Positions 1 through 64,000 of a DNA stretch of 64,000 nucleotides are shown here, one piece after another. This DNA comes from Aeromicrobium massiliense JC14. GTDB taxonomy: Bacteria > Actinomycetota > Actinomycetes > Propionibacteriales > Nocardioidaceae. Position numbers and translations under genes: made by a program. The notes under the pieces are model-generated. The model made no database searches, had not been told where the DNA came from, and saw only the letters and a program-made list of their open reading frames with translations. How positions within the stretch are numbered: the first letter of the stretch is position 1; every line of letters starts with the position of its first letter. The stretch covers positions 306,025-370,024 of the forward strand of contig NZ_HE978636.1 in the NCBI RefSeq assembly GCF_000312105.1, in the 5' to 3' direction.

Positions 1-1609
1 CGGCGAGGTCGGCGCGGGCAGCGGGGTCGGCCACGGGACGGGCCCCGGGCAGCAGGCCGGGCAGGCAGCCCGTCTCGACCGCGCCCCGGTTGCCGGCCCG
101 GCGCGGCACCCACGCGGTGCGGACGCCCGAGCCGGCCACGGCGGCGGCCGCGGACAGGGCGCCCGGAGCGTCGGCCAGCCGCTCGCCGACCAGCAGCACG
201 TCGTCGGGCCCGAGCTCGAGGGCGGCGATCGCCGCCGCCTCGTCGCCGGGCCGGGTGCGGACGAGCTCGGCGCCGAGCTTGGCCAGCCCGCGCGTGGTGT
301 GCGAGGCGATCGCCACGACGCGCAGGCCGCGGCGGGACGCCTTGCGCAGCCGCAGGAACAACGTCGCGGCCTCGTCCTCGGGCTCGAGCCCGGCCAGCAC
401 GACGGTGCGGGCCCGCTCGAGCGCGGCGTACGTGACCGACGGGCCCGTCGCCGCGACCCGCGCGGCCAGGAACTGCTCCTCCTCGCCGCCGGCCAGGGCG
501 GCCCGGGTGCGGAAGTCGACGTCGTTGGTGCCCAGCGCGGTGCGCGCGAGCTTGGCGTACGCGTAGGCGTCCTCGGCGGGCAGGCGGCCGCCGGGCAGCA
601 CGCCGACCCCACCGGCGTCGCGGGCGGCGGCCAGGCCGCGGGCGGCCACGGCGAGGGCGCCCGGCCACGACATCGGCACCAGCTCGCCGGACTCGTCGCG
701 CACGAGCGGCGTGCGCAGGCGGTCGGCCTGCTGGCTCCAGCGGAAGGCGAAGCGGTCCTTGTCGCTGATCCACTCCTCGTTGACCTCGGGGTCGTCCCCG
801 GCCAGGCGGCGCATCACGGTGCCGCGACGGTGGTCGACCCGGATCGCCGCGCCGCAGGCGTCGTGCTCGGACACCGACGGCGTCGAGACGAGGTCGAACG
901 GCCGCGCCCGGAAGCGGTAGTCGGCGCTGGTGAGCGCGCCGACCGGGCAGATCTGGATCGTGTTGCCCGAGAAGTAGGAGTGGAACGGGACGTCCGGCGC
1001 CGTGCCCACCTGCTGCCAGGCGCCACGCTCGACCAGCGCGATGAACGGGTCGCCGGCGATCTCCTCGGAGAAGCGGGTGCACCGGGCGCACAGCACGCAG
1101 CGCTCGCGGTCGAGCAGCACCTGGGCCGAGACCGGCAGCGGCTTGGGGTAGGTGCGCTTGGTCTCGGTGAACCGGGTCTCGCCCTGGCCGTGGCTCATCG
1201 CCTGGTTCTGCAGCGGGCACTCGCCGCCCTTGTCGCACACCGGGCAGTCGAGCGGGTGGTTGACCAGCAGCAGCTCCATCGTGCCGCGCTGCGCCTTGTC
1301 GGCGACCGCGGACGTCAGCTGGGTGCGCACCACCATGCCGGGCGCGACCTCGATCGTGCAGGACGCCTGCGGCTTCGGCAGCCCGCGGCCGTTGCCGGCG
1401 TCCGGCACCTCGACCAGGCACTGGCGGCAGGCCCCGACCGGCTCGAGCAGCGGGTGGTCGCAGAAGCGCGGGATCTCGATGCCGACCAGCTCGGCCGCGC
1501 GGATGACGAGCGTCCCCTTCGGCACGCTCACCTCGACGTCGTCGATGGTCAGGGTGACCAGCTCGACCGGCTCGGTGCCGGTGCTGCTGCGCTCGGGCGT
1601 CAGGGTCAT
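1..1609 (-). CDS. nuoG: NADH-quinone oxidoreductase subunit G, partial (3' end beyond the window)
   Basis: Large iron-sulfur subunit of the peripheral arm of respiratory complex I; it relays electrons from NuoF/NuoE toward the quinone. The visible N-terminal 536 residues show the [2Fe-2S] ligand run beginning [15 protein letters not shown], then the [10 protein letters not shown] cluster motif and the CVLCARC and CPVG cysteines of the 4Fe-4S clusters, followed by the start of the molybdopterin-oxidoreductase-like domain. The ATG overlaps the nuoF stop as ATGA, so it is translationally coupled. The C-terminal part and any nuoH-N lie left of position 1. Identification is certain; only completeness is unknown. 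Confidence 0.96.
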
Positions 1610-2928
1610 GCGGGGCTCCCCTCCAGCGGCCGGGCCCAGGCGGTGGAGCGCTCGGGCGGGAACAGCTCGCGGCTCGGCGTGTGCATGCCGGCCTCGAACT
1701 CCTCGCGGAAGTGCTTGATCGCCGAGGTGATCGGGGACGTCGCGCCGTCGCCCAGCGCGCAGAACGAGCGGCCGAGGATGTTGTCGCACAGGTCGAGCAG
1801 CAGCTCGACGTCGCCGGGGCGGCCCTGGCCGGTGTCCAGCCGCTGCAGCGCCTGCACCAGCCACCAGGTGCCCTCGCGGCACGGGGTGCACTTGCCGCAC
1901 GACTCGTGCTTGTAGAACTCGGTCCAGCGCAGGACGCAGCGCACCACGGAGGTGGTCTGGTCGAAGACCTGCAGCGCCTTGGTGCCGAGCATCGAGCCGG
2001 CCGCCGAGACGCCCTCGTAGTCGAGCGGGACGTCGAGGTGCTCGGCCGTCAGCAGCGGGGTGGACGAGCCACCGGGGGTCCAGAACTTCAGCTCGGCACC
2101 GTCGCGCATGCCGCCACCGAGCTCGAGCAGCTGGCGCAGGGTGACGCCCAGCGGCGCCTCGTACTGGCCGGGCCGGCGGACGTGGCCCGACAGCGAGTAG
2201 ATCGTGAAGCCCTTGGACTTCTCGGTGCCCATCGAGCCGAACCACTCCACGCCGCCGCGCACGATGGCCGGCACGGACGCGATGGACTCGACGTTGTTGA
2301 TGACCGTCGGGCTGGCGTACAGGCCCTCGACGGCGGGGAACGGCGGACGCAGCCGGGGCTGGCCGCGGCGTCCCTCGAGCGAGTCGAGCAGCGCCGTCTC
2401 CTCGCCGCAGATGTAGGCGCCGGCACCCGCGTGCACGACCAGGTCGACGTTGACGCCGGTGCCGAGCACGTCGGCGCCGAGGTAGCCGGCCTCGTACGCC
2501 TCGCGCACCGCCGCCCGCAGCCGGCGGACGACGTGCAGCACCTCGCCGCGGACGTAGATGAACGCCCGCTCGGCCCGGATCGCGTGGGCGGCCAGCACGA
2601 CGCCCTCCACGAGCGTGTGCGGCGAGGCCATCATGAGCGGGATGTCCTTGCAGGTGCCCGGCTCGGACTCGTCGGCGTTGACCACGAGGTACTTCGGCTT
2701 GGGGTTGTCCTGCGGGATGAACGACCACTTCATGCCGGTCGGGAAGCCTGCGCCGCCGCGGCCGCGCAGGCCGGCGTCCTTCACCAGCGCGGTGAGGTCG
2801 GCCGGGCTCATCGCCAGGCCGGTGCGCAGCGCCTGGTAGCCGCCGCGGCGCTCGTACGCCTCGAGCGTCCAGGCGCGGTCGTCGCCCCAGCCGGCCGTCA
2901 GCACCGGTGTCAGCACGTCAGTCGTCAT
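1606..2928 (-). CDS. nuoF: NADH-quinone oxidoreductase subunit F (NADH/FMN-binding)
   Basis: Entry point of electrons into complex I: binds NADH and FMN and carries the N3 4Fe-4S cluster. The 440-residue product has the glycine-rich FMN motif [13 protein letters not shown] near residue 60, the NADH-site motif [14 protein letters not shown], and the cluster motif [12 protein letters not shown] with a later Cys. Length matches the family. I chose the ATG at 2928 (MTTDVLTPV) because the open frame upstream of it is proline/arginine-rich shadow of nuoE. It overlaps the end of nuoE by 11 bases and the start of nuoG by 4. Confidence 0.97.
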
Positions 2929-3793
2929 CGGAGCCGCCTCCCTCCACGTCCGCGGGCGACTCGGCGACCTCGGTCTCGGACTCCGCCCGCGCGGTGTCGG
3001 CCTGCTCGGCCGCGCCGCGCGGGTCGTCGGCGGTGGCGTCGGTGTCACCGTCGCGCGGGTCGGCGTCCGGGAACGGCGGCGCCTGCCAGCCGCGCTCGGC
3101 GGCGATGCGCAGCCCGGCCAGCGACGCCTCGCCCGCGGCGGGGCCCTCGTCGGCGAGACCGTCCTCGAAGCCGGCCAGGACGCGCTCGGCCTCGCGCCAG
3201 CTCGTGATCGTCGCCCCGCGGGTCGCCTGCACGGGCTCGCCGCGGCGCAGCCGGTCGACCAGGTCGACCGCCGAGTCGGGGGTCTGCCCGTCGAACAGCT
3301 CCCAGTTGACCGTCATCACCGGTGCGAAGTCGCAGGCGGCGTTGCACTCGATGTGCTCCAGCGAGATCGCCCCGTCGGCGCTGGTCTCGTCGTTTCCGAC
3401 GTCCAGGTGGGAGCAGAGCCGGGCGAAGATCTCGTCACCGCCCATGACCGCGCACAGCGTGTTGGTGCAGACGCCGACGTGGTGCGTGCCCATGGGCCGA
3501 CGCTTGTACATCGTGTAGAACGTCGCGACGCCGCTGACCTCGGCCGCGCTCAGCCCGAGCAGGTCGGCGCAGGCGCCGATGCCCTCGCTGGTGACGCAGC
3601 CCTGCACCGACTGCACGAGGTGCAGCATCGGCAGCAGCGCGCTGCGCGGCTGCGGGTAGCGGGCGGCGAGCTCGCGCAGCTCGGCCAGCGTCGTCTCGGG
3701 CAGCGGCGGGGCGTCCGTCGGCGGGGACGCGGCCGGCTCGGCCAGCGTGCGTCCGGGGTCGCTGGGCAGGTTGCCGGTCGTCGGGGTGGTCAT
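2918..3793 (-). CDS. nuoE: NADH-quinone oxidoreductase subunit E with acidic C-terminal extension
   Basis: Thioredoxin-fold subunit carrying the N1a [2Fe-2S] cluster of complex I. The cluster ligands are visible as GVCTNTLC and IECNAAC, preceded by the usual helical N-domain ([20 protein letters not shown]). At 291 residues it is longer than the roughly 170 residues of the E. coli protein: after residue ~185 there is an extension, and the last ~45 residues are very rich in Asp, Glu and Ala, ending GGGSDDD. Such tails occur in actinobacterial NuoE, but this one looks disordered. ATG overlaps the nuoD stop (ATGA). Confidence 0.95.
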
Positions 3794-5118
3794 CGGTCGA
3801 CGCCTCCCATCACGGGGTCGATGGACGCGACGGCGACGATGACGTCGCTGAGCATGCCGCCCTCGCTCATCACCGACGTGCCCTGCAGGTTGACGAAGGA
3901 CGGGTCGCGGAAGTGGGCCCGGTACGGGCGGGTGCCGCCGTCGGAGACCAGGTGGCAGCCGATCTCGCCGCGGGGCGCCTCGATCGCGGTGTAGACCTGC
4001 CCGGCCGGCACCCGGAAGCCCTCGGTCACCAGCTTGAAGTGGTGGATGAGCGCCTCCATCGACTCGCCCATGATGTGCGCGATGTGCTCGGGGCTGTTGC
4101 CCTGCCCGTCGCCGCCGACGCTGAGCTTGGCCGGCCAGGCGATCTTCTTGTCGGCCACCATCACCGGGGCGCCCTCCATGCGGGCCAGCCGGTCGACGCA
4201 CTGCTCGACGACGCGCAGCGACTGCCACATCTCGTCCTGGCGCACCCGGAAGCGTCCGTAGGCGTCGGGCTGCTCCCAGGTGGCGACGTCGAACTCGTAG
4301 GTCTCGTAGTCCCAGTACGGCTGGGTGCGGCGCAGGTCCCAGGCGTACCCGGTGGAGCGAAGCACGGGGCCGGTGATTCCCAGGGCCAGGCAGCCGGCCA
4401 GGTCGAGGTGGCCGACGTCGACCAGCCGGGCCTTGAAGATCGGGTTGGCGTTGCACAGCGCCGCGTACTCGGGGAGCCGCTTCTTGAGCAGCGCGACGGT
4501 CTCGCGGACCTTGTCGAGCGTGCCGGGCGGCACGTCCTGGGCGACGCCGCCGGGGCGCAGGTACGCGTGGTTCATGCGCAGCCCGGTGATCATCTCGAAG
4601 ACGTCCAGGATGAGCTCGCGGTCGCGGAAGCCGCAGGTCATGACCGTGAGCGCGCCGAGCTCCATGCCGCCGGTGGCGATGCAGACCAGGTGGCTGGAGA
4701 TGCGGTTGAGCTCGAGCAGCAGGACGCGCAGCACCTTGGCCTTCTCCGGCACGTCGTCCTCGATGCCGAGCAGCCGCTCGACCGCCTGCACGTAGACCGC
4801 CTCGTTGGAGAACGGGGCGACGTAGTCCATCCGGGTGCAGAACGTGACGCCCTGGGTCCAGGTGCGGTACTCCATGTTCTTCTCGATGCCGGTGTGCAGG
4901 TAGCCGATGCCGGCGCGCGCGTCGGTGACCGTCTCGCCGTCGATCTCGAGGATGAGCCGCAGCACGCCGTGGGTCGACGGGTGCTGCGGGCCCATGTTGA
5001 CCACGAGCCGGTCGCCCTCGACGCCGGCGGCGTCGATCGTGTCCCAGTCCTGCCCGGTGACGGTGAAGACCGGGCCCTCGGCCGTCTCGGTGCTGCTGGC
5101 GTACGGGTCGCTGGTCAC
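3790..5118 (-). CDS. nuoD: NADH-quinone oxidoreductase subunit D
   Basis: 49-kDa-type subunit that, with NuoB, forms the quinone-reduction site at the base of the peripheral arm. The 442-residue product shows the conserved [19 protein letters not shown] block, the [12 protein letters not shown] segment and the C-terminal EAPRGEIG / DPVMGGVDR ending typical of the family. The start is a GTG at 5118 that overlaps the nuoC TGA (GTGA); longer in-frame readings only translate nuoC in the wrong frame. NuoC and NuoD are separate proteins here, unlike the fused form in E. coli. Confidence 0.97.
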
Positions 5119-5834
5119 GAGTAGGACCTCCGCTCGTCCGGCGGGGGCACCGTGGCCCCCTTGTAGTCGACCGGGACGCCGCCCAAGGGGTAGTCCTTGC
5201 GCTGGGGGTGTCCGGGCCAGTCGTCGGGCATGAGGATGCGGGTCAGCGCCGGGTGGCCGTCGAAGACGACGCCGAACATGTCCCACGTCTCGCGCTCGTG
5301 CCAGTCGGCGGTCGGGTAGACGCTGACGACGCTGGGCACGTGCGGGTCGGCGTCCGGGCACGTGGTCTCGACCCGGACTCGCCGGTTGTGGGTCATCGAC
5401 AGCAGGTGCAGCGCCACGTGCAGCTCGGCGCCCTCGTCGCCGGGCAGGTGGACGCCCGACAGGCTGCTGAGCACCTCGAAGCGCAGCGACGGCTCGTCGC
5501 GCAGGTGCTGCGCGGCCTGGAGCAGGTGCTCGCGGCGCACCTGGAAGGTCAGCTCGCCGCGGTCGACCACGATGCCCGCGAGCGTCCCGCCGTCGACGCC
5601 GCGGACGAACGCCTCGGCGACCTCGTCGAACCAGCCGCCGTAGGGCGGCGGGGTCGGCGTCGGGAAGGCGACCGGACGGCGCAGGCCGCCGTAGCCGCTG
5701 GTGTCGGCACCGTCGCGCGCGCCGAACATGCCCTCGCGGACCTCGACGACCTTGAGCTCGGTGCGGTCGGCCCGGACGAGCGCCTCGCGGCTGTCGACGC
5801 CCTGGTCCTGGGTGCCGCCGGTCGACTCGGTCAT
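5115..5834 (-). CDS. nuoC: NADH-quinone oxidoreductase subunit C
   Basis: 30-kDa-type scaffold subunit of the complex I peripheral arm, packed against NuoD. Of 239 residues, the C-terminal half has the family signature [20 protein letters not shown] followed by the D-W[13 protein letters not shown] motif. The N-terminal ~70 residues are variable and proline-rich ([10 protein letters not shown]), as is common in actinobacterial NuoC. The ATG overlaps the nuoB stop (ATGA), which places it firmly in the nuo operon. Confidence 0.96.
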
Positions 5835-6385
5835 CGCAGCAGCCCCTTCTGCAGCTGCGTCGGCAGGGCGGTCAGCGCGACCTTCTCGTCCTCGGCGATC
5901 TCGGTGACCCGGTGGGCGCCGAGCTTGGCGTGCTGCACCTTGTCGTGGAGCTTGAAGATCGCGTCGATGAGCATCTCGGGCCGCGGCGGGCAGCCGGGCA
6001 GGTACATGTCGACCGGCACGACGTGGTCGACGCCCTGGACGATCGCGTAGTTGTTGAACATGCCGCCCGAGCTGGCGCACACGCCCATCGCCAGGACGTA
6101 CTTGGGCTCGGCCATCTGGTCGTAGATCTGGCGCAGGACCGGCGCCATCTTCTGGCTCACACGACCGGCCACGATCATCAGGTCGGCCTGACGCGGCGAG
6201 GGGCGGAAGACCTCCATGCCGAAGCGCGAGGAGTCGTAGCGCGGGGCGCCGAACGTCATCATCTCGATCGCGCAGCAGGCCAGGCCGAACGTCGCCGGCC
6301 AGAACGAGGCCTTGCGCATGTAGCCGGCCAGGCCCTCGACCGTGCTCAGCAGCACGCCGCTGGGCAGCTTCTCCTCTAGTCCCAT
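5831..6385 (-). CDS. nuoB: NADH-quinone oxidoreductase subunit B
   Basis: PSST-type subunit carrying cluster N2, the last iron-sulfur centre before the quinone. The 184-residue product has the N2 ligands: the tandem pair in [11 protein letters not shown], the Cys in [10 protein letters not shown] and the Cys in LPGCPPRP. I used the ATG at 6385 ([10 protein letters not shown]), which overlaps nuoA by 10 bases, rather than one seven codons upstream that would lie deeper inside nuoA. Confidence 0.97.
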
Positions 6386-6735
6386 GCCATGCCTCCCCGA
6401 CGCCACTCGTAGGCGTACGCGACGGTGATGTTGACCAGGAACAGCAGCACCGCGAGGACCGCGAACCAGCTCAGCGCGTCGAAGGCGACCGCGAACGGGT
6501 AGAGGAAGACGATCTCGATGTCGAAGACGATGAACATCATCGCGGTGAAGAAGTACTTGACCGGGATGCGTCCACCGCCCTCGGGCACCGGCGTCGGCTG
6601 GATGCCGGACTCGTAGCGGTCGAGCTTGGCGCGGTTGTAGCGGCGCGGCCCGGTCAGCGGGGCGATCGCGACGCTGAAGATCGCGAAGCCGGCCGCGATC
6701 GCGCCGAGCACCAGGATCGGTGCGTACTCACCCAT
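6376..6735 (-). CDS. nuoA: NADH-quinone oxidoreductase subunit A
   Basis: First gene of the nuo operon; a small membrane subunit of complex I at the junction of the membrane and peripheral arms. The 119 residues contain three hydrophobic helices (residues ~5-25, ~62-82, ~87-107) separated by the conserved loop YESGIQP. The ATG at 6735 follows a GGAGG Shine-Dalgarno at a spacing of about 7 nt; the seven extra codons upstream (MQPGGGS) contain that ribosome site and are not coding. The leader carries the palindromes listed separately. Confidence 0.96.
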
Positions 6736-6765
6736 CGGGCTGCCTCCGCCGGGTTGCACGTTCGC

Positions 6766-6783
6766 TTGTGAAACAAATCACAT
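6766..6783. promoter_or_regulatory. Rex-type or CRP-type operator upstream of nuoA
   Basis: TTGTGAAACAAATCACAT reads as TGTGA-N6-TCACA, a perfect inverted repeat of 5-base half-sites, 30 bases upstream of the nuoA ATG. The outer bases fit the Rex (ROP) box, whose streptomycete form is TGTGAACGCGTTCACA: 11 of 16 positions agree. The same half-sites also fit a CRP/GlxR box. Because a rex gene with a better box lies in this window, Rex control of nuo is my preferred reading (inference). Confidence 0.7.
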
Positions 6784-6823
6784 GCGCTGTCGGGACTCAC
6801 CCTAGGCACGCGAGGGGGTCACC

Positions 6824-6839
6824 CGTGAGGTAGGTCACA
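6824..6839. promoter_or_regulatory. CRP/GlxR-like operator in the nuo leader
   Basis: CGTGAGGTAGGTCACA matches TGTGA-NN-TA-NN-TCACA at all but the first base. This is the form recognised by CRP/GlxR-type cAMP-dependent regulators of actinobacteria. It lies 41 bases further upstream from nuoA than the Rex-like site, a distance compatible with an activator site. No regulator of this family is encoded in the window, so the assignment rests on the motif alone. Confidence 0.5.
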
Positions 6840-6868
6840 CTAACTTCGCGACGGCGCCCGGAGCCGAC

Positions 6869-6922
6869 CTCCCCGGGGCGCCGGGGAGACCGGCAGGACC
6901 CCGGGAGTCATCCCGGGGTCCT
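6869..6922 (-). terminator. Two adjacent hairpins downstream of menG
   Basis: 6895-6906 and 6911-6922 form a perfect 12-bp stem with a 4-nt loop (gtca). Just beyond it, 6869-6876 and 6881-6888 form an 8-bp stem with a 4-nt loop. Both follow the menG stop on the same strand and precede the nuoA operators, so they most likely end menG transcription and insulate nuo. There is no clear U-tract, which is usual for high-GC actinobacteria. Confidence 0.65.
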
Positions 6923-6963
6923 GATCGATCGGCGAGGTCGTGCGCCTCGTGCGGGCGCCCGCG

Positions 6964-7656
6964 CTACGGCTTGACGGAGCGGTGCAGGGCGACGATGCCG
7001 CCGCTGAGGTTGACCCAGTCGACCCGGCCCCAGCCGGCCTCGACCATGCGCAGCGCCAGGCCGCGCTGGTCGGGCCAGGCCTGGATGGACTCGGCCAGGT
7101 AGACGTACGAGTCGGGGTTCGAGCTCACCGCGCGGGCGACCGGCGGCAGCGCGCGCATGAGGTAGTTGGAGTAGATCGTGGCGAACGGCGCCCACGTGGG
7201 GCGGCTGAACTCGCAGACCACGACGCGTCCGCCGCGCCGGGTGACACGGCGCAGCTCGCGCAGGGCCTCGAGCGGGTCCTGGACGTTGCGCAGGCCGAAC
7301 GAGATGGTCACGGCGTCGAACGAGTCGTCGGCGAACGGCAGGCGCATGCCGTCGCCGGCCACGAACGGCAGCGCGGGCTGCTGCTGCTTGCCCACCTCGA
7401 GCATGCCGAGCGAGAAGTCGCACGGGACGACCTCGGCGCCGGCGTCGGCGAACGGCTTGCTGGACGTGCCGGTGCCGGCGGCCAGGTCGAGGATGCGCTC
7501 GCCCGGCTTCGGGTCGACCAGCTCGACGACGCGCGAGCGCCAGCGACGGTCCTGCCCGAGCGAGAGGACGTCGTTGGTCAGGTCGTAGCGCTTGGCCACC
7601 TGGTCGAACATCGCGGCGACCTCGTGCGGCTGCTTCTCCAGGCTGGCTCGGCTCAC
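6964..7656 (-). CDS. menG: Demethylmenaquinone methyltransferase
   Basis: SAM-dependent C-methylation of demethylmenaquinone, the last step of menaquinone synthesis. The 230-residue product is a UbiE-family class I methyltransferase: SAM motif [11 protein letters not shown] (motif I), DFSLGML (acidic residue after strand 2), the family signature around [12 protein letters not shown], and a C-terminal [15 protein letters not shown] end. The family also serves ubiquinone synthesis in proteobacteria; here the surrounding men genes decide the role. It is divergent from menF with 32 bases between the starts. Confidence 0.93.
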
Positions 7657-7688
7657 CCCCCAACCTTCCCACGGGTAGGCTCGCGGCC

Positions 7689-8948
7689 GTGACGAACCCT
7701 GCGCTCGAGGGCGCCAGCGCCCCGCTCGTGGCGCGCACGGTGGCCGTGGACGATCCCGGCTCCCTCGTCGACCTGCTGCCCGACGACCCGCAGCTGCTGG
7801 CCTGGGTGCACGGCGACGACGGCCTCGTCGGCTGGGGCCGTGTGGCGTCGTTCGCGTCCGCGGGCCCTAGCCGCTTCGACGACGCGCGCACCTGGTGGCG
7901 CGAGCTCGCCCGCACCGCGGTCGTCCGTGACGACGTCGACCGTCCGGGCAGCGGACTGGTGGCGTTCGGCTCGTTCGCGTTCAGCGACCAGGGCAAGGAC
8001 AGCCTGCTCGTCGTGCCCGAGGTCGTCGTCGGCCGCCGCGACGGCGTCGCCTGGATGACGGTGGTGGGCACCTCGCTGCGCGGCCTGCCCGAGCTGGCCG
8101 CCCAGCCCGCTCCCCCGGCTCCGGTCGGGACGACGTTCTCCGACGGGTCCGTCGACGGCGCGACCTGGGAGGGCCTGGTCGCCGACGCCGTCCGCCGCAT
8201 CGCCGCCGGCGACCTCGACAAGGTGGTGCTGGCCCGCGAGGTCGTCGCCGAGACCGCCGAGCCCTTGGACGTCCGCTGGCCGCTGACCCGCCTGGCCGAG
8301 ACGTACCCGAGCTGCTGGACGTTCCACGTCGACGGCTTCTTCGGTGCCACCCCCGAGATGCTGGTGCGCCTGGAGCGCGGCCTCGTGACGTCCCGCGTCC
8401 TGGCCGGCACCGTGCGCCGCACCGGCGACGACGAGCACGACCTCGCCCTCGCGGCGTCCCTCGCCCGGTCGAGCAAGGACCTCGAGGAGCACGAGTACGC
8501 CGTGCGCTCGGTGGCCGAGGCGCTCGCGCCGCACTGCCAGAGCATGAACGTGCCCGAGTCGCCGTTCGTGCTGCACCTGCCGAACGTCATGCACCTGGCC
8601 ACCGACGTGACCGGGGTCGTCCGCGAGGGCGACGGCGCCCTGTCGCTGGCCGCGGCCCTGCACCCGTCGGCGGCCGTCGGCGGCACCCCGACGCCCACCG
8701 CGGTGGCGCTGATCGACGAGATCGAGGGCTTCGACCGGGGGCGCTACGCCGGACCGGTCGGCTGGGTGGACGCGCGCGGCGACGGCGAGTGGGGCATCGG
8801 GCTGCGCTCGGCCGTGCTCGACTCCCCCACGTCCGTGCGACTGTTCGCCGGCTGCGGCATCGTGGCCGACTCCGTGCCCGAGTCCGAGCTGGCCGAGACC
8901 CAGGCCAAGCTCGTCCCGGTGCGCGACGCGCTCACCCCGCCGGCGTAG
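7689..8948 (+). CDS. menF: Isochorismate synthase (MenF/EntC type)
   Basis: Converts chorismate to isochorismate, the committed step toward menaquinone. The 419 residues form one chorismate-binding domain: KVVLAREV in the middle (catalytic Lys region), the GATPEML segment, [14 protein letters not shown], and the C-terminal [20 protein letters not shown] block. The start is a GTG at 7689. EntC for siderophores has the same fold, but divergence from menG and the presence of menD, menC, menE and menA nearby favour the menaquinone role. Confidence 0.88.
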
Positions 8949-8961
8949 TCGTCAGCAGGCT

Positions 8962-9021
8962 CCCTTCGACAGGCTCAGGGGGCGGAGCCGCGGCTCAGGG
9001 GGCGGGACCCGCGGCTCAGGG
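8962..9021. repeat. Short tandem repeats around CTCAGGG between convergent genes
   Basis: Between the convergent menF and GNAT genes the sequence CCCTTCGACAGGCTCAGGG is followed by repeats beginning ctcagggggcgg at 8974 and 8994 (20 and 21 bases) and a third partial copy at 9015 that runs into the GNAT stop codon. The first part resembles the CCCTGAGC-TGTCGAAGGG element that I know to be widespread between genes in actinobacteria. Confidence 0.6.
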
Positions 9022-9576
9022 AGTGGGCGGCCACTCCGACCGGAGCAGCGCGAACTGCAGGCTGTCGGACCAGCCGCCGTCGGCGCGCCAGCAGTCCTGC
9101 ACGAGGTGCGCCTCGCGCCGCATGCCGATCTTCTGCAGCACCCGCGCGGACGCCGGGTTCTCGGCGAAGCAGACCGCCGTGACGCGGCGCAGGCCCAGGT
9201 GCTCGAAGGCGACGGCGAGCAGCTCACGGGCCAGCGCCGTGGCGATGCCGCGACCGGCGTGCGCCGGGTCGACCAGGTAGCCGATGGACGCGTCCGTGCC
9301 CGTCGGGGCGCCGGGCTGGCCGCTGCCGTCCTCGACGTCGAGGAACCCCATGGCCACGATCGACCCCTCCAGCTCGACGAGGCAGGAGTACTCCGACTCG
9401 TTGGTGGGCACGGCGAGCCACTCGCGGCGCAGCTCGTCCGCCGGCACCTGGGTGCGGACGGTGTAGCGGTTCACGACCGGGTCGTTGCGCAGCTCGAGCA
9501 TGCGGTCGAGGTCGGCCTCGACCGCGTCGCGCAGGAGCAGGTCACCGACGCGGCGGGGCCAGGGGGACGTCGTCAC
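9016..9576 (-). CDS. GNAT family N-acetyltransferase (RimJ/RimL type)
   Basis: Acetyl-CoA-dependent acetyltransferase of unknown substrate. Of 186 residues, the N-terminal half starts with the LLLRDAVEADLDRMLELRND pattern of RimJ/RimL-like enzymes. The acetyl-CoA pyrophosphate motif appears as HAGRGIATALA near residue 115, then ENPASARVLQKIGMR, the usual last helix and strand. GTG start at 9576. The protein ends inside the tandem repeat region, so the last few residues (EWPPTP) may have been added by repeat sequence. Nothing in the context fixes a substrate. Confidence 0.8.
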   Translation of the reverse strand: MTTSPWPRRVGDLLLRDAVEADLDRMLELRNDPVVNRYTVRTQVPADELRREWLAVPTNESEYSCLVELEGSIVAMGFLDVEDGSGQPGAPTGTDASIGYLVDPAHAGRGIATALARELLAVAFEHLGLRRVTAVCFAENPASARVLQKIGMRREAHLVQDCWRADGGWSDSLQFALLRSEWPPTP

Positions 9577-9612
9577 CGGGACGTTCTAGCACGCCCGCCG
9601 GACGGCGAGCGG

Positions 9613-10806
9613 TCAGCCGCGCTGCGGCCAGCCGGTGTAGGCCTCGGCCAGGAACGTCGAGCCGGCCACCGAGGAGGTGACGGCGGCGAGCTCACCCTCC
9701 TGGCGGCGGACGTCGAACGGCGTCGCCTCGGGCAGCGTGTGCAGCATCGTGGTCATCCAGTACGAGAAGTGCTGGGCCTTCCACACGCGAGCCAGCGCCC
9801 GGTCGCTGTAGTCGGCGAGCGGAGCCGGGTCGGCCGCGGCGACGGCCCGCTCGAGCTCCTCGGCAAGCACGCGGACGTCGGCCAGCGCGAGGTTGAGCCC
9901 CTTGGCCCCGGTCGGGGGCACGGTGTGGGCGGCGTCGCCGGCGAGCACGAGCCGGCCGTGGTGCATCGGCTCCTGCACGAAGCTGCGGAACGGCAGCACC
10001 GACCGGGACGTGATCGGGCCCTCCTTGAGCGTGTAGCCGTTGGCACCGACGCGGGCCTGCAGCTCGGACCAGATGCGGTCGTCCGACCACGCGTCCGGGT
10101 CCTCGGACGGGCCGCACTGGAAGTACATCCGCTGCAGCGTCTCGGTGCGCTGGCTGATCAGCGCGAAGCCGTGCTCGGAGTGGCTGTAGATCAGCTCGGG
10201 GGCGCTCGGCGGAGCCTCGGCGAGGATGCCGAACCAGGCGAACGGGTACTCGCGGAAGTACTGGCGGCGACGGTCCTCGGGCACCTCGCGCCGGCACAGG
10301 CTGCGCGAGCCGTCGGCCCCGACCAGGAAGTCGGCACGCAGCTCGTGGGCGGTCCCGTCGGCGTCGGTGAACCGGACGAACGGGGCGCCGGACTCCAGGT
10401 CGCCGACGCTGACGTCGCTCACGCCGAAGCGCACGTCGCCGCCGTCGCGCTCGCGGGCGTCGGCGAGGTCGATGAACACGTCGGTCTGCGGGTACAGCTG
10501 CGTGGACGCCCCGACCAGACCCTGGAAGTCGATCCGGTGACCGCCGCCGCCGAAGGCCAGCTCGATGCCGTCGTGGCGGTACCCGTCGCGCAGCACCCGG
10601 TCGGAGACCCCGGTGTCGACCAGCAGGTCGACGGAGTCCTGCTCGAGGATGCCGGCGCGGTGGGTGTGCTCGATCTCGGTGCGCGTGCGGGTGTCGAGCG
10701 CGACGCTGTCGATGCCGGCCTGGGCGAGCAGGTGGGTGAGCATGAGGCCGGCGGGACCGGCCCCGACGACGGCGACCTGGGTGCGGGCGGGCTGGGGCGA
10801 GGACAT
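9613..10806 (-). CDS. pobA: 4-hydroxybenzoate 3-monooxygenase
   Basis: FAD- and NAD(P)H-dependent hydroxylation of 4-hydroxybenzoate to protocatechuate. The 397 residues match the family length. Seen: VVGAGPAGLMLTHLL (ADP-binding GxGxxG) at the N-terminus, RAGILEQDSVDLL, the DFLVGADGSRS motif, and GDAAHTVPPTGAKGLNLALAD, the FAD ribityl-binding block typical of p-hydroxybenzoate hydroxylase. The ATG at 10806 gives a start just before the Rossmann strand. It stands alone between a GNAT gene and a divergent SMR pair; its product feeds the protocatechuate route whose pcaH is at the right edge of the window. Confidence 0.88.
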   Translation of the reverse strand: MSSPQPARTQVAVVGAGPAGLMLTHLLAQAGIDSVALDTRTRTEIEHTHRAGILEQDSVDLLVDTGVSDRVLRDGYRHDGIELAFGGGGHRIDFQGLVGASTQLYPQTDVFIDLADARERDGGDVRFGVSDVSVGDLESGAPFVRFTDADGTAHELRADFLVGADGSRSLCRREVPEDRRRQYFREYPFAWFGILAEAPPSAPELIYSHSEHGFALISQRTETLQRMYFQCGPSEDPDAWSDDRIWSELQARVGANGYTLKEGPITSRSVLPFRSFVQEPMHHGRLVLAGDAAHTVPPTGAKGLNLALADVRVLAEELERAVAAADPAPLADYSDRALARVWKAQHFSYWMTTMLHTLPEATPFDVRRQEGELAAVTSSVAGSTFLAEAYTGWPQRG

Positions 10807-10895
10807 GCCAGCATCCTGCCCGGACGTGCGCCAGGTCACCATGACCGGCTCCCGCCCAGCGGAAGGACGAGTGCCGTCGGCGCGGCTAGGCTGCC

Positions 10896-11312
10896 GTGGT
10901 GCCGAGCCCCGACCGACCCCGTCCCGACGCCCGGGTCCGCGACGACGACGGCCGGGGTGCACGCGCCAGGACGTGGCTGCTGCTGCTCGCCGCGGTGGTC
11001 AGCGAGGTCACCGCGTCGCTGTCGCTCAAGGCCGCGCTGGACGCACCGGCGTTCTACGCCGTCGTCGCCGTCGGCTACGTCGGTGCGTTCGCGCTGCTGG
11101 CCGTCGTCCTCGCCCGCGGCATGGCGCTCGGCGTCGCCTACGGCGCCTGGGGCGCGCTCGGCGTCGCGTCCACCGCGCTGCTGTCGGCGGCGGTCTTCGA
11201 CGAGCCGCTGACCCCGGTCATGGGCGCCGGGCTCGCCCTGATCGTCGCCGGCGTGCTCACGATCGAGCTCGGCTCTCAGGCTGCACGGCGCCGGACGGAG
11301 ACCGCCCGATGA
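10896..11312 (+). CDS. Small multidrug resistance (SMR) family protein, first of a pair
   Basis: Four-helix inner-membrane transporter subunit of 138 residues, including a charged, Arg/Asp-rich N-terminal extension of about 25 residues before the first helix. The first helix carries the essential Glu in AAVVSEVTASLSLKAA, and the family signature ARGMALGVAYGAWGALG follows. Two GTG codons (10896, 10899) could start it. The stop overlaps the next SMR gene by ATGA. Such overlapping pairs usually form heterodimeric exporters (EbrAB, YkkCD type). Substrate unknown: cationic drugs, guanidinium or polyamines are all possible. Confidence 0.85.
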   Translation: MVPSPDRPRPDARVRDDDGRGARARTWLLLLAAVVSEVTASLSLKAALDAPAFYAVVAVGYVGAFALLAVVLARGMALGVAYGAWGALGVASTALLSAAVFDEPLTPVMGAGLALIVAGVLTIELGSQAARRRTETAR

Positions 11313-11629
11313 CCGCGTGGCTGGCGCTCGCCGCGGCGATCGGCTCCGAGGTCGTGGCCACCCTGTCGCTGCGGACGGCCGCCCACGGCCGGCGCCGCTG
11401 GTACGCCGTCGTCGTCACCGGCTACGTGGCGGCGTTCGCGCTGCTCTCGGTGTCGCTCGCGCACGGCATGCCGCTCGGCGTGGCCTACGGCGTCTGGACG
11501 GCGACGGGCGTGGCGATCACCGCCGTGGCCTCACGCGTGCTGTTCGACGAGCCGCTCACGCCGGTCATGGCCGCCGGCATCGCGCTGATCGCCGGCGGCG
11601 TCCTGCTCGTGGAGCTCGGCGCCCACTAG
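11309..11629 (+). CDS. Small multidrug resistance (SMR) family protein, second of a pair
   Basis: Partner of the preceding SMR gene, 106 residues, four membrane helices, with the helix-1 glutamate in AIGSEVVATLSLRTAA and the LAHGMPLGVAYGVWTATG signature. Both proteins share the sequence FDEPLTPVM before the last helix, so they look like an old tandem duplication. Start ATG overlaps the partner stop, which suggests equal production of the two subunits. The gene ends ten bases before the convergent SGNH hydrolase gene. Confidence 0.87.
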   Translation: MTAWLALAAAIGSEVVATLSLRTAAHGRRRWYAVVVTGYVAAFALLSVSLAHGMPLGVAYGVWTATGVAITAVASRVLFDEPLTPVMAAGIALIAGGVLLVELGAH

Positions 11630-11639
11630 GCGCCCCGGG

Positions 11640-12401
11640 TCAGTCGACCGGTGCCAGCTCGGGACGACGCGGGTCGAGGAGGTCGCCCGAGGACCGGCCG
11701 GTCAGCCGACGCTTGATCCACGGCGCGACGTGGGCGCGCGTCCAGGCCAGGTTCTCGGCCCGGCGCTCGGCCCGCGTGCGCACCGCGAGCGGCGTCAGCG
11801 GCATCGGCTCCAGGTCGTGCTCGACGCCCAGCGCGTCGGCGACGGCGATCGCCATCCGCTGGTGGCCCGCGGCGCTCATGTGCAGGCGGTCGACGTCCCA
11901 CAACCGCTCGTCCTCGTAGTCGCGCAGGCGCCAGAAGTCGACCAGCGTGACGCCGTGCTCGTCGGCCATCGCGCGGACGAGCTCGTTGTAGAGCGCGAAG
12001 CGCCCGCGCATGGCGCCGAAGACGGGCGCGCTGCCGGGGTCAGCCGCGGTGAAGACGGCCACGGTGGCGCCGGTCGCCGCGAGCCGGCCGACCGCCTCGC
12101 CGTAGCGGGCGACGAGGCCGTCGATGTCGACCTTCGGTCGCAGCAGGTCGTTGCCGCCGGCGTAGATCGTCACCAGGTCGGGCTTCATGGCGACCGCGGG
12201 CTCGATCTGCTCGTCGAGGATGCCGGCGAGCTTGCGGCCGCGGATGGCCAGGTTGGCGTACTGCAGCCCGGGCGAGACGCGGTCGAGCGCGCCGGCGAGC
12301 CGGTCGGCCCACCCCCGCACCCCGTTGGGCAGGTTCGGGTCGGGGTCGCCGACCCCCTCGGTGAACGAGTCGCCCAGGGCGACGAAGCGGGAGAACGGCA
12401 C
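11640..12401 (-). CDS. SGNH/GDSL-family hydrolase
   Basis: Serine esterase or lipase-like hydrolase of 253 residues. Block I is FVALGDSFTEGVGD with the nucleophile Ser near residue 12; the oxyanion Gly and Asn blocks appear as NLAIRGRKL and IYAGGNDLL; the catalytic Asp/His block is WDVDRLHMSAAGHQR. No signal peptide, so probably cytoplasmic. The C-terminal ~50 residues after the hydrolase fold are basic (WTRAHVAPWIKRRLTGRSS). Substrate cannot be told. Confidence 0.85.
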   Translation of the reverse strand: MPFSRFVALGDSFTEGVGDPDPNLPNGVRGWADRLAGALDRVSPGLQYANLAIRGRKLAGILDEQIEPAVAMKPDLVTIYAGGNDLLRPKVDIDGLVARYGEAVGRLAATGATVAVFTAADPGSAPVFGAMRGRFALYNELVRAMADEHGVTLVDFWRLRDYEDERLWDVDRLHMSAAGHQRMAIAVADALGVEHDLEPMPLTPLAVRTRAERRAENLAWTRAHVAPWIKRRLTGRSSGDLLDPRRPELAPVD

Positions 12402-12443
12402 GTCGCGATGCTACCCGCGGGTCACCAGCGCCCCACGCGGACG

Positions 12444-15287
12444 TCAGGCGTCGAGCAGGCCGTCGCGGTGGGCGATCGCCGCCGCCTCCGTGCGCGTCGC
12501 GGCGCCGAGCTTGGCCAGGATGTTGGACACGTGGACCGAGGCGGTCTTGGCGCTGATGAACAGCTGGGCGGCGATCTCGCCGTTGCTGCGCCCGAGCGAG
12601 ACGAGCCCGAGCACCTCGCGCTCGCGCGGCGTCAGGTCCGACGACCCGGGCCGCGCGGCGGCCGGACGGTCGAGGTCGGCCAGCTCGGCGAGCAGCGGGC
12701 GGGCGCCGAGTTGCCCGGCGATCGCGCGCGCCTCGGCGATCGCCGCGACGGCACCGGGGACGTCACCGGCCGCCCGCAGCGCCGGCGCCTGTCGCGCCCA
12801 GCACCGGGCCGCCTCGTGCACCTGGCCCAGGCGGGCGAATCCCTCGGCCGCGGCACCCCAGGCCGCCGCCAGCGCCGTGGGGTCGACCGGTTCGCCGGCC
12901 AGCTGGCGCAGCCGGTCGTGCTCGGCCTCGAACCGGCGCACCCACGCCTGCCCCTCGGCCCCGAACGGCGGATTGCGGTCGACGACCTGGCGCACCACGT
13001 CGGCGAGCTCGTCGGCCCGGGCCAGGTGGGAGCGCGCCTCCCCGGGGCCGCGGCGGCGGACGTCGGCCGCCAGCTGGCCGAGCAGGAGGGCCCCCGCCCG
13101 CACGCGCGAGGGGTGCAGCGGCTCGGACCACGGGCCGGCCAGGTCGTGCGCGACCCGGTCGTGGACGGCGATCGCGTCGCTCGTGCGTCCGGCGTCGCCG
13201 TGCAGGTCGATCAGGGCGGCGCCGGCGTGGATCGGCGTGGTGATGTCGTCGCGCCACACCGACTCGACGTGCGCGAGGTCCGTCGCGTCGGGAGTGTCGC
13301 CGCGCCCGGCCAGGACGAGCAGCGCCAGCGCGCACATGGCCCCGCGGCACTCGCTCGGGGCGTCGTCGGACAGGACCGCCGCGCGCAGCACGTCGTCCCA
13401 GCGGCCCTGCAGGACGGCCACCAGCGCGCCGAAGAAGCGACCGTCGAAGCCGTACGGGGCCCACTGGTGGGCGGTCGCGACGGCCCGCTGGTGCAGCTCG
13501 CCGAAGTCGTGCGCGGCCCCGTCGAGGTCGCTGCTGTTGAGCCGCAGGAAGCCGCGGTGGTGCAGCGCCCGCAGCTCGCCCATGACGTCACCCTCGGCTC
13601 GGAAGGCCTGCGCGAGGTCAGTGTAGCGGCGGGCGGCGTCGTCGACGCCCAGCGTGCGCCGGGCCAGGACGCGCGTGGCCGCGGCCCGGGCGTCGGCGCT
13701 CGTCGCCGGGTCGCCGACCGCGTCGCTGAGGGTGACCGCCCGCTCGGCGTGCTCGAGCGCCTCGTCGTCGCGCCACCGGTCGACGAGCACCCGCGCCCGC
13801 AGGACGTGGGCCCGGACCGCGAGCGGCGAGTCGTCGGGCAGCCCGGCCACCAGCTCGGCGCTGAGCAGCTCGGCGTCCTCGTCGCGGCCGGCCGTCTGCG
13901 ACAGCTCGCCCAGCCCCAGCAGCAGCCGGTCGCGGTCGGCGCCCGGCTCGGGGTGCGCGTCGAGGTACTGGCGGACGAACGAGAGCGACCGCACGAGACG
14001 TCCGGCCAGGCTGAGCGCGCGCCCGGCCCGCAGCACCAGGTCGACCACGTCGACGTCGCCGGGTGCGTGGTCGACGAGCCGGAGCGCCTGCTCGAGGTGC
14101 TGGGCGGCCTCGTCGTGCCCGGCCACCCGGGTCGCGTCGTCGGCCGCCAGCAGGTGCGCGGCGAAGGCCGCCGGAGCGTCGCCGGCCCCGGCCGCGTGCA
14201 GGGCCCGCTCCGCGGCCACGCCGGGACACCCGCCGTCGAGCGCCGTGAGGTAGGCGGCGTGGATGCGCCGCCGCTCGGCGGGCAGCAGGTCGTCGCGGAC
14301 CGCCTCGGCGAGCAGCGCGTGGCGCAGCACGTAGGTCTCGCCCGCCCGGGCCACGACGCGGTGGTCGATCGCGCGGCGCAGCGCGGGCTCGAGGTCGTCG
14401 GGTCCCAGGCCCGCGACCTCGGCCAGCAACACGTCCGGCACCGGCGAGCCGGCGCACGCCAGGGTGCGGACGACCCGCCGGGTGGTGTCGTCGAGCTCGT
14501 CGAGGCGCACCAGCACGAGGTCGGCCAGCGACTCGGGCACGGCACCGTCGACCCGGCCGGCGGCCAGCAGCTCCTCGGCGTAGAAGGCGTTGCCCGCGGC
14601 CCGGCGGACGATCTCGTCGACGTCGCGCGCGCCGAGCGCCGACGACGCGCGGGTGCGCAGCAGCGCGTCGACGTCGTGGTCGGGCAGCGGCGAGAGGTCG
14701 AGCCGGCGGACCCCCGGCAGGCGCACCCACTCGGCGAGCAGCGGCCGCAGCGGGTGGCGCCGGTCGAGGTCGTCGCTGCGGAAGCTCACGACCAGCCGCA
14801 GCCGGTCGCTGCGCCGGCGGGCCAGCACGTAGCCGAGCAGGTGACGCGTGGAGGCGTCGGCCCAGTGCGCGTCCTCGACCACGAGCAGCACCGGCGCCTT
14901 GTCGGCCAGCGTCTCGAGCCCGTCGACCACAGCACCGAACAGGCGTCCGCGGTCGTCGGCGTCGCCCCCGCCGACCAGCGGCTCGAGCGCCGGGTGCGCC
15001 GCCACCAGCTCGTCGCGGCGGACGACGTCGAGCGAGCGCAGCGCCTCGGCGAACGGCTGGTGCGAGATGACCGCGTCGCCGAGGTCGAGGCAGTGCCCGA
15101 CCAGCACCTGGTGGCCGGTCGCGGACGCGCGCTCGGCGAGCTCGCGCAGCAGCCGGGTCTTGCCGATGCCGGCGTCGCCGCCGAGCAGCACCGCGCCGCC
15201 GGAGTCGTCGCCGGACACGCCGGCGACCGCCAGCAGCTCGGCGAGCTCGGCGTGACGGCCGACGAGCGGCGCGACCGGGGACGTCAT
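12444..15287 (-). CDS. Large ATP-binding LuxR-family regulator (LAL)
   Basis: Transcription regulator of 947 residues. The N-terminus has an AAA/NB-ARC-like ATPase: Walker A GGDAGIGKT at residues 36-44 and a Walker B-like VLLVVEDAHWAD near residue 140. The middle ~600 residues are alanine/arginine-rich and helical, consistent with TPR-like repeats. The last ~65 residues are a LuxR/NarL helix-turn-helix (LTPREREVLGLVSLGRSNGEIA, then ISAKTASVHVSNILAKLGA). LALs usually sense a small ligand. Here it lies directly upstream of, and in the same direction as, the aldehyde dehydrogenase gene that follows on the same strand, 33 bases away, so control of alcohol/aldehyde oxidation is possible but unproved. 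Confidence 0.9.
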   Translation of the reverse strand: MTSPVAPLVGRHAELAELLAVAGVSGDDSGGAVLLGGDAGIGKTRLLRELAERASATGHQVLVGHCLDLGDAVISHQPFAEALRSLDVVRRDELVAAHPALEPLVGGGDADDRGRLFGAVVDGLETLADKAPVLLVVEDAHWADASTRHLLGYVLARRRSDRLRLVVSFRSDDLDRRHPLRPLLAEWVRLPGVRRLDLSPLPDHDVDALLRTRASSALGARDVDEIVRRAAGNAFYAEELLAAGRVDGAVPESLADLVLVRLDELDDTTRRVVRTLACAGSPVPDVLLAEVAGLGPDDLEPALRRAIDHRVVARAGETYVLRHALLAEAVRDDLLPAERRRIHAAYLTALDGGCPGVAAERALHAAGAGDAPAAFAAHLLAADDATRVAGHDEAAQHLEQALRLVDHAPGDVDVVDLVLRAGRALSLAGRLVRSLSFVRQYLDAHPEPGADRDRLLLGLGELSQTAGRDEDAELLSAELVAGLPDDSPLAVRAHVLRARVLVDRWRDDEALEHAERAVTLSDAVGDPATSADARAAATRVLARRTLGVDDAARRYTDLAQAFRAEGDVMGELRALHHRGFLRLNSSDLDGAAHDFGELHQRAVATAHQWAPYGFDGRFFGALVAVLQGRWDDVLRAAVLSDDAPSECRGAMCALALLVLAGRGDTPDATDLAHVESVWRDDITTPIHAGAALIDLHGDAGRTSDAIAVHDRVAHDLAGPWSEPLHPSRVRAGALLLGQLAADVRRRGPGEARSHLARADELADVVRQVVDRNPPFGAEGQAWVRRFEAEHDRLRQLAGEPVDPTALAAAWGAAAEGFARLGQVHEAARCWARQAPALRAAGDVPGAVAAIAEARAIAGQLGARPLLAELADLDRPAAARPGSSDLTPREREVLGLVSLGRSNGEIAAQLFISAKTASVHVSNILAKLGAATRTEAAAIAHRDGLLDA

Positions 15288-15320
15288 GGGCTCATCATGG
15301 CGCGAGCCACCGACGGCGCG

Positions 15321-16850
15321 TCAGCGCTTGAGCGTCTTCTTGCCGCCGTGCAGCACGGTGATGATCTGCGCGAGCCGGCCCTCGGTCACCTTGGTGCGGG
15401 CGAACGTCACCAGCTCCAGCGGCGAGGAGAACCGCTGCACCGTGACCGCCTTGGCGTACGTGAACTCCTTGAGCCCCTCGGCGCCGTGGATGCGTCCGAA
15501 GCCGGAGTCGCCGACGCCGCCGAACGGCAGGGTCGGCACGCCGGCGAAGGAGATGACCGAGTTCACCGACGTCATGCCCGAGCGGACGCGGCGGGCGATC
15601 TCCTCGCCGCGCGAGCCGCTGAAGACCGCGCCGGCCAGGCCGTAGGCGGTGGCGTTGGTGCGCTCGATCGCCTCGTCCATGTCGCGCACCTTGTTGACGA
15701 CCAGCGTGGGGCCGAACGTCTCCTCGGTGACCGCGAGCGAGTCCTCGGGGACGTCGGCCAGGATCGTCGGCTGCACGAACCGCTCGCCGACGGCGTCCGC
15801 GCCGCCGAGCAGCGCCCGGCCACCCTTGGCCAGGGCGTCCTCGACGTGGCTGCGGACGACGTCCAGCTGCTTGGGCATGGTCATCGGGCCGTACTTGGCC
15901 GCGGCGTCGGCACCGGCGCGGACGTCGAGCTCGCGGGCCCGCGCGGTGATCTCGGTCAGGAACTGGTCGTAGACCTTCTCGTGGACGTAGACGCGCTCGG
16001 TGCCGATGCAGGTCTGGCCGGCGTTGGACATGCCCGCCCACAGCGCGGCGTCGGCGGCGGCGCTGACGTCGGCGTCCTCGTCGACGATGAGCGAGTCCTT
16101 GCCGCCGGCCTCGATGACGACCGGGGTGAGGTTCTGCGCGCACGCGGCCATGACCTTCTTGCCGGTCGCGGTGGAGCCGGTGAAGGCGAGCTTGTCGATG
16201 TCGGCCAGGCACAGCGCGTTGCCGGTCTCGCCCAGGCCGGTGACGACCTGCAGGACGTCCTTGCCGCCGACCACCTCGCGCAGCGTGTCGACCAGCCAGG
16301 TGCCGACGCCCGGCGTGTACTCGCTGGGCTTGAACACGACGGTGTTGCCGGCGGCCAGTGCGTACGCGAGCGAGCCGATGGGCGTGAAGACCGGGTAGTT
16401 CCACGGGCCGATGACCCCGACGACGCCCAGCGACTTGTGCTCGACGAACGCCTTCTGGTTGGCCATGAGCAGGCCGGGGCTCACCTTGTGCGGGCCGAGC
16501 ACCTTGCCCGCGTGCTTGGCCGCCCACGCGATGTGGTCAATGGCGATGGAGATCTCCAGCAGCGCGTCGCCGTGCGGCTTGCCCATCTCGCGGTGCACCA
16601 GGTCAGCCAGCTGGTGCATGCGCCGGGTGATGACGCTGCGCCACGTCAGCAGGATCTCGGCCCGGTCGTCGAAGCCGAGGCCGCCCCACCAGGCGTACGC
16701 GGCGCGGGCGCGCGCGACGGCGTCCTGCACCTCCTCGGCGGAGTGGATCGGGTGGACGCCGACGACGTCGCCGGTCGCGGGGTCGAGCGACTCGAACGTG
16801 GGGCGCGGCGCCTGGCCGGCGGTGTCGGGCTGGACGGTCGTGGCGGTCAT
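15321..16850 (-). CDS. Aldehyde dehydrogenase (succinic-semialdehyde dehydrogenase-like)
   Basis: NAD(P)+-dependent oxidation of an aldehyde to its acid. The 509-residue product has GPWNYPVFTPIGSLAYALAAGN (cofactor region), FTGSTATGKKVM, the general-base motif as VIEAGGKDSL, and the catalytic cysteine in SNAGQTCIGTERVYV. It is close in appearance to actinobacterial enzymes annotated as succinic semialdehyde dehydrogenase, but the coupling by ATGA overlap to a GMC oxidoreductase suggests a two-step alcohol-to-acid pathway. Real substrate unknown. The start is at the overlap; the long frame upstream of it is a shadow of the GMC gene. Confidence 0.87.
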   Translation of the reverse strand: MTATTVQPDTAGQAPRPTFESLDPATGDVVGVHPIHSAEEVQDAVARARAAYAWWGGLGFDDRAEILLTWRSVITRRMHQLADLVHREMGKPHGDALLEISIAIDHIAWAAKHAGKVLGPHKVSPGLLMANQKAFVEHKSLGVVGVIGPWNYPVFTPIGSLAYALAAGNTVVFKPSEYTPGVGTWLVDTLREVVGGKDVLQVVTGLGETGNALCLADIDKLAFTGSTATGKKVMAACAQNLTPVVIEAGGKDSLIVDEDADVSAAADAALWAGMSNAGQTCIGTERVYVHEKVYDQFLTEITARARELDVRAGADAAAKYGPMTMPKQLDVVRSHVEDALAKGGRALLGGADAVGERFVQPTILADVPEDSLAVTEETFGPTLVVNKVRDMDEAIERTNATAYGLAGAVFSGSRGEEIARRVRSGMTSVNSVISFAGVPTLPFGGVGDSGFGRIHGAEGLKEFTYAKAVTVQRFSSPLELVTFARTKVTEGRLAQIITVLHGGKKTLKR

Positions 16851-18430
16851 CGGGACTCCTTGACGAGGTCGGCGGCCTTCTCGCCGACCATGATGGCGGG
16901 TGCGTTGGTGTTGCCGCGCGGGACGCGCGGCATGACGGAGGCGTCGGCGACGCGCAGGCCCTCGACGCCGTGGACGCGCAGCTGCGGGTCGACGACGCTG
17001 CCCTCGACCGCGCCCATCGCGCAGGTGCCGACCGGGTGGTAGAGCGTCTGGGCCAGGCGACGCAGGTTCTCGACCAGCTGGTCGTCGGTCGGGTTCGCCA
17101 CGTCGGGCATGAACGGCCCGGCGACGAGGTCGCTCAGCGGGGCGAGGTGGGAGATCTCGACCGCCTGGCGCAGCCCGGCCAGCATCGCGTCCAGGTCGGC
17201 CGGGTCGTCGAAGTAGGCCGGGTCGATCTCGGGGTGCCAGTGCGGGTCGGCCGAGCGCAGCCGCAGCGCGCCGCGGCTCTTCGGGTCGACCAGGGTGGGC
17301 GCGATGGTCAGCGAGCGCCGGGTGGGCTCGTGGATGCCGTTGTCCCAGAAGCCGGTCGGCGCGAAGTGGATCTGCAGGTCGGGGTGCTCGACCGACGGGT
17401 CGGAGGAGAAGAACGCCCCCGCCTCGCCGACGTTGGACGCGAGCATCGTGCGTCCGGTGGCCTTCCAGCGCAGCAGGTTGCCCAGCGTCTGGCCCTCGGC
17501 CAGGTCGGTCGTGCCGCGCGAGTGCAGGACGATGCCGGCCGCCGGGTGGTCGTGCAGGTTCTGGCCGACGCCGGGCGAGTCGACGACGACGTCGATGCCG
17601 TGCTCGCGCAGGTGGGCGCCGGGGCCGATGCCCGAGAGCATCAGCAGCTGGGGGCTGTTGACCGCGCCGCCGCTGAGGATCACCTCGGCCTCGGCGCGCA
17701 CGTCGTGGGTCGCGCCGGCGGACTCGTAGCGGACGCCGACGGCCCGGGTGCCCTCGAGCAGCACCTTGGTGACGAACGCGTCGGTGCGGACGGTCAGGTT
17801 GCGGCGGGCCATCGCCGGACGCACGTAGGCGTCGGCGACCGACCAGCGTCGGCCCTTCCGGTTCGTCACCTGGTAGAGCCCGGCGCCGCGCTGCTCGGCG
17901 CCGTTGAAGTCGTCGGTGCGCTTGTGGCCGGCGGCCACCGCGGCGTCGACGAACGCGTGGCTGAGCTCGTGCGTGTAGGCGCGGTCCTCGACCCGCAGCG
18001 GGCCGTCGGTGCCGTGCCAGGGGCCGGTCAGCCGCTGGTTGCCCTCGGCCTTGACGAAGTAGGGCAGGACGTCGTCGAAGCCCCAGCCCTCGGCGCCGTA
18101 CGCGTCGCGCCACTCGTCGTAGTCGGCCCGGTTGCCGCGGATGTAGATCATCGCGTTCATCGACGAGCAGCCGCCGAGCGCGCGCATGCGCGGCCAGTCG
18201 GCCCGGCGTCCGCCGAGCTGCTTCTGCGCGGTGGTCTCGTACTGCCAGTCCCACGACGTGCGGAACAGGGCCGAGAAGGCGAGCGGGATGCGGATCTCGT
18301 CGGCGTCGTCGGGCGGACCGGCCTCGAGCAGGAGCACCGAGACGGTCGGGTCCTCGCTCAGCCGGGCGGCGAGCACGCCGCCCGCGCTGCCCGACCCGAC
18401 GACCACGTAGTCGAACCGTTCCTGGGCCAT
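16847..18430 (-). CDS. GMC family FAD-dependent alcohol oxidoreductase
   Basis: Choline-dehydrogenase-like flavoprotein, 527 residues. FAD-binding YVVVGSGSAGGVLAARLSE at the N-terminus, the GMC signature 1 in ALGGCSSMNAMIYIRGN, signature 2 in GGAVNSPQLLMLSGIGP, and the catalytic His region YHPVGTCAMG near the C-terminus. An AGGAGG ribosome site sits 6 bases before the ATG at 18430. Together with the overlapping aldehyde dehydrogenase it would oxidise an alcohol to a carboxylic acid. Choline to betaine is one candidate, but other alcohols such as aryl or polyethylene-glycol alcohols fit equally. Confidence 0.87.
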   Translation of the reverse strand: MAQERFDYVVVGSGSAGGVLAARLSEDPTVSVLLLEAGPPDDADEIRIPLAFSALFRTSWDWQYETTAQKQLGGRRADWPRMRALGGCSSMNAMIYIRGNRADYDEWRDAYGAEGWGFDDVLPYFVKAEGNQRLTGPWHGTDGPLRVEDRAYTHELSHAFVDAAVAAGHKRTDDFNGAEQRGAGLYQVTNRKGRRWSVADAYVRPAMARRNLTVRTDAFVTKVLLEGTRAVGVRYESAGATHDVRAEAEVILSGGAVNSPQLLMLSGIGPGAHLREHGIDVVVDSPGVGQNLHDHPAAGIVLHSRGTTDLAEGQTLGNLLRWKATGRTMLASNVGEAGAFFSSDPSVEHPDLQIHFAPTGFWDNGIHEPTRRSLTIAPTLVDPKSRGALRLRSADPHWHPEIDPAYFDDPADLDAMLAGLRQAVEISHLAPLSDLVAGPFMPDVANPTDDQLVENLRRLAQTLYHPVGTCAMGAVEGSVVDPQLRVHGVEGLRVADASVMPRVPRGNTNAPAIMVGEKAADLVKESR

Positions 18431-18441
18431 GGGACCTCCTC

Positions 18442-18457
18442 GGTGACGTGGCTCACA
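18442..18457. promoter_or_regulatory. CRP-like palindrome upstream of the GMC/aldehyde dehydrogenase operon
   Basis: GGTGACGTGGCTCACA contains perfect GTGA-N6-TCAC half-sites 12 bases before the GMC start codon. The spacing and half-sites are those of CRP/GlxR-type sites. Its position near the ribosome site would suit repression more than activation of the GMC gene. Confidence 0.45.
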
Positions 18458-18476
18458 ACGTACTGCCGGGGTCCAC

Positions 18477-18497
18477 CGTGACACAACCACTGTCACG
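18477..18497. promoter_or_regulatory. 21-bp inverted repeat in the divergent GMC/SRPBCC spacer
   Basis: CGTGACA at 18477-18483 is exactly mirrored by TGTCACG at 18491-18497 across a 7-base centre. It lies in the 115-base spacer between the divergent GMC and SRPBCC genes. This is the form of an operator for a dimeric regulator; which one is unknown. Confidence 0.5.
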
Positions 18498-18545
18498 TAC
18501 GTCTCTCGGACGGCGGACCGCGTCCTGCCGTGCTTGCATGAGGCC

Positions 18546-18983
18546 ATGACGACCACCACCCGGCACATCGACGCCACGCCCGACCAGGTGTGGAAGGTCC
18601 TCGAGGACGGCTGGCTCTACCCCCTGTGGGTGGTCGGCGCCTCCCGCATGCGCGCGGTCGACGCGGGCTTCCCCGCCGTCGGCACCCAGCTGCACCACTC
18701 GGTGGGCAGCTGGCCGGTCCTCATCGACGACACGACCGAGGTCCTGGCGGTGACGCCCGGCCACAGCATCACGCTCAAGGCGCGCGCATGGCCCGCGGGC
18801 ACCGCGGACGTCCAGGTCGTGCTGCACGCCGAGGGCGCGGGCACGCTCGTGGAGATGAAGGAGACCGCGTCGGCCGGCCCCGCGAAGCTCATCCCGCCGC
18901 CGATCGAGGCGGCGAGCCTGCGCTGGCGCAACACCGAGACGCTGCGCCGCCTGGCCCTGCTCGTCGAGGGTCGCGAGGGCTGA
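18546..18983 (+). CDS. SRPBCC family protein
   Basis: Small START/Bet v1-like helix-grip protein of 145 residues; these bind hydrophobic ligands in the cytoplasm. Seen are the N-terminal RHIDATPDQVWKVLEDGWLYPLWVVG strand-helix pattern and the long C-terminal helix ending TLRRLALLVEG. I chose the ATG at 18546 (MTTTTRHI) over a TTG four codons upstream. Divergent from the GMC gene and ending four bases before the convergent menD. Function not known. Confidence 0.75.
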   Translation: MTTTTRHIDATPDQVWKVLEDGWLYPLWVVGASRMRAVDAGFPAVGTQLHHSVGSWPVLIDDTTEVLAVTPGHSITLKARAWPAGTADVQVVLHAEGAGTLVEMKETASAGPAKLIPPPIEAASLRWRNTETLRRLALLVEGREG

Positions 18984-18986
18984 GCC

Positions 18987-20573
18987 TCAGCCGACGGCGT
19001 CACGCACCGCGGCGCTGAGCGCGGCGGTCTGCTCGCGGCGCCGGTCGCGGCGCAGCGGCACCTCGACCACGCGCACCCCGGACGCCGCACGCGCGAGGGC
19101 GGTGGCGAGCCCGTCCTCGCTGGTCGCGGTCTCGTGCGCGACGCCGTACGCCGCGCACACCGCCGCGATGCTCACGCCGGTCGGCGTGCCGAAGACCCGC
19201 TCGAAGTCCTCGGCGTACTCCGGCGCCCCCTGCTCGAGGGTGTGGAAGATGCTGCCGCCGTCGTCGGAGGCCACCACCAGGGTGAGGTCCGGACGCGGCT
19301 CGGCCGGACCGGCCAGCAGCCCGTTCGCGTCGTGCAGGAACGTCAGGTCGCCCAGGTAGGCCAGCGCGGGGCCGGGACGGCCGAGGGCCGCGCCGAGCGC
19401 GGTCGAGATCGTGCCGTCGATGCCGGCCAGCCCGCGGTTGGCGAGCACCAGGCGCCGCTCCCCCACCGGGTAGGGCGCCGCCATGACGTCGAGGTCGCGG
19501 ATCGGGTTCGAGGAGCCGACGACCAGCAGGCCACCCGGCGGCACGGCGGCCGAGACCGCGCGCGCCACCTCGTACGGCGTGAGCCCGGGATCGGCGGCGA
19601 GGAAGCCGTCCACGGCGGTGCGGGCGCTCGCGTCGGCCGCCCTCCAGGCGTCGAGCCAGTCGGCGGGGTCGGCCGCCTCCACCTCGACGCCGTCGACCAG
19701 ACGCACCCGCTCGTCGACGGCGATCGGGAACGTCGCCTCGGTGCCCACGTGCACGACCTCGACGTCGGCCCGGGCCAGCAGCCGGGCCACCGGCCGCGAG
19801 AGCGTCGGGTGGCCGAACGACACGGCCCGCTCGATGCGCTCGGCGAGCGGCGAGTGGGCCAGCAGCAGCCGGTACGTGGCCAGGGCGTGGGTGCCGGTGC
19901 GGGCGCCCGAGCTGGGCTCGGCGAGCAGCGGCCAGCCACCGGCCTCCGCCGCGACCCGCGCGGCGGGGCCCGCGTCGTCGCCGGCCACCACGACGGTGCG
20001 CGGGCCGGAGGCGAGACGGACCGGGGTGGCGGCCCGCACGTGCCGCCGCGGCACGTCGGCGTCCGAGCGGACGTAGCCGCCCTCGGACGGACCTTGGAGC
20101 AGCGGCTCGTCCAGCTCCACGTTCAGCTGGACGGGCCCCGGCGAGCCGTCGAGGTCGCGGACGTCCTCGAGGTACCGCACACCGGGGAAGATGTGCCGCT
20201 GGTCGGTGGTCTGGTTGGCACCGGTGCCGCGCAGACGGCCGGGCCGGTCGGCGGTGAGCGCGACCAGGCGGACGCCGGTGTGCAGCGCCTCGAGCATCGC
20301 CGGATGCAGGTTGGCGACGGCCGTGCCGGAGGTGGTCAGCACCGGCACCGGACGCCGTGACGCCTTCGCCATGCCCAGCGCCAGGAACCCGGCGGTGCGC
20401 TCGTCCAGGCGGACGTGCAGCCGCAGCGCACCCTCGCGGTCGGCCTGGGCCAGCGCGAGGGCCAACGGCCCCGAGCGCGAGCCGGGGGCGACGACGGCCT
20501 CGCGCACCCCGAGGTCGAGCAGGTGCTGGACGACCGCACGGGCGGTGCCGGCCGCGCTCACGGGCTCGCTCAT
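18987..20573 (-). CDS. menD: 2-succinyl-5-enolpyruvyl-6-hydroxy-3-cyclohexene-1-carboxylate synthase
   Basis: Thiamine-diphosphate enzyme that joins 2-oxoglutarate to isochorismate in menaquinone synthesis. The 528 residues show the PYR domain (VVAPGSRSGPLALAL, DERTAGFLALGMAKASRRP), the middle domain, and the PP domain with ANRGLAGIDGTISTALGAALG and the Mg-ThDP binding run YLGDLTFLHDANGLL. The start ATG overlaps the menC stop by ATGA, so menC and menD are co-translated. Confidence 0.94.
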   Translation of the reverse strand: MSEPVSAAGTARAVVQHLLDLGVREAVVAPGSRSGPLALALAQADREGALRLHVRLDERTAGFLALGMAKASRRPVPVLTTSGTAVANLHPAMLEALHTGVRLVALTADRPGRLRGTGANQTTDQRHIFPGVRYLEDVRDLDGSPGPVQLNVELDEPLLQGPSEGGYVRSDADVPRRHVRAATPVRLASGPRTVVVAGDDAGPAARVAAEAGGWPLLAEPSSGARTGTHALATYRLLLAHSPLAERIERAVSFGHPTLSRPVARLLARADVEVVHVGTEATFPIAVDERVRLVDGVEVEAADPADWLDAWRAADASARTAVDGFLAADPGLTPYEVARAVSAAVPPGGLLVVGSSNPIRDLDVMAAPYPVGERRLVLANRGLAGIDGTISTALGAALGRPGPALAYLGDLTFLHDANGLLAGPAEPRPDLTLVVASDDGGSIFHTLEQGAPEYAEDFERVFGTPTGVSIAAVCAAYGVAHETATSEDGLATALARAASGVRVVEVPLRRDRRREQTAALSAAVRDAVG

Positions 20574-21514
20574 CGGAGCACCTCACGGACCTCGGCCAGG
20601 CGGGCCTGCCAGCGCGCGTCGGTCTCGGCGTCGGCGGCGACCGCAGCCAGGCGCGACGCGTCGACGTCCTGGCGTCCGACGGGCAGGAACCCGTCGACCG
20701 GGACGAGCGGCTCGGCGACGACGTCCGCGGTCAGCAGCGAGGTCGTGGCCAGGCCGCACGCGTGCGGCAGCTCGGGCAGGGCGGCGGCCAGCGCGAGCCC
20801 GGCGGCGAGCCCGACGGAGGTCTCGAGCGCGCTGGAGACCACGACGGGCAGGCCGATCTGCTCGGCGATGCGCAGGCACGCCTCGACCCCGCCGAGCGGC
20901 TGCACCTTGAGCACCGCGACGTCCGCGGCCTCGAGGTCGCGCACGCGGTAGGGGTCGTCGGCCCGGCGGATGGACTCGTCGGCGGCGACCGGCACGTCCA
21001 CCCGGCGGCGGACGCGGGCGAGGTCCTCGACGTCCATGACCGGCTGCTCGACGTACTCCAGCCCGCCGGCCGCGCGGTCGAGCGCGGCGATCGCGGCGAC
21101 CGCCTCGTCGACGTCCCAGAGGCCGTTGGCGTCGACCCGGACGTGGCCGTCCGGCCCCAGCGCGTCGCGCACGGCCTCGACCCGCGCGAGGTCGTCGGCC
21201 AGCGTCTGGCCACGCTCGGCCACCTTCACCTTGGCGGTGCGGCAGCCACTGGCGCGGACGACCTCGGCCGCGCGGTCGGGGCCGACCGCCGGCACGGTGC
21301 AGTTGACCGGCACCCGGTCGCGCAGCGGCGCGGGCCACGGCCGCTCGGCCGAGGCGAGGGCCGCGGCGAGCCATGACGCGCTCTCGCGGGCGTCGTAGTC
21401 GAGGAAGGGGCTGAACTCGGTCCACCCGGCCGGTCCGTGCGCGAGCATCCCCTCACGTCGGGTGATGCCCCGGAACCGGGTGCGCATCTCGATCGCGTAG
21501 GTGTGGAACCGCAC
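20570..21514 (-). CDS. menC: o-Succinylbenzoate synthase
   Basis: Enolase-superfamily dehydratase giving o-succinylbenzoate. Of 314 residues, the catalytic elements visible are the lysine pair in RTAKVKVAE, the metal ligand Asp in RVDANGLWD, the Glu in GLEYVEQP, the Asp in AADESIRR and the second-face Lys in AVLKVQPLGG. GTG start at 21514. Immediately upstream of and coupled to menD. menB, expected next in the pathway cluster, is not adjacent. Confidence 0.92.
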   Translation of the reverse strand: MRFHTYAIEMRTRFRGITRREGMLAHGPAGWTEFSPFLDYDARESASWLAAALASAERPWPAPLRDRVPVNCTVPAVGPDRAAEVVRASGCRTAKVKVAERGQTLADDLARVEAVRDALGPDGHVRVDANGLWDVDEAVAAIAALDRAAGGLEYVEQPVMDVEDLARVRRRVDVPVAADESIRRADDPYRVRDLEAADVAVLKVQPLGGVEACLRIAEQIGLPVVVSSALETSVGLAAGLALAAALPELPHACGLATTSLLTADVVAEPLVPVDGFLPVGRQDVDASRLAAVAADAETDARWQARLAEVREVLR

Positions 21515-21596
21515 CCGTCGACCCTACCGAGGTGCACCGCTGGGTGCCGCGTGCCACGGTGGAGAGGTCCCCCGAACCCGTCTCCCGAGGAGTCCC

Positions 21597-22262
21597 ATGT
21601 CCCGCGTCGCCATCGTCGGAGGCCACGGAAAGATCGCCCTCCAGCTCCACCCGCTGCTCGTCCGGGCCGGCCACACGCCGGTCGCCCTCGTCCGCAAGGA
21701 CGACTACCGCGACGAGCTCGAGGCCCTGGGCGCCGAGGTGCGCCTGCTCGACATCGAGAACGACGACGTCGCTGCCTACGCGACCGCGTTCGAGGGCTGC
21801 GACGCCGTCGTGTTCAGCGCCGGTGCCGGAGCCGACGGCAAGATCGAGCGCAAGCGCACGGTCGACCTCGAGGGCTCGACCAAGTCGGCCGCCGCCGCGC
21901 GCGAGGCCGGCATCTCCCGCTTCCTGCAGGTCTCGGCCATCGGCGTCGACGACCCGCAGCCCGACGACATCGAGCCGGTCTGGGCCGCCTACGTCAACGC
22001 CAAGCGCGACGCCGACGCGGCGCTGCGCGAGAGCGGCCTGGACTGGACCATCGTGCGTCCGGGCGGCCTCACCGACGACCAGGGCACCGGACGCGTGGAG
22101 CTCGCGCCCAAGGTGGCTCGCTCCAGCATCCCCCGGGCCGACGTCGCCGCCGTGCTCGCCGCGTGCCTGGACGACGACCGCACGATCGGCTCGCAGTGGG
22201 AGGTCGTCAGCGGCGACACCCCGGTGGCCGACGCGATCAGCGCCGCCGTCCCCCAGGCCTGA
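21597..22262 (+). CDS. NAD(P)-binding oxidoreductase, atypical SDR (NmrA/YwnB-like)
   Basis: Rossmann-fold protein of 221 residues with VAIVGGHGKIALQLHPLL at the N-terminus, a GxGxxG-like loop in which the glycine run is altered (GGHGKIA), then VFSAGAGAD, the FLQVSAIGVDD strand and the YVNAKRDADAALRESGLDWTI segment. The tyrosine-lysine pair of classical SDRs is not in a normal YxxxK arrangement (YVNAK is the closest). ATG at 21597 follows an AGGAG site. Such proteins are often annotated as sugar epimerases, but the substrate is unknown. It ends just before the first palindrome repeat. Confidence 0.75.
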   Translation: MSRVAIVGGHGKIALQLHPLLVRAGHTPVALVRKDDYRDELEALGAEVRLLDIENDDVAAYATAFEGCDAVVFSAGAGADGKIERKRTVDLEGSTKSAAAAREAGISRFLQVSAIGVDDPQPDDIEPVWAAYVNAKRDADAALRESGLDWTIVRPGGLTDDQGTGRVELAPKVARSSIPRADVAAVLAACLDDDRTIGSQWEVVSGDTPVADAISAAVPQA

Positions 22263-22272
22263 GCCCCAGCTT

Positions 22273-22341
22273 CTCGCTGAGTGTGACGATTCGGGGCCGG
22301 ATCGCCGGTGGCGAGCCCCGAATCGTCACACCCAGCGGGAA
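22273..22341. repeat. Long palindromic repeat, copy 1
   Basis: Left arm 22273-22298 pairs with right arm 22316-22341 (26 bases, two mismatches that are G-U compatible) around a 17-nt loop. Core reads GAGTGTGACGATTCGGGG and its complement. It fills the space between the convergent SDR and menE genes, where it could end transcription from both sides. Two relatives follow at 26.6 and 28.8 kb. Confidence 0.85.
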
Positions 22342-22347
22342 CGGGAC

Positions 22348-23403
22348 CTAGGAGCCCGAGGCGAGCTCGCGCAGGCGCACCCGGTCGACCTTGCCGCCGG
22401 GCAGCAGCGGCACGGCGTCCAGCCGCAGCACCGAGCGCGGCGCCCACGTGCGCGGCAGCCCCGCCGCCTCGACCGCGTCGCGCATCGCCGGCAGCTTCAC
22501 GTCGCCGACCAGGCACGCCACGACCTTCTCGCCCCACTCCTCGTCCGGGACGCCGACCAGCTCGAGCTCGTCGACGCCGTCGAGGTCGCGCAGCACCCCG
22601 GCCACGGCGGGCAGCGGCACGTTGACGCCTCCGCTGACCACCACGTCGTCCATGCGACCGAGCACCCGCAGGCGTCCGTCGTGGGTCAGCTCGCCGAGGT
22701 CGCGCGTGTCGAACCAGCCGTCGCGCAGCACCTGAGCGGTGGCCGCGGCGTCGGCGTAGCCGTCCATGAGCACGGGTCCGGCGATCCGGATGCGGCCGTC
22801 GTCGGCGACGTCGACCTCCACGCCGTCGAGCGGCTCGCCGTCGTACACGCAGCCGCCGCAGGTCTCGCTCATGCCGTAGGTGCGGACGACGTGGACGCCC
22901 GCGTCGCGCACGTGGTCGACCAGCCGCGGGCTCACCGCCGCGCCACCGACGAGCAGCGCGTCCAGGCCGGCGAGCACGCCGACCTCGCCGGCCTCGACCA
23001 GGCGGTACAGCTGGGTGGGGACGAGCGAGGCGTAGCGGCGCTCGCCGCCCATCGCCTCGATCGCGTCGACGAGCGACAGGTGCTCGTCGGCGACCACGGC
23101 GGACGTGCCCGCCAGCACCGAGCGGAACAGCACCTGCAGCCCCGCGACGCCGGTGGGCGGCAGCGCGAGCAGCCACTGACCGGGGCCGCCGAGCCGCTCG
23201 TGCGTCGCCGTGGCGGACGCCGTCATGGCCGCGTGCGACAGCAGGACGTCCTTGGGCGTGCCGGTGCTGCCGGACGTGCGCACCACGAGAGGGCCCGCGT
23301 CGGGCTCCCACGCGCGCAGCAGCGCCTCGACCGCGCGGGGCGGCCCGGAGACAGGGGTCAGGGAGGCGGGGGCGTCGACGTCGTGCGGGCTCATCGGTCC
23401 CAT
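22348..23403 (-). CDS. menE: o-Succinylbenzoate-CoA ligase
   Basis: Adenylate-forming enzyme that activates o-succinylbenzoate to its CoA ester. The 351 residues are short for the ANL superfamily, as is usual for actinobacterial MenE. The phosphate-binding motif is RTSGSTGTPKDVLLSH, followed by YGMSETCGGCVYD, the DTRDLGEL hinge region and the C-terminal lysine motif PLLPGGKVDRVRLRELA. The start could be 23403 or an ATG three codons later (MSPHDVD); neither has a strong ribosome site. Divergent from menA with 68 bases between. Confidence 0.88.
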   Translation of the reverse strand: MGPMSPHDVDAPASLTPVSGPPRAVEALLRAWEPDAGPLVVRTSGSTGTPKDVLLSHAAMTASATATHERLGGPGQWLLALPPTGVAGLQVLFRSVLAGTSAVVADEHLSLVDAIEAMGGERRYASLVPTQLYRLVEAGEVGVLAGLDALLVGGAAVSPRLVDHVRDAGVHVVRTYGMSETCGGCVYDGEPLDGVEVDVADDGRIRIAGPVLMDGYADAAATAQVLRDGWFDTRDLGELTHDGRLRVLGRMDDVVVSGGVNVPLPAVAGVLRDLDGVDELELVGVPDEEWGEKVVACLVGDVKLPAMRDAVEAAGLPRTWAPRSVLRLDAVPLLPGGKVDRVRLRELASGS

Positions 23404-23471
23404 CGTGGCACCGCCCTCGCGGACGCGCCGCCCGACGTCTCGCCCGAGGCGTCCTGGCAGACTGACCCCTC

Positions 23472-24347
23472 GTGACCTCCCTCAGCCTGTGGATCCAGGG
23501 CGCCCGTCCGCGCACCCTCCCCGCCGCCGTCGCGCCCGTTCTCGTGGGCACCGGCGCGGCCGTGCTCGTCGACGGGTTCGTGTGGTGGAAGGCGCTGCTG
23601 GCGCTCGGGCTGTCGCTCGCGCTTCAGGTGGGCGTCAACTACGCCAACGACTACTCCGACGGCGTCAAGGGCACGGACGCCGACCGGGTCGGCCCGCTGC
23701 GCCTCGTGGGCTCGGGCAGCGCGTCGGCGTCCGCCGTGAAGCGCGCCGCGCTGCTGTCGCTGGGTGCCGGCGCGCTGTTCGGCCTCGCCCTGGCCGCGAC
23801 CACGACGTGGTGGTTCCTGCTCGTGGGCGTCGCCGCCCTCGCCGCCGCGTGGACGTACACCGGCGGCCCGAGCCCGTACGGCTACAAGGCGATGGGCGAG
23901 ATCAGCGTCTTCGTGTTCTTCGGCCTGGTCGCGGTCACCGGCACGACCTACGCGCAGGCCGAGACGATCCCCGCCGCGTCCTGGGCCGGCGCCGTCGGCA
24001 TCGGCGCGCTGGCCTGCAACATCCTGGTCGCCAACAACCTGCGCGACATCCCGACCGACACGGTCAGCGGCAAGCGGACGCTCGCGGTCGTGCTCGGCGA
24101 CGCGGGCACCCGGCGCTTCTTCGTCGTGCTCGCGCTGGTCGCGGCCGCGTGCCTGGTCTGGGCCGCGTTCTCCACGCCGTGGGCGCTGCTGGGCGCGATC
24201 GGCCTGCTGCCGCTCGTGACGGCGGCCCGCACCGTGCTCGGCGGCGCGACGGGCCCGGCGCTCGTCCCCGTGCTCGCGGTGACCGGCAAGGCCGAGCTGC
24301 TCTACGCGATCGGCCTCGGCGGCGGGCTCGCGCTCGGGGCGCTCTAG
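23472..24347 (+). CDS. menA: 1,4-Dihydroxy-2-naphthoate polyprenyltransferase
   Basis: Integral membrane prenyltransferase attaching the isoprenoid tail to form demethylmenaquinone. The 291 residues hold about eight to nine helices. The first Asp-rich motif is NYANDYSDGVKGTDADR, typical of MenA, and the second is NNLRDIPTDTVSGKRTLAV. GTG start at 23472. Its stop abuts the stop of the convergent YitT gene with no spacer. Confidence 0.93.
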   Translation: MTSLSLWIQGARPRTLPAAVAPVLVGTGAAVLVDGFVWWKALLALGLSLALQVGVNYANDYSDGVKGTDADRVGPLRLVGSGSASASAVKRAALLSLGAGALFGLALAATTTWWFLLVGVAALAAAWTYTGGPSPYGYKAMGEISVFVFFGLVAVTGTTYAQAETIPAASWAGAVGIGALACNILVANNLRDIPTDTVSGKRTLAVVLGDAGTRRFFVVLALVAAACLVWAAFSTPWALLGAIGLLPLVTAARTVLGGATGPALVPVLAVTGKAELLYAIGLGGGLALGAL

Positions 24348-24983
24348 CTACATGCCGAGGTAGCGTCCCGGCCGGTGGTTGAGCGCGATGACGATGTTCA
24401 TCACGACCGCGCCGACCGCCGAGCAGAGCACGAGCGTCGGCGACGCGACGGTGAAGGCACCGATCACGACCGCGACGTCCAGGGTCATCTGCACGTACCC
24501 GGCGTTGAGCCCGAGCCGCTCCTGGGCGAGCAGGGCCATGACGTTGAAGCCGCCCAGGCTCGAGCCGTGGCGGAACAGGATGAGCATGCCGATGCCGCAC
24601 AGCAGGTTGCCGGCGACGGCCGCGTAGAGCGCGCTGCCGGGGTGCAGGTCGGGCAGCGCGTGCGGGTGCAGCGCCGAGAAGGCCGAGACCAGGCCGACGC
24701 CCAGCACCGTCTTGGCCGCGAACGTCCAGCCCTTGAGGATGCCGCCGAGCAGGAAGAACGGCGTGTTCACGAGCAGGAACAGCCACGCGAACGGGATCGG
24801 GACGACCTGGTCGATGAGCAGCGACAGGCCGGCCGTGCCGCCGGTGACGAGCTCGGCCGAGCGCAGCAGGTGCAGGCCGAGCGACACGACGAACGTGCCG
24901 ATCAGCAGCGCCAGGGCGTCCTCGACGCGCGTGTGCGGCGCCGCCGTCGTGACTGCGCTCGGCGGCGGGGTGGTGCTGGTCAT
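24348..24983 (-). CDS. YitT family membrane protein
   Basis: Polytopic membrane protein of 211 residues with about five helices, including GTFVVSLGLHLLRSAELVTGGTAGLSLL, which is the YitT/YczE-type start, and FRHGSSLGGFNVMALL. No soluble DUF2179 C-terminal domain, unlike many Bacillus members. Start ATG at 24983 overlaps the stop of the Cds1-like gene by ATGA, so the two are probably made together. A transport role for a sulfur compound would fit that coupling, but this is inference. Confidence 0.75.
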   Translation of the reverse strand: MTSTTPPPSAVTTAAPHTRVEDALALLIGTFVVSLGLHLLRSAELVTGGTAGLSLLIDQVVPIPFAWLFLLVNTPFFLLGGILKGWTFAAKTVLGVGLVSAFSALHPHALPDLHPGSALYAAVAGNLLCGIGMLILFRHGSSLGGFNVMALLAQERLGLNAGYVQMTLDVAVVIGAFTVASPTLVLCSAVGAVVMNIVIALNHRPGRYLGM

Positions 24984-26071
24984 CAGGCTCCTTGGGGCGA
25001 GAAGACGCCGGTGCGGTCGAGGTCGTCCAGCACGGCGCTGTACGGCGTGGGGTCGAGGTCGTGCTCGGCCAGCCACCCGTCGTCGTAGTAGGTGTGGGCG
25101 TACCGCTCGCCGCCGTCGCACAGCAGCGTGACGACGCTGCCCTGCTCACCGGCGGCGCGCATGCGCTCGACCACGGTCAGCGCGGCCCACAGGTTGGTGC
25201 CGGTCGAGCCGCCGACCGGACGGCCGAGCTTCCCGGACGCCCAGCGCATCGCAGCGATGGAGGCGGCGTCCGGCACCCGCAGCATGTCGTCGACGACGCC
25301 GCCGACGAACGAGGGCTCGACCCGCGGACGTCCGATGCCCTCGATGCGCGGACGGCAGCCGGTGACCACGTCGGAGGAGTCCTGCTCCCAGCCGTCGTAG
25401 AACGCGGAGCCGTCGGGGTCGGCGACCATCACCCGGGTGGGCAGGCGGCGGTAGCGGACGTAGCGGCCGATCGTCGCCGACGTGCCGCCGGTGCCGGCGC
25501 TCACCACGACCCACGACGGGACCGGGTGCGGCTCGGCCGACATCTGCTCGTAGATCGACTCGGCGATGTTGTTGTTGCCGCGCCAGTCGGTCGCCCGCTC
25601 GGCGAAGGTGAACTGGTCCATGTAGTGGCCGCCGCACTCGCGGGCGACGCGAGCGGCCTCGGCGTAGACCTCACCGGCCTCGTCGACGAAGTGGCAGCGT
25701 CCGCCGTACCACTCGATGAGCGCGACCTTCTCCTCGCTCGTGGTGCGCGGCATGACCGCGACGAACGGCAGGCCGAGGAGCCGGGCGAAGTAGGCCTCGG
25801 AGACCGCGGTCGACCCGCTGGAGGCCTCGACGACCGTGCTGCCCGGGCCGATCCAGCCGTTGCACAGGGCGTACAGGAACAGCGAGCGGGCCAGGCGGTG
25901 CTTGAGGCTGCCGGTGGGGTGCACCGACTCGTCCTTCAGGTACAGGTGGACGCCCTCGACCGGCAGCTCGAAGGCGTGCAGGTGGGTGTCGGCGCTGCGG
26001 TTGGCGTCGGCCTCGACGCGGCGGACGGCCTCGTCGATCCAGGCCCGGGCGTCAGTCGACGTCTTCGGCAC
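24983..26071 (-). CDS. PLP-dependent cysteine synthase-family protein (Cds1-like desulfhydrase)
   Basis: Fold-type II PLP enzyme of 362 residues. The PLP lysine is in [15 protein letters not shown], the phosphate-binding glycine loop is [13 protein letters not shown], and [23 protein letters not shown] is the substrate loop. This arrangement, with TGSLKHR rather than SVKDR, matches the M. tuberculosis Rv3684-type family, reported as the cysteine desulfhydrase Cds1 that yields sulfide, ammonia and pyruvate. A cysteine synthase role cannot be excluded. It overlaps DUF4229 by 20 bases upstream and YitT by 3 downstream. Confidence 0.8.
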
Positions 26072-26318
26072 GGCGCGACTCCTCGATGCGACGGCTCATG
26101 TTCGCCGCGCGGTCGGAGACCTGGCGGGCGAGCTCGTCACGCAGGCCGCGGAGCACGAAGAACGAGAGCAGCGCCGAGGTCAGCAGGCCGCCGAGCGCCG
26201 CGAGCAGCACGAGCGTCTCGTCGGTCTTGAAGAACAGCGACAGGACGACGTAGAAGACCGCGAAGCAGGCCACGAACAGCCCGAGCCGGGCGAGGGTGTA
26301 CTTCCAGAACGCGCTCAC
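26052..26318 (-). CDS. DUF4229 family small membrane protein
   Basis: 88 residues with two predicted helices ([18 protein letters not shown] and [21 protein letters not shown]) and a basic/acidic cytosolic tail ending [16 protein letters not shown]4229 proteins are usual neighbours of the menaquinone cluster in actinobacteria. Its coding end overlaps the Cds1-like start by 20 bases. Function unknown. Confidence 0.8.
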
Positions 26319-26357
26319 GCCCCCGAGCCTACTTCCCCGGCCCCGTACCCTGGCCCC

Positions 26358-26621
26358 ATGGGCAAGGCACTCATCGCCGTCGTCGCGGTGGCACTCGCGG
26401 TCTACTCGCTGTTCGACGTGATCGCCACGCCGCGCCAGGACGTGCGGGTGCTGCCCAAGGCGCTGTGGATCATCACCGTGCTCATCATCCCGATCGTCGG
26501 CCCGCTCGCCTGGCTGCTGCTCGGCACGCGCCGTCAGGGCCCCGCCTCGCGCGGCCCCGGCCCGCGCCGGCCGCGCCCGCTCGGCCCCGACGACGACCCC
26601 GACTACCTGCGCGACCTCTGA
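26358..26621 (+). CDS. PLDc_N domain small membrane protein
   Basis: 87 residues: an N-terminal helix (ALIAVVAVALAVYSLFDVIATP), a second helix (LWIITVLIIPIVGPLAWLLLG) forming the PLDc_N (phospholipase D nuclease N-terminal) module, and a polar tail rich in Pro, Arg and Asp. No nuclease domain is present, so it is a free-standing module of unknown function. Divergent from DUF4229 with 39 bases between the starts. Confidence 0.8.
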   Translation: MGKALIAVVAVALAVYSLFDVIATPRQDVRVLPKALWIITVLIIPIVGPLAWLLLGTRRQGPASRGPGPRRPRPLGPDDDPDYLRDL

Positions 26622-26645
26622 CCCCGGCCGTCTCGGTCACCCTCA

Positions 26646-26708
26646 CGCTGAGTGTGACGTTCCGGGGGTAGGACGGCCGGTTCCACCCCCGGAACGTCAC
26701 GCTCAGCG
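26646..26708. repeat. Long palindromic repeat, copy 2
   Basis: Left arm 26646-26669 pairs with 26685-26708 over 24 bases with one mismatch; the loop is 15 nt. The core GAGTGTGACGTTCCGGGGG is nearly that of copy 1. It lies between the convergent PLDc_N and ABC permease genes. Confidence 0.85.
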
Positions 26709-26725
26709 GGAAGCCGAGCGGACGC

Positions 26726-27784
26726 CTAGCGGTCCCAGCGGAACAGGCGCGACGCCAGCACCGTCAGCACGGCGGTGAACGCGAGCAGCATCCCGACCGG
26801 CAGCAGCACGGCTCCGACCCCCTGGCCCCGCACCATGACGTCGAGCATCCCCTCGTTGAGCCACTTGAGCGGCAGCACCTCGGCGATGCCGCGGACCCAC
26901 GTCGGCGCCGCCTCGAGCGAGAAGAACGAGCCGGACAGGAACGCCATCGGCAGCACCACGAAGTTGGCCATGCCGACCGCACCCTCCTCCGTGCGCGCGA
27001 CCGCGCCGGCCAGCAGGCCGACCGACAGGAACGCGAGCGTGCCGGCGAGCAGGAGCGGCACCACGAGCCACCAGCTGTCGGTCAGCTGCAGGCCGAAGGC
27101 GGCCACGCCCAGGCCGATGAACACCGTCGCCTGCACCGCGGCCACCAGCAGGCTCACCACGACCCGGGCGAGCACCACCGAGGACGTCCGCACCGGTGCG
27201 AGCCGCAGGCGGCGCAGCAGGCCGTTGTGCCGCCACACCACGAGGTTCGTCGCCGCGCCGAAGGTGGCGCTCATGGCCACCGCCCAGCCCAGCAGGCCGG
27301 GCGTGACGAACTGGATCGTCTCCAGCGATTCGTCCTCGACCCGCTCGGTCGCCAGCTCGTAGGCCGGCGGCTGACCGGTCGCGTCCACGTTGGCCGACTG
27401 GACGATCGACTGGAACAGGCCTTGCACGGTGCCGGCCACGATGGTGTCGGCCTGGGAGAAGTACACGACGACGCGGTCGCCGTCCTGCACGACCGCCGCC
27501 GCGGCGTCGCCGTCGCGGACGTCGTCGAGGGCGGCTTCCAGGTCACCGGCCGTGCGCAGCTCGAGCGAGGACTCCACGACGGCCCGCTGCTCGGCCGGCA
27601 CGTCGTCCAGCAGCGGCACCGCGCCGACCTGCACGACCTCGGGCCGCGGGGCGTCGTCGCCGCCGAGCAGCCCGCCGAACAGCACCAGGAACATCAGCGG
27701 GAACACGAGCGAGAAGAACACCGCCATGCGGTCGCGCAGGAAGCCGCGGGCCATGGCCAGCGCGAGGCTGCGGAAGGCGGTCAC
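26726..27784 (-). CDS. ABC-2 type permease (DrrB-like)
   Basis: Membrane half of an exporter, 352 residues. One N-terminal helix (MAVFFSLVFPLMFLVLFGGLLGG), a ~130-residue extracytoplasmic loop, then five helices toward the C-terminus, the arrangement of ABC-2 permeases of the DrrB/YhfI type with a large first loop. GTG start overlapping the ATPase gene (GTGA). Substrate unknown: drugs, lipids or a natural product. Confidence 0.85.
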   Translation of the reverse strand: MTAFRSLALAMARGFLRDRMAVFFSLVFPLMFLVLFGGLLGGDDAPRPEVVQVGAVPLLDDVPAEQRAVVESSLELRTAGDLEAALDDVRDGDAAAAVVQDGDRVVVYFSQADTIVAGTVQGLFQSIVQSANVDATGQPPAYELATERVEDESLETIQFVTPGLLGWAVAMSATFGAATNLVVWRHNGLLRRLRLAPVRTSSVVLARVVVSLLVAAVQATVFIGLGVAAFGLQLTDSWWLVVPLLLAGTLAFLSVGLLAGAVARTEEGAVGMANFVVLPMAFLSGSFFSLEAAPTWVRGIAEVLPLKWLNEGMLDVMVRGQGVGAVLLPVGMLLAFTAVLTVLASRLFRWDR

Positions 27785-28683
27785 GAGCGGTACTCCCGTC
27801 CGGTCAGCGACAGGAAGACGTCCTCGAGGCTCGCCCCGCGCACCGCGAGCCCGGCGAGCGCGTCACGCTCGGCCAGGGCGGCCAGCACGCGCGCCGGCTC
27901 GCGGGTGGTCAGCTCCAGGCCCGACGCGGACTCGCGCACGGCGTCCGCCCCGACGAGCGCGTCGGCACTGGCGCGGTCGAGCGTCCCCGGCGCGAGGTTG
28001 ATGCGGACCGGTGCGTCGAGGTCACGCACCAGCGCGGCAGGGGTGTCGAGCCGCAGCACCCGGCCGGCGTCCATGATCGCGACCCGGTCGCACAGCGCCT
28101 CGGCCTCGTCCATGTAGTGCGTGGTGAGCACGACGGTGCGGCCGGACTCGTTGAGCCCGCGCAGCACGTCCCACAGGTTGCGCCGGGCCTGCGGGTCGAG
28201 CGCGGCCGTCGGCTCGTCCAGGAACACGACCTCGGGGTCGTGGACGAGCGCGCACGCGATGGAGAGCCGCTGCTTCTGTCCGCCGGAGAGGTCCTCGGTG
28301 CGGACGTCGGCCTTGTCGACCAGGCCGACCTGCTCCAGCAGCGCGAGCCCGCGCCCGGCCGGGACGCCGTACAGCGCCCCGAACGTGTCGATCTGCTCGC
28401 GCACGGTGAGCCGCTCGAAGAACGACGACGCCTGCAGCTGGACGCCGATGACGCGCTGCAGTCCGGCGTCACGCCGCCGCGGGTCGTGGTCGCCGATGCG
28501 GACGCTCCCCGCTCCCGGGACCCGCAGGCCCTCCATCATCTCCAGCGTCGTGGTCTTGCCCGCACCGTTCGGCCCCAGCAGCCCGAAGAACTCGCCCGGC
28601 CGGACGGTGAAGCTGACGTCGTCGACGGCGCGCAGGTCGCCGTACGTCATCGTGAGGCCGGCGACCTCGATGCCCAGTCCCAT
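27781..28683 (-). CDS. ABC transporter ATP-binding protein (DrrA-like)
   Basis: Nucleotide-binding half of the exporter, 300 residues. Walker A LLGPNGAGKTTTLEMM, Q-loop in GVQLQASS, signature LSGGQKQRLSIACALVHDPEVVFLDEPTAALDP with Walker B, and the switch His in LTTHYMDEAEALCDRV. The C-terminal ~85 residues form the small regulatory domain seen in DrrA-type proteins. I started at the ATG that gives MGLGIEVAGL; a start three codons earlier is possible. It precedes and overlaps the permease. Confidence 0.9.
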   Translation of the reverse strand: MGLGIEVAGLTMTYGDLRAVDDVSFTVRPGEFFGLLGPNGAGKTTTLEMMEGLRVPGAGSVRIGDHDPRRRDAGLQRVIGVQLQASSFFERLTVREQIDTFGALYGVPAGRGLALLEQVGLVDKADVRTEDLSGGQKQRLSIACALVHDPEVVFLDEPTAALDPQARRNLWDVLRGLNESGRTVVLTTHYMDEAEALCDRVAIMDAGRVLRLDTPAALVRDLDAPVRINLAPGTLDRASADALVGADAVRESASGLELTTREPARVLAALAERDALAGLAVRGASLEDVFLSLTGREYRS

Positions 28684-28786
28684 GCGGCGCACCCTAGCGG
28701 GACCGCCCGGTGGGTCGCGGGAGGTTCCGTACGTCCTACGAGCGGATCTCGCCGCTCACCTTCGCTGCTGACGATCGAGCGGTTCC

Positions 28787-28849
28787 CGCTGGGTGTGACG
28801 TTTCGGGGCGAGAACCGGCCGGACCACCCCCGGAACGTCACACTCAGCG
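28787..28849. repeat. Long palindromic repeat, copy 3
   Basis: Arms 28787-28808 and 28828-28849 pair over 22 bases with two G-U-compatible mismatches around a 19-nt loop; core GGTGTGACGTTTCGGGG. An outer inverted repeat extends it: cgctgctgac at 28764-28773 is mirrored by gtcagcagcg at 28861-28870. It sits after the ccsB stop and before the ABC ATPase start, both on the minus strand, so it most likely terminates the cytochrome c operon. Confidence 0.85.
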
Positions 28850-28888
28850 TGAAGGTGACGGTCAGCAGCGAGGGGACCTGACCGGCTC

Positions 28889-29839
28889 CTACTTGGCGTA
28901 GGAGTGCAGGCCGGGGACGAACAGGTTGACGCCGACGAAGTTGAACACGAACGTGGCGAAGCCGACCAGGCACAGGATGGCCGCGGCCTTGCCCTTCCAG
29001 CCGGCGGTGGCGCGGGCGTGCAGGTAGCCGGCGTAGACCACCCACGTGATGAACGCCCAGACCTCCTTGGGGTCCCAGCCCCAGTAGCGACCCCAGGCGT
29101 ACTGCGCCCAGATCGGGCCGGAGATGAGCGCGGCGAACGTCCAGACCGGGAAGGCGAACGCGTTGACCCGGTAGGCCAGCTGGTCCATGCGCGCGGCCGA
29201 CGGCATCCGCCAGAGCATGCCCGTGCGGGCGTCCTCCGGCGTGCGCTTCTCGGCCCGCGACTTCACCAGGAACAGGGCGGACGCGGCGGCGCCGATGACG
29301 AACGCGGAGCCGGCGATCATGGCGGCCAGGACGTGCATGACCAGCCAGTACGAGTGCAGCGCGGGCACGAGCGGGCCGGCCGGGACGTACACGAGCATCG
29401 AGGCACCCAGCACGACCGTGCCGACGCCGGTGATGATGCTGCCGACCCAGTCGATGTCCCAGACCTTGACCAGCACGAGGTAGGCGATCAGCGCGCACAT
29501 GACGGCGGCGCAGCCGAACTCGTACATGTTGCCCCACGGGACGCGCTCGGCCGCCAGGCCGCGCGTCACCAGGCCGGCGAGCAGGACGAGCGCGGCGAGC
29601 GAGGTCAGCGAGTAGCCGATGCTGCCGGCCATCGTGAAGCGCGTCTCGGTCTCGTCGTCGGCGGCTGGCTCCTCGGTCATCACGGCACCGTCGGCGCCGG
29701 CGGTCACGAGCCCCGGCTCGGCGGCGACCTTGCGGGCCACGGCCCACTGGACGAGGTAGGCCAGGAACGCCAGGCCCAGGACGACGGTCGCCGAGGCGAT
29801 CGCGTAGTTCGAGAACTGGGCGTACTGCTCCAGGCTCAT
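28889..29839 (-). CDS. ccsB: Cytochrome c maturation protein CcsB/CcsA (haem handling)
   Basis: System II cytochrome c synthesis: with ResB it moves haem across the membrane and attaches it to apocytochrome c. The 316 residues have about eight helices and the tryptophan-rich haem-handling motif WGRYWGWDPKEVWAFITW near residue 260, with the flanking conserved histidines in LHSYWLVMH and YLHARATAGWKG. The ATG overlaps the resB stop (ATGA). Last gene of the operon that starts upstream with hemL. Confidence 0.93.
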   Translation of the reverse strand: MSLEQYAQFSNYAIASATVVLGLAFLAYLVQWAVARKVAAEPGLVTAGADGAVMTEEPAADDETETRFTMAGSIGYSLTSLAALVLLAGLVTRGLAAERVPWGNMYEFGCAAVMCALIAYLVLVKVWDIDWVGSIITGVGTVVLGASMLVYVPAGPLVPALHSYWLVMHVLAAMIAGSAFVIGAAASALFLVKSRAEKRTPEDARTGMLWRMPSAARMDQLAYRVNAFAFPVWTFAALISGPIWAQYAWGRYWGWDPKEVWAFITWVVYAGYLHARATAGWKGKAAAILCLVGFATFVFNFVGVNLFVPGLHSYAK

Positions 29840-31413
29840 GCCTTCTCCGCCTTCTCCTTCGGGGCCTCGAGCGCGAGACGCTCGAGGAGGTCGTCCAGGT
29901 CACCGGTGACGTCTCCGCGGGGCACGCGGTCGAGCGCGGCGACCTCCACGATCGTACGGGAGCCCTCACGGCGGGCCCGAATCCACGTGCGACGGGGCTT
30001 GATCGCCAGCGACAGGATCAGGCCCAGCACGCCGACGCTCACGCCGACCAGCGGCACGACCTTGCCGGGCGACGCCGCGATCTGCAGACGGGCGAACTGG
30101 CGCAGCTCGACGAACTGGATCTTGGTGCCGTCGGGCAGCACCTGCTCCTGGCCCGGGCTCAGCGAGATGCGGAAGTTGCTGCCGTCGGGGTTCTTGACCT
30201 GCTCCATCTCGTCCTTGTCCAGGACGTAGACCGACTGCGGCACGCCCGCGTCCAGGCCGAGGTCGCCGGTCCAGGCGAACAGGCCCAGGATCGGGTTGGC
30301 CGCGGCCGGGAACACCGAGACGGACGCCTCGTCGTCGCCGGTGGTGACGGCGGTCGGCAGGAAGAAGCCCTGGAAGCCGATCTGGTACGGCTGGGCGTCG
30401 GGCACCTTCACGACGCCGCTGGAGGTGTAGGTCGGGTCCTCGGGCAGGAAGGGCACGGGCCCGTCGAAGGCGACGTTGCCCTTCGGGTCGGTCACCTTGA
30501 CGACCGGCGCGTAGCCCTGGCCGACCAGGAAGACGTCCGTGCCGTCGACGCTGAGCGGGTGGTTGACCTGGATGTCGAAGTCGCCGGTGTCGCCGTCGGG
30601 GGCGGTGTACGAGCCCTGCGCGCGGAACTGGCGGGGCGCGCCGCGCTGCTCACCCGTCGTCTGGAACCGCGCCGTGACGTCGTCCATCTGCAGCGAGAAC
30701 GGGGGCAGGTCGTGCGGCTCGAACAGGGAGCCGGACGAGAACTCGTCGTACTGGGTGAGGCTGTTGGAGAAGCCGGTGCCCTCGACGACGACGGCCGAGC
30801 CGCGGTAGCCGAACAGCGTGCCGGCGGCGACGCCCACGAGCACCACGACGAGGCTGACGTGGAAGACCAGGTTGCCGGCCTCGCGCAGGTAGCCCTTCTC
30901 GGCCCGCACCTCGGCGGTGCCGTCGTCGGTGACGACGTCGACCCGGTGGCCGCGCAGCGCCGTGCGGGCGGCGGCGACGACCTCGTCGAGCGACGCGTCG
31001 GTCTCCAGCGACGTCGACACGGGCAGCCGCAGCAGGTTGCGGGGGGCCTTGGGCGGACGCGCCCGCAGCGCCTTCGCGTAGACGACGGCGCGCGGGATGA
31101 TGCAGCCCACCAGCGAGACCATCAGCAGCAGGTAGATCGCGCTGAACCACGGCGACGTGTAGACGCTGAAGAAGCCCAGGTCGTCCAGCACCGGGGCCAG
31201 CTCGGGGTTGCGCGCGAAGTACGACTGCACCGCCTGGGCGTCCACGCCGCGCTGCGGGATCAGCGACCCCGGCACGGCGGCGATGGCCAGCAGCAGCAGC
31301 AGGAACAGCGCCGTCCGCATGGACGTCAGCTGGCGCCACAGCCAGCGGAGCATCTCCCGCCCGCCGAGCTCCGGCGCCGCGGTGGTCCTCTTCTTCGTCT
31401 TGGTCTCGTTCAC
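29836..31413 (-). CDS. resB: Cytochrome c biogenesis protein ResB
   Basis: Membrane partner of CcsB in System II maturation, 525 residues. Helices at residues ~35-55 (SMRTALFLLLLLAIAAVPGSLIPQ), ~92-112, ~168-190 and ~455-475 flank a large extracytoplasmic domain between residues ~190 and ~450. The C-terminus is basic and then acidic/Lys-rich. GTG start at 31413 preceded by GGAGG at an 8-nt spacing; that ribosome site lies inside the 27-codon ORF that overlaps it by 4 bases. Confidence 0.92.
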   Translation of the reverse strand: MNETKTKKRTTAAPELGGREMLRWLWRQLTSMRTALFLLLLLAIAAVPGSLIPQRGVDAQAVQSYFARNPELAPVLDDLGFFSVYTSPWFSAIYLLLMVSLVGCIIPRAVVYAKALRARPPKAPRNLLRLPVSTSLETDASLDEVVAAARTALRGHRVDVVTDDGTAEVRAEKGYLREAGNLVFHVSLVVVLVGVAAGTLFGYRGSAVVVEGTGFSNSLTQYDEFSSGSLFEPHDLPPFSLQMDDVTARFQTTGEQRGAPRQFRAQGSYTAPDGDTGDFDIQVNHPLSVDGTDVFLVGQGYAPVVKVTDPKGNVAFDGPVPFLPEDPTYTSSGVVKVPDAQPYQIGFQGFFLPTAVTTGDDEASVSVFPAAANPILGLFAWTGDLGLDAGVPQSVYVLDKDEMEQVKNPDGSNFRISLSPGQEQVLPDGTKIQFVELRQFARLQIAASPGKVVPLVGVSVGVLGLILSLAIKPRRTWIRARREGSRTIVEVAALDRVPRGDVTGDLDDLLERLALEAPKEKAEKA

Positions 31414-31493
31414 GGTCGCGCCTCCGTGAAGATCGCACGGTACGGACGCACGCCCGTGGAAGTCGTCATGGTTCGCTCGCTTCGCTCGTTCAC
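31410..31493 (-). CDS. 27-codon ORF bridging ccdA and resB (copy A)
   Basis: Starts with a GTG that overlaps the ccdA stop (GTGA) and ends with a TGA that overlaps the resB GTG start (GTGA). The product would read VNERSERT, then a variable middle, then [12 protein letters not shown]. It has the same length as copy B between rex and hemA, with 16 of 27 residues and 65 of 84 bases identical. Conserved bases cluster at the two ends; the distal block carries the GGAGG used by resB. Whether a peptide is made or this is only a repeated coupling element is not known. No known family recognised. Confidence 0.45.
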
Positions 31494-32242
31494 AGGGGAA
31501 GCTCCGTTCCGCCGATCCAGCCGCGCATCTCGTCGACCAGGCCGTCCCACAGCCCGCTGACGAGCAGGACGCCCATGACCACGAGCAGCGCGCCGCCGAC
31601 CAGGCCGACGAGCCGCTGGTGGCGCTTGAACCAGCGCAGCGCGCGGGTGAAGCGCGAGAACGCCACGGCGGCGAGGACGAACGGGATGCCCAGGCCCAGG
31701 CAGTAGACGAACGCCAGCAGGGCGCCGCGTCCGGCCGACGCGTCGTCGGCGCTCACCGCCAGGCCCAGCACCGCGCTGAGCGTCGGGCCGATGCACGGGG
31801 TCCAGCCCAGGCCGAACAGCACGCCGAGCAGCGGCGCCACGGCGACGCCGACCGCCGGCACGGTGTGCACGCGCACGTCGCGCTGCAGCCACGAGACGCC
31901 ACCCATGAAGGCCAGGCCCAGCACGATGACGACGATGCCCATGACGACGCTGATCGGTCGTTGGTAGTCCTTGAGCTCCTGCCCGACCGCGCCGAACAGC
32001 GTCCCGAGCGAGACGAAGACGGCGCTGAAGCCGAGCACGAACAGCACGGCGCCGAGCACGAGCCGTGAGCGGCGCGGGCCGTCCAGCTCGGTGACCGCCA
32101 TGCCCGACACGTACGACAGGTAGCCCGGCAGCAGCGGCACCACGCACGGGGAGAAGAACGACAGCAGGCCGGCCACGACGGCCAGGGGCACGGCCAGGAC
32201 GAGCGAGCCGTCCACGACGGTCTCGCCGATGCCGGTGATCAC
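31490..32242 (-). CDS. ccdA: Cytochrome c biogenesis protein CcdA
   Basis: Transfers reducing electrons from cytoplasmic thioredoxin across the membrane to ResA. The 250 residues have six helices and the two membrane cysteines in [20 protein letters not shown] and [17 protein letters not shown]. The GTG at 32242 overlaps the resA stop (GTGA); the longer frame beyond it is a resA shadow. In other actinobacteria resB follows directly; here a 27-codon ORF stands between. Confidence 0.93.
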
Positions 32243-32823
32243 GACCGCGACCCCTGGACGTCCTCGATCAGCCCGCGCAGGGTCGACTCGCTCGTGAACG
32301 GGCCGAGGTAGCGGACGGCCACCTTGCCGTCGGCATCGATGATCCAGGTCGTCGGCGTCGCCATGGTGGGCAGGCTGTCGGCGAACTGGACGGCGTAGGT
32401 GCCGGCGTCGTCGGCGAAGCTCGGGTAGGGCACCTCGCGCGAGCGCTCGAAGGCCCGGGCGCCGGCGACGTCGCGCGTGGCGATGCCGACGAACTGCACG
32501 CCGTCGTCGGCCAGCTCGCGGGCCACGGCGCTCAGCACCGGCTCCTCCGCGCGGCACGGCGGGCACCACGAGCCCCAGACGTTCACCACGACGACCTTGC
32601 CGGCGAACTGCTCGAGCGACAGCGGCTCGCCCTCGAGGTCCTCGCCCTCGAGGTCGGGAGCGTCCTTGCGGTCGGGGGCGTCGACGACGACGTAGCTGCC
32701 GTCACCGGAGATGTAGCCGCCACGGGTGCCGTCGGTGCCGTCCGAGCCGCCGCAGGCGGACAGGACGAGGGAGCACAGCGCCACGGCGAGGACGCCGCGG
32801 GCGCGTCGAGGGAGGACGTTCAT
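32239..32823 (-). CDS. resA: ResA/TlpA-type thiol-disulfide lipoprotein
   Basis: Extracytoplasmic thioredoxin-fold protein that reduces the CxxCH haem-binding cysteines of apocytochrome c. 194 residues: a lipoprotein signal with lipobox LSAC (Cys24), a thioredoxin fold, and the active site WCPPC at residues 86-90, with the cis-proline region TMATPTTW later. Thirteen bases after the histidine phosphatase gene and overlapping ccdA. Confidence 0.92.
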
Positions 32824-32836
32824 GGGAGCGGCGCCG

Positions 32837-33487
32837 TCACGCCCCGCCCACGAACTTGCCCTTGAGCGCCTCGGGCACCAGGTGCCCGGCCGGCTCGGCG
32901 TAGGTGAAGCCGACGTAGTCGTCGCCGTCGAAGGTCAGGCTGGTGAGGCTGGCCAGCGAGCACTGGCGGTTGCGCGGGTCGTGGGCGAAGCGGCGCTTCT
33001 CGTACGACAGGCGCGCGACCCACACCGGCAGCTGGTGCGACACGATGACCGCCTCGTGGCCGCGGGCGGCCTCGCGGGCGTCGGCGATCGCGGCGCGCAT
33101 GCGGGCCTCGATCTCGACGTACGGCTCGCCCCACGACGGCGTGAAGGGGTTGCGCAGCAGCGGCCAGTTGCGCGGGCTCATGAACGCCTTGGGGCCGACG
33201 CCGACGGTGCGGCCCTCGAACTTGTTGTCGGCCTCGATGACCCGCTCGTCGGTCGTGATGCCGACCTCGAGCAGCTTCGACAGCGGCTCGGCGGTCTGCT
33301 GCGCGCGCTCCAGCGGCGACGCGACGAGGTGGACGATCTCGTTCTTGGACAGGAAGTCCGCGGCCGCGGCGGCCATCTGGTGGCCGAGCTCGGAGAGGAA
33401 ATACTCCGGCAGGCGTCCGTAGAGGACGCCCTGCGGGTTGTGGACCTCGCCGTGACGCATCAGGTGCACGATCGTGCGCTCGCTCAT
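32837..33487 (-). CDS. Histidine phosphatase family protein (phosphoglycerate-mutase-like)
   Basis: 216 residues with the catalytic phospho-histidine motif LMRHGEVHNP at residues ~9-18, the second-site Arg/Glu block ASPLERAQQTAEPL, and the second catalytic His in VIVSHQLPVWV. The family includes mutases and phosphatases; substrate unknown. It lies between hemL and resA in the same order as the M. tuberculosis Rv0524-Rv0526 genes, so a role tied to haem or cytochrome assembly is possible but unproven. Confidence 0.85.
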   Translation of the reverse strand: MSERTIVHLMRHGEVHNPQGVLYGRLPEYFLSELGHQMAAAAADFLSKNEIVHLVASPLERAQQTAEPLSKLLEVGITTDERVIEADNKFEGRTVGVGPKAFMSPRNWPLLRNPFTPSWGEPYVEIEARMRAAIADAREAARGHEAVIVSHQLPVWVARLSYEKRRFAHDPRNRQCSLASLTSLTFDGDDYVGFTYAEPAGHLVPEALKGKFVGGA

Positions 33488-33491
33488 GGGC

Positions 33492-34808
33492 TCAGTCCTC
33501 CGGGGTGGCTCGGGCGGCGGCGCGCGCCGCGACCGGCAGCGCCTCGGCAATCCTAGAGACCGCCTCCTCGTCGTGGGCCGCCGACAGGAACCAGGCCTCG
33601 AAGGCGCTGGGCGGCAGGTGCACGCCGGCGTCGAGCATCGCGTGGAAGAACGCGCGGTAGCGCCATCCCTCCTGCGCCTGCGCGCCCGCGTAGTCGTCGA
33701 CCTGGCCGGTGACGCCCCAGAAGACGCTGAACAGGTTGCCGGCGCCCTGGACGTGGTGGGCGACGCCCTCGGCGGCGAGCGCGTCCGACACGAGCGTCTT
33801 GAGCCGCTCGGCGGTGGCGTCGATCGTGGCGTAGACCTCGTCGGTGGCCAGGCGCAGCGTGGTGAGGCCGGCGGTGGCGGCGACGGGGTTCCCCGACAGC
33901 GTGCCGGCCTGGTAGACCGGGCCGGTCGGCGACAGCATCTCCATGACCTCGCGGCGTCCGCCGAAGGCCGCGGCCGGGAAGCCGCCGCCCATGACCTTGC
34001 CGAACGTCAGCAGGTCCGGGGCCCAGCCCTCGACCGCACCGTCGCGGCCCCACTGGCCGCTGGGGCTCACGCGGAAGCCGGTCATGACCTCGTCGCTGAT
34101 GAACAGCGCGCCGTGCGCCCGGCAGGTCTCGGACAGGAACTGGTTGAACCCGGGCAGCGGCGGGACGGCGCCCATGTTGCCGGCGGCCGCCTCGGTGATG
34201 ACGCAGGCGATGCGGTCGCCGTGCTCGGCGAACGCGGCGCTCACGGCCTCGCGGTCGTTGTAGGGCAGCACCAGGGTGTCGGCGGTGACCACTGCGGGGA
34301 CGCCGGGGGTGCCGGGCACGGCGAACGTGGCCAGGCCGGAGCCCGCCTCGGCGAGCAGCGAGTCGACGTGGCCGTGGTAGCAGCCGGCGAACTTCACGAC
34401 GACGTCGCGGCCGGTGAAGCCGCGCGCCAGGCGGATGGCCGACATCGTGGCCTCGGTGCCCGAGCTGACCAGGCGCACCATCTCGACCGGCGTCCGGCCG
34501 ACGATCTCCTCGGCGAGCAGCACCTCGGGCTCGCTGGGGGTGCCGAACGACGTGCCGCGGCCGGCGGCGTCCGCCACGGCCGCGATGACCTCCGGGTGGG
34601 CGTGGCCGAGGAGCATCGGCCCCCAGGACGCGACGAGGTCGACGTACTCGTTGCCGTCGACGTCGGTCAGGTACGGGCCGCGGGCCGAGGCCATGAAGCG
34701 CGGCTGGCCCCCGACGGCGCGGAAGGCGCGCACCGGGGAGTTGACGCCACCGGGCGACACGGCGCGGGCGCGGGCGAACAGGTCGGCTGATGCTTGCTGC
34801 GGGCTCAC
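33492..34808 (-). CDS. hemL: Glutamate-1-semialdehyde 2,1-aminomutase
   Basis: PLP enzyme that gives 5-aminolevulinate from the HemA product, 438 residues. Seen: [12 protein letters not shown] at the N-terminus, GAVIITEAA-like [14 protein letters not shown], the DEVMTGFR motif, and the PLP lysine in [19 protein letters not shown]. The start is a GTG at 34808; the frame stays open far upstream but that part is antisense to the transglycosylase gene. First gene of the leftward hemL to ccsB run, with a CRP-like palindrome about 95 bases upstream. Confidence 0.95.
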
Positions 34809-34902
34809 CCGTCCATTGTCCCCGACGGGCGGTGACGGGCCGACCACGGTCGTACTGGCGCGTAACCTCGACTTGCCCGGCTCGTTCTGCTTTGCGAGTC
34901 TG

Positions 34903-34921
34903 TGTGACGTGGCCCACGTCA
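34903..34921. promoter_or_regulatory. Palindrome in the divergent hemL/transglycosylase spacer
   Basis: TGACGTG (34905-34911) is mirrored by CACGTCA (34915-34921) with a 3-base centre. Read from 34903 it also gives TGTGA-N6-CCACG, a degenerate CRP-like site. It sits in the 159-base spacer between hemL and the transglycosylase gene. A near-identical 15-base palindrome precedes pcaH. Confidence 0.5.
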
Positions 34922-34934
34922 GGTACGCGGGTCG

Positions 34935-34955
34935 GCACGCGCGGGGGGCGCGTGC
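34935..34955 (+). other. Leader hairpin of the transglycosylase gene
   Basis: GCACGCGC and GCGCGTGC form a perfect 8-bp stem with a 5-G loop, ending about a dozen bases before the GTG start and just upstream of the GGAGAGGGAG ribosome site. It could limit ribosome access. Too short for a known riboswitch class. Confidence 0.45.
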
Positions 34956-34967
34956 GGAGAGGGAGCT

Positions 34968-36206
34968 GTGAACATTCACCACCTGCCCCGATGGCAGCGG
35001 ACGGCGGCGATCGTGCCGGCCGTCCTGCTCGTCAGCGCGTGGGGCGTCTCGTTGACCGCCGGCGACCTGGCCCGCGCGTCCGACCCGCCCACCGCGCAGG
35101 AGCTGCCCGAGGTGCCCACGTCGGCGCTCGACCAGCCGGCCACCGTGCAGGCCACGCCCGGCGGCGTCGACCCGCGGGCCGGCGCCGAGGGCACGCTGTC
35201 CACCCTCTCGTCCGCGGGCATCCCCGCTGCCGCCCTCTCGGCCTACCGCCGCGCCGAGTCGCTGCTCGACAAGGCCGACCCGTCCTGCCGGCTCGACTGG
35301 ACGCTCGTCGCCGCCATCGGCCGGGTCGAGTCCGACCACGGCCGCTCCGGGTCCAACACGCTCGGTGACGACGGCGTCTCGCGCCCGGGCATCCTCGGCG
35401 TCCCGCTCACCGGCCGCGGCGGCACCGCCGAGATCCGCGACACCGACGGCGGCAAGCTCGACGACGACGCGGTCTGGGACCGCGCGGTCGGGCCCATGCA
35501 GTTCATCCCGTCCACCTGGGAGCTCGTGGCCGTCGACGCCGACGGCGACGACAAGGCCGACCCGCAGGACGTCGACGACGCGGCCACGTCCGCGGGCGTC
35601 TACCTGTGCGCCGGGTCCGACGACCTGTCCACGCGACCGGGCGCCTCCGCCGCGGTGAAGCGCTACAACGCCTCCGACTCCTACGTCGACCTCGTGCTCC
35701 GCATCGCCGAGCGCTACGCCGCCGGCGAGTACACCGCGGCCCCGAACGGCGTCGGCCCGGGCAGCACGCTCACGTCGCGCTCGCAGGACCAGACGCTCAC
35801 CGCCGAGCAGCGGCGCGAGGCGCGCCGGGCCGAGCAGGGCAAGCGTCCCTCGCGCAGCGACCGCGGCTCCACGCCCGGCCGCACGAACGAGCCGAGCGCA
35901 CCGTCGACGTCGAAGCCCGGCACCAGCCCGAAGCCCGACTCCGGCACCCCGTCCAAGCCCGACTCCGGCCAGCGCGAGCCCGGGCCCGGCCTGAGCGACC
36001 TGGTCGGCGGCGTCACCGACCCGCTGCTGGGCACCGACCGCAGCACCACCGGCGACGGACGCGCGCCCACCCCGGGCGAGGTCGTCCAGGACGTCGTCGA
36101 GAACACGCTCACCTGGGCCGAGGCGAAGGTCCGCTGCCTCGCGCAGGGACTCACCGAGCTCGACCTGCGGGCACTCACCCGCTGCATCACCTCGCTGCTC
36201 AGCTGA
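34968..36206 (+). CDS. Secreted lytic murein transglycosylase (SLT/MltB-like)
   Basis: Peptidoglycan-cleaving enzyme, 412 residues. An N-terminal hydrophobic segment ([18 protein letters not shown]) acts as signal or anchor. The catalytic domain spans residues ~85-255: catalytic Glu121 in [14 protein letters not shown], the [11 protein letters not shown] block, and the [21 protein letters not shown] end. A Pro/Ser/Lys-rich linker (residues ~290-335) follows, then a C-terminal segment with two cysteines ([17 protein letters not shown]). GTG start. A strong terminator follows. Confidence 0.9.
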
Positions 36207-36217
36207 ACCGCGACACC

Positions 36218-36249
36218 CGAAGGGCACCTCCCGCCGGAGGTGCCCTTCG
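36218..36249 (+). terminator. Terminator hairpin after the transglycosylase gene
   Basis: A perfect 14-bp stem (CGAAGGGCACCTCC and its complement) with the 4-nt loop cgcc, 12 bases after the stop codon, followed by tcgttcc. The same stem sequence is reused downstream of the vanZ gene. Confidence 0.85.
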
Positions 36250-36323
36250 TCGTTCCCGCCCGGCTAGGCTGACGCGTCCGCGGCACCGACCGGCGCCGTC
36301 CCCCGACCTTGGGAGCCTCGACC

Positions 36324-36905
36324 GTGCCGAGCCCGTACCGCGAGGTGCCCACCCTGCTCGTGGTGACGCCGCTCGCCGCGCTCGTCCTGGCCCTGCTGCT
36401 GGCCCAGCTGCGCCGGCGAGGCGCCCTGACCGTCCTGCGCGCGCTGGTCGCGCTCGCGACGTGCGTCTACCTGGCGGGCGTCGTGGCCAACACCGTCCTG
36501 CCGATCTACCTCGACAAGCCGGCGAGCGGCCTGCCGTGGCACGCGTACCTGAACCTGCGGCCGCTGACCGGCACGGACGTCGCGGACATGCTGCAGAACG
36601 TCCTCGTGTTCGTCCCGCTCGGTGTGCTGCTGCCGCTCGTCACCCGGCTCCGGTCCGTCCCCGCGGTCGCGCTGGGCGGTCTCGCGCTCAGCCTGGCGAT
36701 GGAGCTGGCCCAGCTGGCGAACTCGGTCAGCGGGCACGGCGGGCACGTCGCCGACGTCAACGACCTGCTGGCCAACACGCTGGGCGCCCCGCTCGGCTAC
36801 CTGCTGCTGCGGCTGGTCGAGCGGGCTCCGGGCGGCCGTCGCCTGGTGCGTGCCGCCACGTGGCCCCCGCCCGCCGATCGACGCCCGGCCACCACCGTCC
36901 GCTGA
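36324..36905 (+). CDS. VanZ family membrane protein
   Basis: 193 residues with about four helices: PTLLVVTPLAALVLALLLAQL, VLRALVALATCVYLAGVVANTVLP, the VLVFVPLGVLLPLVTRL segment following the family motif NLRPLTGTDVADMLQNV, and GLALSLAMELAQLA with DVNDLLANTLGAPLGYLLLR. VanZ proteins are linked to low-level teicoplanin resistance in enterococci, but in soil actinobacteria they are usually housekeeping membrane proteins of unknown role. GTG start at 36324 behind a GGGAG site. Flanked on both sides by the same terminator stem. Confidence 0.82.
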   Translation: MPSPYREVPTLLVVTPLAALVLALLLAQLRRRGALTVLRALVALATCVYLAGVVANTVLPIYLDKPASGLPWHAYLNLRPLTGTDVADMLQNVLVFVPLGVLLPLVTRLRSVPAVALGGLALSLAMELAQLANSVSGHGGHVADVNDLLANTLGAPLGYLLLRLVERAPGGRRLVRAATWPPPADRRPATTVR

Positions 36906-36907
36906 CA

Positions 36908-36945
36908 CGACGAAGGGCACCTCCCGCGGGAGGTGCCCTTCGTCG
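36908..36945. terminator. Bidirectional terminator between vanZ and hemB
   Basis: A perfect 17-bp stem (36908-36924 with 36929-36945) and the loop cgcg, between two convergent genes. The 14-bp core is identical to the hairpin at 36218-36249. Confidence 0.88.
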
Positions 36946-36956
36946 GGCCGTGGCGG

Positions 36957-37940
36957 TCAGCGCAGCCGGCGCGCGACCTCGGTGGCCCAGTAGGTGAGGA
37001 TGATGTCCGACCCGGCGCGGCGCATCGACAGCAGCACCTCGTCGATCGTCCGCTCCCGGTCGATCCAGCCGTTCTGAGCGGCCGCCTCGACCATCGCCAT
37101 CTCGCCCGAGACGTTGTACGCGGCGACCGGCAGGTCGACCGCGGCGCGGACGTCGGCGATCAGGTCCAGGTACGACAGCGCCGGCTTCACCATGACGATG
37201 TCGGCGCCCTCGGCGACGTCGAGCAGGGTCTCGCGCAGCGCCTCGCGGGCGTTGGCCGGGTCCTGCTGGTACGTCTTGCGGTCGCCGGTCAACGACGAGT
37301 CCACCGCCTCGCGGAACGGCCCGTAGAAGGCTGAGGCGTACTTCGCCGCGTAGGCCATGATCACGGTCTCGTCGTGCCCGGCCTCATCAAGAGCCGCGCG
37401 AATAGCACCGACTTGACCATCCATCATGCCGCTCGGACCGACCACGTGAGCGCCGGCCTCGGCCTGCGCCACGCCCATGCGGGCGTAGATCTCGACCGTG
37501 GCGTCGTTGTCGACCCGGCCCTTCGCGTCGAGCACGCCGCAGTGGCCGTGGTCGGTGAACTCGTCCAGGCACAGGTCGCTCATGACCAGCAGGTCGTCGC
37601 CGACCTCGGCCCGCGCGTCGGCGATGGCGACGTTGAGGATGCCCTGCGGGTCCAGCGCGCCGGAGCCCTCGGCGTCCTTGTGCTCGGGCACGCCGAACAG
37701 CATGACGCCGCCGAGGCCGAGCTCGGCCGCCTCGGCGTAGACCGCCTTGGCCGACTCACGGGTGTGCTGGACGACGCCGGGCATGCTCGCGATCGGACGC
37801 GGCTCGGACAGCCCCTCCGCCACGAACATGGGCAGCAGGAGCTGGCTGGGCTGCAGGTACGTCTCGCGCACCAGCCGCCGCATCGCCGGCGACTGGCGCA
37901 GGCGACGCGGACGGACGACGGGCGGCTCCCAGTCGCTCAT
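36957..37940 (-). CDS. hemB: Porphobilinogen synthase (5-aminolevulinate dehydratase)
   Basis: Condenses two 5-aminolevulinate molecules; 327 residues. The Schiff-base lysines are in [19 protein letters not shown] and [15 protein letters not shown]. The metal-binding stretch reads [14 protein letters not shown]: first and third cysteines are kept, but the middle Cys of the zinc enzymes (DxCxC) is Asp, between the zinc form and the magnesium form. The N-terminal [20 protein letters not shown] is typical. One base separates it from hemD. Confidence 0.94.
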
Positions 37941-37941
37941 G

Positions 37942-39567
37942 TCAGGCCTTGCGGCGCGACGACGGGCGGCGGTAGGAGGGCTTGGTGACCGGCTCGCCCG
38001 CGGCGACCTGGGCGTCGCGACGCTCGGCGCCGAAGGTGGCCAGCGCGTCGGCCAGCACCTCCACCGAGGGCGACTCGGCGACGACGTCGACGCGCAGGCC
38101 GTGCTCCTCGGCGGTCTTCGCCGTGGCCGGGCCGATGCACGCGATGATCGTCGACGTGTGCGGCTTGCCGGCGATGCCGACGAGGTTGCGCACGGTCGAG
38201 GACGACGTGAACATCACCGCGTCGAACTTGCCGGTCTTGATCGCCTCACGGGTCGGCGCCGGCGGCGGCGAGGCGCGCACGGTGCGGTAGGCCGTGACGT
38301 CGTCGACCTCCCAGCCGAGCTCGACCAGGCCCGCGACGAGCGTCTCGGTCGCGATGTCGGCGCGCGGCAGGAAGACCCGGTTGATCGGGTCGAGCATCTC
38401 GTCGTACGGCGGCCAGTCCTCGAGCAGGCCGGCGGCCGACTGCTCGCCGCTGGGGATGAGGTCGGGACGGATGCCCCACTCGGCGATCGCCTGGGCGGTC
38501 TTGTCACCGACGGCGGCGATCTTCAGGCCCGAGAACGAGCGGGCGTCCAGGCCGTACTCGTCGAACTTCTCGCGCACGGCCTTGACCGCGTTGACGCTGG
38601 TGAAGGCGACCCACTCGTAGCGGCCCTCGACCAGGCCACGGATGGCCTTGTCGACCTGCTGCGGGTTGCGCGGCGGCTCGACCGAGATGGTGGGGACCTC
38701 CTCGGAGACCGCGCCGTACATGCGCAGACGGCTCGACAGGCCCGCGGCCTGCTCCTTGGTGCGCGGCACCAGGATGCGCCAGCCGTACAGCGGCTTGGTC
38801 TCGAACCAGGACAGCACCTCGCGCATCTCGACGACCTCGCCGACCACGACGACGGCCGGGCCGGTGACGGCCTTGGCGTCGGCGGCGACGTCGGCCAGGG
38901 TCGACACGACGGTCGACTGCTCGGTCGTGGTGCCCACGCAGGTCACCGCGACCGGGGTCGTGGCCGGGCGGCCGGACTCGATCAGCGCCGCCGAGACCTC
39001 GCCGAGGCGGCCGAGCGCGTCCAGCAGGACGATCGTGTCGGCCCCCTGGTGCGCGCTGAGGTCGATCGCGTTGTCGGCGACGTCGACGACGGCCACGCCA
39101 CGCTGGGACTTGGTCGTCAGCGGCACGCCCGCGTACGTCGGCACGGCCGTGGCCGAGGAGACGCCGGGGACGACCTCGAACGCGATGCCGGCCTTGGCGC
39201 AGGCCGCGGCCTCCTCGGGCCCGGTGCCGTAGGTGAACGGGTCACCGGTGAGCAGCCGGACGACGCGCGCGCCGGTCTTGGCGTGCTTGACGACGAGCTT
39301 GGCCCGGGCCGCGTGCGGCATCGGGGCACCGTCGGCGGTGGTGCCGCCCTCGACGACCTCGGCGCCGTTGGTCACCAGGGCGGCCTGCTCGGGCGCCTCG
39401 ATGATCACGACCTCGGCGGCCTCGAGCAGCTCGGCCGCACGGACCGTCAGCAGGCTGACGTCGCCGGGGCCCGCACCGACGAAGCTCACCTGGCCCTGCG
39501 GAGCAGGACGCGAGGCGGGAGCGGCGGTCGGCACCGCGGGCTCGGGCGTGGCGATGGTGCTAGTCAC
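37942..39567 (-). CDS. hemD: Fused uroporphyrinogen-III C-methyltransferase / uroporphyrinogen-III synthase
   Basis: 541 residues in two parts. Residues ~25-260 are a SUMT/CysG-A type methyltransferase ([55 protein letters not shown]). Residues ~265-520 are uroporphyrinogen-III synthase ([62 protein letters not shown]). This fusion is normal in actinobacteria. In the methyltransferase part the usual FGRGGEE loop reads YGTGPEE, so activity there should not be assumed. GTG start at 39567 behind AGGAAG. A basic tail (RRPSSRRKA) ends it. Confidence 0.92.
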
Positions 39568-39594
39568 AGTCTTCTCTTCCTGGTCTGCCGGGTA

Positions 39595-40515
39595 TCAGGA
39601 GACGGCCACGAGCGTGGCGGCGCCTTCGGCGAGCAGCTCGGCAGCGAGCCGCTCCCCGACCTCGGCGGGATCGGCGAGCGATCCCGTCGTGGACATGCGG
39701 ATGGTTCGGGCTCCGGTGAGGTCCCCGACGACGGCCCGGAGCCACAGCTCCTCGCCGTCGTCGCCGGAGACCACCTCGGCGAGTGCGCCCACGGGGGCGC
39801 TGCAGCCGGCCTCGAGCACCGCCAGCAGGCGGCGCTCGGCGGTGACGGCTGCCCGGGTGTCGGCGTGGTCGAGCTGCCCGAGCAGCTCCGCCGTCTTCTG
39901 GTCGTCGACGCGGCACTCGACCGCGAGCGCGCCCTGCCCGGGGGCGGGGAGCACCTGGATCGGGTCGAGCACCTCGGTCGCCTCGTCCTCGCGGCCCAGG
40001 CGCAGCAGCCCGGCCCGGGCGAGGACGACCGCGTCGAGGTCACCGTCGGTGACCTTGGCGATGCGCGTGTCGACGTTGCCGCGCACCCCCACGAGCTCGA
40101 TGCCCAGCCCGAGCGCGGACAGCTGCGCGACCCGGCGCGGGGCGCCGGTGCCCACGCGGGAGCCGGCCGGCAGCTCGCCGAGCGTGAGTCCGTCACGGGC
40201 GACGATGACGTCGCGGACGTCCTCGCGCTCGGGGATGGCCGCCAGCGTCAGGCGCTCGTCGGGGTAGGTCGGGATGTCCTTGAGCGAGTGCACGGCGAAG
40301 TCGACCTCGCCGGAGGCGAGCACCTCGCGCAGCTCGGCGACGAAGACGCCCGCGCCACCGGCCTCGACGAGGGGCGTGCGCGTGCGGTCACCCTCGGTGG
40401 AGACCGGCACGACCTCGACGTCGACGCCGGTGACCTCGGTGAGTCGGGCGGCGAAGGCGCCGGACTGGGCCAGCGCCAGGCGGCTCGCCCGGGTGCCCAT
40501 GCGCAGGGTCGTCAC
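39595..40515 (-). CDS. hemC: Hydroxymethylbilane synthase (porphobilinogen deaminase)
   Basis: Polymerises four porphobilinogens; 306 residues. RMGTRASRLALAQSG at the N-terminus, the substrate-binding VAELREVLASGEVDFAVHSLKDIP, TGAPRRVAQL, the PAPGQGALAVECR motif, and the dipyrromethane-cofactor Cys in LLAVLEAGCSAPVGALA. GTG start overlapping the hemA TGA. Complete and typical. Confidence 0.95.
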   Translation of the reverse strand: MTTLRMGTRASRLALAQSGAFAARLTEVTGVDVEVVPVSTEGDRTRTPLVEAGGAGVFVAELREVLASGEVDFAVHSLKDIPTYPDERLTLAAIPEREDVRDVIVARDGLTLGELPAGSRVGTGAPRRVAQLSALGLGIELVGVRGNVDTRIAKVTDGDLDAVVLARAGLLRLGREDEATEVLDPIQVLPAPGQGALAVECRVDDQKTAELLGQLDHADTRAAVTAERRLLAVLEAGCSAPVGALAEVVSGDDGEELWLRAVVGDLTGARTIRMSTTGSLADPAEVGERLAAELLAEGAATLVAVS

Positions 40516-41828
40516 GCGCCCTCACCCGCCTTGTCGGCCTTGTCGCCCGAGCGCTTCGTGACCGCGGCGATGGCTGCCGGGTCGAGCGCGAACAGGTCGG
40601 CCAGGGCGTCGGCGTAGGTCAGGCCGCCGTCGCCGTCGACGAGCTGCTGCACCCGGACGGTCGGGGCGTGCAGGATCTTGTCGGCGACCCGGTTGACGGT
40701 GTGCCGCACCTCGGCGAGCACCTCGTCGCTCACGTCGTTGCGGCGGGCGAAGCGCTCCATCTCGGCGCTCACGATCTCGGTGGCCATCGTGCGCAGCGCG
40801 ACGACGGTCGGCGTGACGCGCGCGGCGGCCTTGGCGGCCAGGAAGGCCTCGACCTCGGCGTCGACGATCGACCGCACCGCGGTGACGTCCTGCGCCGCGG
40901 CCGTGTCGGAGCCGCGCTCGGCGAGCAGCGCGATGTCGACGAGCGTGACGCCGGCCATGTCGGCGACCGTGGCGTCGACGTCGCGCGGCAGCGCCATGTC
41001 GATGAGCGTCATCGGCCGTCCGTCGTGCTGGGCGCGCTCGATCCGCTCGCGGTCGAGCACCAGCCCGCTGGCGCCGGTGCACGTGATGACGACGTCGGCG
41101 TGGTGCAGCTCGTTGTCGAGCGAGCCCCAGCGCACGGCGCCGACGCCGTAGGTCTCGACGAGCTCATAGGCGCGCTGGTACGTGCGGTTGGCGACCATGA
41201 TGCGGGCGTTGCTGACGCCGGACTCGACCAGCGTCTTGACCGCCAGGCTCGACATCGTGCCCGCGCCGATGACCAGGAAACGGGTCTCGGGGTCGTGCAC
41301 GACGTGGCCCGCAGCGTCCAGCGACGCGGTGACGATCGAGGGGCCGAGCAGGTCGATGCCGGTCTCGGCGTGGCCCCGCTTGCCGATGCGCAGCGCCTGC
41401 TGGAACAGCGTGTTGAGCGCCGAGCCGACCGTGGACTCGTCCTGGCCGAGCTGCAGCGCGTCGCGCACCTGGCCCAGGATCTGGCTCTCGCCGATGATCA
41501 TCGAGTCCAGGCCGGCGGCCACCTCGAACAGGTGGGCCACGGCGGCGTCGTCGTAGTGGACGTAGGCGTGCCGGACGAACGCGTCACGGTCGAGGCCGGC
41601 GTGCTCGGCGAGCAGCGTCGAGACCTCCTCGACGGCGCCGTGGAAGCGCTCGGCCTCCACGTAGACCTCGACCCGGTTGCACGTCGACACGACCGCGGCC
41701 TCGGAGACGTACGGGGTCTCCAGCGCGCGGTGCGACAGCTTGACGACGGACTCCGTGTCGAGCGAGACCCGCTCCAGCAGCTCGATCGGCGCGGTCTTGT
41801 GGGACAGCCCCACGACCAGCACGCTCAT
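40512..41828 (-). CDS. hemA: Glutamyl-tRNA reductase
   Basis: First step of C5-pathway tetrapyrrole synthesis, reducing glutamyl-tRNA to glutamate-1-semialdehyde. 438 residues: GLSHKTAPIELLERV, the catalytic Cys50 in VVSTCNRVEVYVE, the GESQILGQVRDAL motif, the NADPH Rossmann LVIGAGTMSSLAVKTL and the C-terminal dimerisation helices (ERFARRNDVSDEVLAEVRHTVNR). The ATG at 41828 overlaps the stop of the 27-codon ORF (ATGA), so its translation is coupled to that ORF and not directly to rex. Confidence 0.96.
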   Translation of the reverse strand: MSVLVVGLSHKTAPIELLERVSLDTESVVKLSHRALETPYVSEAAVVSTCNRVEVYVEAERFHGAVEEVSTLLAEHAGLDRDAFVRHAYVHYDDAAVAHLFEVAAGLDSMIIGESQILGQVRDALQLGQDESTVGSALNTLFQQALRIGKRGHAETGIDLLGPSIVTASLDAAGHVVHDPETRFLVIGAGTMSSLAVKTLVESGVSNARIMVANRTYQRAYELVETYGVGAVRWGSLDNELHHADVVITCTGASGLVLDRERIERAQHDGRPMTLIDMALPRDVDATVADMAGVTLVDIALLAERGSDTAAAQDVTAVRSIVDAEVEAFLAAKAAARVTPTVVALRTMATEIVSAEMERFARRNDVSDEVLAEVRHTVNRVADKILHAPTVRVQQLVDGDGGLTYADALADLFALDPAAIAAVTKRSGDKADKAGEGA

Positions 41829-41908
41829 CGGCGCACCTCCGTGAAGATCGAACGGTACGGACGTCCGCCGATGACAGCGCTGATCGTTCGCTCGCTGCGC
41901 TCGCTCAT
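41825..41908 (-). CDS. 27-codon ORF bridging rex and hemA (copy B)
   Basis: ATG overlaps the rex TGA (ATGA) and the TGA overlaps the hemA ATG (ATGA). The product would begin MSERSERT, vary in the middle (ISAVIGG) and end RPYRSIFTEVRR. Same length as copy A at ccdA/resB. A block of 28 bases at the 3' end differs from copy A at a single base and contains ACGGAGG, the probable ribosome site of hemA. The 5' block GAGCG-AGCGAGCGAAC is the kind of GCTCGC-rich sequence frequent at actinobacterial gene ends. I recognise no family. Confidence 0.45.
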   Translation of the reverse strand: MSERSERTISAVIGGRPYRSIFTEVRR

Positions 41909-42600
41909 ACCTGCACCTCCAGCACGGGGTCGAGGGACGAGCCGGCCTTGCGCTGCTCGTGGTACGCCAGGATCTGCAGCTCGATCGACAGGTCGACCTT
42001 GCGCACGTCGACGTTGTCCGGGACGTCGAGCACGACCGGCGCGAAGTTGAGGATGCTCGTGACGCCGGCGGCGACCAGCGCGTCGGCCACGTCCTGGGCG
42101 GCCTCGGCCGGCGTCGCGATGATGCCGATCGAGATGCCGCGCTCGGCCACGACGGCGGGCAGGTCGGCCATGGCGCTGACGGTCAGGCCGGCGACCGTGG
42201 TGCCCACGCGGGCCGGGTCGGCGTCCACGAGCGCGGCGACGTGGATGCCGCGCGGCGTGAAGCCCTGGTAGTTCGACAGCGCCTGGCCCAGGTTGCCGAC
42301 GCCGACGAGCACGACGGCCCACTCCTGGGTCTGGCCGATCTCGCGGGCGATCTGGTAGCGCAGGTACTCGACCTCGTAGCCGACGCCGCGGGTGCCGTAG
42401 GAGCCCAGGTACGACAGGTCCTTGCGCAGCTTCGCGGGGTTGACCCCGGCCGCGGACGAGAGGTCCTGCGACGAGCAGGTGGCGACGCCCTGGTCGGAGA
42501 GCTCGGTGAGGGCACGCAGGTACAGCGGGAGCCGAGCGACCGTCGCGTCGGGGACGCCGCGGTCGGACGCACCTCCGCGGGGGGTTCTCAAGACTGTCAC
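41905..42600 (-). CDS. rex: Redox-sensing transcriptional repressor Rex
   Basis: DNA-binding repressor released by NADH; controls respiratory genes. 231 residues: an N-terminal winged helix (ARLPLYLRALTELSDQGV, ELSSAAGVNPAKLRKDLSYLGSYGTRG-type block, seen here as SSAAGVNPAKLRKDLS), then an NAD(H) Rossmann domain VVLVGVGNLGQALSNY, and the swapped C-terminal helix. I chose the GTG at 42600, which has AGGAG five bases upstream; a TTG eight codons earlier lacks support. It heads the rex-hemACDB operon and its promoter carries a Rex box, so it should repress itself. Confidence 0.93.
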   Translation of the reverse strand: MTVLRTPRGGASDRGVPDATVARLPLYLRALTELSDQGVATCSSQDLSSAAGVNPAKLRKDLSYLGSYGTRGVGYEVEYLRYQIAREIGQTQEWAVVLVGVGNLGQALSNYQGFTPRGIHVAALVDADPARVGTTVAGLTVSAMADLPAVVAERGISIGIIATPAEAAQDVADALVAAGVTSILNFAPVVLDVPDNVDVRKVDLSIELQILAYHEQRKAGSSLDPVLEVQV

Positions 42601-42675
42601 GCTGCTCCTGCTCCGCCTGGTCAAGGGGGGCGGCCCGGGGATCGTCCGGGTCGGACCGGCGGTGTGCCGAGGTCC

Positions 42676-42704
42676 AGTTTAAGAGCTTGTGAACGCGGGA
42701 ACAA
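42676..42704 (-). promoter_or_regulatory. rex promoter with overlapping Rex box
   Basis: On the minus strand TTGTTC (-35, 42699-42704) and TAAACT (-10, 42676-42681) are 17 bases apart. The plus-strand sequence TTGTGAACGCGGGAACAA at 42687-42704 agrees with the streptomycete Rex consensus TGTGAACGCGTTCACA at 13 of 16 positions and covers the -35 and spacer. Bound Rex would block polymerase. The start codon is 75 bases downstream of the -10. Confidence 0.82.
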
Positions 42705-42732
42705 AATTGACGGATCCCGCCGAGCAGCCTAC

Positions 42733-42972
42733 TCAGGCGCGCAGGGCGGCCTGCAGGCGGGCGGGGTCGACCCGCCAGAAGTCGTGCTGACGGCCGTCGA
42801 CGAACGTCACGGGGATGTGCTCGCCGTGCTCGGCCATGAGGCGAGCGTCACCGGTGATGTCGACCACCTCGTAGCCGTCGCCGGTCTCGGCGCACACCGC
42901 GGCGATCGTCTCCTCGGCCAGCTCGCACAGGTGGCAGCCGGGCTTGCCGTACATGAGGACGCGCGCCGTCAC
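42733..42972 (-). CDS. Glutaredoxin family protein
   Basis: 79-residue thioredoxin-fold protein of the DUF836/Rv0508 type. N-terminal strand VLMYGKPGCHLC with the redox motif C13-H-L-C16, the cis-proline in HIPVTFVDG, and the DFWRVDPARLQAAL end. It lies just upstream of rex and its GTG overlaps the acyl-CoA synthetase stop. A disulfide reductase partner is unknown; mycothiol-linked redox work is possible in such organisms. Confidence 0.85.
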   Translation of the reverse strand: MTARVLMYGKPGCHLCELAEETIAAVCAETGDGYEVVDITGDARLMAEHGEHIPVTFVDGRQHDFWRVDPARLQAALRA

Positions 42973-44516
42973 GAGGCGTCACCGCTCGTCTCCTGACGGG
43001 CGAGGCTGCGCAGGCGGGCCTTGAGCACCTTGCCGTCCGGGCCGGTCGGCAGCTCGTCGACGACCAGCACCCGCGCCGGGTGCTTGAACCGGGCGAGGTT
43101 CTGCTCGCAGTGAGCCGCGACCCGCTGAGCCAGGCCGTCCGCGGCACCGGTCCTGGGCACGACGAACACGACGACCGCCTCGGTCGTGCGCGCGTCGGGC
43201 ACGCCGACGACGGCGGCCTGGGCGACACCGTCGACCTCGGCGGCGACGATCTCGACCTCCACCGGGTAGACGCTGAAGCCGGAGACCATGACGACCTCGC
43301 GGACGCGGTCCAGCACGGTGAGCCGGCCGTCGGCGTCGAGCATCCCGACGTCGCCGGTGCGGAGCCAGCCGTCGGCGTCCGGGCCGTCGGCGCCGTCGGG
43401 CCAGTAGCCGGTGAAGAGGTTGTCCCCGCGGACGCGGATCTCGCCGGGGTCGTCCGGTCCGGCGTCCTGGCCGGTCACGTCGACGACCCTGAGCTCGACT
43501 CCGGGCAGCGCGGGTCCGGCGTCACCGGGACGCGGCGTCGCGGGCTGCTCCCCGGTGACGGCGGTGAGCACCGGCCCGGCCTCGGTCAGGCCGTAGCCCA
43601 GCCCGACAGGGTGACCGCTCGCGCGGACGAACTCCTCGGCGACCTCGGGGTCGAGCAGGGCTCCGCCGCACATGACGGTGCGCACGGTCGCGAGCGACTC
43701 GCGCAGCTGCGGACGTCCGGACCAGTCGGCCACCAGCCGCGGCGAGAGCGGCACGAGCGTCACGCCCTGCTCGCGCACCGCCTCCAAGGCGCGCGCGGGG
43801 TCGGCGTGGTCGACGAGCACGCAGCGCGTCCCCTGACGCAGCGCCTGTCCGAGCACGGCGTTCAGCGCGTAGACGTGGAACAGCGGCAGGACGACCAGGC
43901 AGGTGTCGCCGTGGGTCATCACCGGCGGCTCGATCGCGGCCACCTGCTCGAGGTTGGCCACGAGGGCGCGGTGCGGCAGCATCGCCAGGCGCGGACGGCC
44001 GGTGCTGCCACCGGTCGCGAGCAGCACGGCGAGCATCTCGGGGTCGCGCGGCGCGACGGGAGCGGGACCGTCGGCGGTGCGCAGCGAGTCCCAGGACGTC
44101 TCGCCGCGCCGGGCCCGGGCGCCGACGACCACGAGGCCGCACTCGCGCTCGAGCTCGCGGTCGCGGGAGAGGGCGTCGCGCGCGGTGCGCAGCGCGGTGT
44201 CGTCGGCGACCACGAGGGACGCCGAGGAGTCGGCTAGCGCCTGCCGCAGGACCGCCGCCTCGGCGCGAGGCGCCAGCGGCACGGCCACCATGCCGACGCG
44301 CAGGACGGCCAGGTAGGCGGCGACGAGCTCGATCCGGTTCGTCATGGCCAGGGCGACGCGCTGGCCGGCGACGAGGCCGCGGGCACCGAGACCACGCGCG
44401 ACCTCGTCGACGAGCGCGTCGAGCTCGGCCCACGTCAGGCGCTCGTCCGCATGCACCATCGCGACGTCGTCGGGCCAGGCGCGGGAGGCCTCCCGGAGGT
44501 GGTCGCTGACGTTCAC
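42969..44516 (-). CDS. AMP-binding acyl-CoA synthetase (class I ligase)
   Basis: 515-residue ANL-superfamily enzyme. N-terminal LTWAELDALVDEVARGLGA, the phosphate-binding LLATGGSTGRPRLAMLPHR (A3 motif with GG in place of the usual SG), LPLFHVYALNAVL, GYGLTEAGP, the DGWLRTGDVGMLD hinge and the catalytic Lys in ELPTGPDGKVLKARLRSL. Most like medium- or long-chain fatty acid ligases. GTG start at 44516 or two codons earlier. Coupled to the glutaredoxin gene; a link between them is not obvious. Confidence 0.87.
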   Translation of the reverse strand: MNVSDHLREASRAWPDDVAMVHADERLTWAELDALVDEVARGLGARGLVAGQRVALAMTNRIELVAAYLAVLRVGMVAVPLAPRAEAAVLRQALADSSASLVVADDTALRTARDALSRDRELERECGLVVVGARARRGETSWDSLRTADGPAPVAPRDPEMLAVLLATGGSTGRPRLAMLPHRALVANLEQVAAIEPPVMTHGDTCLVVLPLFHVYALNAVLGQALRQGTRCVLVDHADPARALEAVREQGVTLVPLSPRLVADWSGRPQLRESLATVRTVMCGGALLDPEVAEEFVRASGHPVGLGYGLTEAGPVLTAVTGEQPATPRPGDAGPALPGVELRVVDVTGQDAGPDDPGEIRVRGDNLFTGYWPDGADGPDADGWLRTGDVGMLDADGRLTVLDRVREVVMVSGFSVYPVEVEIVAAEVDGVAQAAVVGVPDARTTEAVVVFVVPRTGAADGLAQRVAAHCEQNLARFKHPARVLVVDELPTGPDGKVLKARLRSLARQETSGDAS

Positions 44517-44574
44517 GGGCACGCCGCCAGTGTTCCACAGCCGCTGAGCCGGACCCCCCGGTACGGTCGTCGCC

Positions 44575-45465
44575 ATGGGGCGTGAACCTGCGGCACCGCG
44601 CGACCTGCGCGCCCGGTCCGTGCTGGCCGGGTCCGCGTCCGCGGCCGCCGCCGAGGTCGAGGCCGCGCTCGCCCCGGCCGACCCCACCGCAGCCGCCTTC
44701 TTCGACGTCGACAACACCCTCATGCAGGGCGCGTCGATCTACCACCTCGCCCGCGGCCTGCACGAGCGCGACCTGTTCACCACGCGGCAGATCGTCAGCG
44801 CGGCCTGGCAGCAGACCTGGTTCCGCGTCGCCGGCTCCGAGGACCCTGACCACGTGGCCCAGGCGCGTGCCTCCGCGCTCGCGTTCATCACCGGCCACCG
44901 CGCCACCGAGCTGGAGCAGATCGTCGAGGACGTCTTCGACGAGCACATGGCGCACCGCATCTGGCCGGGCACCCGCGCCCTCGCGCAACAGCACCTCGAC
45001 CACGGCCAACGGGTCTGGCTGGTCACGGCGGCGCCGGTCGAGATCGCCCGGGTCGTGGCCGCACGGCTCGGCCTGACCGGCGCGCTGGGCACCGTGGCCG
45101 AGCAGCGCGACGGCGTCTACACCGGCCGGCTCGTCGGCGAGATGCTGCACGGCGAGAGCAAGGCCGCGGCGATCCGCGAGCTGGCGCGCACCGAGGGGCT
45201 CGACCTCGCGCGCTGCTCGGCGTACTCGGACTCGTCCAACGACCTGCCCATGCTGTCGCTCGTCGGGCAGCCGTGCGCCATCAACCCCGACCGGCGCCTG
45301 CGTCGGCACGCACGGGCCCACGGGTGGCTCGTCCGCGACTACCGCACGGGCCGCAAGCTGGCCGGCACCGGCGTCAAGGTCGCGCTGGTCGGCGCCGCGG
45401 GTGGAGCGGCCTACCGGCTGGTCCGTGACCGGGTGCGGTCGAACCAGCGTCCGGGCGCTTCCTGA
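44575..45465 (+). CDS. HAD-IB family hydrolase (SerB1-like)
   Basis: Haloacid dehalogenase-fold phosphatase, 296 residues. Motif I is AAFFDVDNTLMQG near residue 45, motif II is WLVTAAP, motif III GESKAAAIRELA, and motif IV CSAYSDSSNDLPMLSLVG. The C-terminal ~50 residues include a hydrophobic, glycine-rich segment (GVKVALVGAAGGAAYRLV) that may contact the membrane. In this gene neighbourhood M. tuberculosis has serB1 (Rv0505c). Substrate could be phosphoserine or a lipid phosphate; I cannot decide. Confidence 0.85.
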   Translation: MGREPAAPRDLRARSVLAGSASAAAAEVEAALAPADPTAAAFFDVDNTLMQGASIYHLARGLHERDLFTTRQIVSAAWQQTWFRVAGSEDPDHVAQARASALAFITGHRATELEQIVEDVFDEHMAHRIWPGTRALAQQHLDHGQRVWLVTAAPVEIARVVAARLGLTGALGTVAEQRDGVYTGRLVGEMLHGESKAAAIRELARTEGLDLARCSAYSDSSNDLPMLSLVGQPCAINPDRRLRRHARAHGWLVRDYRTGRKLAGTGVKVALVGAAGGAAYRLVRDRVRSNQRPGAS

Positions 45466-45505
45466 CCCGTACACTGGAACGCGGTCCGAGGGGGAGGGAA
45501 CGCCC

Positions 45506-46207
45506 GTGAGTGGGTCCGCGCTGCGCTGGGCGCTCGCGCTCGCAGCACAGCTGCCGCGCGACGCCGTGCTGGCGCCTGCCCTGGTGGCCATGGCCACCGG
45601 CCCCGCGGCGCCTGCGCCCGAGGGTGGCGGCACCGCCGCTCCCCCGGACGCCGATCCCGAGCGCGACCGGCTGCGGGCGCTCGTCGACCTCGCCACCGGC
45701 GGTGACGCCGAGGCGTTCGGCCAGCTCTACGACCACTACTCCCCCGGGGTCTACCGCTTCGTGCTCTACCGCGTCGGCTCGCGCGCGCTCGCCGAGGACC
45801 TCACCAGCGAGACGTTCATGCGCGCCCTGCGCTCGATCCAGAAGTTCACCTGGCAGGGCAAGGACTTCGGGGCGTGGCTCACCACGATCGCGCGCAACCT
45901 GGTCACCGACCACTTCAAGTCCGGCCGCTCCCGCCTGGAGATCGTCTCCGACGACGTCCCGGACCGACGCTCGGTGCTGGCCCAGCCGGAGACGGACGTC
46001 CTGGCGCACCTGACCAACGAGGCGCTCTACGCCGCGGTCGCGCGGCTCAGCGACGAGCAGCGCGACTGCATCCTCATGCGCTTCATCCAGGGCCTGTCGA
46101 TCGCCGAGACGGCGGCCGCGCTCGACCGCTCCGAGGGCGCCATCAAGCAGCTGCAGCTGCGCGCCGTCCGCGCCCTGGCGAAGCTCATCGACCCGGAGGT
46201 GCGGTGA
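45506..46207 (+). CDS. ECF RNA polymerase sigma factor, BldN type
   Basis: 233 residues. Region 2 spans ~65-135 (EAFGQLYDHYSPGVYRFVLYRVGS, AEDLTSETFMRAL), region 4 ~170-230 (SDEQRDCILMRFIQGLSIAETAAAL, EGAIKQLQLRAVRAL). About 55 residues of mostly hydrophobic and Ala/Pro-rich sequence precede region 2, as in BldN, which in Streptomyces is made as a pro-sigma. GTG start at 45506 after GGGAGGG. The following DUF5667 gene is the position of the anti-sigma factor RsbN, which supports the BldN assignment. Confidence 0.85.
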   Translation: MSGSALRWALALAAQLPRDAVLAPALVAMATGPAAPAPEGGGTAAPPDADPERDRLRALVDLATGGDAEAFGQLYDHYSPGVYRFVLYRVGSRALAEDLTSETFMRALRSIQKFTWQGKDFGAWLTTIARNLVTDHFKSGRSRLEIVSDDVPDRRSVLAQPETDVLAHLTNEALYAAVARLSDEQRDCILMRFIQGLSIAETAAALDRSEGAIKQLQLRAVRALAKLIDPEVR

Positions 46208-46304
46208 TGTGCGACACGCCGCGTAACCAGGGCACCCCTCGCGTCGTTGAGCCCCCTGAGACGCCACGATGGCGTCCGTCACCTGCGCACCGAGAGAACC
46301 GCCG

Positions 46305-47564
46305 ATGAACCCGTTCCGCCGCTCGGCCGAGGCCGAGGCCTTCGACGCCGCACTGCGCGGCGCGGCGCCGGCGTCCGGCCACGAGCAGCTGCTCCGCACG
46401 GTCGAGACGCTGCAGGCCGGTGCGGTCGAGTCCCCGCGGCCCGCGTTCGCCGACGACCTGCGCAGCCGGCTCATGGCCGAGGCGCAGGAGGTCCTTCAGC
46501 CCCGTCCGGCCGTCCCGGTCACGACCACCCCGCGCGGCACCCGGCGACGTCTGGCGGGCGTCGTCGCGGCCGCCGTGACGGTCGCCGGCGGTGCCGGCCT
46601 GGTCGCGTCGAGCGCGTCCGCCCTTCCCGGCGAGGCGCTCTACCCGGTCAAGCGCGGCACCGAGCAGGTGCAGAAGTCGCTGCGGCTGTCCGACAGCGCC
46701 CGCGGCACCTTCGAGCTGCGCCAGGCCACCAAGCGCCTGGCCGAGGTCGAGGCGCTGGCCGAGCGCGACGACACCCCGCAGAAGGTCGTCGACGACGCGC
46801 TGGTCGACTTCGAGAAGGTCGCCCGCTCCGGCACCGGACGCCTGCTCGACGCCTACGAGGACGACCACGACAAGGCCACGCTGCAGCAGGTCGACCGCTT
46901 CGTCGCCGACACCGCACCGACCCTGCAGGACCTCGCCGCGGGCGCCCCGGCGCAGGACACCGTCGTCGACCGCGTGCAGCGCCTGGTCGACGAGCTGACC
47001 GGCACCGTCGACAGCACCTGCCCCACCTGCCTCTCGCGCGAGTCGCGCCGTCTGGCCGACGAGGTGCAACGCACCGTCGGCGGCGGCAGCGACGCCCGGT
47101 CCGACGCCCCGCGCGAGCGGGTCGTGTCCCGCACGCCCGGCGAGCGCCGGTCCTCCGACCGGCACAGACCGGGTGCTCGCGTCGCGATCCCGACGACGAA
47201 GGTCCCCAGTGACGGCACGGCCCGCGACGGCCGTGCCGACGCACGTCCGCGCCCGTCCGCGCGGCCCGCGCCGTCGACGTCCACCAGCCCCACCCCCACG
47301 CCCGGTCCGCGCGAGCGTGCCCGCCAGCGCGGCGAGGAGCGCCGCGCCGAGCGCGAGCGCCGTCGCGAGGAGGCCCGCACCGAGCGGGAGCAGCGCGCCG
47401 AGGACCGTCAGGCCGACCGCGAGCGCCGCCAGGCCGAGCGCGAGGCCCGAGCCGAGGAGCGTCGTGAGCGCGCCCGCGAGCGGGGCGAGGAGCGTCGCCG
47501 TCGCGAGGACGACCGCCGCCGCGAGCGCCAGCAGCGCTGGAACGTCTGGGTCCCGCGCGGCTAG
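46305..47564 (+). CDS. DUF5667 protein, probable RsbN-like anti-sigma factor with charged C-terminal tail
   Basis: 419 residues. N-terminal ~75 residues cytosolic (RRSAEAEAFDAALRG, the sigma-binding part in RsbN), one membrane helix at ~87-106 (LAGVVAAAVTVAGGAGLVAS), then an extracytoplasmic DUF5667 domain (ALPGEALYPVKRGTEQVQKSLRLSD) with a CPTC pair near residue 243. Residues ~300-335 are Pro/Thr/Ser-rich, and the last ~85 are almost only Arg, Glu, Ala and Gln, a predicted single long helix. That tail is far more charged than I expect for RsbN. 97 bases after the sigma gene, same strand. Confidence 0.78.
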   Translation: MNPFRRSAEAEAFDAALRGAAPASGHEQLLRTVETLQAGAVESPRPAFADDLRSRLMAEAQEVLQPRPAVPVTTTPRGTRRRLAGVVAAAVTVAGGAGLVASSASALPGEALYPVKRGTEQVQKSLRLSDSARGTFELRQATKRLAEVEALAERDDTPQKVVDDALVDFEKVARSGTGRLLDAYEDDHDKATLQQVDRFVADTAPTLQDLAAGAPAQDTVVDRVQRLVDELTGTVDSTCPTCLSRESRRLADEVQRTVGGGSDARSDAPRERVVSRTPGERRSSDRHRPGARVAIPTTKVPSDGTARDGRADARPRPSARPAPSTSTSPTPTPGPRERARQRGEERRAERERRREEARTEREQRAEDRQADRERRQAEREARAEERRERARERGEERRRREDDRRRERQQRWNVWVPRG

Positions 47565-47576
47565 AGCCTCCGGCGC

Positions 47577-48716
47577 CTAGAAGAAGGCGCCGCCCCGGTC
47601 GACGAGCAGGCCGTACAGCGTCTGCTGGATCGTCTCGCGCACCTGGTCGGTGACGTTGAACAGCAGCATCGGGTCGTCGGCCGCCTCGGGCGCGTAGGCG
47701 TCCGTGCGCACCGGCTCGCCGAACTCGATGATCCACTTGCTGGGCAGCGGCACGAGACCGAGCAGCCCCAGCCACGGGAAGAACGGCGTGATCGGCAGGT
47801 AGGGCAGGCCGAGCAGGCGCGCGAGCGACGGCAAGTTGCCCACGAGCGGGTAGATCTCCTCGGCGCCGACGATCGACACCGGGACGATCGGCACCTGGGC
47901 GCGCATCGCCGACGACACGAACCCACCGCGGCCGAACCGCTGCAGCTTGTAGCGCTCGCTGAACGGCTTCCCGACGCCCTTGAAGCCCTCGGGCCACACG
48001 GCGGCCAGCTCGCCGCGGCCGAGCAGCCGCTCGGCGTCCTCGGTGCAGGCCAGCGTGGCGCCGAACTTGCGCGCGGTCTCGCCGACGAACGGCAGCGCGA
48101 ACACGAGGTCGGCAGCGAGCGGACGCAGGGTGCGCTGCGCGTAGCGGTGGACGGCGTAGCTGGTGATGAGCCCGTCGATCGGGACGGTGCCGGAGTGGTT
48201 GCCGACCAGCAGGGCGCCGCCCTCGGCCGGGATGTTGTGCACTCCGCGCACCTCGAGCCGGAACCACTTCTCGGCCAGCGGCTCGAGGACCTGCACCAGC
48301 AGCTCGGCGACCTCGGGGTCGTGGCCGAAGTCGTCGACCTCGTAGTCGCCCGAGAGACGACGGCGCAGCGTGGCCAGCATGCGCGCGAGGCGGGACTCCC
48401 AGTCGTCGCCGAGCACGCGCTGGGCGGCGGCGACAACCGCGGTCAGGACCTCGTCGAGCGGGAGCCCCGTCGGGGGCGGCTCCTGCGGACCGTCGTGCGC
48501 GGACGGGGGCGGCTCGGCGGAGGCGTCGTCGGGCACGGCGTGCAGGCGTGGACGCCCGGGGCCGGAGGCGCCCGCGGGGTCGCTCGGGCGACGCGGCGGG
48601 CGGGCGGCACCGCCGGCCAGCGACCGGGCGGCGGTGGACGGCGTGGTGCCGCGCTGCGAGCCGCGTCCGGCTCGGCCCGAGGTGCCCAGTGGCACGTCGC
48701 GGTGGTCGTCGGTCAC
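47577..48716 (-). CDS. Lysophospholipid acyltransferase family protein (PlsC-like)
   Basis: 379 residues: ~85 residues of disordered Pro/Arg/Ser-rich sequence, a helical linker (residues ~88-160), and a PlsC domain. The acyltransferase motif NHSGTVPIDGL stands in place of the usual NHxxxxD (the His and Asp are both kept), with EEIYPL and WPEGFKGVGKPF as the EGTR-like block. Corresponds in position and order to M. tuberculosis Rv0502. GTG start overlapping the epimerase stop. Acceptor lipid unknown. Confidence 0.82.
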   Translation of the reverse strand: MTDDHRDVPLGTSGRAGRGSQRGTTPSTAARSLAGGAARPPRRPSDPAGASGPGRPRLHAVPDDASAEPPPSAHDGPQEPPPTGLPLDEVLTAVVAAAQRVLGDDWESRLARMLATLRRRLSGDYEVDDFGHDPEVAELLVQVLEPLAEKWFRLEVRGVHNIPAEGGALLVGNHSGTVPIDGLITSYAVHRYAQRTLRPLAADLVFALPFVGETARKFGATLACTEDAERLLGRGELAAVWPEGFKGVGKPFSERYKLQRFGRGGFVSSAMRAQVPIVPVSIVGAEEIYPLVGNLPSLARLLGLPYLPITPFFPWLGLLGLVPLPSKWIIEFGEPVRTDAYAPEAADDPMLLFNVTDQVRETIQQTLYGLLVDRGGAFF

Positions 48717-49684
48717 GAGGCTCCCCTCCCGCTGAGCAGACCGGGCTGGAGCCCGGCCGCGAACATCGAGAACGCCTCGGCGCTGGTGTACGCCGGGGCG
48801 TACCCCAGGATCGTGCGCAGCGCCGTCGTGTCGACGACGCGGCCGTGCATGAGCAGCCGGTGCAGGTCGGGCGTGATGTCGGAGCCCATGGCCCGCAGCA
48901 TGGTGCGCGCCGCCGTGCCGAACCCGACCGGCGGGAACGGCACGGTCGGACGCCCGAGCCGGCGCACGGCCTGCGACAGCATCACGACGCCGTCGCCGGC
49001 CACGTTGAACGTGCCCTGGACGCCCTCGTCGACGACGGCGCGGCGCAGCACCTCGAGCGCGTCGTGGACGTGCAGGAACTGCAGCCGCGGGTCGTAGCCC
49101 GCGACCGTCGGCAGGACCGGGTTGGCGAAGTAGGACGCCAGCGGGGCGCCGGCGTCGAGCACCTGGGCCGAGCGCAGCGTCACGATGCGGACGTCGGGCC
49201 GGCGGCGGGCGAAGCCGCGCACGTAGCCCTCGACCTCGCAGACGTCCTTCGGGAAGCCCGAGCCGGTGCCGCCGCGGGCCACCGAGGACTCGGTGAACAG
49301 CGCGGGGCTGCGCGCGGACGTGCCGTAGACGGCCGTCGAGGAGCCCAGCACGAACGTCGTGACGTGCGAGACGCGCTGGCAGGCGGCCAGCAGCTGCATC
49401 GTCCCGATGACGTTGAGCTCCTTGGCCGCGCCGCGGCCGTGCGCGGGACCGAGGTCGAGGTGGACGACGGTGTCGACGTCCTCGACCGCGATGACCTTCG
49501 CGATGACCGGCGTGCGGATGTCGGCGCGGACGAACTTCACGCCGCCGAGGTCCTCCCTCGGCGGCGTGACGTCGACACCGACGACCTTGTCGATCCCGAG
49601 CGCGTCCCCCTGGTCAGCGAGCAGCCGCGCGCATCGCAGAGCGATGTCGCGCGAGAGCCCGGTCACCAGGACGACGCGGCCCAT
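48713..49684 (-). CDS. NAD-dependent epimerase/dehydratase family protein (GalE2-like)
   Basis: Extended SDR of 323 residues. N-terminal VVLVTGLSRDIALRCARLLAD has a GxxxxxA nucleotide loop that departs from the GxxGxxG pattern, followed by VHLDLGPAHG, and VLGSSTAVYGTSARSPALFTE. The classical YxxxK is not clear: the expected region reads GFPKDVCEVEGYV. The fold is therefore present but catalytic ability is uncertain. Gene order with the acyltransferase, bS22 and the HTH protein equals M. tuberculosis Rv0500A-Rv0502. Confidence 0.8.
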   Translation of the reverse strand: MGRVVLVTGLSRDIALRCARLLADQGDALGIDKVVGVDVTPPREDLGGVKFVRADIRTPVIAKVIAVEDVDTVVHLDLGPAHGRGAAKELNVIGTMQLLAACQRVSHVTTFVLGSSTAVYGTSARSPALFTESSVARGGTGSGFPKDVCEVEGYVRGFARRRPDVRIVTLRSAQVLDAGAPLASYFANPVLPTVAGYDPRLQFLHVHDALEVLRRAVVDEGVQGTFNVAGDGVVMLSQAVRRLGRPTVPFPPVGFGTAARTMLRAMGSDITPDLHRLLMHGRVVDTTALRTILGYAPAYTSAEAFSMFAAGLQPGLLSGRGAS

Positions 49685-49704
49685 GGTCTACAGGCCCGTC
49701 CGGC

Positions 49705-49806
49705 TCACTTGCCCAGACGGCGGCGCTGCACGCGCGTGCGCTTGAGCATCTTGCGGTGCTTCTTCTTCGACATCCGCTTGCGACGCTTCTTGATGACAGA
49801 ACCCAC
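49705..49806 (-). CDS. bS22-type small basic ribosomal protein (AURKAIP1/COX24 domain)
   Basis: 33 residues, GTG start, reading [19 protein letters not shown] and ending RVQRRRLGK. This is the actinobacterial AURKAIP1/COX24-domain micro-protein, found on mycobacterial 30S ribosomes as bS22 (Rv0500B position). More than half of its residues are Lys or Arg. It lies 20 bases upstream of the epimerase gene. Too short for most gene finders at default settings. Confidence 0.9.
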
Positions 49807-49894
49807 GGTCCACCTTCTGACGACTGAGTCAATTGCGAGTCCCCAGCCTACGGGCAGCAGGCCAGGAACGACCAGCCAGGCCGCGTCGGAGCGC

Positions 49895-50080
49895 TCAGCC
49901 CGCCTGGAAGTAGGAGTTCTTGAGGTAGGTCTCGACCGCGTGCTCGGGCACCCGGAAGGAACGTCCCACGCGGACGGCCTCGAGCTCGCCGGCGTGGACG
50001 AGGCGGTACACGGTCATCTTGGACACGCGCATCTGGGAGGCGACCTCCGCCACGGTCATGAAACGCACGGACGAGACCAT
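49895..50080 (-). CDS. Small helix-turn-helix DNA-binding protein (excisionase/MerR-like fold)
   Basis: 61 residues: [43 protein letters not shown] is a winged helix of the excisionase family. The ATG at 50080 has GGGAGG upstream; a longer frame covers that site. Despite the excisionase-like domain there is no integrase or att site nearby, and the position upstream of bS22 and downstream of proC matches M. tuberculosis Rv0500A, so it is a chromosomal regulator. Targets unknown. Confidence 0.88.
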
Positions 50081-50105
50081 GGCGCTTCCTCCCTGGAAAG
50101 TGAAC

Positions 50106-50152
50106 GGCACGCGCGCACTCCGGCTTCCCCACCGGAGAAGAGCGCGCGTGCC
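50106..50152. terminator. Two-tier hairpin between acuC and the HTH gene
   Basis: Outer stem 50106-50116 with 50142-50152 (11 bp, perfect) encloses an inner 6-bp stem (50118-50123 with 50132-50137). It lies 67 bases after the acuC stop and 25 bases before the HTH start on the same strand. It may end the proC-acuC transcript or act as leader structure of the HTH gene. Confidence 0.6.
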
Positions 50153-50219
50153 TGAGCAGAGAGTAGTGGTTCGCAGCGCGGCGCGGTAGCCGAACGGACG
50201 AACAATTTCACCGCTCGGT

Positions 50220-51425
50220 TCAGGGCTGCGGATCCAGGCCCAGCAGCGGGAACGCGGCGGTGCGCGTGGCCATGATCGAGCGGTCCAGCCAGCTGGCCGG
50301 GTCGTACCCCTCGCGCCAGTCGCGGAAGGTGGGCAGGCGCCCGTCGGTCATGCGCGTGGGGGCGTCGCCACCACGCAGCTCGGCCACCCGGGCGCGCCAG
50401 CGCTCCGGCGTCGGCGTGGTCACGTCGAGCGGCGTGCCGCCGACGACGGCGATGAGGTGGCTCCAGGCGCGCGGGACGACGTCCAGCACGGCGTAGCCGC
50501 CCCCGCCGGTCGACACCCACCGCCCGCCGCACAGCTCGTCGGCCAGGTCGCGCAGGGCCAGGTAGGACGCTCGCTGGCCGTCGACGCTGAGCATGAGGTT
50601 GGTGAGCGGGTCGTCCATGTGCGAGTCGCAGCCGTGCTGGGTGACCAGCACGTCGGGGGCGAACTCGCGCAGCGCCTGCGGCACGACGGCGTGGAACGCG
50701 CGCATCCAGCCGGCGTCCGAGGTGGCCGGCGGCAGCGCGACGTTGATCGCGGACCCCTCGGCCCCCTCGCCGCCCGTCTCGGTGGCGTAGCCGGTGCCGG
50801 GGAACAGCGTCTGCGGGCCCTCGTGGACCGAGATCGTGAGCACGCGCGGGTCGCCCCAGAACATCGTCTGGACGCCGTCGCCGTGGTGCGCGTCGACGTC
50901 GACGTAGGCGACCCGCTCGGCACCGTGGTCGAGCAGCCAGGCGATGGCCAGCGCGACGTCGTTGTAGATGCAGAAGCCGCTGGCCTTGCCCGGCATCGCG
51001 TGGTGCAGGCCGCCGCAGACGCTGACCGCGTGCCGGGCCTGGCCGGTCCAGACCTGGCGGGCGGCCTCGATGCTGGCGCCGGCGATGAGCGCGCTGGCCT
51101 CGTGCATGTGGGCGAAGACGGGGTTGTCCTCGGTGCCCAGACCGAAGCCGGGCTCGGTGTAGTGCGGGTGGCTGCTGAGCTTCTGCACGCGCTCGACGTA
51201 GGCCGGCGTGTGCAGCCGCACCAGGTCGTCGTCGGTGGCCGCGGGGGCGCCCACGACGTCGACCTGCTCCAGGACGCCGAGCTCCTCGGCGAGCATCATC
51301 GTCAGCTCGACCCGCACCGGCGCCATGGGGTGGTGGGCGCCGAAGTCGTACTGGGTCATCTGGTCGTCGAAGACGACGACCGAGCGCTGCGGGGCCGACT
51401 CCTGCGGCGCGACGTCCTCGCTCAT
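50220..51425 (-). CDS. Histone-deacetylase-family amidohydrolase (AcuC-like)
   Basis: 401 residues, arginase/deacetylase fold. Zinc and catalytic residues are visible in SVCGGLHHAMPGKASGFCIYNDVALAI (catalytic His pair), VAYVDVDAHHGDGVQTMF (zinc Asp and His) and VTQHGCDSHMDDPL (second zinc Asp), with STGGGGYAV at the end of the pocket. AcuC deacetylates acetyl-CoA synthetase in Bacillus; that role here is inference. Start overlaps the proC stop by ATGA. Confidence 0.87.
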   Translation of the reverse strand: MSEDVAPQESAPQRSVVVFDDQMTQYDFGAHHPMAPVRVELTMMLAEELGVLEQVDVVGAPAATDDDLVRLHTPAYVERVQKLSSHPHYTEPGFGLGTEDNPVFAHMHEASALIAGASIEAARQVWTGQARHAVSVCGGLHHAMPGKASGFCIYNDVALAIAWLLDHGAERVAYVDVDAHHGDGVQTMFWGDPRVLTISVHEGPQTLFPGTGYATETGGEGAEGSAINVALPPATSDAGWMRAFHAVVPQALREFAPDVLVTQHGCDSHMDDPLTNLMLSVDGQRASYLALRDLADELCGGRWVSTGGGGYAVLDVVPRAWSHLIAVVGGTPLDVTTPTPERWRARVAELRGGDAPTRMTDGRLPTFRDWREGYDPASWLDRSIMATRTAAFPLLGLDPQP

Positions 51426-52231
51426 TCGCCCGGGCCGGACAGCTGGGCGGAGCGGGCGGCGGCGGCGCGGACGCCTTCGGCCACGGCCTGCCTGACGCCG
51501 CGGGAGTCGAACGTCTCGATGGCCGCGGCGGTGGTGCCGTTCGGCGAGGTGACCCGGCGGCGCAGCTCGGCCGGCTCGTCGTCGCTGCCGGCCAGGAGCG
51601 CGGCCGAGCCCTGGATGGTGGCCACGGCCAGGCGGTGGGCCGTGGCCGGGTCGAGGCCGGCCTCGACGCCGCCGGCGATCATCGCCTCGGCGAGGTAGAA
51701 GACGTAGGCGGGGCCGGAGCCGGAGACGGCGGTGAGCGCGTCCTGGTCGTCCTCGTCGACGACCACGACCGTGCCGCCGGGCTCCAGCAGGCGCTGGACC
51801 GCGGCCACCCGGTCGGGCCCGCACGAGGCGCCGGGCGAGACGCCGAAGACGCCCTGGCCCACGAGCGCGGGGGTGTTGGGCATGACCCGCAGCACCTCCA
51901 CGCCGTCGGCCACCGCGGCCTCGATCGTGGCGGTGCGGACACCGGCGGCGAACGAGACGACCGCGGCCCCCGGGGCGACCAGCGCCCCGACCTGCTCCAG
52001 CACGCCCGGGACGTCCTGCGGCTTGGTCACGAGCAGCACCAGGTCGGCGCCGCGCACCGCGTCGTCGAGCGCGGCGACGTCGATGCCGTGGCGCTCGCGC
52101 AGCTCGGCGGCCCGCTCGGCGCGCTTCTCGACGGCGACGACGCGGCTCGGCTCGACGCCGGAGGCCAGGAGCGTGGACACGAGGGTCTCACCCATCACGC
52201 CGACGCCGATGACGGCTATGCGATCGGTCAC
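51422..52231 (-). CDS. proC: Pyrroline-5-carboxylate reductase
   Basis: Last step of proline synthesis; 269 residues. N-terminal IAVIGVGVMGETLVSTLLASG (NADPH Rossmann), LVLLVTKPQDVPGVL, RVMPNTPALVGQGVFGVS, and the family signature TAVSGSGPAYVFYLAEAMIAGGVEAGL. GTG start at 52231. First gene of a leftward run that also holds acuC. Confidence 0.94.
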   Translation of the reverse strand: MTDRIAVIGVGVMGETLVSTLLASGVEPSRVVAVEKRAERAAELRERHGIDVAALDDAVRGADLVLLVTKPQDVPGVLEQVGALVAPGAAVVSFAAGVRTATIEAAVADGVEVLRVMPNTPALVGQGVFGVSPGASCGPDRVAAVQRLLEPGGTVVVVDEDDQDALTAVSGSGPAYVFYLAEAMIAGGVEAGLDPATAHRLAVATIQGSAALLAGSDDEPAELRRRVTSPNGTTAAAIETFDSRGVRQAVAEGVRAAAARSAQLSGPGE

Positions 52232-52285
52232 ACCGCCAGCCTAGGACGTCGGACCCCGTCGCGCGGACTCCCCTAGGGTTCCCGT

Positions 52286-53272
52286 GTGCGGCTGCGTCTC
52301 GATCCCTTCCTGCTGGCCCTGCTCGGCGTCGCGCTGCTGGGGACGTTCCTGCCGGTCACCGGCGAGGGGCTCGACGTGCTCGACGTCGTCGTGAAGGCCG
52401 CCGTCGCGCTGCTGTTCTTCCTCTACGGCGTGCGGCTCTCCCCCGCCGAGACCTGGCACGGGCTGCGCGGCTGGCGGCTGCACGTGGCGATCCTGGCCAT
52501 GACCTACGTGGCGTTCCCGCTCATGGGGCTGCTCGCCCAGGCGGCGACGGAGCCGGTGCTGCCCGCCGGCCTGGCGACCGGCGTGCTGCTGCTGACCCTC
52601 GTGCCGTCAACGGTGCAGTCGTCCGTCGCGTTCACCGCCATCGCCCGCGGCAACGTGGCCGGCGCGGTGGTGGGGGCGTCGCTGTCGAACCTGCTGGGTG
52701 TCGCGCTGACCCCGCTGCTCGTCGGCCTGCTGCTCGCCGGCAGCGGCGAGGTGACGGTGAGCGGGTCGACGGTGCTGTCGATCGTCCTGCAGCTGCTCGT
52801 GCCGTTCGCGCTGGGCACCCTGAGCCGTCCGCTGACCGCGGCCACGGTCAAGCGCTGGCACCCGGTGCTCAGCCGCTACGACCGGCTGACCATCCTGCTC
52901 GTCGTCTACGCGGCGTTCAGCAAGGGCGCTGAGGCGGACGTCTGGAGCCACGTCGACGTGGCGTCGGCGCTGGTCGTCGTGGCGGTGTGCGCGGCGCTGC
53001 TGGCGGCGGCACTCGGCCTGTGCGTGCTGCTCGGCCGCGCGATCCGTCTGGCGCCGGCCGACCGCGCGCCGCTGCTGTTCTGCGGCAGCCACAAGAGCCT
53101 GGCCGCCGGCCTGCCGATGCTGTCGGTGCTGTTCGCGTCGGACGACTTCGCGCTCGCGGTGCTGCCGCTCATGCTGTTCCACCAGCTGCAGCTCGTGGTG
53201 TGCGCGTGGCTGGCCGGACGCATGGGGCGCCGGGCCGAGGCCGCCGAGGGTGCGGAGACCCAGGACGCCTGA
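52286..53272 (+). CDS. Bile acid:sodium symporter family transporter (SLC10A7/YfeH-like)
   Basis: 328-residue membrane protein with about ten helices. GVALLGTFLPVTGEGLDVLD, the conserved FFLYGVRLSP loop, VPSTVQSSVAFTAIARGNVAGAV (family crossover motif) and CGSHKSLAAGLPMLSVLFA near the end mark the YfeH/SLC10A7 branch rather than true bile acid carriers. Next to an arsenic locus, but convergent with arsR and so a separate transcription unit. Substrate unknown. Confidence 0.85.
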   Translation: MRLRLDPFLLALLGVALLGTFLPVTGEGLDVLDVVVKAAVALLFFLYGVRLSPAETWHGLRGWRLHVAILAMTYVAFPLMGLLAQAATEPVLPAGLATGVLLLTLVPSTVQSSVAFTAIARGNVAGAVVGASLSNLLGVALTPLLVGLLLAGSGEVTVSGSTVLSIVLQLLVPFALGTLSRPLTAATVKRWHPVLSRYDRLTILLVVYAAFSKGAEADVWSHVDVASALVVVAVCAALLAAALGLCVLLGRAIRLAPADRAPLLFCGSHKSLAAGLPMLSVLFASDDFALAVLPLMLFHQLQLVVCAWLAGRMGRRAEAAEGAETQDA

Positions 53273-53284
53273 CGCCGCGGCGGG

Positions 53285-53632
53285 CTAGGCGGGGGCGACG
53301 GCGCCGGAGCGCAGCACGTCGGCGAGGTCGTCCAGTGCACCCGGCACGAGGGCGTAGTACGACCACACGCCGCGCTTGGTCCGGGTGAGGAGCCCGGCGT
53401 CGACCAGCACCTTCAGGTGGTGCGAGACAGTCGGCTGCGACAGCCCGACCGGCGCGGTCAGGTCGCACACGCACGCCTCCGCGCCGTCGTGGGCGGCGAC
53501 GAGCGAGAGGAGCCGCAGCCGCGTGGGCTCGCCGATCGCCTTGAACCGGGCGGCCAGGCGCCGGGCGGCGTCGTCGGGCAGCGCCTCGGCGGTGATCGGG
53601 ACGCAGCAGGCGTCCGGCTCGGCGGTCGTCAT
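53285..53632 (-). CDS. arsR: ArsR-family arsenic-sensing repressor
   Basis: 115-residue winged-helix repressor of the divergent acr3-arsC operon. The DNA-recognition helices read VCDLTAPVGLSQPTVSHHLKVLVDAGLLTRTKRG. Cysteines sit at C9-C10 (DACCVPI) and C54/C56 (EACVCDL). The CVC pair is the As(III) site of the E. coli type; an N-terminal CC pair is used in Corynebacterium glutamicum ArsR. This protein has both sets. Confidence 0.92.
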   Translation of the reverse strand: MTTAEPDACCVPITAEALPDDAARRLAARFKAIGEPTRLRLLSLVAAHDGAEACVCDLTAPVGLSQPTVSHHLKVLVDAGLLTRTKRGVWSYYALVPGALDDLADVLRSGAVAPA

Positions 53633-53653
53633 GACGTCATCCTACTCCAGACA

Positions 53654-53704
53654 TTGACATCCATCGATGTCTTGCTATCGTCCAGGCATCGACGTCCATC
53701 GATG
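53654..53704 (+). promoter_or_regulatory. acr3 promoter with paired ArsR operators
   Basis: TTGACA (53654-53659), a 16-base spacer and TATCGT (53676-53681) form a promoter toward acr3. GACATCCATCGATG at 53656-53669 and GACGTCCATCGATG at 53691-53704 are direct repeats differing at one base, 35 bases apart. The first overlaps the -35 and spacer and is part of the palindrome GACAT-N6-ATGTC. They are likely ArsR sites. Confidence 0.75.
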
Positions 53705-53715
53705 GAAGGGTCTCC

Positions 53716-54789
53716 GTGAGCACCACCACCGCACCGCCCGGGCGACTGTCCGCCCTCGACCGGTACCTGCCGGTCTGGATCGGCGCGGCCATGATCGCCG
53801 GCCTCGCCCTCGGCTCGGCCTGGCCGGGCGTCGCGGACGTGCTGGACGCGGTGACCGTCGGCTCCGTCTCCGTCCCGATCGCGCTCGGGCTGCTCGTGAT
53901 GATGTACCCGGTGCTGGCCAAGGTCCGCTACGACGAGCTGGGCGCCGTCACCACCGACCGGCGCCTGCTCGGCGCCTCGCTCGTCCTCAACTGGCTCGTC
54001 GGGCCGGCGCTCATGTTCGCCCTGGCCTGGCTGCTGCTGCCCGACCTGCCCGAGTACCGCACGGGCCTGGTCGTCGTCGGGCTCGCCCGCTGCATCGCGA
54101 TGGTCCTCGTCTGGAACGACCTGGCCTGCGGCGACCGCGAGGCCGCCGCCGTGCTGGTGGCGCTCAACTCGGTGTTCCAGGTCGTCGCGTTCGGCGCGCT
54201 CGGCTGGTTCTACCTGGAGGCGCTGCCCGGCTGGCTCGGCCTGGAGACGGTGAGCGCGCAGTTCAGCGTCACAGCCGTCACCGTGAGCGTCCTCGTCTTC
54301 CTCGGCGTCCCGTTGCTGGCCGGCTACCTGACCCGACGCGTGGGCGAGCGGGTCCGCGGCCGGGCCTGGTACGAGGAGCGGCTGCTCCCCCGGCTGGGCC
54401 CATGGGCGCTCTACGGCCTGCTGTTCACGATCGTGATGCTGTTCGCGCTGCAGGGCGACAGGGTCACCGCGAACCCCGCGGACGTCGCGCGCATCGCGCT
54501 GCCCCTGCTCGCCTACTTCGCCCTGATGTTCGCCGCGGGCATGGTCGCCGGGCACCGGCTCGGGCTCGGCTACGACCGCACCGCGACGCTGGCCTTCACC
54601 GCGTCCGGCAACAACTTCGAGCTGGCGATCGCCGTGGCGATCGGGACGTTCGGGATCGCGTCGGGCGAGGCCCTGGCCGGCGTGGTCGGGCCGCTCATCG
54701 AGGTGCCGGTGCTCGTCGGCCTCGTCCACGTCGCGCTGCGGACGCGGCGCCTCTTCCCCACACCCGACCCGAGGAGCTCTCGTGGCTGA
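53716..54789 (+). CDS. acr3: ACR3-family arsenite efflux permease
   Basis: Extrudes As(OH)3 from the cytoplasm. 357 residues with ten helices. Seen: LDRYLPVWIGAAMIAGLALGS at the N-terminus, LVVVGLARCIAMVLVWNDLACGD containing the conserved Cys of ACR3, LNSVFQVVAFGALGWFYL, and FTASGNNFELAIAVAIGTFG with the conserved Glu. GTG start 12 bases after the second operator. Overlaps arsC by 8 bases. Confidence 0.93.
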   Translation: MSTTTAPPGRLSALDRYLPVWIGAAMIAGLALGSAWPGVADVLDAVTVGSVSVPIALGLLVMMYPVLAKVRYDELGAVTTDRRLLGASLVLNWLVGPALMFALAWLLLPDLPEYRTGLVVVGLARCIAMVLVWNDLACGDREAAAVLVALNSVFQVVAFGALGWFYLEALPGWLGLETVSAQFSVTAVTVSVLVFLGVPLLAGYLTRRVGERVRGRAWYEERLLPRLGPWALYGLLFTIVMLFALQGDRVTANPADVARIALPLLAYFALMFAAGMVAGHRLGLGYDRTATLAFTASGNNFELAIAVAIGTFGIASGEALAGVVGPLIEVPVLVGLVHVALRTRRLFPTPDPRSSRG

Positions 54790-55198
54790 CCGACCGTCCG
54801 TCCTGTTCGTGTGCGTCCACAACGCCGGACGCTCGCAGATGGCTGCCGCCTGGCTGACCCACCTGGCCGGCGACCGGGTGGAGGTGCGCTCGGCCGGCTC
54901 CCAGCCCGCCGACGCCGTCAACCCGGTCGCCGTCGAGGCGATGGCCGAGCTCGGCATCGACATCGCCGCCGCGACACCGCGCGTGCTCACCGACGACGCG
55001 GTGCAGACGTCCGACGTCGTGATCACGATGGGGTGCGGCGACGCCTGCCCCTTCTTCCCCGGCACCCGCTACGAGGACTGGGTGCTCACCGACCCGGCCG
55101 GGCAGGGCCTGGACGTCGTGCGCGAGGTGCGCGACGAGATCCGCCGCCGGGTCGAGGACCTGGTCGTCTCCCTGGACCTGGAGGTCCGCCATGACTGA
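54782..55198 (+). CDS. arsC: Arsenate reductase, low-molecular-weight phosphatase fold
   Basis: Reduces As(V) to As(III). 138 residues; the CX5R loop is C11-VHNAG-R17, followed by SQMAAAWL. Two more cysteines occur in MGCGDACPFFPGTRYEDW, giving the three-cysteine set of thioredoxin-coupled enzymes; the sequence is also close to actinobacterial arsenate-mycothiol transferases, so the reductant is uncertain. GTG start. Coupled to acr3 on the left and the flavoprotein on the right. Confidence 0.92.
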   Translation: MADRPSVLFVCVHNAGRSQMAAAWLTHLAGDRVEVRSAGSQPADAVNPVAVEAMAELGIDIAAATPRVLTDDAVQTSDVVITMGCGDACPFFPGTRYEDWVLTDPAGQGLDVVREVRDEIRRRVEDLVVSLDLEVRHD

Positions 55199-56498
55199 GC
55201 TTCCCGTCGTCGTCGTCGGAGCCGGACCGATCGGCCTGGCCACCGCCGCCCACCTGCGCGAGCGCGCGCTGGACGTCGTCGTCCTCGAGCGCGGCGACCG
55301 GGCCGGGGCCGCCGTGCGCGAGTGGTCGCACGTGCGTCTGTTCTCGCCGTGGTCCGAGCTCGTCGACCCGGCCGCGGCCCGGCTCCTCGACGCCGTGGGG
55401 TGGGACTCCCCCGACGCGGCCCGCTTCCCGACCGGCGGCGACTGGGCCGACCGCTACCTGGACCCGCTGGCCGAGGCGTTGGGCGACGTCGTCCGCCTGC
55501 GTCACGAGGTCACCGGCGTGACGCGGCTCGACCGCGACGTCATGGTCGACTCCGGTCGCGACGAGGCGCCGTTCGTCGTCCACGTCCGGACGCCGCAGGG
55601 CGACCTCCGGCTGCGGGCCCGGGCCGTCGTCGACGCGTCCGGCACCTGGTCGGGCACCGGCCCGCTGGGCGGCGACGGGCGGCCCGCCGTCGGCGAGCGC
55701 GAGGCGTCCGACCGGGTCTCGTACCGGGTGCCCGACCTGGCCGACCCGGTGACGCGCGAGCGGTACGCCGGCCGCCACGTGGTCGTCGCCGGCACCGGCG
55801 CCTCGGCCAAGACGGCGCTCATCGGGCTCGCGCGCCTGCCCGGCGCTCGCGTCACCTGGCTGGTCCGCCGCGCGGCCGTGGGCGACGCGTTCGGCGGTGG
55901 CGAGCAGGACCAGCTCAGCCAGCGTGGCGCGCTCGGCGAGCAGGCGCGGGCCGTGGTCTCCGGAGACGGGGTGACCACCGTGACCGGCTTCCGCACCGAG
56001 CGGGTGGAGCGGACCGGTGAGCGGCTCGCGGTCGTGGCCAGCGACGGCCGCCGGGTCGAGGACGTCGACGAGGTCGTCGCGCTGACCGGCTTCCGCCCCG
56101 ACCTGTCGTTCCTCGGCGAGGTGCGGCTCGACCTCGACCCCCGGCTCCAGGCACCCCGTGCGCTGGCCCCGCTCATCGACCCGAACGTGCACTCCTGCGG
56201 CACCGTCTACCCGCACGGCGTCCGCGAGCTGGAGCAGCCCGAGCGCGGCTTCTACCCCGTGGGCATGAAGTCGTACGGGCGCGCGCCGTCGTTCCTGGCG
56301 CTCACCGGGTTCGAGCAGGCCCGGTCGGTGGCGGCGGCCCTGGCCGGCGACCGCGAGGCCGCCGAGCGGGTCGAGCTCGTGCTGCCCGAGACCGGCGTCT
56401 GCGGCGGCGCCGGCACGTTCGACGACGCGCCCACCACCGGGGGGTGTTGCTCGGTGCCGGCCGGACCGGCGCTCGTCCAGCTCGGCCGGGCCGACTAG
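55191..56498 (+). CDS. FAD-dependent oxidoreductase of the arsenic operon (ArsO-like)
   Basis: 435-residue flavin monooxygenase-like protein. FAD motif VVVVGAGPIGLATAAHLRER at the N-terminus, WSHVRLFSPWSE, DASGTWS, and the NADPH motif HVVVAGTGASAKTALIGLA near residue 200, then ALTGFRPDLSFLG. The C-terminus has a cysteine-rich tail (TGVCGGAG, TGGCCSV) that could bind trivalent arsenic. Its stop shares the CTAG tetranucleotide with the convergent QsuB gene. Exact substrate not known. Confidence 0.82.
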   Translation: MTELPVVVVGAGPIGLATAAHLRERALDVVVLERGDRAGAAVREWSHVRLFSPWSELVDPAAARLLDAVGWDSPDAARFPTGGDWADRYLDPLAEALGDVVRLRHEVTGVTRLDRDVMVDSGRDEAPFVVHVRTPQGDLRLRARAVVDASGTWSGTGPLGGDGRPAVGEREASDRVSYRVPDLADPVTRERYAGRHVVVAGTGASAKTALIGLARLPGARVTWLVRRAAVGDAFGGGEQDQLSQRGALGEQARAVVSGDGVTTVTGFRTERVERTGERLAVVASDGRRVEDVDEVVALTGFRPDLSFLGEVRLDLDPRLQAPRALAPLIDPNVHSCGTVYPHGVRELEQPERGFYPVGMKSYGRAPSFLALTGFEQARSVAAALAGDREAAERVELVLPETGVCGGAGTFDDAPTTGGCCSVPAGPALVQLGRAD

Positions 56499-58282
56499 GC
56501 CCGCTGCTGGGCGGCGAGCCGGATCGGCGCGTTCGTGGCGCCGTAGCCGTCGTAGCCGTCGCGTCGCTCGACGACCTCGAGGAACACCTGCCCGGCGGTG
56601 CGCGTGTAGAAGTGCACGAACGCGCCGTGCTCGTCGCGCTCGTAGAGCAGGTCGAGCTCGCGCAGCTCGGCCACGTCGCGGTCCGGCAGGTCGTACCGCG
56701 CGGCCAGGTCGTCGTAGTAGTTGCGCGGCACCGGCAGGAACGCCATGCCGGCCTCGCGCGCCCGGCGGGCCACGGCCACGACGTCGTCGCAGGCGAACGC
56801 CACGTGCTGGGCGTAGTCGGACGTCCCGGACGGAGCCACGTTCAGCGGGATGCGCACCGACCCGTCGGGCGTCCGCATGACCTGGCTACGGACGAGACCG
56901 CGTGGCCCGGCCACCTCGGTGCCGGAGCCCGCGTCGAGGCCGAGCACGGACGTGTAGAACAGCACCGCTTCGTCGAAGTCGGCCCACGGCTGGGCCAGGT
57001 TGACGTGGTCGACGCGCGAGACCGGGCTCGTCCCCACCTCGTCACCGCCCTCGAACTCGTCCACCCAGACGGGCTCGCCGCCGGTGGCCTCGCCGAGGAA
57101 GACCTCGGTGCCGTCCGGCGCGGTGAACGCCTCCAGCGGAACCTCCGAGGCGTACGTGCGGCGGTGGACGGGCGGAGCCATGAGCACGCGCGCCCGGGCC
57201 GCCGTGGTCGCCGGGTCGTCGACCGCGAGCCCGACCGCGGCCAGGTGCGGACGCTGGTCGCGGGCCTGCTGCTCGTTGAGCACGACGCGTGCGTCGCCGG
57301 CCGACCACAGCCGCACCGGCTTCGTGCGGTGGCGCCCACGGAAGGTGAAGCCGAGCTGGCCGAGCATGACCTCCACGTCCGCGGTGTCCTCGGCCTTGAC
57401 CTCGACGAAGTCGTAGCCCTGCGGCGCGGACGCGAGCGGCAGCCGGTCCAGGTCGGCCCGGCCCTCGACCAGGCGGCCGGCGGCGTCCTCCAGCCACACG
57501 AGCGAGCGCAGCGCGTGCCGGGCCGTCCGGGTGACGTCGGTCTGGCGGAACGTGTCGTTGAAGACCTCGAGCGACAGCGGTCCGGTGTAGCCGGCGCGCA
57601 GGACGTGGGCCAGGAACCCGGCCAGGTCGAACGAGCCCTCGCCCGGGAACAGCCGGTGGTGACGCGACCACGACAGCACGTCCATCGACAGCGCCGGGGC
57701 GTCGGCCAGCTGGAGGAAGAAGATCTTGTCGCCCGGGATCTTCTCGATCTCGGCGGGGTCGTGGCCGCGCGACAGGATGTGGAAGGAATCCAGGCACACC
57801 CCGACGCGCGGGTGGTCGGCGAGCTCGACGATGCGCCAGGCGCGCCGGTAGTCGTCCACGAAGCGCCCCCAGGCCAGGGCCTCGAACGCGATGCGGACGT
57901 CGTACTGGTCGGCCAGGTCGCCGAGCCGGCGCAGCTGCGCGGCACTCACCTCGTCGGAGTCGATGGTCGCGGTCGCCACGTTCGAGCAGACGAGCACGGT
58001 GTCGACGCCGAGCCGGTTCATGAGCGCGAACTTGGCCTCGGCCCGGCGCAGGTTGGCCTCGAGCAGGTCGTCGGTGACGCCCTCGAAGTCGCGGAAGGGC
58101 TGGAACAGGTCCAGCGTCAGCCCGAGCCGGTCGGCCAGGGCGCGGACCTCCTCGGGCGAGTGGTCGCTGGCGACCAGGTCGGGCTCGAAGACCTCGATGC
58201 CGTCGAACCCGGCGTCCGCGCAGGCGTGCATCTTGTCGACGAGGCTTCCGCTGAGGCAGACCGTGGCCACCGAGGTGCGCAT
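56495..58282 (-). CDS. qsuB: Bifunctional TIM-barrel/VOC protein, 3-dehydroshikimate dehydratase (QsuB type)
   Basis: 595 residues. Residues ~1-280 are a xylose-isomerase-like TIM barrel (ADAGFDGIEVFEPD, VLVCSNVATATIDSDE, VGVCLDSFHILSRG with the metal His/Asp) matching dehydroshikimate dehydratases. Residues ~300-595 are HPPD-like, with VOC metal ligands in VDHVNLAQP, DYAQHVAFACDD and VFLEVVERRDGYDGYG. The two-domain layout is that of C. glutamicum QsuB, which forms protocatechuate from 3-dehydroshikimate. ATG at 58282 behind AAGGAG; a TetR-type operator lies 25 bases upstream. Confidence 0.9.
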   Translation of the reverse strand: MRTSVATVCLSGSLVDKMHACADAGFDGIEVFEPDLVASDHSPEEVRALADRLGLTLDLFQPFRDFEGVTDDLLEANLRRAEAKFALMNRLGVDTVLVCSNVATATIDSDEVSAAQLRRLGDLADQYDVRIAFEALAWGRFVDDYRRAWRIVELADHPRVGVCLDSFHILSRGHDPAEIEKIPGDKIFFLQLADAPALSMDVLSWSRHHRLFPGEGSFDLAGFLAHVLRAGYTGPLSLEVFNDTFRQTDVTRTARHALRSLVWLEDAAGRLVEGRADLDRLPLASAPQGYDFVEVKAEDTADVEVMLGQLGFTFRGRHRTKPVRLWSAGDARVVLNEQQARDQRPHLAAVGLAVDDPATTAARARVLMAPPVHRRTYASEVPLEAFTAPDGTEVFLGEATGGEPVWVDEFEGGDEVGTSPVSRVDHVNLAQPWADFDEAVLFYTSVLGLDAGSGTEVAGPRGLVRSQVMRTPDGSVRIPLNVAPSGTSDYAQHVAFACDDVVAVARRAREAGMAFLPVPRNYYDDLAARYDLPDRDVAELRELDLLYERDEHGAFVHFYTRTAGQVFLEVVERRDGYDGYGATNAPIRLAAQQRA

Positions 58283-58306
58283 GAGGACTCCTTCCGTCCG
58301 GGCCTC

Positions 58307-58329
58307 AATGTACGACCTGGTACGTCCGT
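58307..58329. promoter_or_regulatory. TetR-type operator between qsuB and tetR
   Basis: Core GTACGACCTGGTAC, extended to AATGTACGACC and GGTACGTCCGT. The reverse complement matches the site at 59084-59106 at 22 of 23 bases. It lies in the 100-base spacer between the divergent qsuB and tetR genes and so can control both. Confidence 0.78.
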
Positions 58330-58382
58330 TGTCAGCCCCGTCACGCCCCCGGAACCGGCTCGCGACCACTAGGCTCGGCGGC

Positions 58383-59030
58383 GTGACCGAGACCAGGCCC
58401 GAGCGGCAGCGCGACGCCGAGCGCACCCGCGCCGAGCTGCTGCGCGTGGCGACCGAGGTGTTCGCCGAGGCGGGCTACTCCGGCGCGCGGGTCGACGAGA
58501 TCGCCGAGCGCACCAGCACCACGAAGCGGATGATCTACTACTACTTCGGCGGCAAGGAGGGCCTGTACCGGGCCGTCCTGGAGGACGCCTACCTGGGCAT
58601 CCGCCGGGCCGAGCAGGAGCTCCACGTGGGCGACCTCGAGCCCGTGGACGCCGTCCGCCGGCTGGCCGAGCTCACCTACGACCACCACAACGCGAACCCT
58701 GCGTTCATCCGCCTGGTGTCGATCGAGAACATCCACCACGGCTCGTTCATGCAGCAGATCGACTCGCTGCGCGAGCTGGGCAACCCGGCCGTCGCGCTGC
58801 TCGAGGACCTGCTCGAGCGCGGGCGCGAGGCGGGCGTGTTCCGCGACGGCGTCGACGCGGTCGACGTGCACCTGGTCATCAGCGCGTACTGCGTCTTCCA
58901 GGTGGCCAACCAGCACACGTTCGGCCACCTGTTCGGCCGCGACCTGCAGGCTCCGCACGAGCAGGAGCACCTGCGCTCGATGATCGGCGAGGTCGTCGTC
59001 TCCTGGCTCACGGCCGGCACCCGCGGCTGA
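58383..59030 (+). CDS. TetR-family transcriptional regulator of the shikimate/quinate genes
   Basis: 215 residues. N-terminal HTH: RAELLRVATEVFAEAGYSGARVDEIAERTSTTKRMIYYYFGGKEGLY. The ligand domain contains IENIHHGSFMQQ and VISAYCVFQVANQHTFGHLFG, a pattern I associate with TetR proteins of aromatic catabolism. GTG start at 58383. Placed between qsuB and the dehydrogenase with the same operator on each side, it is the likely repressor of both, with shikimate- or quinate-type inducers (inference). Confidence 0.88.
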   Translation: MTETRPERQRDAERTRAELLRVATEVFAEAGYSGARVDEIAERTSTTKRMIYYYFGGKEGLYRAVLEDAYLGIRRAEQELHVGDLEPVDAVRRLAELTYDHHNANPAFIRLVSIENIHHGSFMQQIDSLRELGNPAVALLEDLLERGREAGVFRDGVDAVDVHLVISAYCVFQVANQHTFGHLFGRDLQAPHEQEHLRSMIGEVVVSWLTAGTRG

Positions 59031-59050
59031 CCTCCGCTGCACCTCCCGGC

Positions 59051-59106
59051 TTGACACGTCCTCCGACGGGCGTGATCTACTTCACGGACGTACCAGTTCG
59101 TACATT
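59051..59106 (+). promoter_or_regulatory. Dehydrogenase promoter with TetR-type operator
   Basis: TTGACA (59051-59056), a 17-base spacer and GATCTA (59074-59079) precede the operator 59084-59106 (core GTACCAGTTCGTAC). The operator covers the expected transcription start, so bound TetR would block initiation. The start codon is 16 bases after the operator. Confidence 0.75.
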
Positions 59107-59121
59107 AGATCCGGAGCGTCC

Positions 59122-59991
59122 ATGTCCCACCCGTTCCTCGTCGGCCTCATCGGCGCCGGCGTCGGACCGTCCCTCACCCCTCCGCTGCACATGGGGGAGG
59201 CCCGGGCCCTCGGCCTGACCTACGTGTACCGGACGATCGACCTCCCCACCCTCGGCCTGCCCGCCGAGGCGGTGGGCGACCTGCTCGAGCAGGGCCGCCG
59301 GCTCGGCTACGACGCGTTCAACGTCACCCACCCGTGCAAGCAGCTCGTGCTGCAGCACCTCGACGAGGTCGACCCCCGGGCCGCCGCGCTGGGCGCGGTC
59401 AACACCGTCCTGCTGCGCGACGGACGCCTCGTCGGCCACAACACCGACGTCACCGGCTTCGCCACCGCCTTCACGACCGGCCTGCCCGACGCGTCCACCG
59501 AGGACGTCGTCCTACTCGGCGCCGGCGGGGCGGGCAGCGCCGTGGCCGACGCCCTGCTCGGGCTCGGCACCGCGCACCTGACCGTCGTGGACGTCGACGA
59601 CGCCCGCGCCCAGGCGCTGGCTGGCGACCTCGCCGCCCGCTACCCCGACGCCCGCGTCTCGGCCGCCAGCGCCGCCAAGCTCCCGGCGCTGCTGCCCGAC
59701 GCGTCCGGCCTCGTGCACTGCACCCCCACCGGCATGGCCGACCACCCCGGCCTCCCGCTCGACGACCGACTCCTCCACCCCGGGCTCTGGGTCGCCGACA
59801 TCGTGTACCGCCCGCTGGAGACCGAGCTGCTGACCGCGGCCCGGGCCGCGGGCTGCCGCACCCTCGACGGAGGCCACATGGCCGTCCACCAGGCCGTCGA
59901 CGCCTTCCGGCTCATCACGGGCGTCGAGCCCGACCCCGACCGCATGCTCCGTCACTTCCGCGTCCTCGCGGCCGACGAGCCCCGACCCTGA
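59122..59991 (+). CDS. Shikimate/quinate dehydrogenase (catabolic, QsuD type)
   Basis: 289 residues. Substrate-binding SLTPPLHMGEARALGL, the catalytic Lys in FNVTHPCKQLV (NVTIPHK in biosynthetic AroE), Asp in NTDVTGFATA, and the nucleotide loop LLGAGGAGSAVADALL. After the second strand VVDVDDARA has Asp where NADP-specific enzymes have an Arg motif, suggesting NAD+ use. The QsuB/MFS context and the altered lysine motif point to quinate/shikimate breakdown rather than biosynthesis. Confidence 0.9.
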   Translation: MSHPFLVGLIGAGVGPSLTPPLHMGEARALGLTYVYRTIDLPTLGLPAEAVGDLLEQGRRLGYDAFNVTHPCKQLVLQHLDEVDPRAAALGAVNTVLLRDGRLVGHNTDVTGFATAFTTGLPDASTEDVVLLGAGGAGSAVADALLGLGTAHLTVVDVDDARAQALAGDLAARYPDARVSAASAAKLPALLPDASGLVHCTPTGMADHPGLPLDDRLLHPGLWVADIVYRPLETELLTAARAAGCRTLDGGHMAVHQAVDAFRLITGVEPDPDRMLRHFRVLAADEPRP

Positions 59992-60004
59992 TCAAGGAGC
60001 CCCG

Positions 60005-61333
60005 ATGCAGGCCATCGATGCGTCCAAGACCCCGAAGAAGGCGGCCCTCGCCAGCTTCATGGGCAGCGCCGTGGAGTACTACGACTTCTTCGTCTTCGGC
60101 TCCGCCGCGGCGCTGATCTTTCCGCACGTGTTCTTCCCCGACGACGACGCCTCGGCGCTCGTCATGTCGTTCGCGACGTTCGGCTTCGCCTACGTCGCCC
60201 GGCCCTTCGGCGCCGTCATCCTGGGCCACTTCGGCGACCGGGTCGGACGGCAGAAGGTGCTCATGTTCACCCTCGTGCTCATGGGTCTGTCGACCTTCCT
60301 GATCGGCTGCCTGCCCAGCTTCGACGCGATCGGCTGGGCCGCCCCGGTGCTGCTGGTGCTGTGCCGGCTCATGCAGGGCCTGTCGGCGGCGGGCGAGCAG
60401 GCCGGCGCCAGCTCGCTGACCCTCGAGCACGCACCCGACGACCGGCGCTCGTTCTTCACGTCCTGGACGCTGACCGGCACCCAGGGCGGCCAGATCCTCG
60501 CCGCGCTGGTGTTCATCCCGGTGGTCTCGCTGCCCGACGACATCAAGTACAGCTGGGGCTGGCGGATCCCGTTCTGGTTCAGCGCGCTCGTGGTGATCGT
60601 GGCCTTCTTCATCCGCCGCAGCCTGCACGAGCCGCCGGAGTTCGCGGCCAAGAAGGCGTCCGGCGACGTCGCGAAGATCCCTCTGGTCGACCTGCTGCGC
60701 CACCACTGGGCCGACGTGCTGCGGGTCATCTGCTGCGCGTTCATCGCCGCGATCTCGACGGTGTTCGGCAACCTGGCCATCGCCTACGGCAAGGAGGTCG
60801 GCGTCGACGAGTCGATCACGCTGTGGCTCGTCGTGGCCGCCAACGTCGTCGCGCTCGGCACCCAGCCGCTGTTCGGCATGCTCGCCGACCGCATCGGCCG
60901 CAAGCCGGTGTTCGTCTACGGCGCGCTGTCCAGCGCGGCGCTCATGCCCTTCTACCTGCTCTCGATGAGCCAGGACAACGAGCTGCTGATCTTCGCCCTC
61001 GCGGTGCTGACGTTCTCGTGCGGCTACGCGGCGGCGAACGCCGTCTGGCCGTCGTTCTACGCCGAGATGTTCGACGCCCGCGTCCGCTTCTCCGGCCTGG
61101 CGATCGGCACCCAGCTCGGCTTCCTCATGGCCGGCTTCGCGCCGACGATCGTCACCGCCCTGGGCGGCGTCGAAGAGGGCGGCTGGACCGTGACGGCCGG
61201 CTTCACCGCGGTCATCGCGATCATCGCCTCGATCGCGGCGCTGACCGCCCGCGAGACCAAGGACGTCCCGACGTCCGAGCTGGGCGCCAAGCCGTCGCGC
61301 GACCGCGAGGACGAGGCACTCGCCCGTCGCTGA
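60005..61333 (+). CDS. MFS transporter, metabolite:H+ symporter type (shikimate permease-like)
   Basis: 442 residues, 12 helices. SFMGSAVEYYDFFVFGSAAALIFP at the N-terminus is the MHS family start, RPFGAVILGHFGDRVGRQKVL is the loop 2-3 signature, RLMQGLSAAGEQAGASSLTLEHAP follows, and the loop 8-9 repeat is GMLADRIGRKPVF. Thirteen bases after the dehydrogenase, same strand, so co-transcribed. Shikimate or quinate uptake is inferred from the neighbours. Confidence 0.9.
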   Translation: MQAIDASKTPKKAALASFMGSAVEYYDFFVFGSAAALIFPHVFFPDDDASALVMSFATFGFAYVARPFGAVILGHFGDRVGRQKVLMFTLVLMGLSTFLIGCLPSFDAIGWAAPVLLVLCRLMQGLSAAGEQAGASSLTLEHAPDDRRSFFTSWTLTGTQGGQILAALVFIPVVSLPDDIKYSWGWRIPFWFSALVVIVAFFIRRSLHEPPEFAAKKASGDVAKIPLVDLLRHHWADVLRVICCAFIAAISTVFGNLAIAYGKEVGVDESITLWLVVAANVVALGTQPLFGMLADRIGRKPVFVYGALSSAALMPFYLLSMSQDNELLIFALAVLTFSCGYAAANAVWPSFYAEMFDARVRFSGLAIGTQLGFLMAGFAPTIVTALGGVEEGGWTVTAGFTAVIAIIASIAALTARETKDVPTSELGAKPSRDREDEALARR

Positions 61334-62482
<1,149 letters not shown>

Positions 62483-62505
62483 CCGGCGGGTCCTGGCGCG
62501 GCCTC

Positions 62506-63252
62506 CTACGGACGCTCGAGGGTGCGGGTGACGCCCTGGGACGCGACACGCAGCGCGGCGACCAAGCCGGCCCGGCCACGCCGGGTGTCACCGACGACCA
62601 CGCCGAGCGCGGCCACGACCTCGCCGCCGCGCAGCACGGGCACCGCGATCGAGCCGGCGCCGAGCGTCATCTCCTCGGCGGTCGTGGCGTAGCCCTGACG
62701 GCGGGCCCGCTCGAGCTGGTCGGCCAGGATGCGCGGCTGGGTCACCGTGTACGGCGTCATGCGGGGCAGGTGGTCCATGACCGCCGCGCGCACGGGCTCG
62801 GGCGCGTGGGCGAGCAGCACCTTGCCGACGCCGGTGCAGTGCAGCGGCAGCCGCGAGCCGACCCGGCTGACGATGGGCAGCGACGCCGTGCCCATGAGCC
62901 GGTCGACGTAGAGCACCTCGGTCCCCTCGCGCACCGCCAGGTGGACGGTCGCGCGGGTCGCGGCGTGGACGTCCGACAGGAACGGGGACGCCGCCTCGCG
63001 CAGGCCGCTCTGCAGCGGAGCGAGCAGGCCGACGTCCCACAGCCGGCGGCCGACGACGTACGCACCGTCCGGCCGTCGCTCGACCGCGCCCCACTCCTGC
63101 AGCTCGCCGACGAGCCGGTGCGCGGTCGACAGCGGGACGTCCGCCCGCGCCGCCATCTCAGTGAGCGTGAGCCGCCGGTGCTCGGCGTCGAACGCGCCCA
63201 GCAGCGCCAGCGCCCGCGAGGTGACGCTGGGTCCTGCCGCTCGCTCGCTCAT
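62506..63252 (-). CDS. IclR-family transcriptional regulator
   Basis: 248 residues. N-terminal winged helix (TSRALALLGAFDAEHRRLTLTEMAARADVPLSTAHRLVGEL) and a C-terminal IclR effector domain (ATVHLAVREGTEVLYVDRL, PLHCTGVGKVLLAHAPEP, AVPVLRGGEVVAALGVVV). It is divergent from pcaH with a 71-base spacer, the usual arrangement for a regulator of protocatechuate genes (PcaR/PcaU type). Start taken at MSERAAGPSV rather than a GTG further up. Confidence 0.88.
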   Translation of the reverse strand: MSERAAGPSVTSRALALLGAFDAEHRRLTLTEMAARADVPLSTAHRLVGELQEWGAVERRPDGAYVVGRRLWDVGLLAPLQSGLREAASPFLSDVHAATRATVHLAVREGTEVLYVDRLMGTASLPIVSRVGSRLPLHCTGVGKVLLAHAPEPVRAAVMDHLPRMTPYTVTQPRILADQLERARRQGYATTAEEMTLGAGSIAVPVLRGGEVVAALGVVVGDTRRGRAGLVAALRVASQGVTRTLERP

Positions 63253-63263
63253 CGCGTCCGTTC

Positions 63264-63280
63264 CTTCCGTCCACCGGAAG
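63264..63280. promoter_or_regulatory. Candidate IclR operator
   Basis: CTTCCG (63264-63269) and CGGAAG (63275-63280) form an inverted repeat with a 5-base centre, 12 bases before the iclR start and 44 bases before pcaH. TTCCG/CGGAA half-sites are common among IclR-family operators. Confidence 0.5.
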
Positions 63281-63292
63281 CCTACCCTGGCC

Positions 63293-63309
63293 GTGACGTG
63301 GGCCACGTC
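63293..63309. promoter_or_regulatory. Palindrome upstream of pcaH
   Basis: GACGTGG and CCACGTC (63295-63301, 63303-63309) flank one central base, perfect arms. From 63293 it reads GTGA-N6-CCAC, a CRP-like form. It ends 14 bases before the pcaH ATG. A close relative lies upstream of hemL at 34905-34921. Confidence 0.5.
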
Positions 63310-63323
63310 CGTACCGTCGGCGC

Positions 63324-64000
63324 ATGAGCACCGTCCCCACCGATCCCGACGCGGCCGCCGCCTCGCAGGCCGAGATCGACGCGGAGATCGCCGCCGGCTC
63401 GAAGGAGTACGAGGCCTCCGGCGTCGAGGAGACCCAGCCCCGGCTGGACTTCCCGCCGTACCGCAGCAGCCTGCTGCGCCACCCGACGAAGAGCCTGCAC
63501 CACACCGATCCCGAGGAGATCGAGCTGTGGTCGCCGGCGTTCGGGCACCGCGACGTGAGCCCGCTGGAGTCGGACCTGACGATGCAGCCGAACGGGGAGC
63601 CGATCGGTGAGCGCATCACCGTGACCGGCCGCGTCGTCGACGGCGACGGACGTCCGGTGGCCGGCCAGCTGGTCGAGATCTGGCAGGCCAACGCGGCCGG
63701 CCGCTACATCCACAAGCGCGACCAGCACCCCGCGCCGATCGACCCGAACTTCACCGGCGTCGGCCGCTGCCTGACTGGTCCGGACGGCTCGTACCGGTTC
63801 CAGACGATCAAGCCCGGCCCGTACCCGTGGAAGAACCACCACAACGCGTGGCGGCCGGCGCACATCCACTTCTCGCTGTTCGGCACCGACTTCACCCAGC
63901 GGATGGTCACCCAGATGTACTTCCCGGGCGACCCGCTGTTCTCGCTCGACCCGATCTACCAGTCGATCACCGACCAGAAGGCGCGCGACCGGCTCGTCGC
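63324..64000 (+). CDS. pcaH: Protocatechuate 3,4-dioxygenase beta subunit, partial
   Basis: Non-haem Fe(III) intradiol dioxygenase subunit that opens protocatechuate to beta-carboxymuconate. The visible 225 residues contain the dioxygenase_N segment (PPYRSSLLRHPTKSL), the intradiol signature VTGRVVDGDGRPVAGQLVEIWQANAAGRY with the first iron Tyr, and YPWKNHHNAWRPAHIHFS with the second Tyr and the two iron His residues. The C-terminal end and pcaG lie beyond the window. First gene of the pca cluster here. Confidence 0.95.
   Translation, partial: MSTVPTDPDAAAASQAEIDAEIAAGSKEYEASGVEETQPRLDFPPYRSSLLRHPTKSLHHTDPEEIELWSPAFGHRDVSPLESDLTMQPNGEPIGERITVTGRVVDGDGRPVAGQLVEIWQANAAGRYIHKRDQHPAPIDPNFTGVGRCLTGPDGSYRFQTIKPGPYPWKNHHNAWRPAHIHFSLFGTDFTQRMVTQMYFPGDPLFSLDPIYQSITDQKARDRLV

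Follow-up and report, generated by a model that had tools for sequence, protein, structure and literature searches.

In the genome of Aeromicrobium massiliense JC14, the stop codon of ccdA is joined to the start codon of resB by an open reading frame of only 27 codons, and a frame of exactly the same length joins rex to hemA. This raised the question of what such a short frame does between two genes, and the whole 64,000-nt stretch of DNA that carries both (hereafter the window) was analysed together with related genomes. A first-pass annotation of the window had proposed either a short peptide made in step with haem enzymes or a ready-made translational coupler that has been copied and whose 3′ end supplies the GGAGG of the next gene.

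Two related mini-ORFs bridge overlapping genes in the window

Both 84-nt frames were present as described, on the minus strand, each entering from the stop codon of one gene and leaving in the start codon of the next through an RTGA overlap. Recounting gave the same agreement between the two as had been reported, 65 of 84 bases and 16 of 27 residues, while the runner-up ungapped match within the window reached 43 of 84 bases. When the window was scanned with a covariance model with filters off, two strong matches were obtained, and the third-ranked one had an E value of 0.0013. Pfam likewise returned ResB, DsbD_TM (CcdA), GlutR (HemA) and both Rex domains, in keeping with the gene names first given. 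The features are as follows.

31410..31493, minus strand: element copy 1, a 27-codon mini-ORF opening in the GTGA at the ccdA stop and closing in the GTGA at the resB start (covariance-model E 1.3e-19)
41825..41908, minus strand: element copy 2, a 27-codon mini-ORF encoding MSERSERTISAVIGGRPYRSIFTEVRR and a stop, opening in the ATGA at the rex stop and closing in the ATGA at the hemA start (covariance-model E 6.2e-21)
31411..31459, minus strand: hairpin at the 3′ end of copy 1; the resB start codon and the Shine-Dalgarno GGAGG (31421-31425) both lie in its 3′ arm
41825..41874, minus strand: 3′ hairpin of copy 2, its 3′ arm comprising GGAGG (41836-41840) and the hemA start codon
29836..31413, minus strand: resB, downstream of copy 1 (PF05140, E 2e-137)
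31490..32257, minus strand: ccdA, upstream of copy 1 (PF02683, DsbD_TM, E 1.7e-14; exact at the 3′ end only)
40512..41828, minus strand: hemA, downstream of copy 2 (PF05201, GlutR, E 1.5e-50)
41905..42624, minus strand: rex, upstream of copy 2 (PF06971 and PF02629; 3′ end exact, start as set by the ORF tool)
29836..29839, minus strand: empty target site after resB, a plain ATGA overlap where Aeromicrobium sp. IC_218 carries an 84-nt copy (locus L208)

The unit is a dispersed repeat of the genus and is not tied to haem genes

A whole-genome search, which the first-pass annotation had recommended, showed that the two window copies belong to a genus-wide family. In the 3.32-Mb genome blastn found 21 places below 1e-6; 19 of these served to build a covariance model, which gave 29 matches below 1e-4, that is, about 30 copies of a short repeat that is both dispersed and tandem. 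At one place three units stand head-to-tail with an 80-nt period, the closing RTGA of one serving as the opening RTGA of the next. Among 58 genomes scanned at E up to 0.01, matches occurred in 32 of the 37 of the same genus (own genome included), with 64 in the richest single genome, and weakly in 2 of the 21 from other genera, a part of the scan that ran under stricter filters. A pattern scan of the genome collection yielded 61 stretches, of which 58 came from Aeromicrobium-named genomes, two from metagenome-assembled genomes of broader name (L136, L146) and one from a Rikenellaceae contig (L130) that had no model match at E up to 1e-4. Viral contigs gave no stretch in the pattern scan, and a phage origin was rejected.

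Class-wide, the genus-wide model matched at least 43 of 393 genomes at E up to 0.001, in at least 14 of 137 genera, these counts being lower bounds because 11 candidates per genome were scored. They comprised strong matches in 11 of the 12 listed Aeromicrobium genomes and weak ones in at least eight genomes of other genera in the family and at least 24 further genomes. In outside loci taken from 19 of the 32 matching genomes beyond Aeromicrobium, 14 of 19 held a mini-ORF of fewer than 50 codons ending in an RTGA that opens a frame of at least 60 codons, and five did not. These outside elements have an MSERSER-like start in common with the Aeromicrobium family and differ from it in their hairpins; in 13 of the 14 mini-ORF loci the first base of the start codon lay within a predicted stem (single-sequence structures).

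For the comparisons below, a set of 134 elements was drawn from the first 178 loci, picked by strong matches or exact pattern, a choice that under-represents weak or decayed copies. Five of 166 matches lacking NTGA at both ends were dropped, repeats of one place were merged, and one truncated second unit (L002 at 1580) was included. Of these 134, 113 are non-tandem, meaning that they have no unit directly upstream and no near-identical flanks.

Both window sites adjoin haem or cytochrome c genes, as had been observed at the outset, and for these two sites the observation stands. As a general rule it failed: Pfam scans of the downstream proteins at 20 of the 26 other own-genome sites listed returned many unrelated kinds, namely NUDIX, two kinds of ABC permease, acetolactate synthase small subunit, an amino acid permease, a class I Cys-type tRNA synthetase, FliJ, a NuoK-type protein, DUF3159, SpoU, MoaC, DNA polymerase III delta′, lysine/ornithine monooxygenase, a FliI/T3SS-type ATPase, prephenate dehydrogenase, an aminotransferase, AlkZ, MDMPI and LUD, with one protein lacking a match. 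Given this diversity, the element sites are not haem-specific, and a haem link of the element was not supported.

Empty and occupied sites in relatives indicate insertion at RTGA

Because relatives show both empty and occupied orthologous sites, the element is taken to be mobile, targeted to RTGA and able to chain head-to-tail. It was present at the ccdA/resB junction in 5 of the 30 loci read and at the rex/hemA junction in 8 of the 29 that could be read (L101 being cut off by the end of its contig), whereas the other 46 junction loci, counted by eye, comprised 35 plain RTGA overlaps, the rest being CTGA overlaps or short spacers. At rex/hemA, for example, genome G035 has a bare ATGA where G020 has ATGA-[element]-ATGA preceded by the same 12 bases.

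Comparison with the closest relative, Aeromicrobium sp. IC_218 (G062), gave the same picture in both directions. Seventeen of 30 IC_218 loci were placed in the own genome, of which nine are shared, five are empty here (L189, L199, L203, L207, L208), one (L190) corresponds to a short element-like stretch here, and two (L198/L206) fall in one array and are counted as neither. Conversely, 8 of 22 own loci were placed in IC_218, with four shared, two empty there (L009, L011) and two in one array (L014/L015), likewise counted as neither. At L208, the junction behind resB, the window has the bare ATGA at 29836-29839 and IC_218 an 84-nt copy.

The ends of the element bear on how it joins its target. 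The same R occurred at both ends in 104 of the 113 non-tandem copies. In all nine copies with differing 5′ and 3′ R (of 133), the hairpin arm paired with the 3′ R, and in 12 of the 133 it fitted the R of neither end. Across the seven empty sites read, the R of the empty allele equalled the 5′ R in seven and the 3′ R in six, the exception being L208. The 5′ RTGA therefore looks native, and the 3′ RTG looks as if brought by the element. A long target-site duplication was disfavoured, since pairs such as L207/L222 and L208/window showed no duplicate past the core and the 3′ R followed the hairpin in the nine mismatched copies; for these reasons we prefer joining at a shared TGA core. Matching of the flanks around RTGA did exceed that of shuffles at -1 to -5, +1 and +2, and likewise at -13 to -15 and +8, an excess that could also come from decayed tandem copies upstream.

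Several loci deserve separate mention. Two copies (L038, L045) end in CTGA with a matching TCAG arm, the hairpin following even a non-RTG end. A second ccdA lies on a 77-kb contig (G000:C4:55230-55994, L218); its protein is 98% identical to that of the window, and DNA similarity ends at window position 31490, the 5′ edge of copy 1. At G000:C1:689183-690650 (L021, L009), two copies about 1.3 kb apart precede a FliI/T3SS-type ATPase gene and a fliJ-like gene, and the fliJ site is empty in IC_218.

A covarying hairpin covers the start signal of the next gene

The last 50 nt of the element form a 16-bp stem whose 3′ arm takes in both the GGAGG and the RTG at which the next gene starts. When 19 own-genome copies were aligned with MAFFT, 94.7% of cells were paired, compared with 85.0% after shuffling and 35-45% when slid; double changes occurred at 10 of the 16 pairs in this alignment, which was not fitted to the structure, and these values were equalled by none of 500 shuffles. 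Genus-wide, across 103 distinct sequences, 93.4% of cells were paired versus 74.1%, double changes were found at 14 of 16 pairs and covariation was 0.529 versus 0.189, these counts resting on an alignment fitted to the structure model. It is on covariation that the case for the hairpin rests, since not every sequence by itself folds better than its shuffled versions, copy 1 being no better than its dinucleotide shuffles (z 0.05).

Pairing was markedly strand-asymmetric. On the sense strand, G-U cells numbered 136 and A-C cells 11. The side with the Shine-Dalgarno is fixed and could contribute part of this excess; the six outermost pairs, which contain neither codon nor Shine-Dalgarno, gave 32 and 3. 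This asymmetry indicates that the folding strand is most likely the messenger. Furthermore, bases around the start had a predicted unpaired probability of 0.10 in the element and of 0.44 at the native start that it took over, the element having the lower value in 111 of 113 copies. No 4-base match to AGGAGG preceded the 3′ start in 36 of 113 copies. A search of the window with Rfam at the gathering threshold gave no match, and a known Rfam cis-regulatory RNA was rejected on that count.

These data bear on the possibility that the unit is a selfish element only, with a hairpin that serves DNA transposition and an open frame that operons merely tolerate. Its mobility, dispersal, tandem arrays, targeted tetranucleotide and hairpin at one end would all suit such an account, and REP/RAYT and IS200/IS605-derived elements are likewise short and dispersed, with a hairpin and a short target motif. 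Unlike those, the present element keeps a reading frame and pairs strand-specifically, and the Y1 transposase PF01797, the one type searched, was found in none of 49 Aeromicrobium genomes, whereas 5 of 14 control genomes matched. The excess of G-U over A-C points to sense RNA, though a fixed single DNA strand could mimic it, and the covarying stem terminates at the start codon and has the Shine-Dalgarno within it. We therefore regard a purely selfish element as unlikely.

The reading frame is kept whereas the peptide is free to change

A length that is a multiple of three was found in 125 of the 134 copies with NTGA at both ends, and none of these 125 contained an internal stop; the remaining nine, of 83, 85 or 86 nt, were out of frame, one of them being the truncated unit. 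Among 120 distinct in-frame copies, the RTG frame was stop-free in all 120, compared with 57 and 87 for the other sense frames and 81, 10 and 110 for the antisense frames; frames in such GC-rich DNA are often open by default, as the antisense frame open in 110 of 120 illustrates. The internal ORF overlaps the next start by 4 nt (RTGA), and from this downstream start the right frame was open for at least 60 codons in 112 of 134 copies, versus 84 of 134 for the adjacent control frame. At the two junctions in relatives, mini-ORFs measured 51, 84, 87 or 108 nt and were open and ended in ATGA in all 10 examined.

Synonymous and non-synonymous changes were compared over 30 disjoint pairs, as had been suggested, giving a pN/pS of 1.00 overall, 0.74 in the SERSER part and 1.05 to 1.18 elsewhere, with 131, 112 and 105 pairwise differences at the three codon positions. 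The copies are related by descent, and neither these values nor the frame counts are independent trials. No Pfam family matched the 27-residue peptide.

The surroundings of the copies were informative as well. In 91 of the 113 non-tandem copies, the 5′ TGA closes a frame of at least 60 codons (or one running off the locus), and in the other 22 no upstream gene ends there. Broken frames were found in 4 of these 22 and in 3 of the 91 at gene ends (Fisher p 0.026). A leaderless promoter motif, TANNNT, preceded 3 of 22 and 5 of 91 copies, respectively, which is no clear signal. A kept frame, a pN/pS of 1.00 and broken frames that are commoner where no upstream gene arrives are together as one would expect if translation through the element, rather than the peptide product, is what matters. 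The same counts weigh mostly against a mere DNA repeat, which the first-pass annotation had expected to betray itself by non-coding copies and broken frames: the large majority are in frame and at gene ends, and a minority of 9 of 134 and 22 of 113, respectively, fits the repeat.

Individual copies varied further. At the rex/hemA junction of G005 (L117), a GC-rich inverted-repeat-like stretch lies inside the copy, and the 108-nt mini-ORF is still open. In IC_218 the same junction (L089) carries two tandem units, the first shrunk to 51 nt and in frame. Three loci (L031, L033, L137) have no upstream gene and share similar downstream sequence; two of them are 83 nt, with a mini-ORF that ends at the hairpin foot, possibly reflecting a different use.

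A ligand- or stress-sensing attenuator, a leader that would regulate the gene behind it through ribosomes stalled on particular codons of the mini-ORF, could account for a leader ORF that overlaps a hairpin hiding the start and having a loop conserved in part. It would be at odds with residues that vary freely, with downstream genes that share no common pathway and with the lack of any Rfam match in the window, and we consider it very improbable. Almost no credence can be given to the idea that the 27 residues form a functional peptide family, produced alongside the enzymes of haem and cytochrome c: the haem neighbours of both window copies, the frame open in nearly all copies and the lower pN/pS of the SERSER part would speak for it, and the neutral overall ratio, the absence of a Pfam family and the unrelated genes behind the 20 other copies speak against.

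A mobile translational coupler is the best reading

The unit is probably a short mobile element acting as a translational coupler at stop/start overlaps. The coupler alternative of the first-pass annotation is thus the one that copy number, empty sites, kept frame and hairpin covariation support well at the level of sequence. A unit of 80 nt, seen as RTGA-76-RTGA, would insert at an RTGA where a stop and the next start overlap. Judging from its anatomy and from the empty sites, the old start codon and ribosome-binding site of the gene would then serve the mini-ORF, and the gene would receive from the element a new RTG start with its own GGAGG. As the covariation suggests, this new start and its Shine-Dalgarno would lie buried in the 16-bp hairpin of the mRNA. 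A ribosome leaving the upstream gene would reinitiate on the mini-ORF, melt the hairpin while translating it, stop at the TGA and restart on the overlapping RTG. Downstream translation would be kept in this way, but would come to depend on ribosomes arriving through the mini-ORF, whose peptide would itself be of no importance. Such passage and restart would make insertion into operons tolerable and head-to-tail chaining possible.

Covariation, strand asymmetry and a frame kept without peptide selection thus provide comparative evidence for how an element may sit in operons without silencing them, by means of a mini-ORF and a hairpin presumably opened by the ribosome. They also point to a natural, portable coupler of about 84 nt.

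The element is of the same kind as mycobacterial MIRUs

A paper by Supply et al. (1997, Mol Microbiol 26:991) is said to concern MIRU, the mycobacterial interspersed repetitive units. A 2025 review credits the coupling idea to a 1997 paper. The first-pass annotation knew of no described family, but one of this kind has been described in the MIRUs, which reportedly appear mobile and settle on start codons in such a way that an internal ORF couples at -4 nt (PMC12548453). Other sources describe MIRUs as 40-100 bp long and present at 41 locations in one genome (PMC2734929), give units of 77 and 53 bp (PMC4213456) and print the 53-bp MIRU292 unit (Table 1 of PMC7977185).

By these accounts, both kinds of element are small, dispersed, tandem, mobile, ORF-carrying and coupled at -4 spacing, and the lengths of 77 and 53 bp, like the 80 and 83 of the present element, equal 2 modulo 3. 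Read in tandem, the published MIRU292 has an open ATGA-to-ATGA frame, in two phases. With the single MIRU unit compared, the element has the 11-mer GAGCGCAGCGA in common (E 0.002 in a one-sequence search); that unit gave no nhmmer match to the A3 profile of the element and is otherwise unlike it in sequence, and its predicted stem lies beside the start codon, whereas the stem of the Aeromicrobium element lies over it. The hosts differ too, being Mycobacterium for MIRU and Aeromicrobium (Nocardioidaceae) for the element. By analogy, the Aeromicrobium element is of the same kind as MIRU and would work like it.

Hiding of a downstream start by a hairpin has a further parallel in genes VII and IX of phage f1, which the review presents as translational coupling by RNA unfolding, the hidden start being opened or occluded by the upstream ribosome (PMC12548453). 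The likeness lies in the hairpin over the downstream start, which in the Aeromicrobium element would be opened by the ribosome, and the difference is that f1 VII/IX is a fixed gene pair, whereas the element is a portable, multi-copy insertion. A primer based on a repeat of another mycobacterium contains one of the sequence words considered (PMC10117815). Within the open-licence PMC literature, no paper was found that treats an MSERSER repeat or, in Aeromicrobium, an element of this type.

The kind of element is already known from MIRUs, and what appears new is the Aeromicrobium family, its covarying start-hiding hairpin and the MSERSER elements resembling it in other families of the class. This suggests that elements of the MIRU type are not confined to mycobacteria, and it makes the MIRU-type coupling idea directly testable with simple reporters. 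A wider picture, which we put forward tentatively and hold to be somewhat doubtful, is that mobile RNA couplers occur across many actinobacterial families, MIRUs being one branch, and copy themselves into stop/start overlaps, making loose operon neighbours strictly coupled. They would move without a known transposase, joining at the TGA core with a hairpin-matched start codon, and their insertions would rewire operon stoichiometry and stay transparent to ribosomes.

Lastly, three genes behind copies in the own genome begin with VSERSER, those for the NUDIX protein, the amino acid permease and the DUF3159 protein (L002:1581, L007:1581 and L015:1581). In each, the 5′ part of a further unit seems to be fused in frame; the element may thus add N-terminal extensions and may explain genes that begin in this way.
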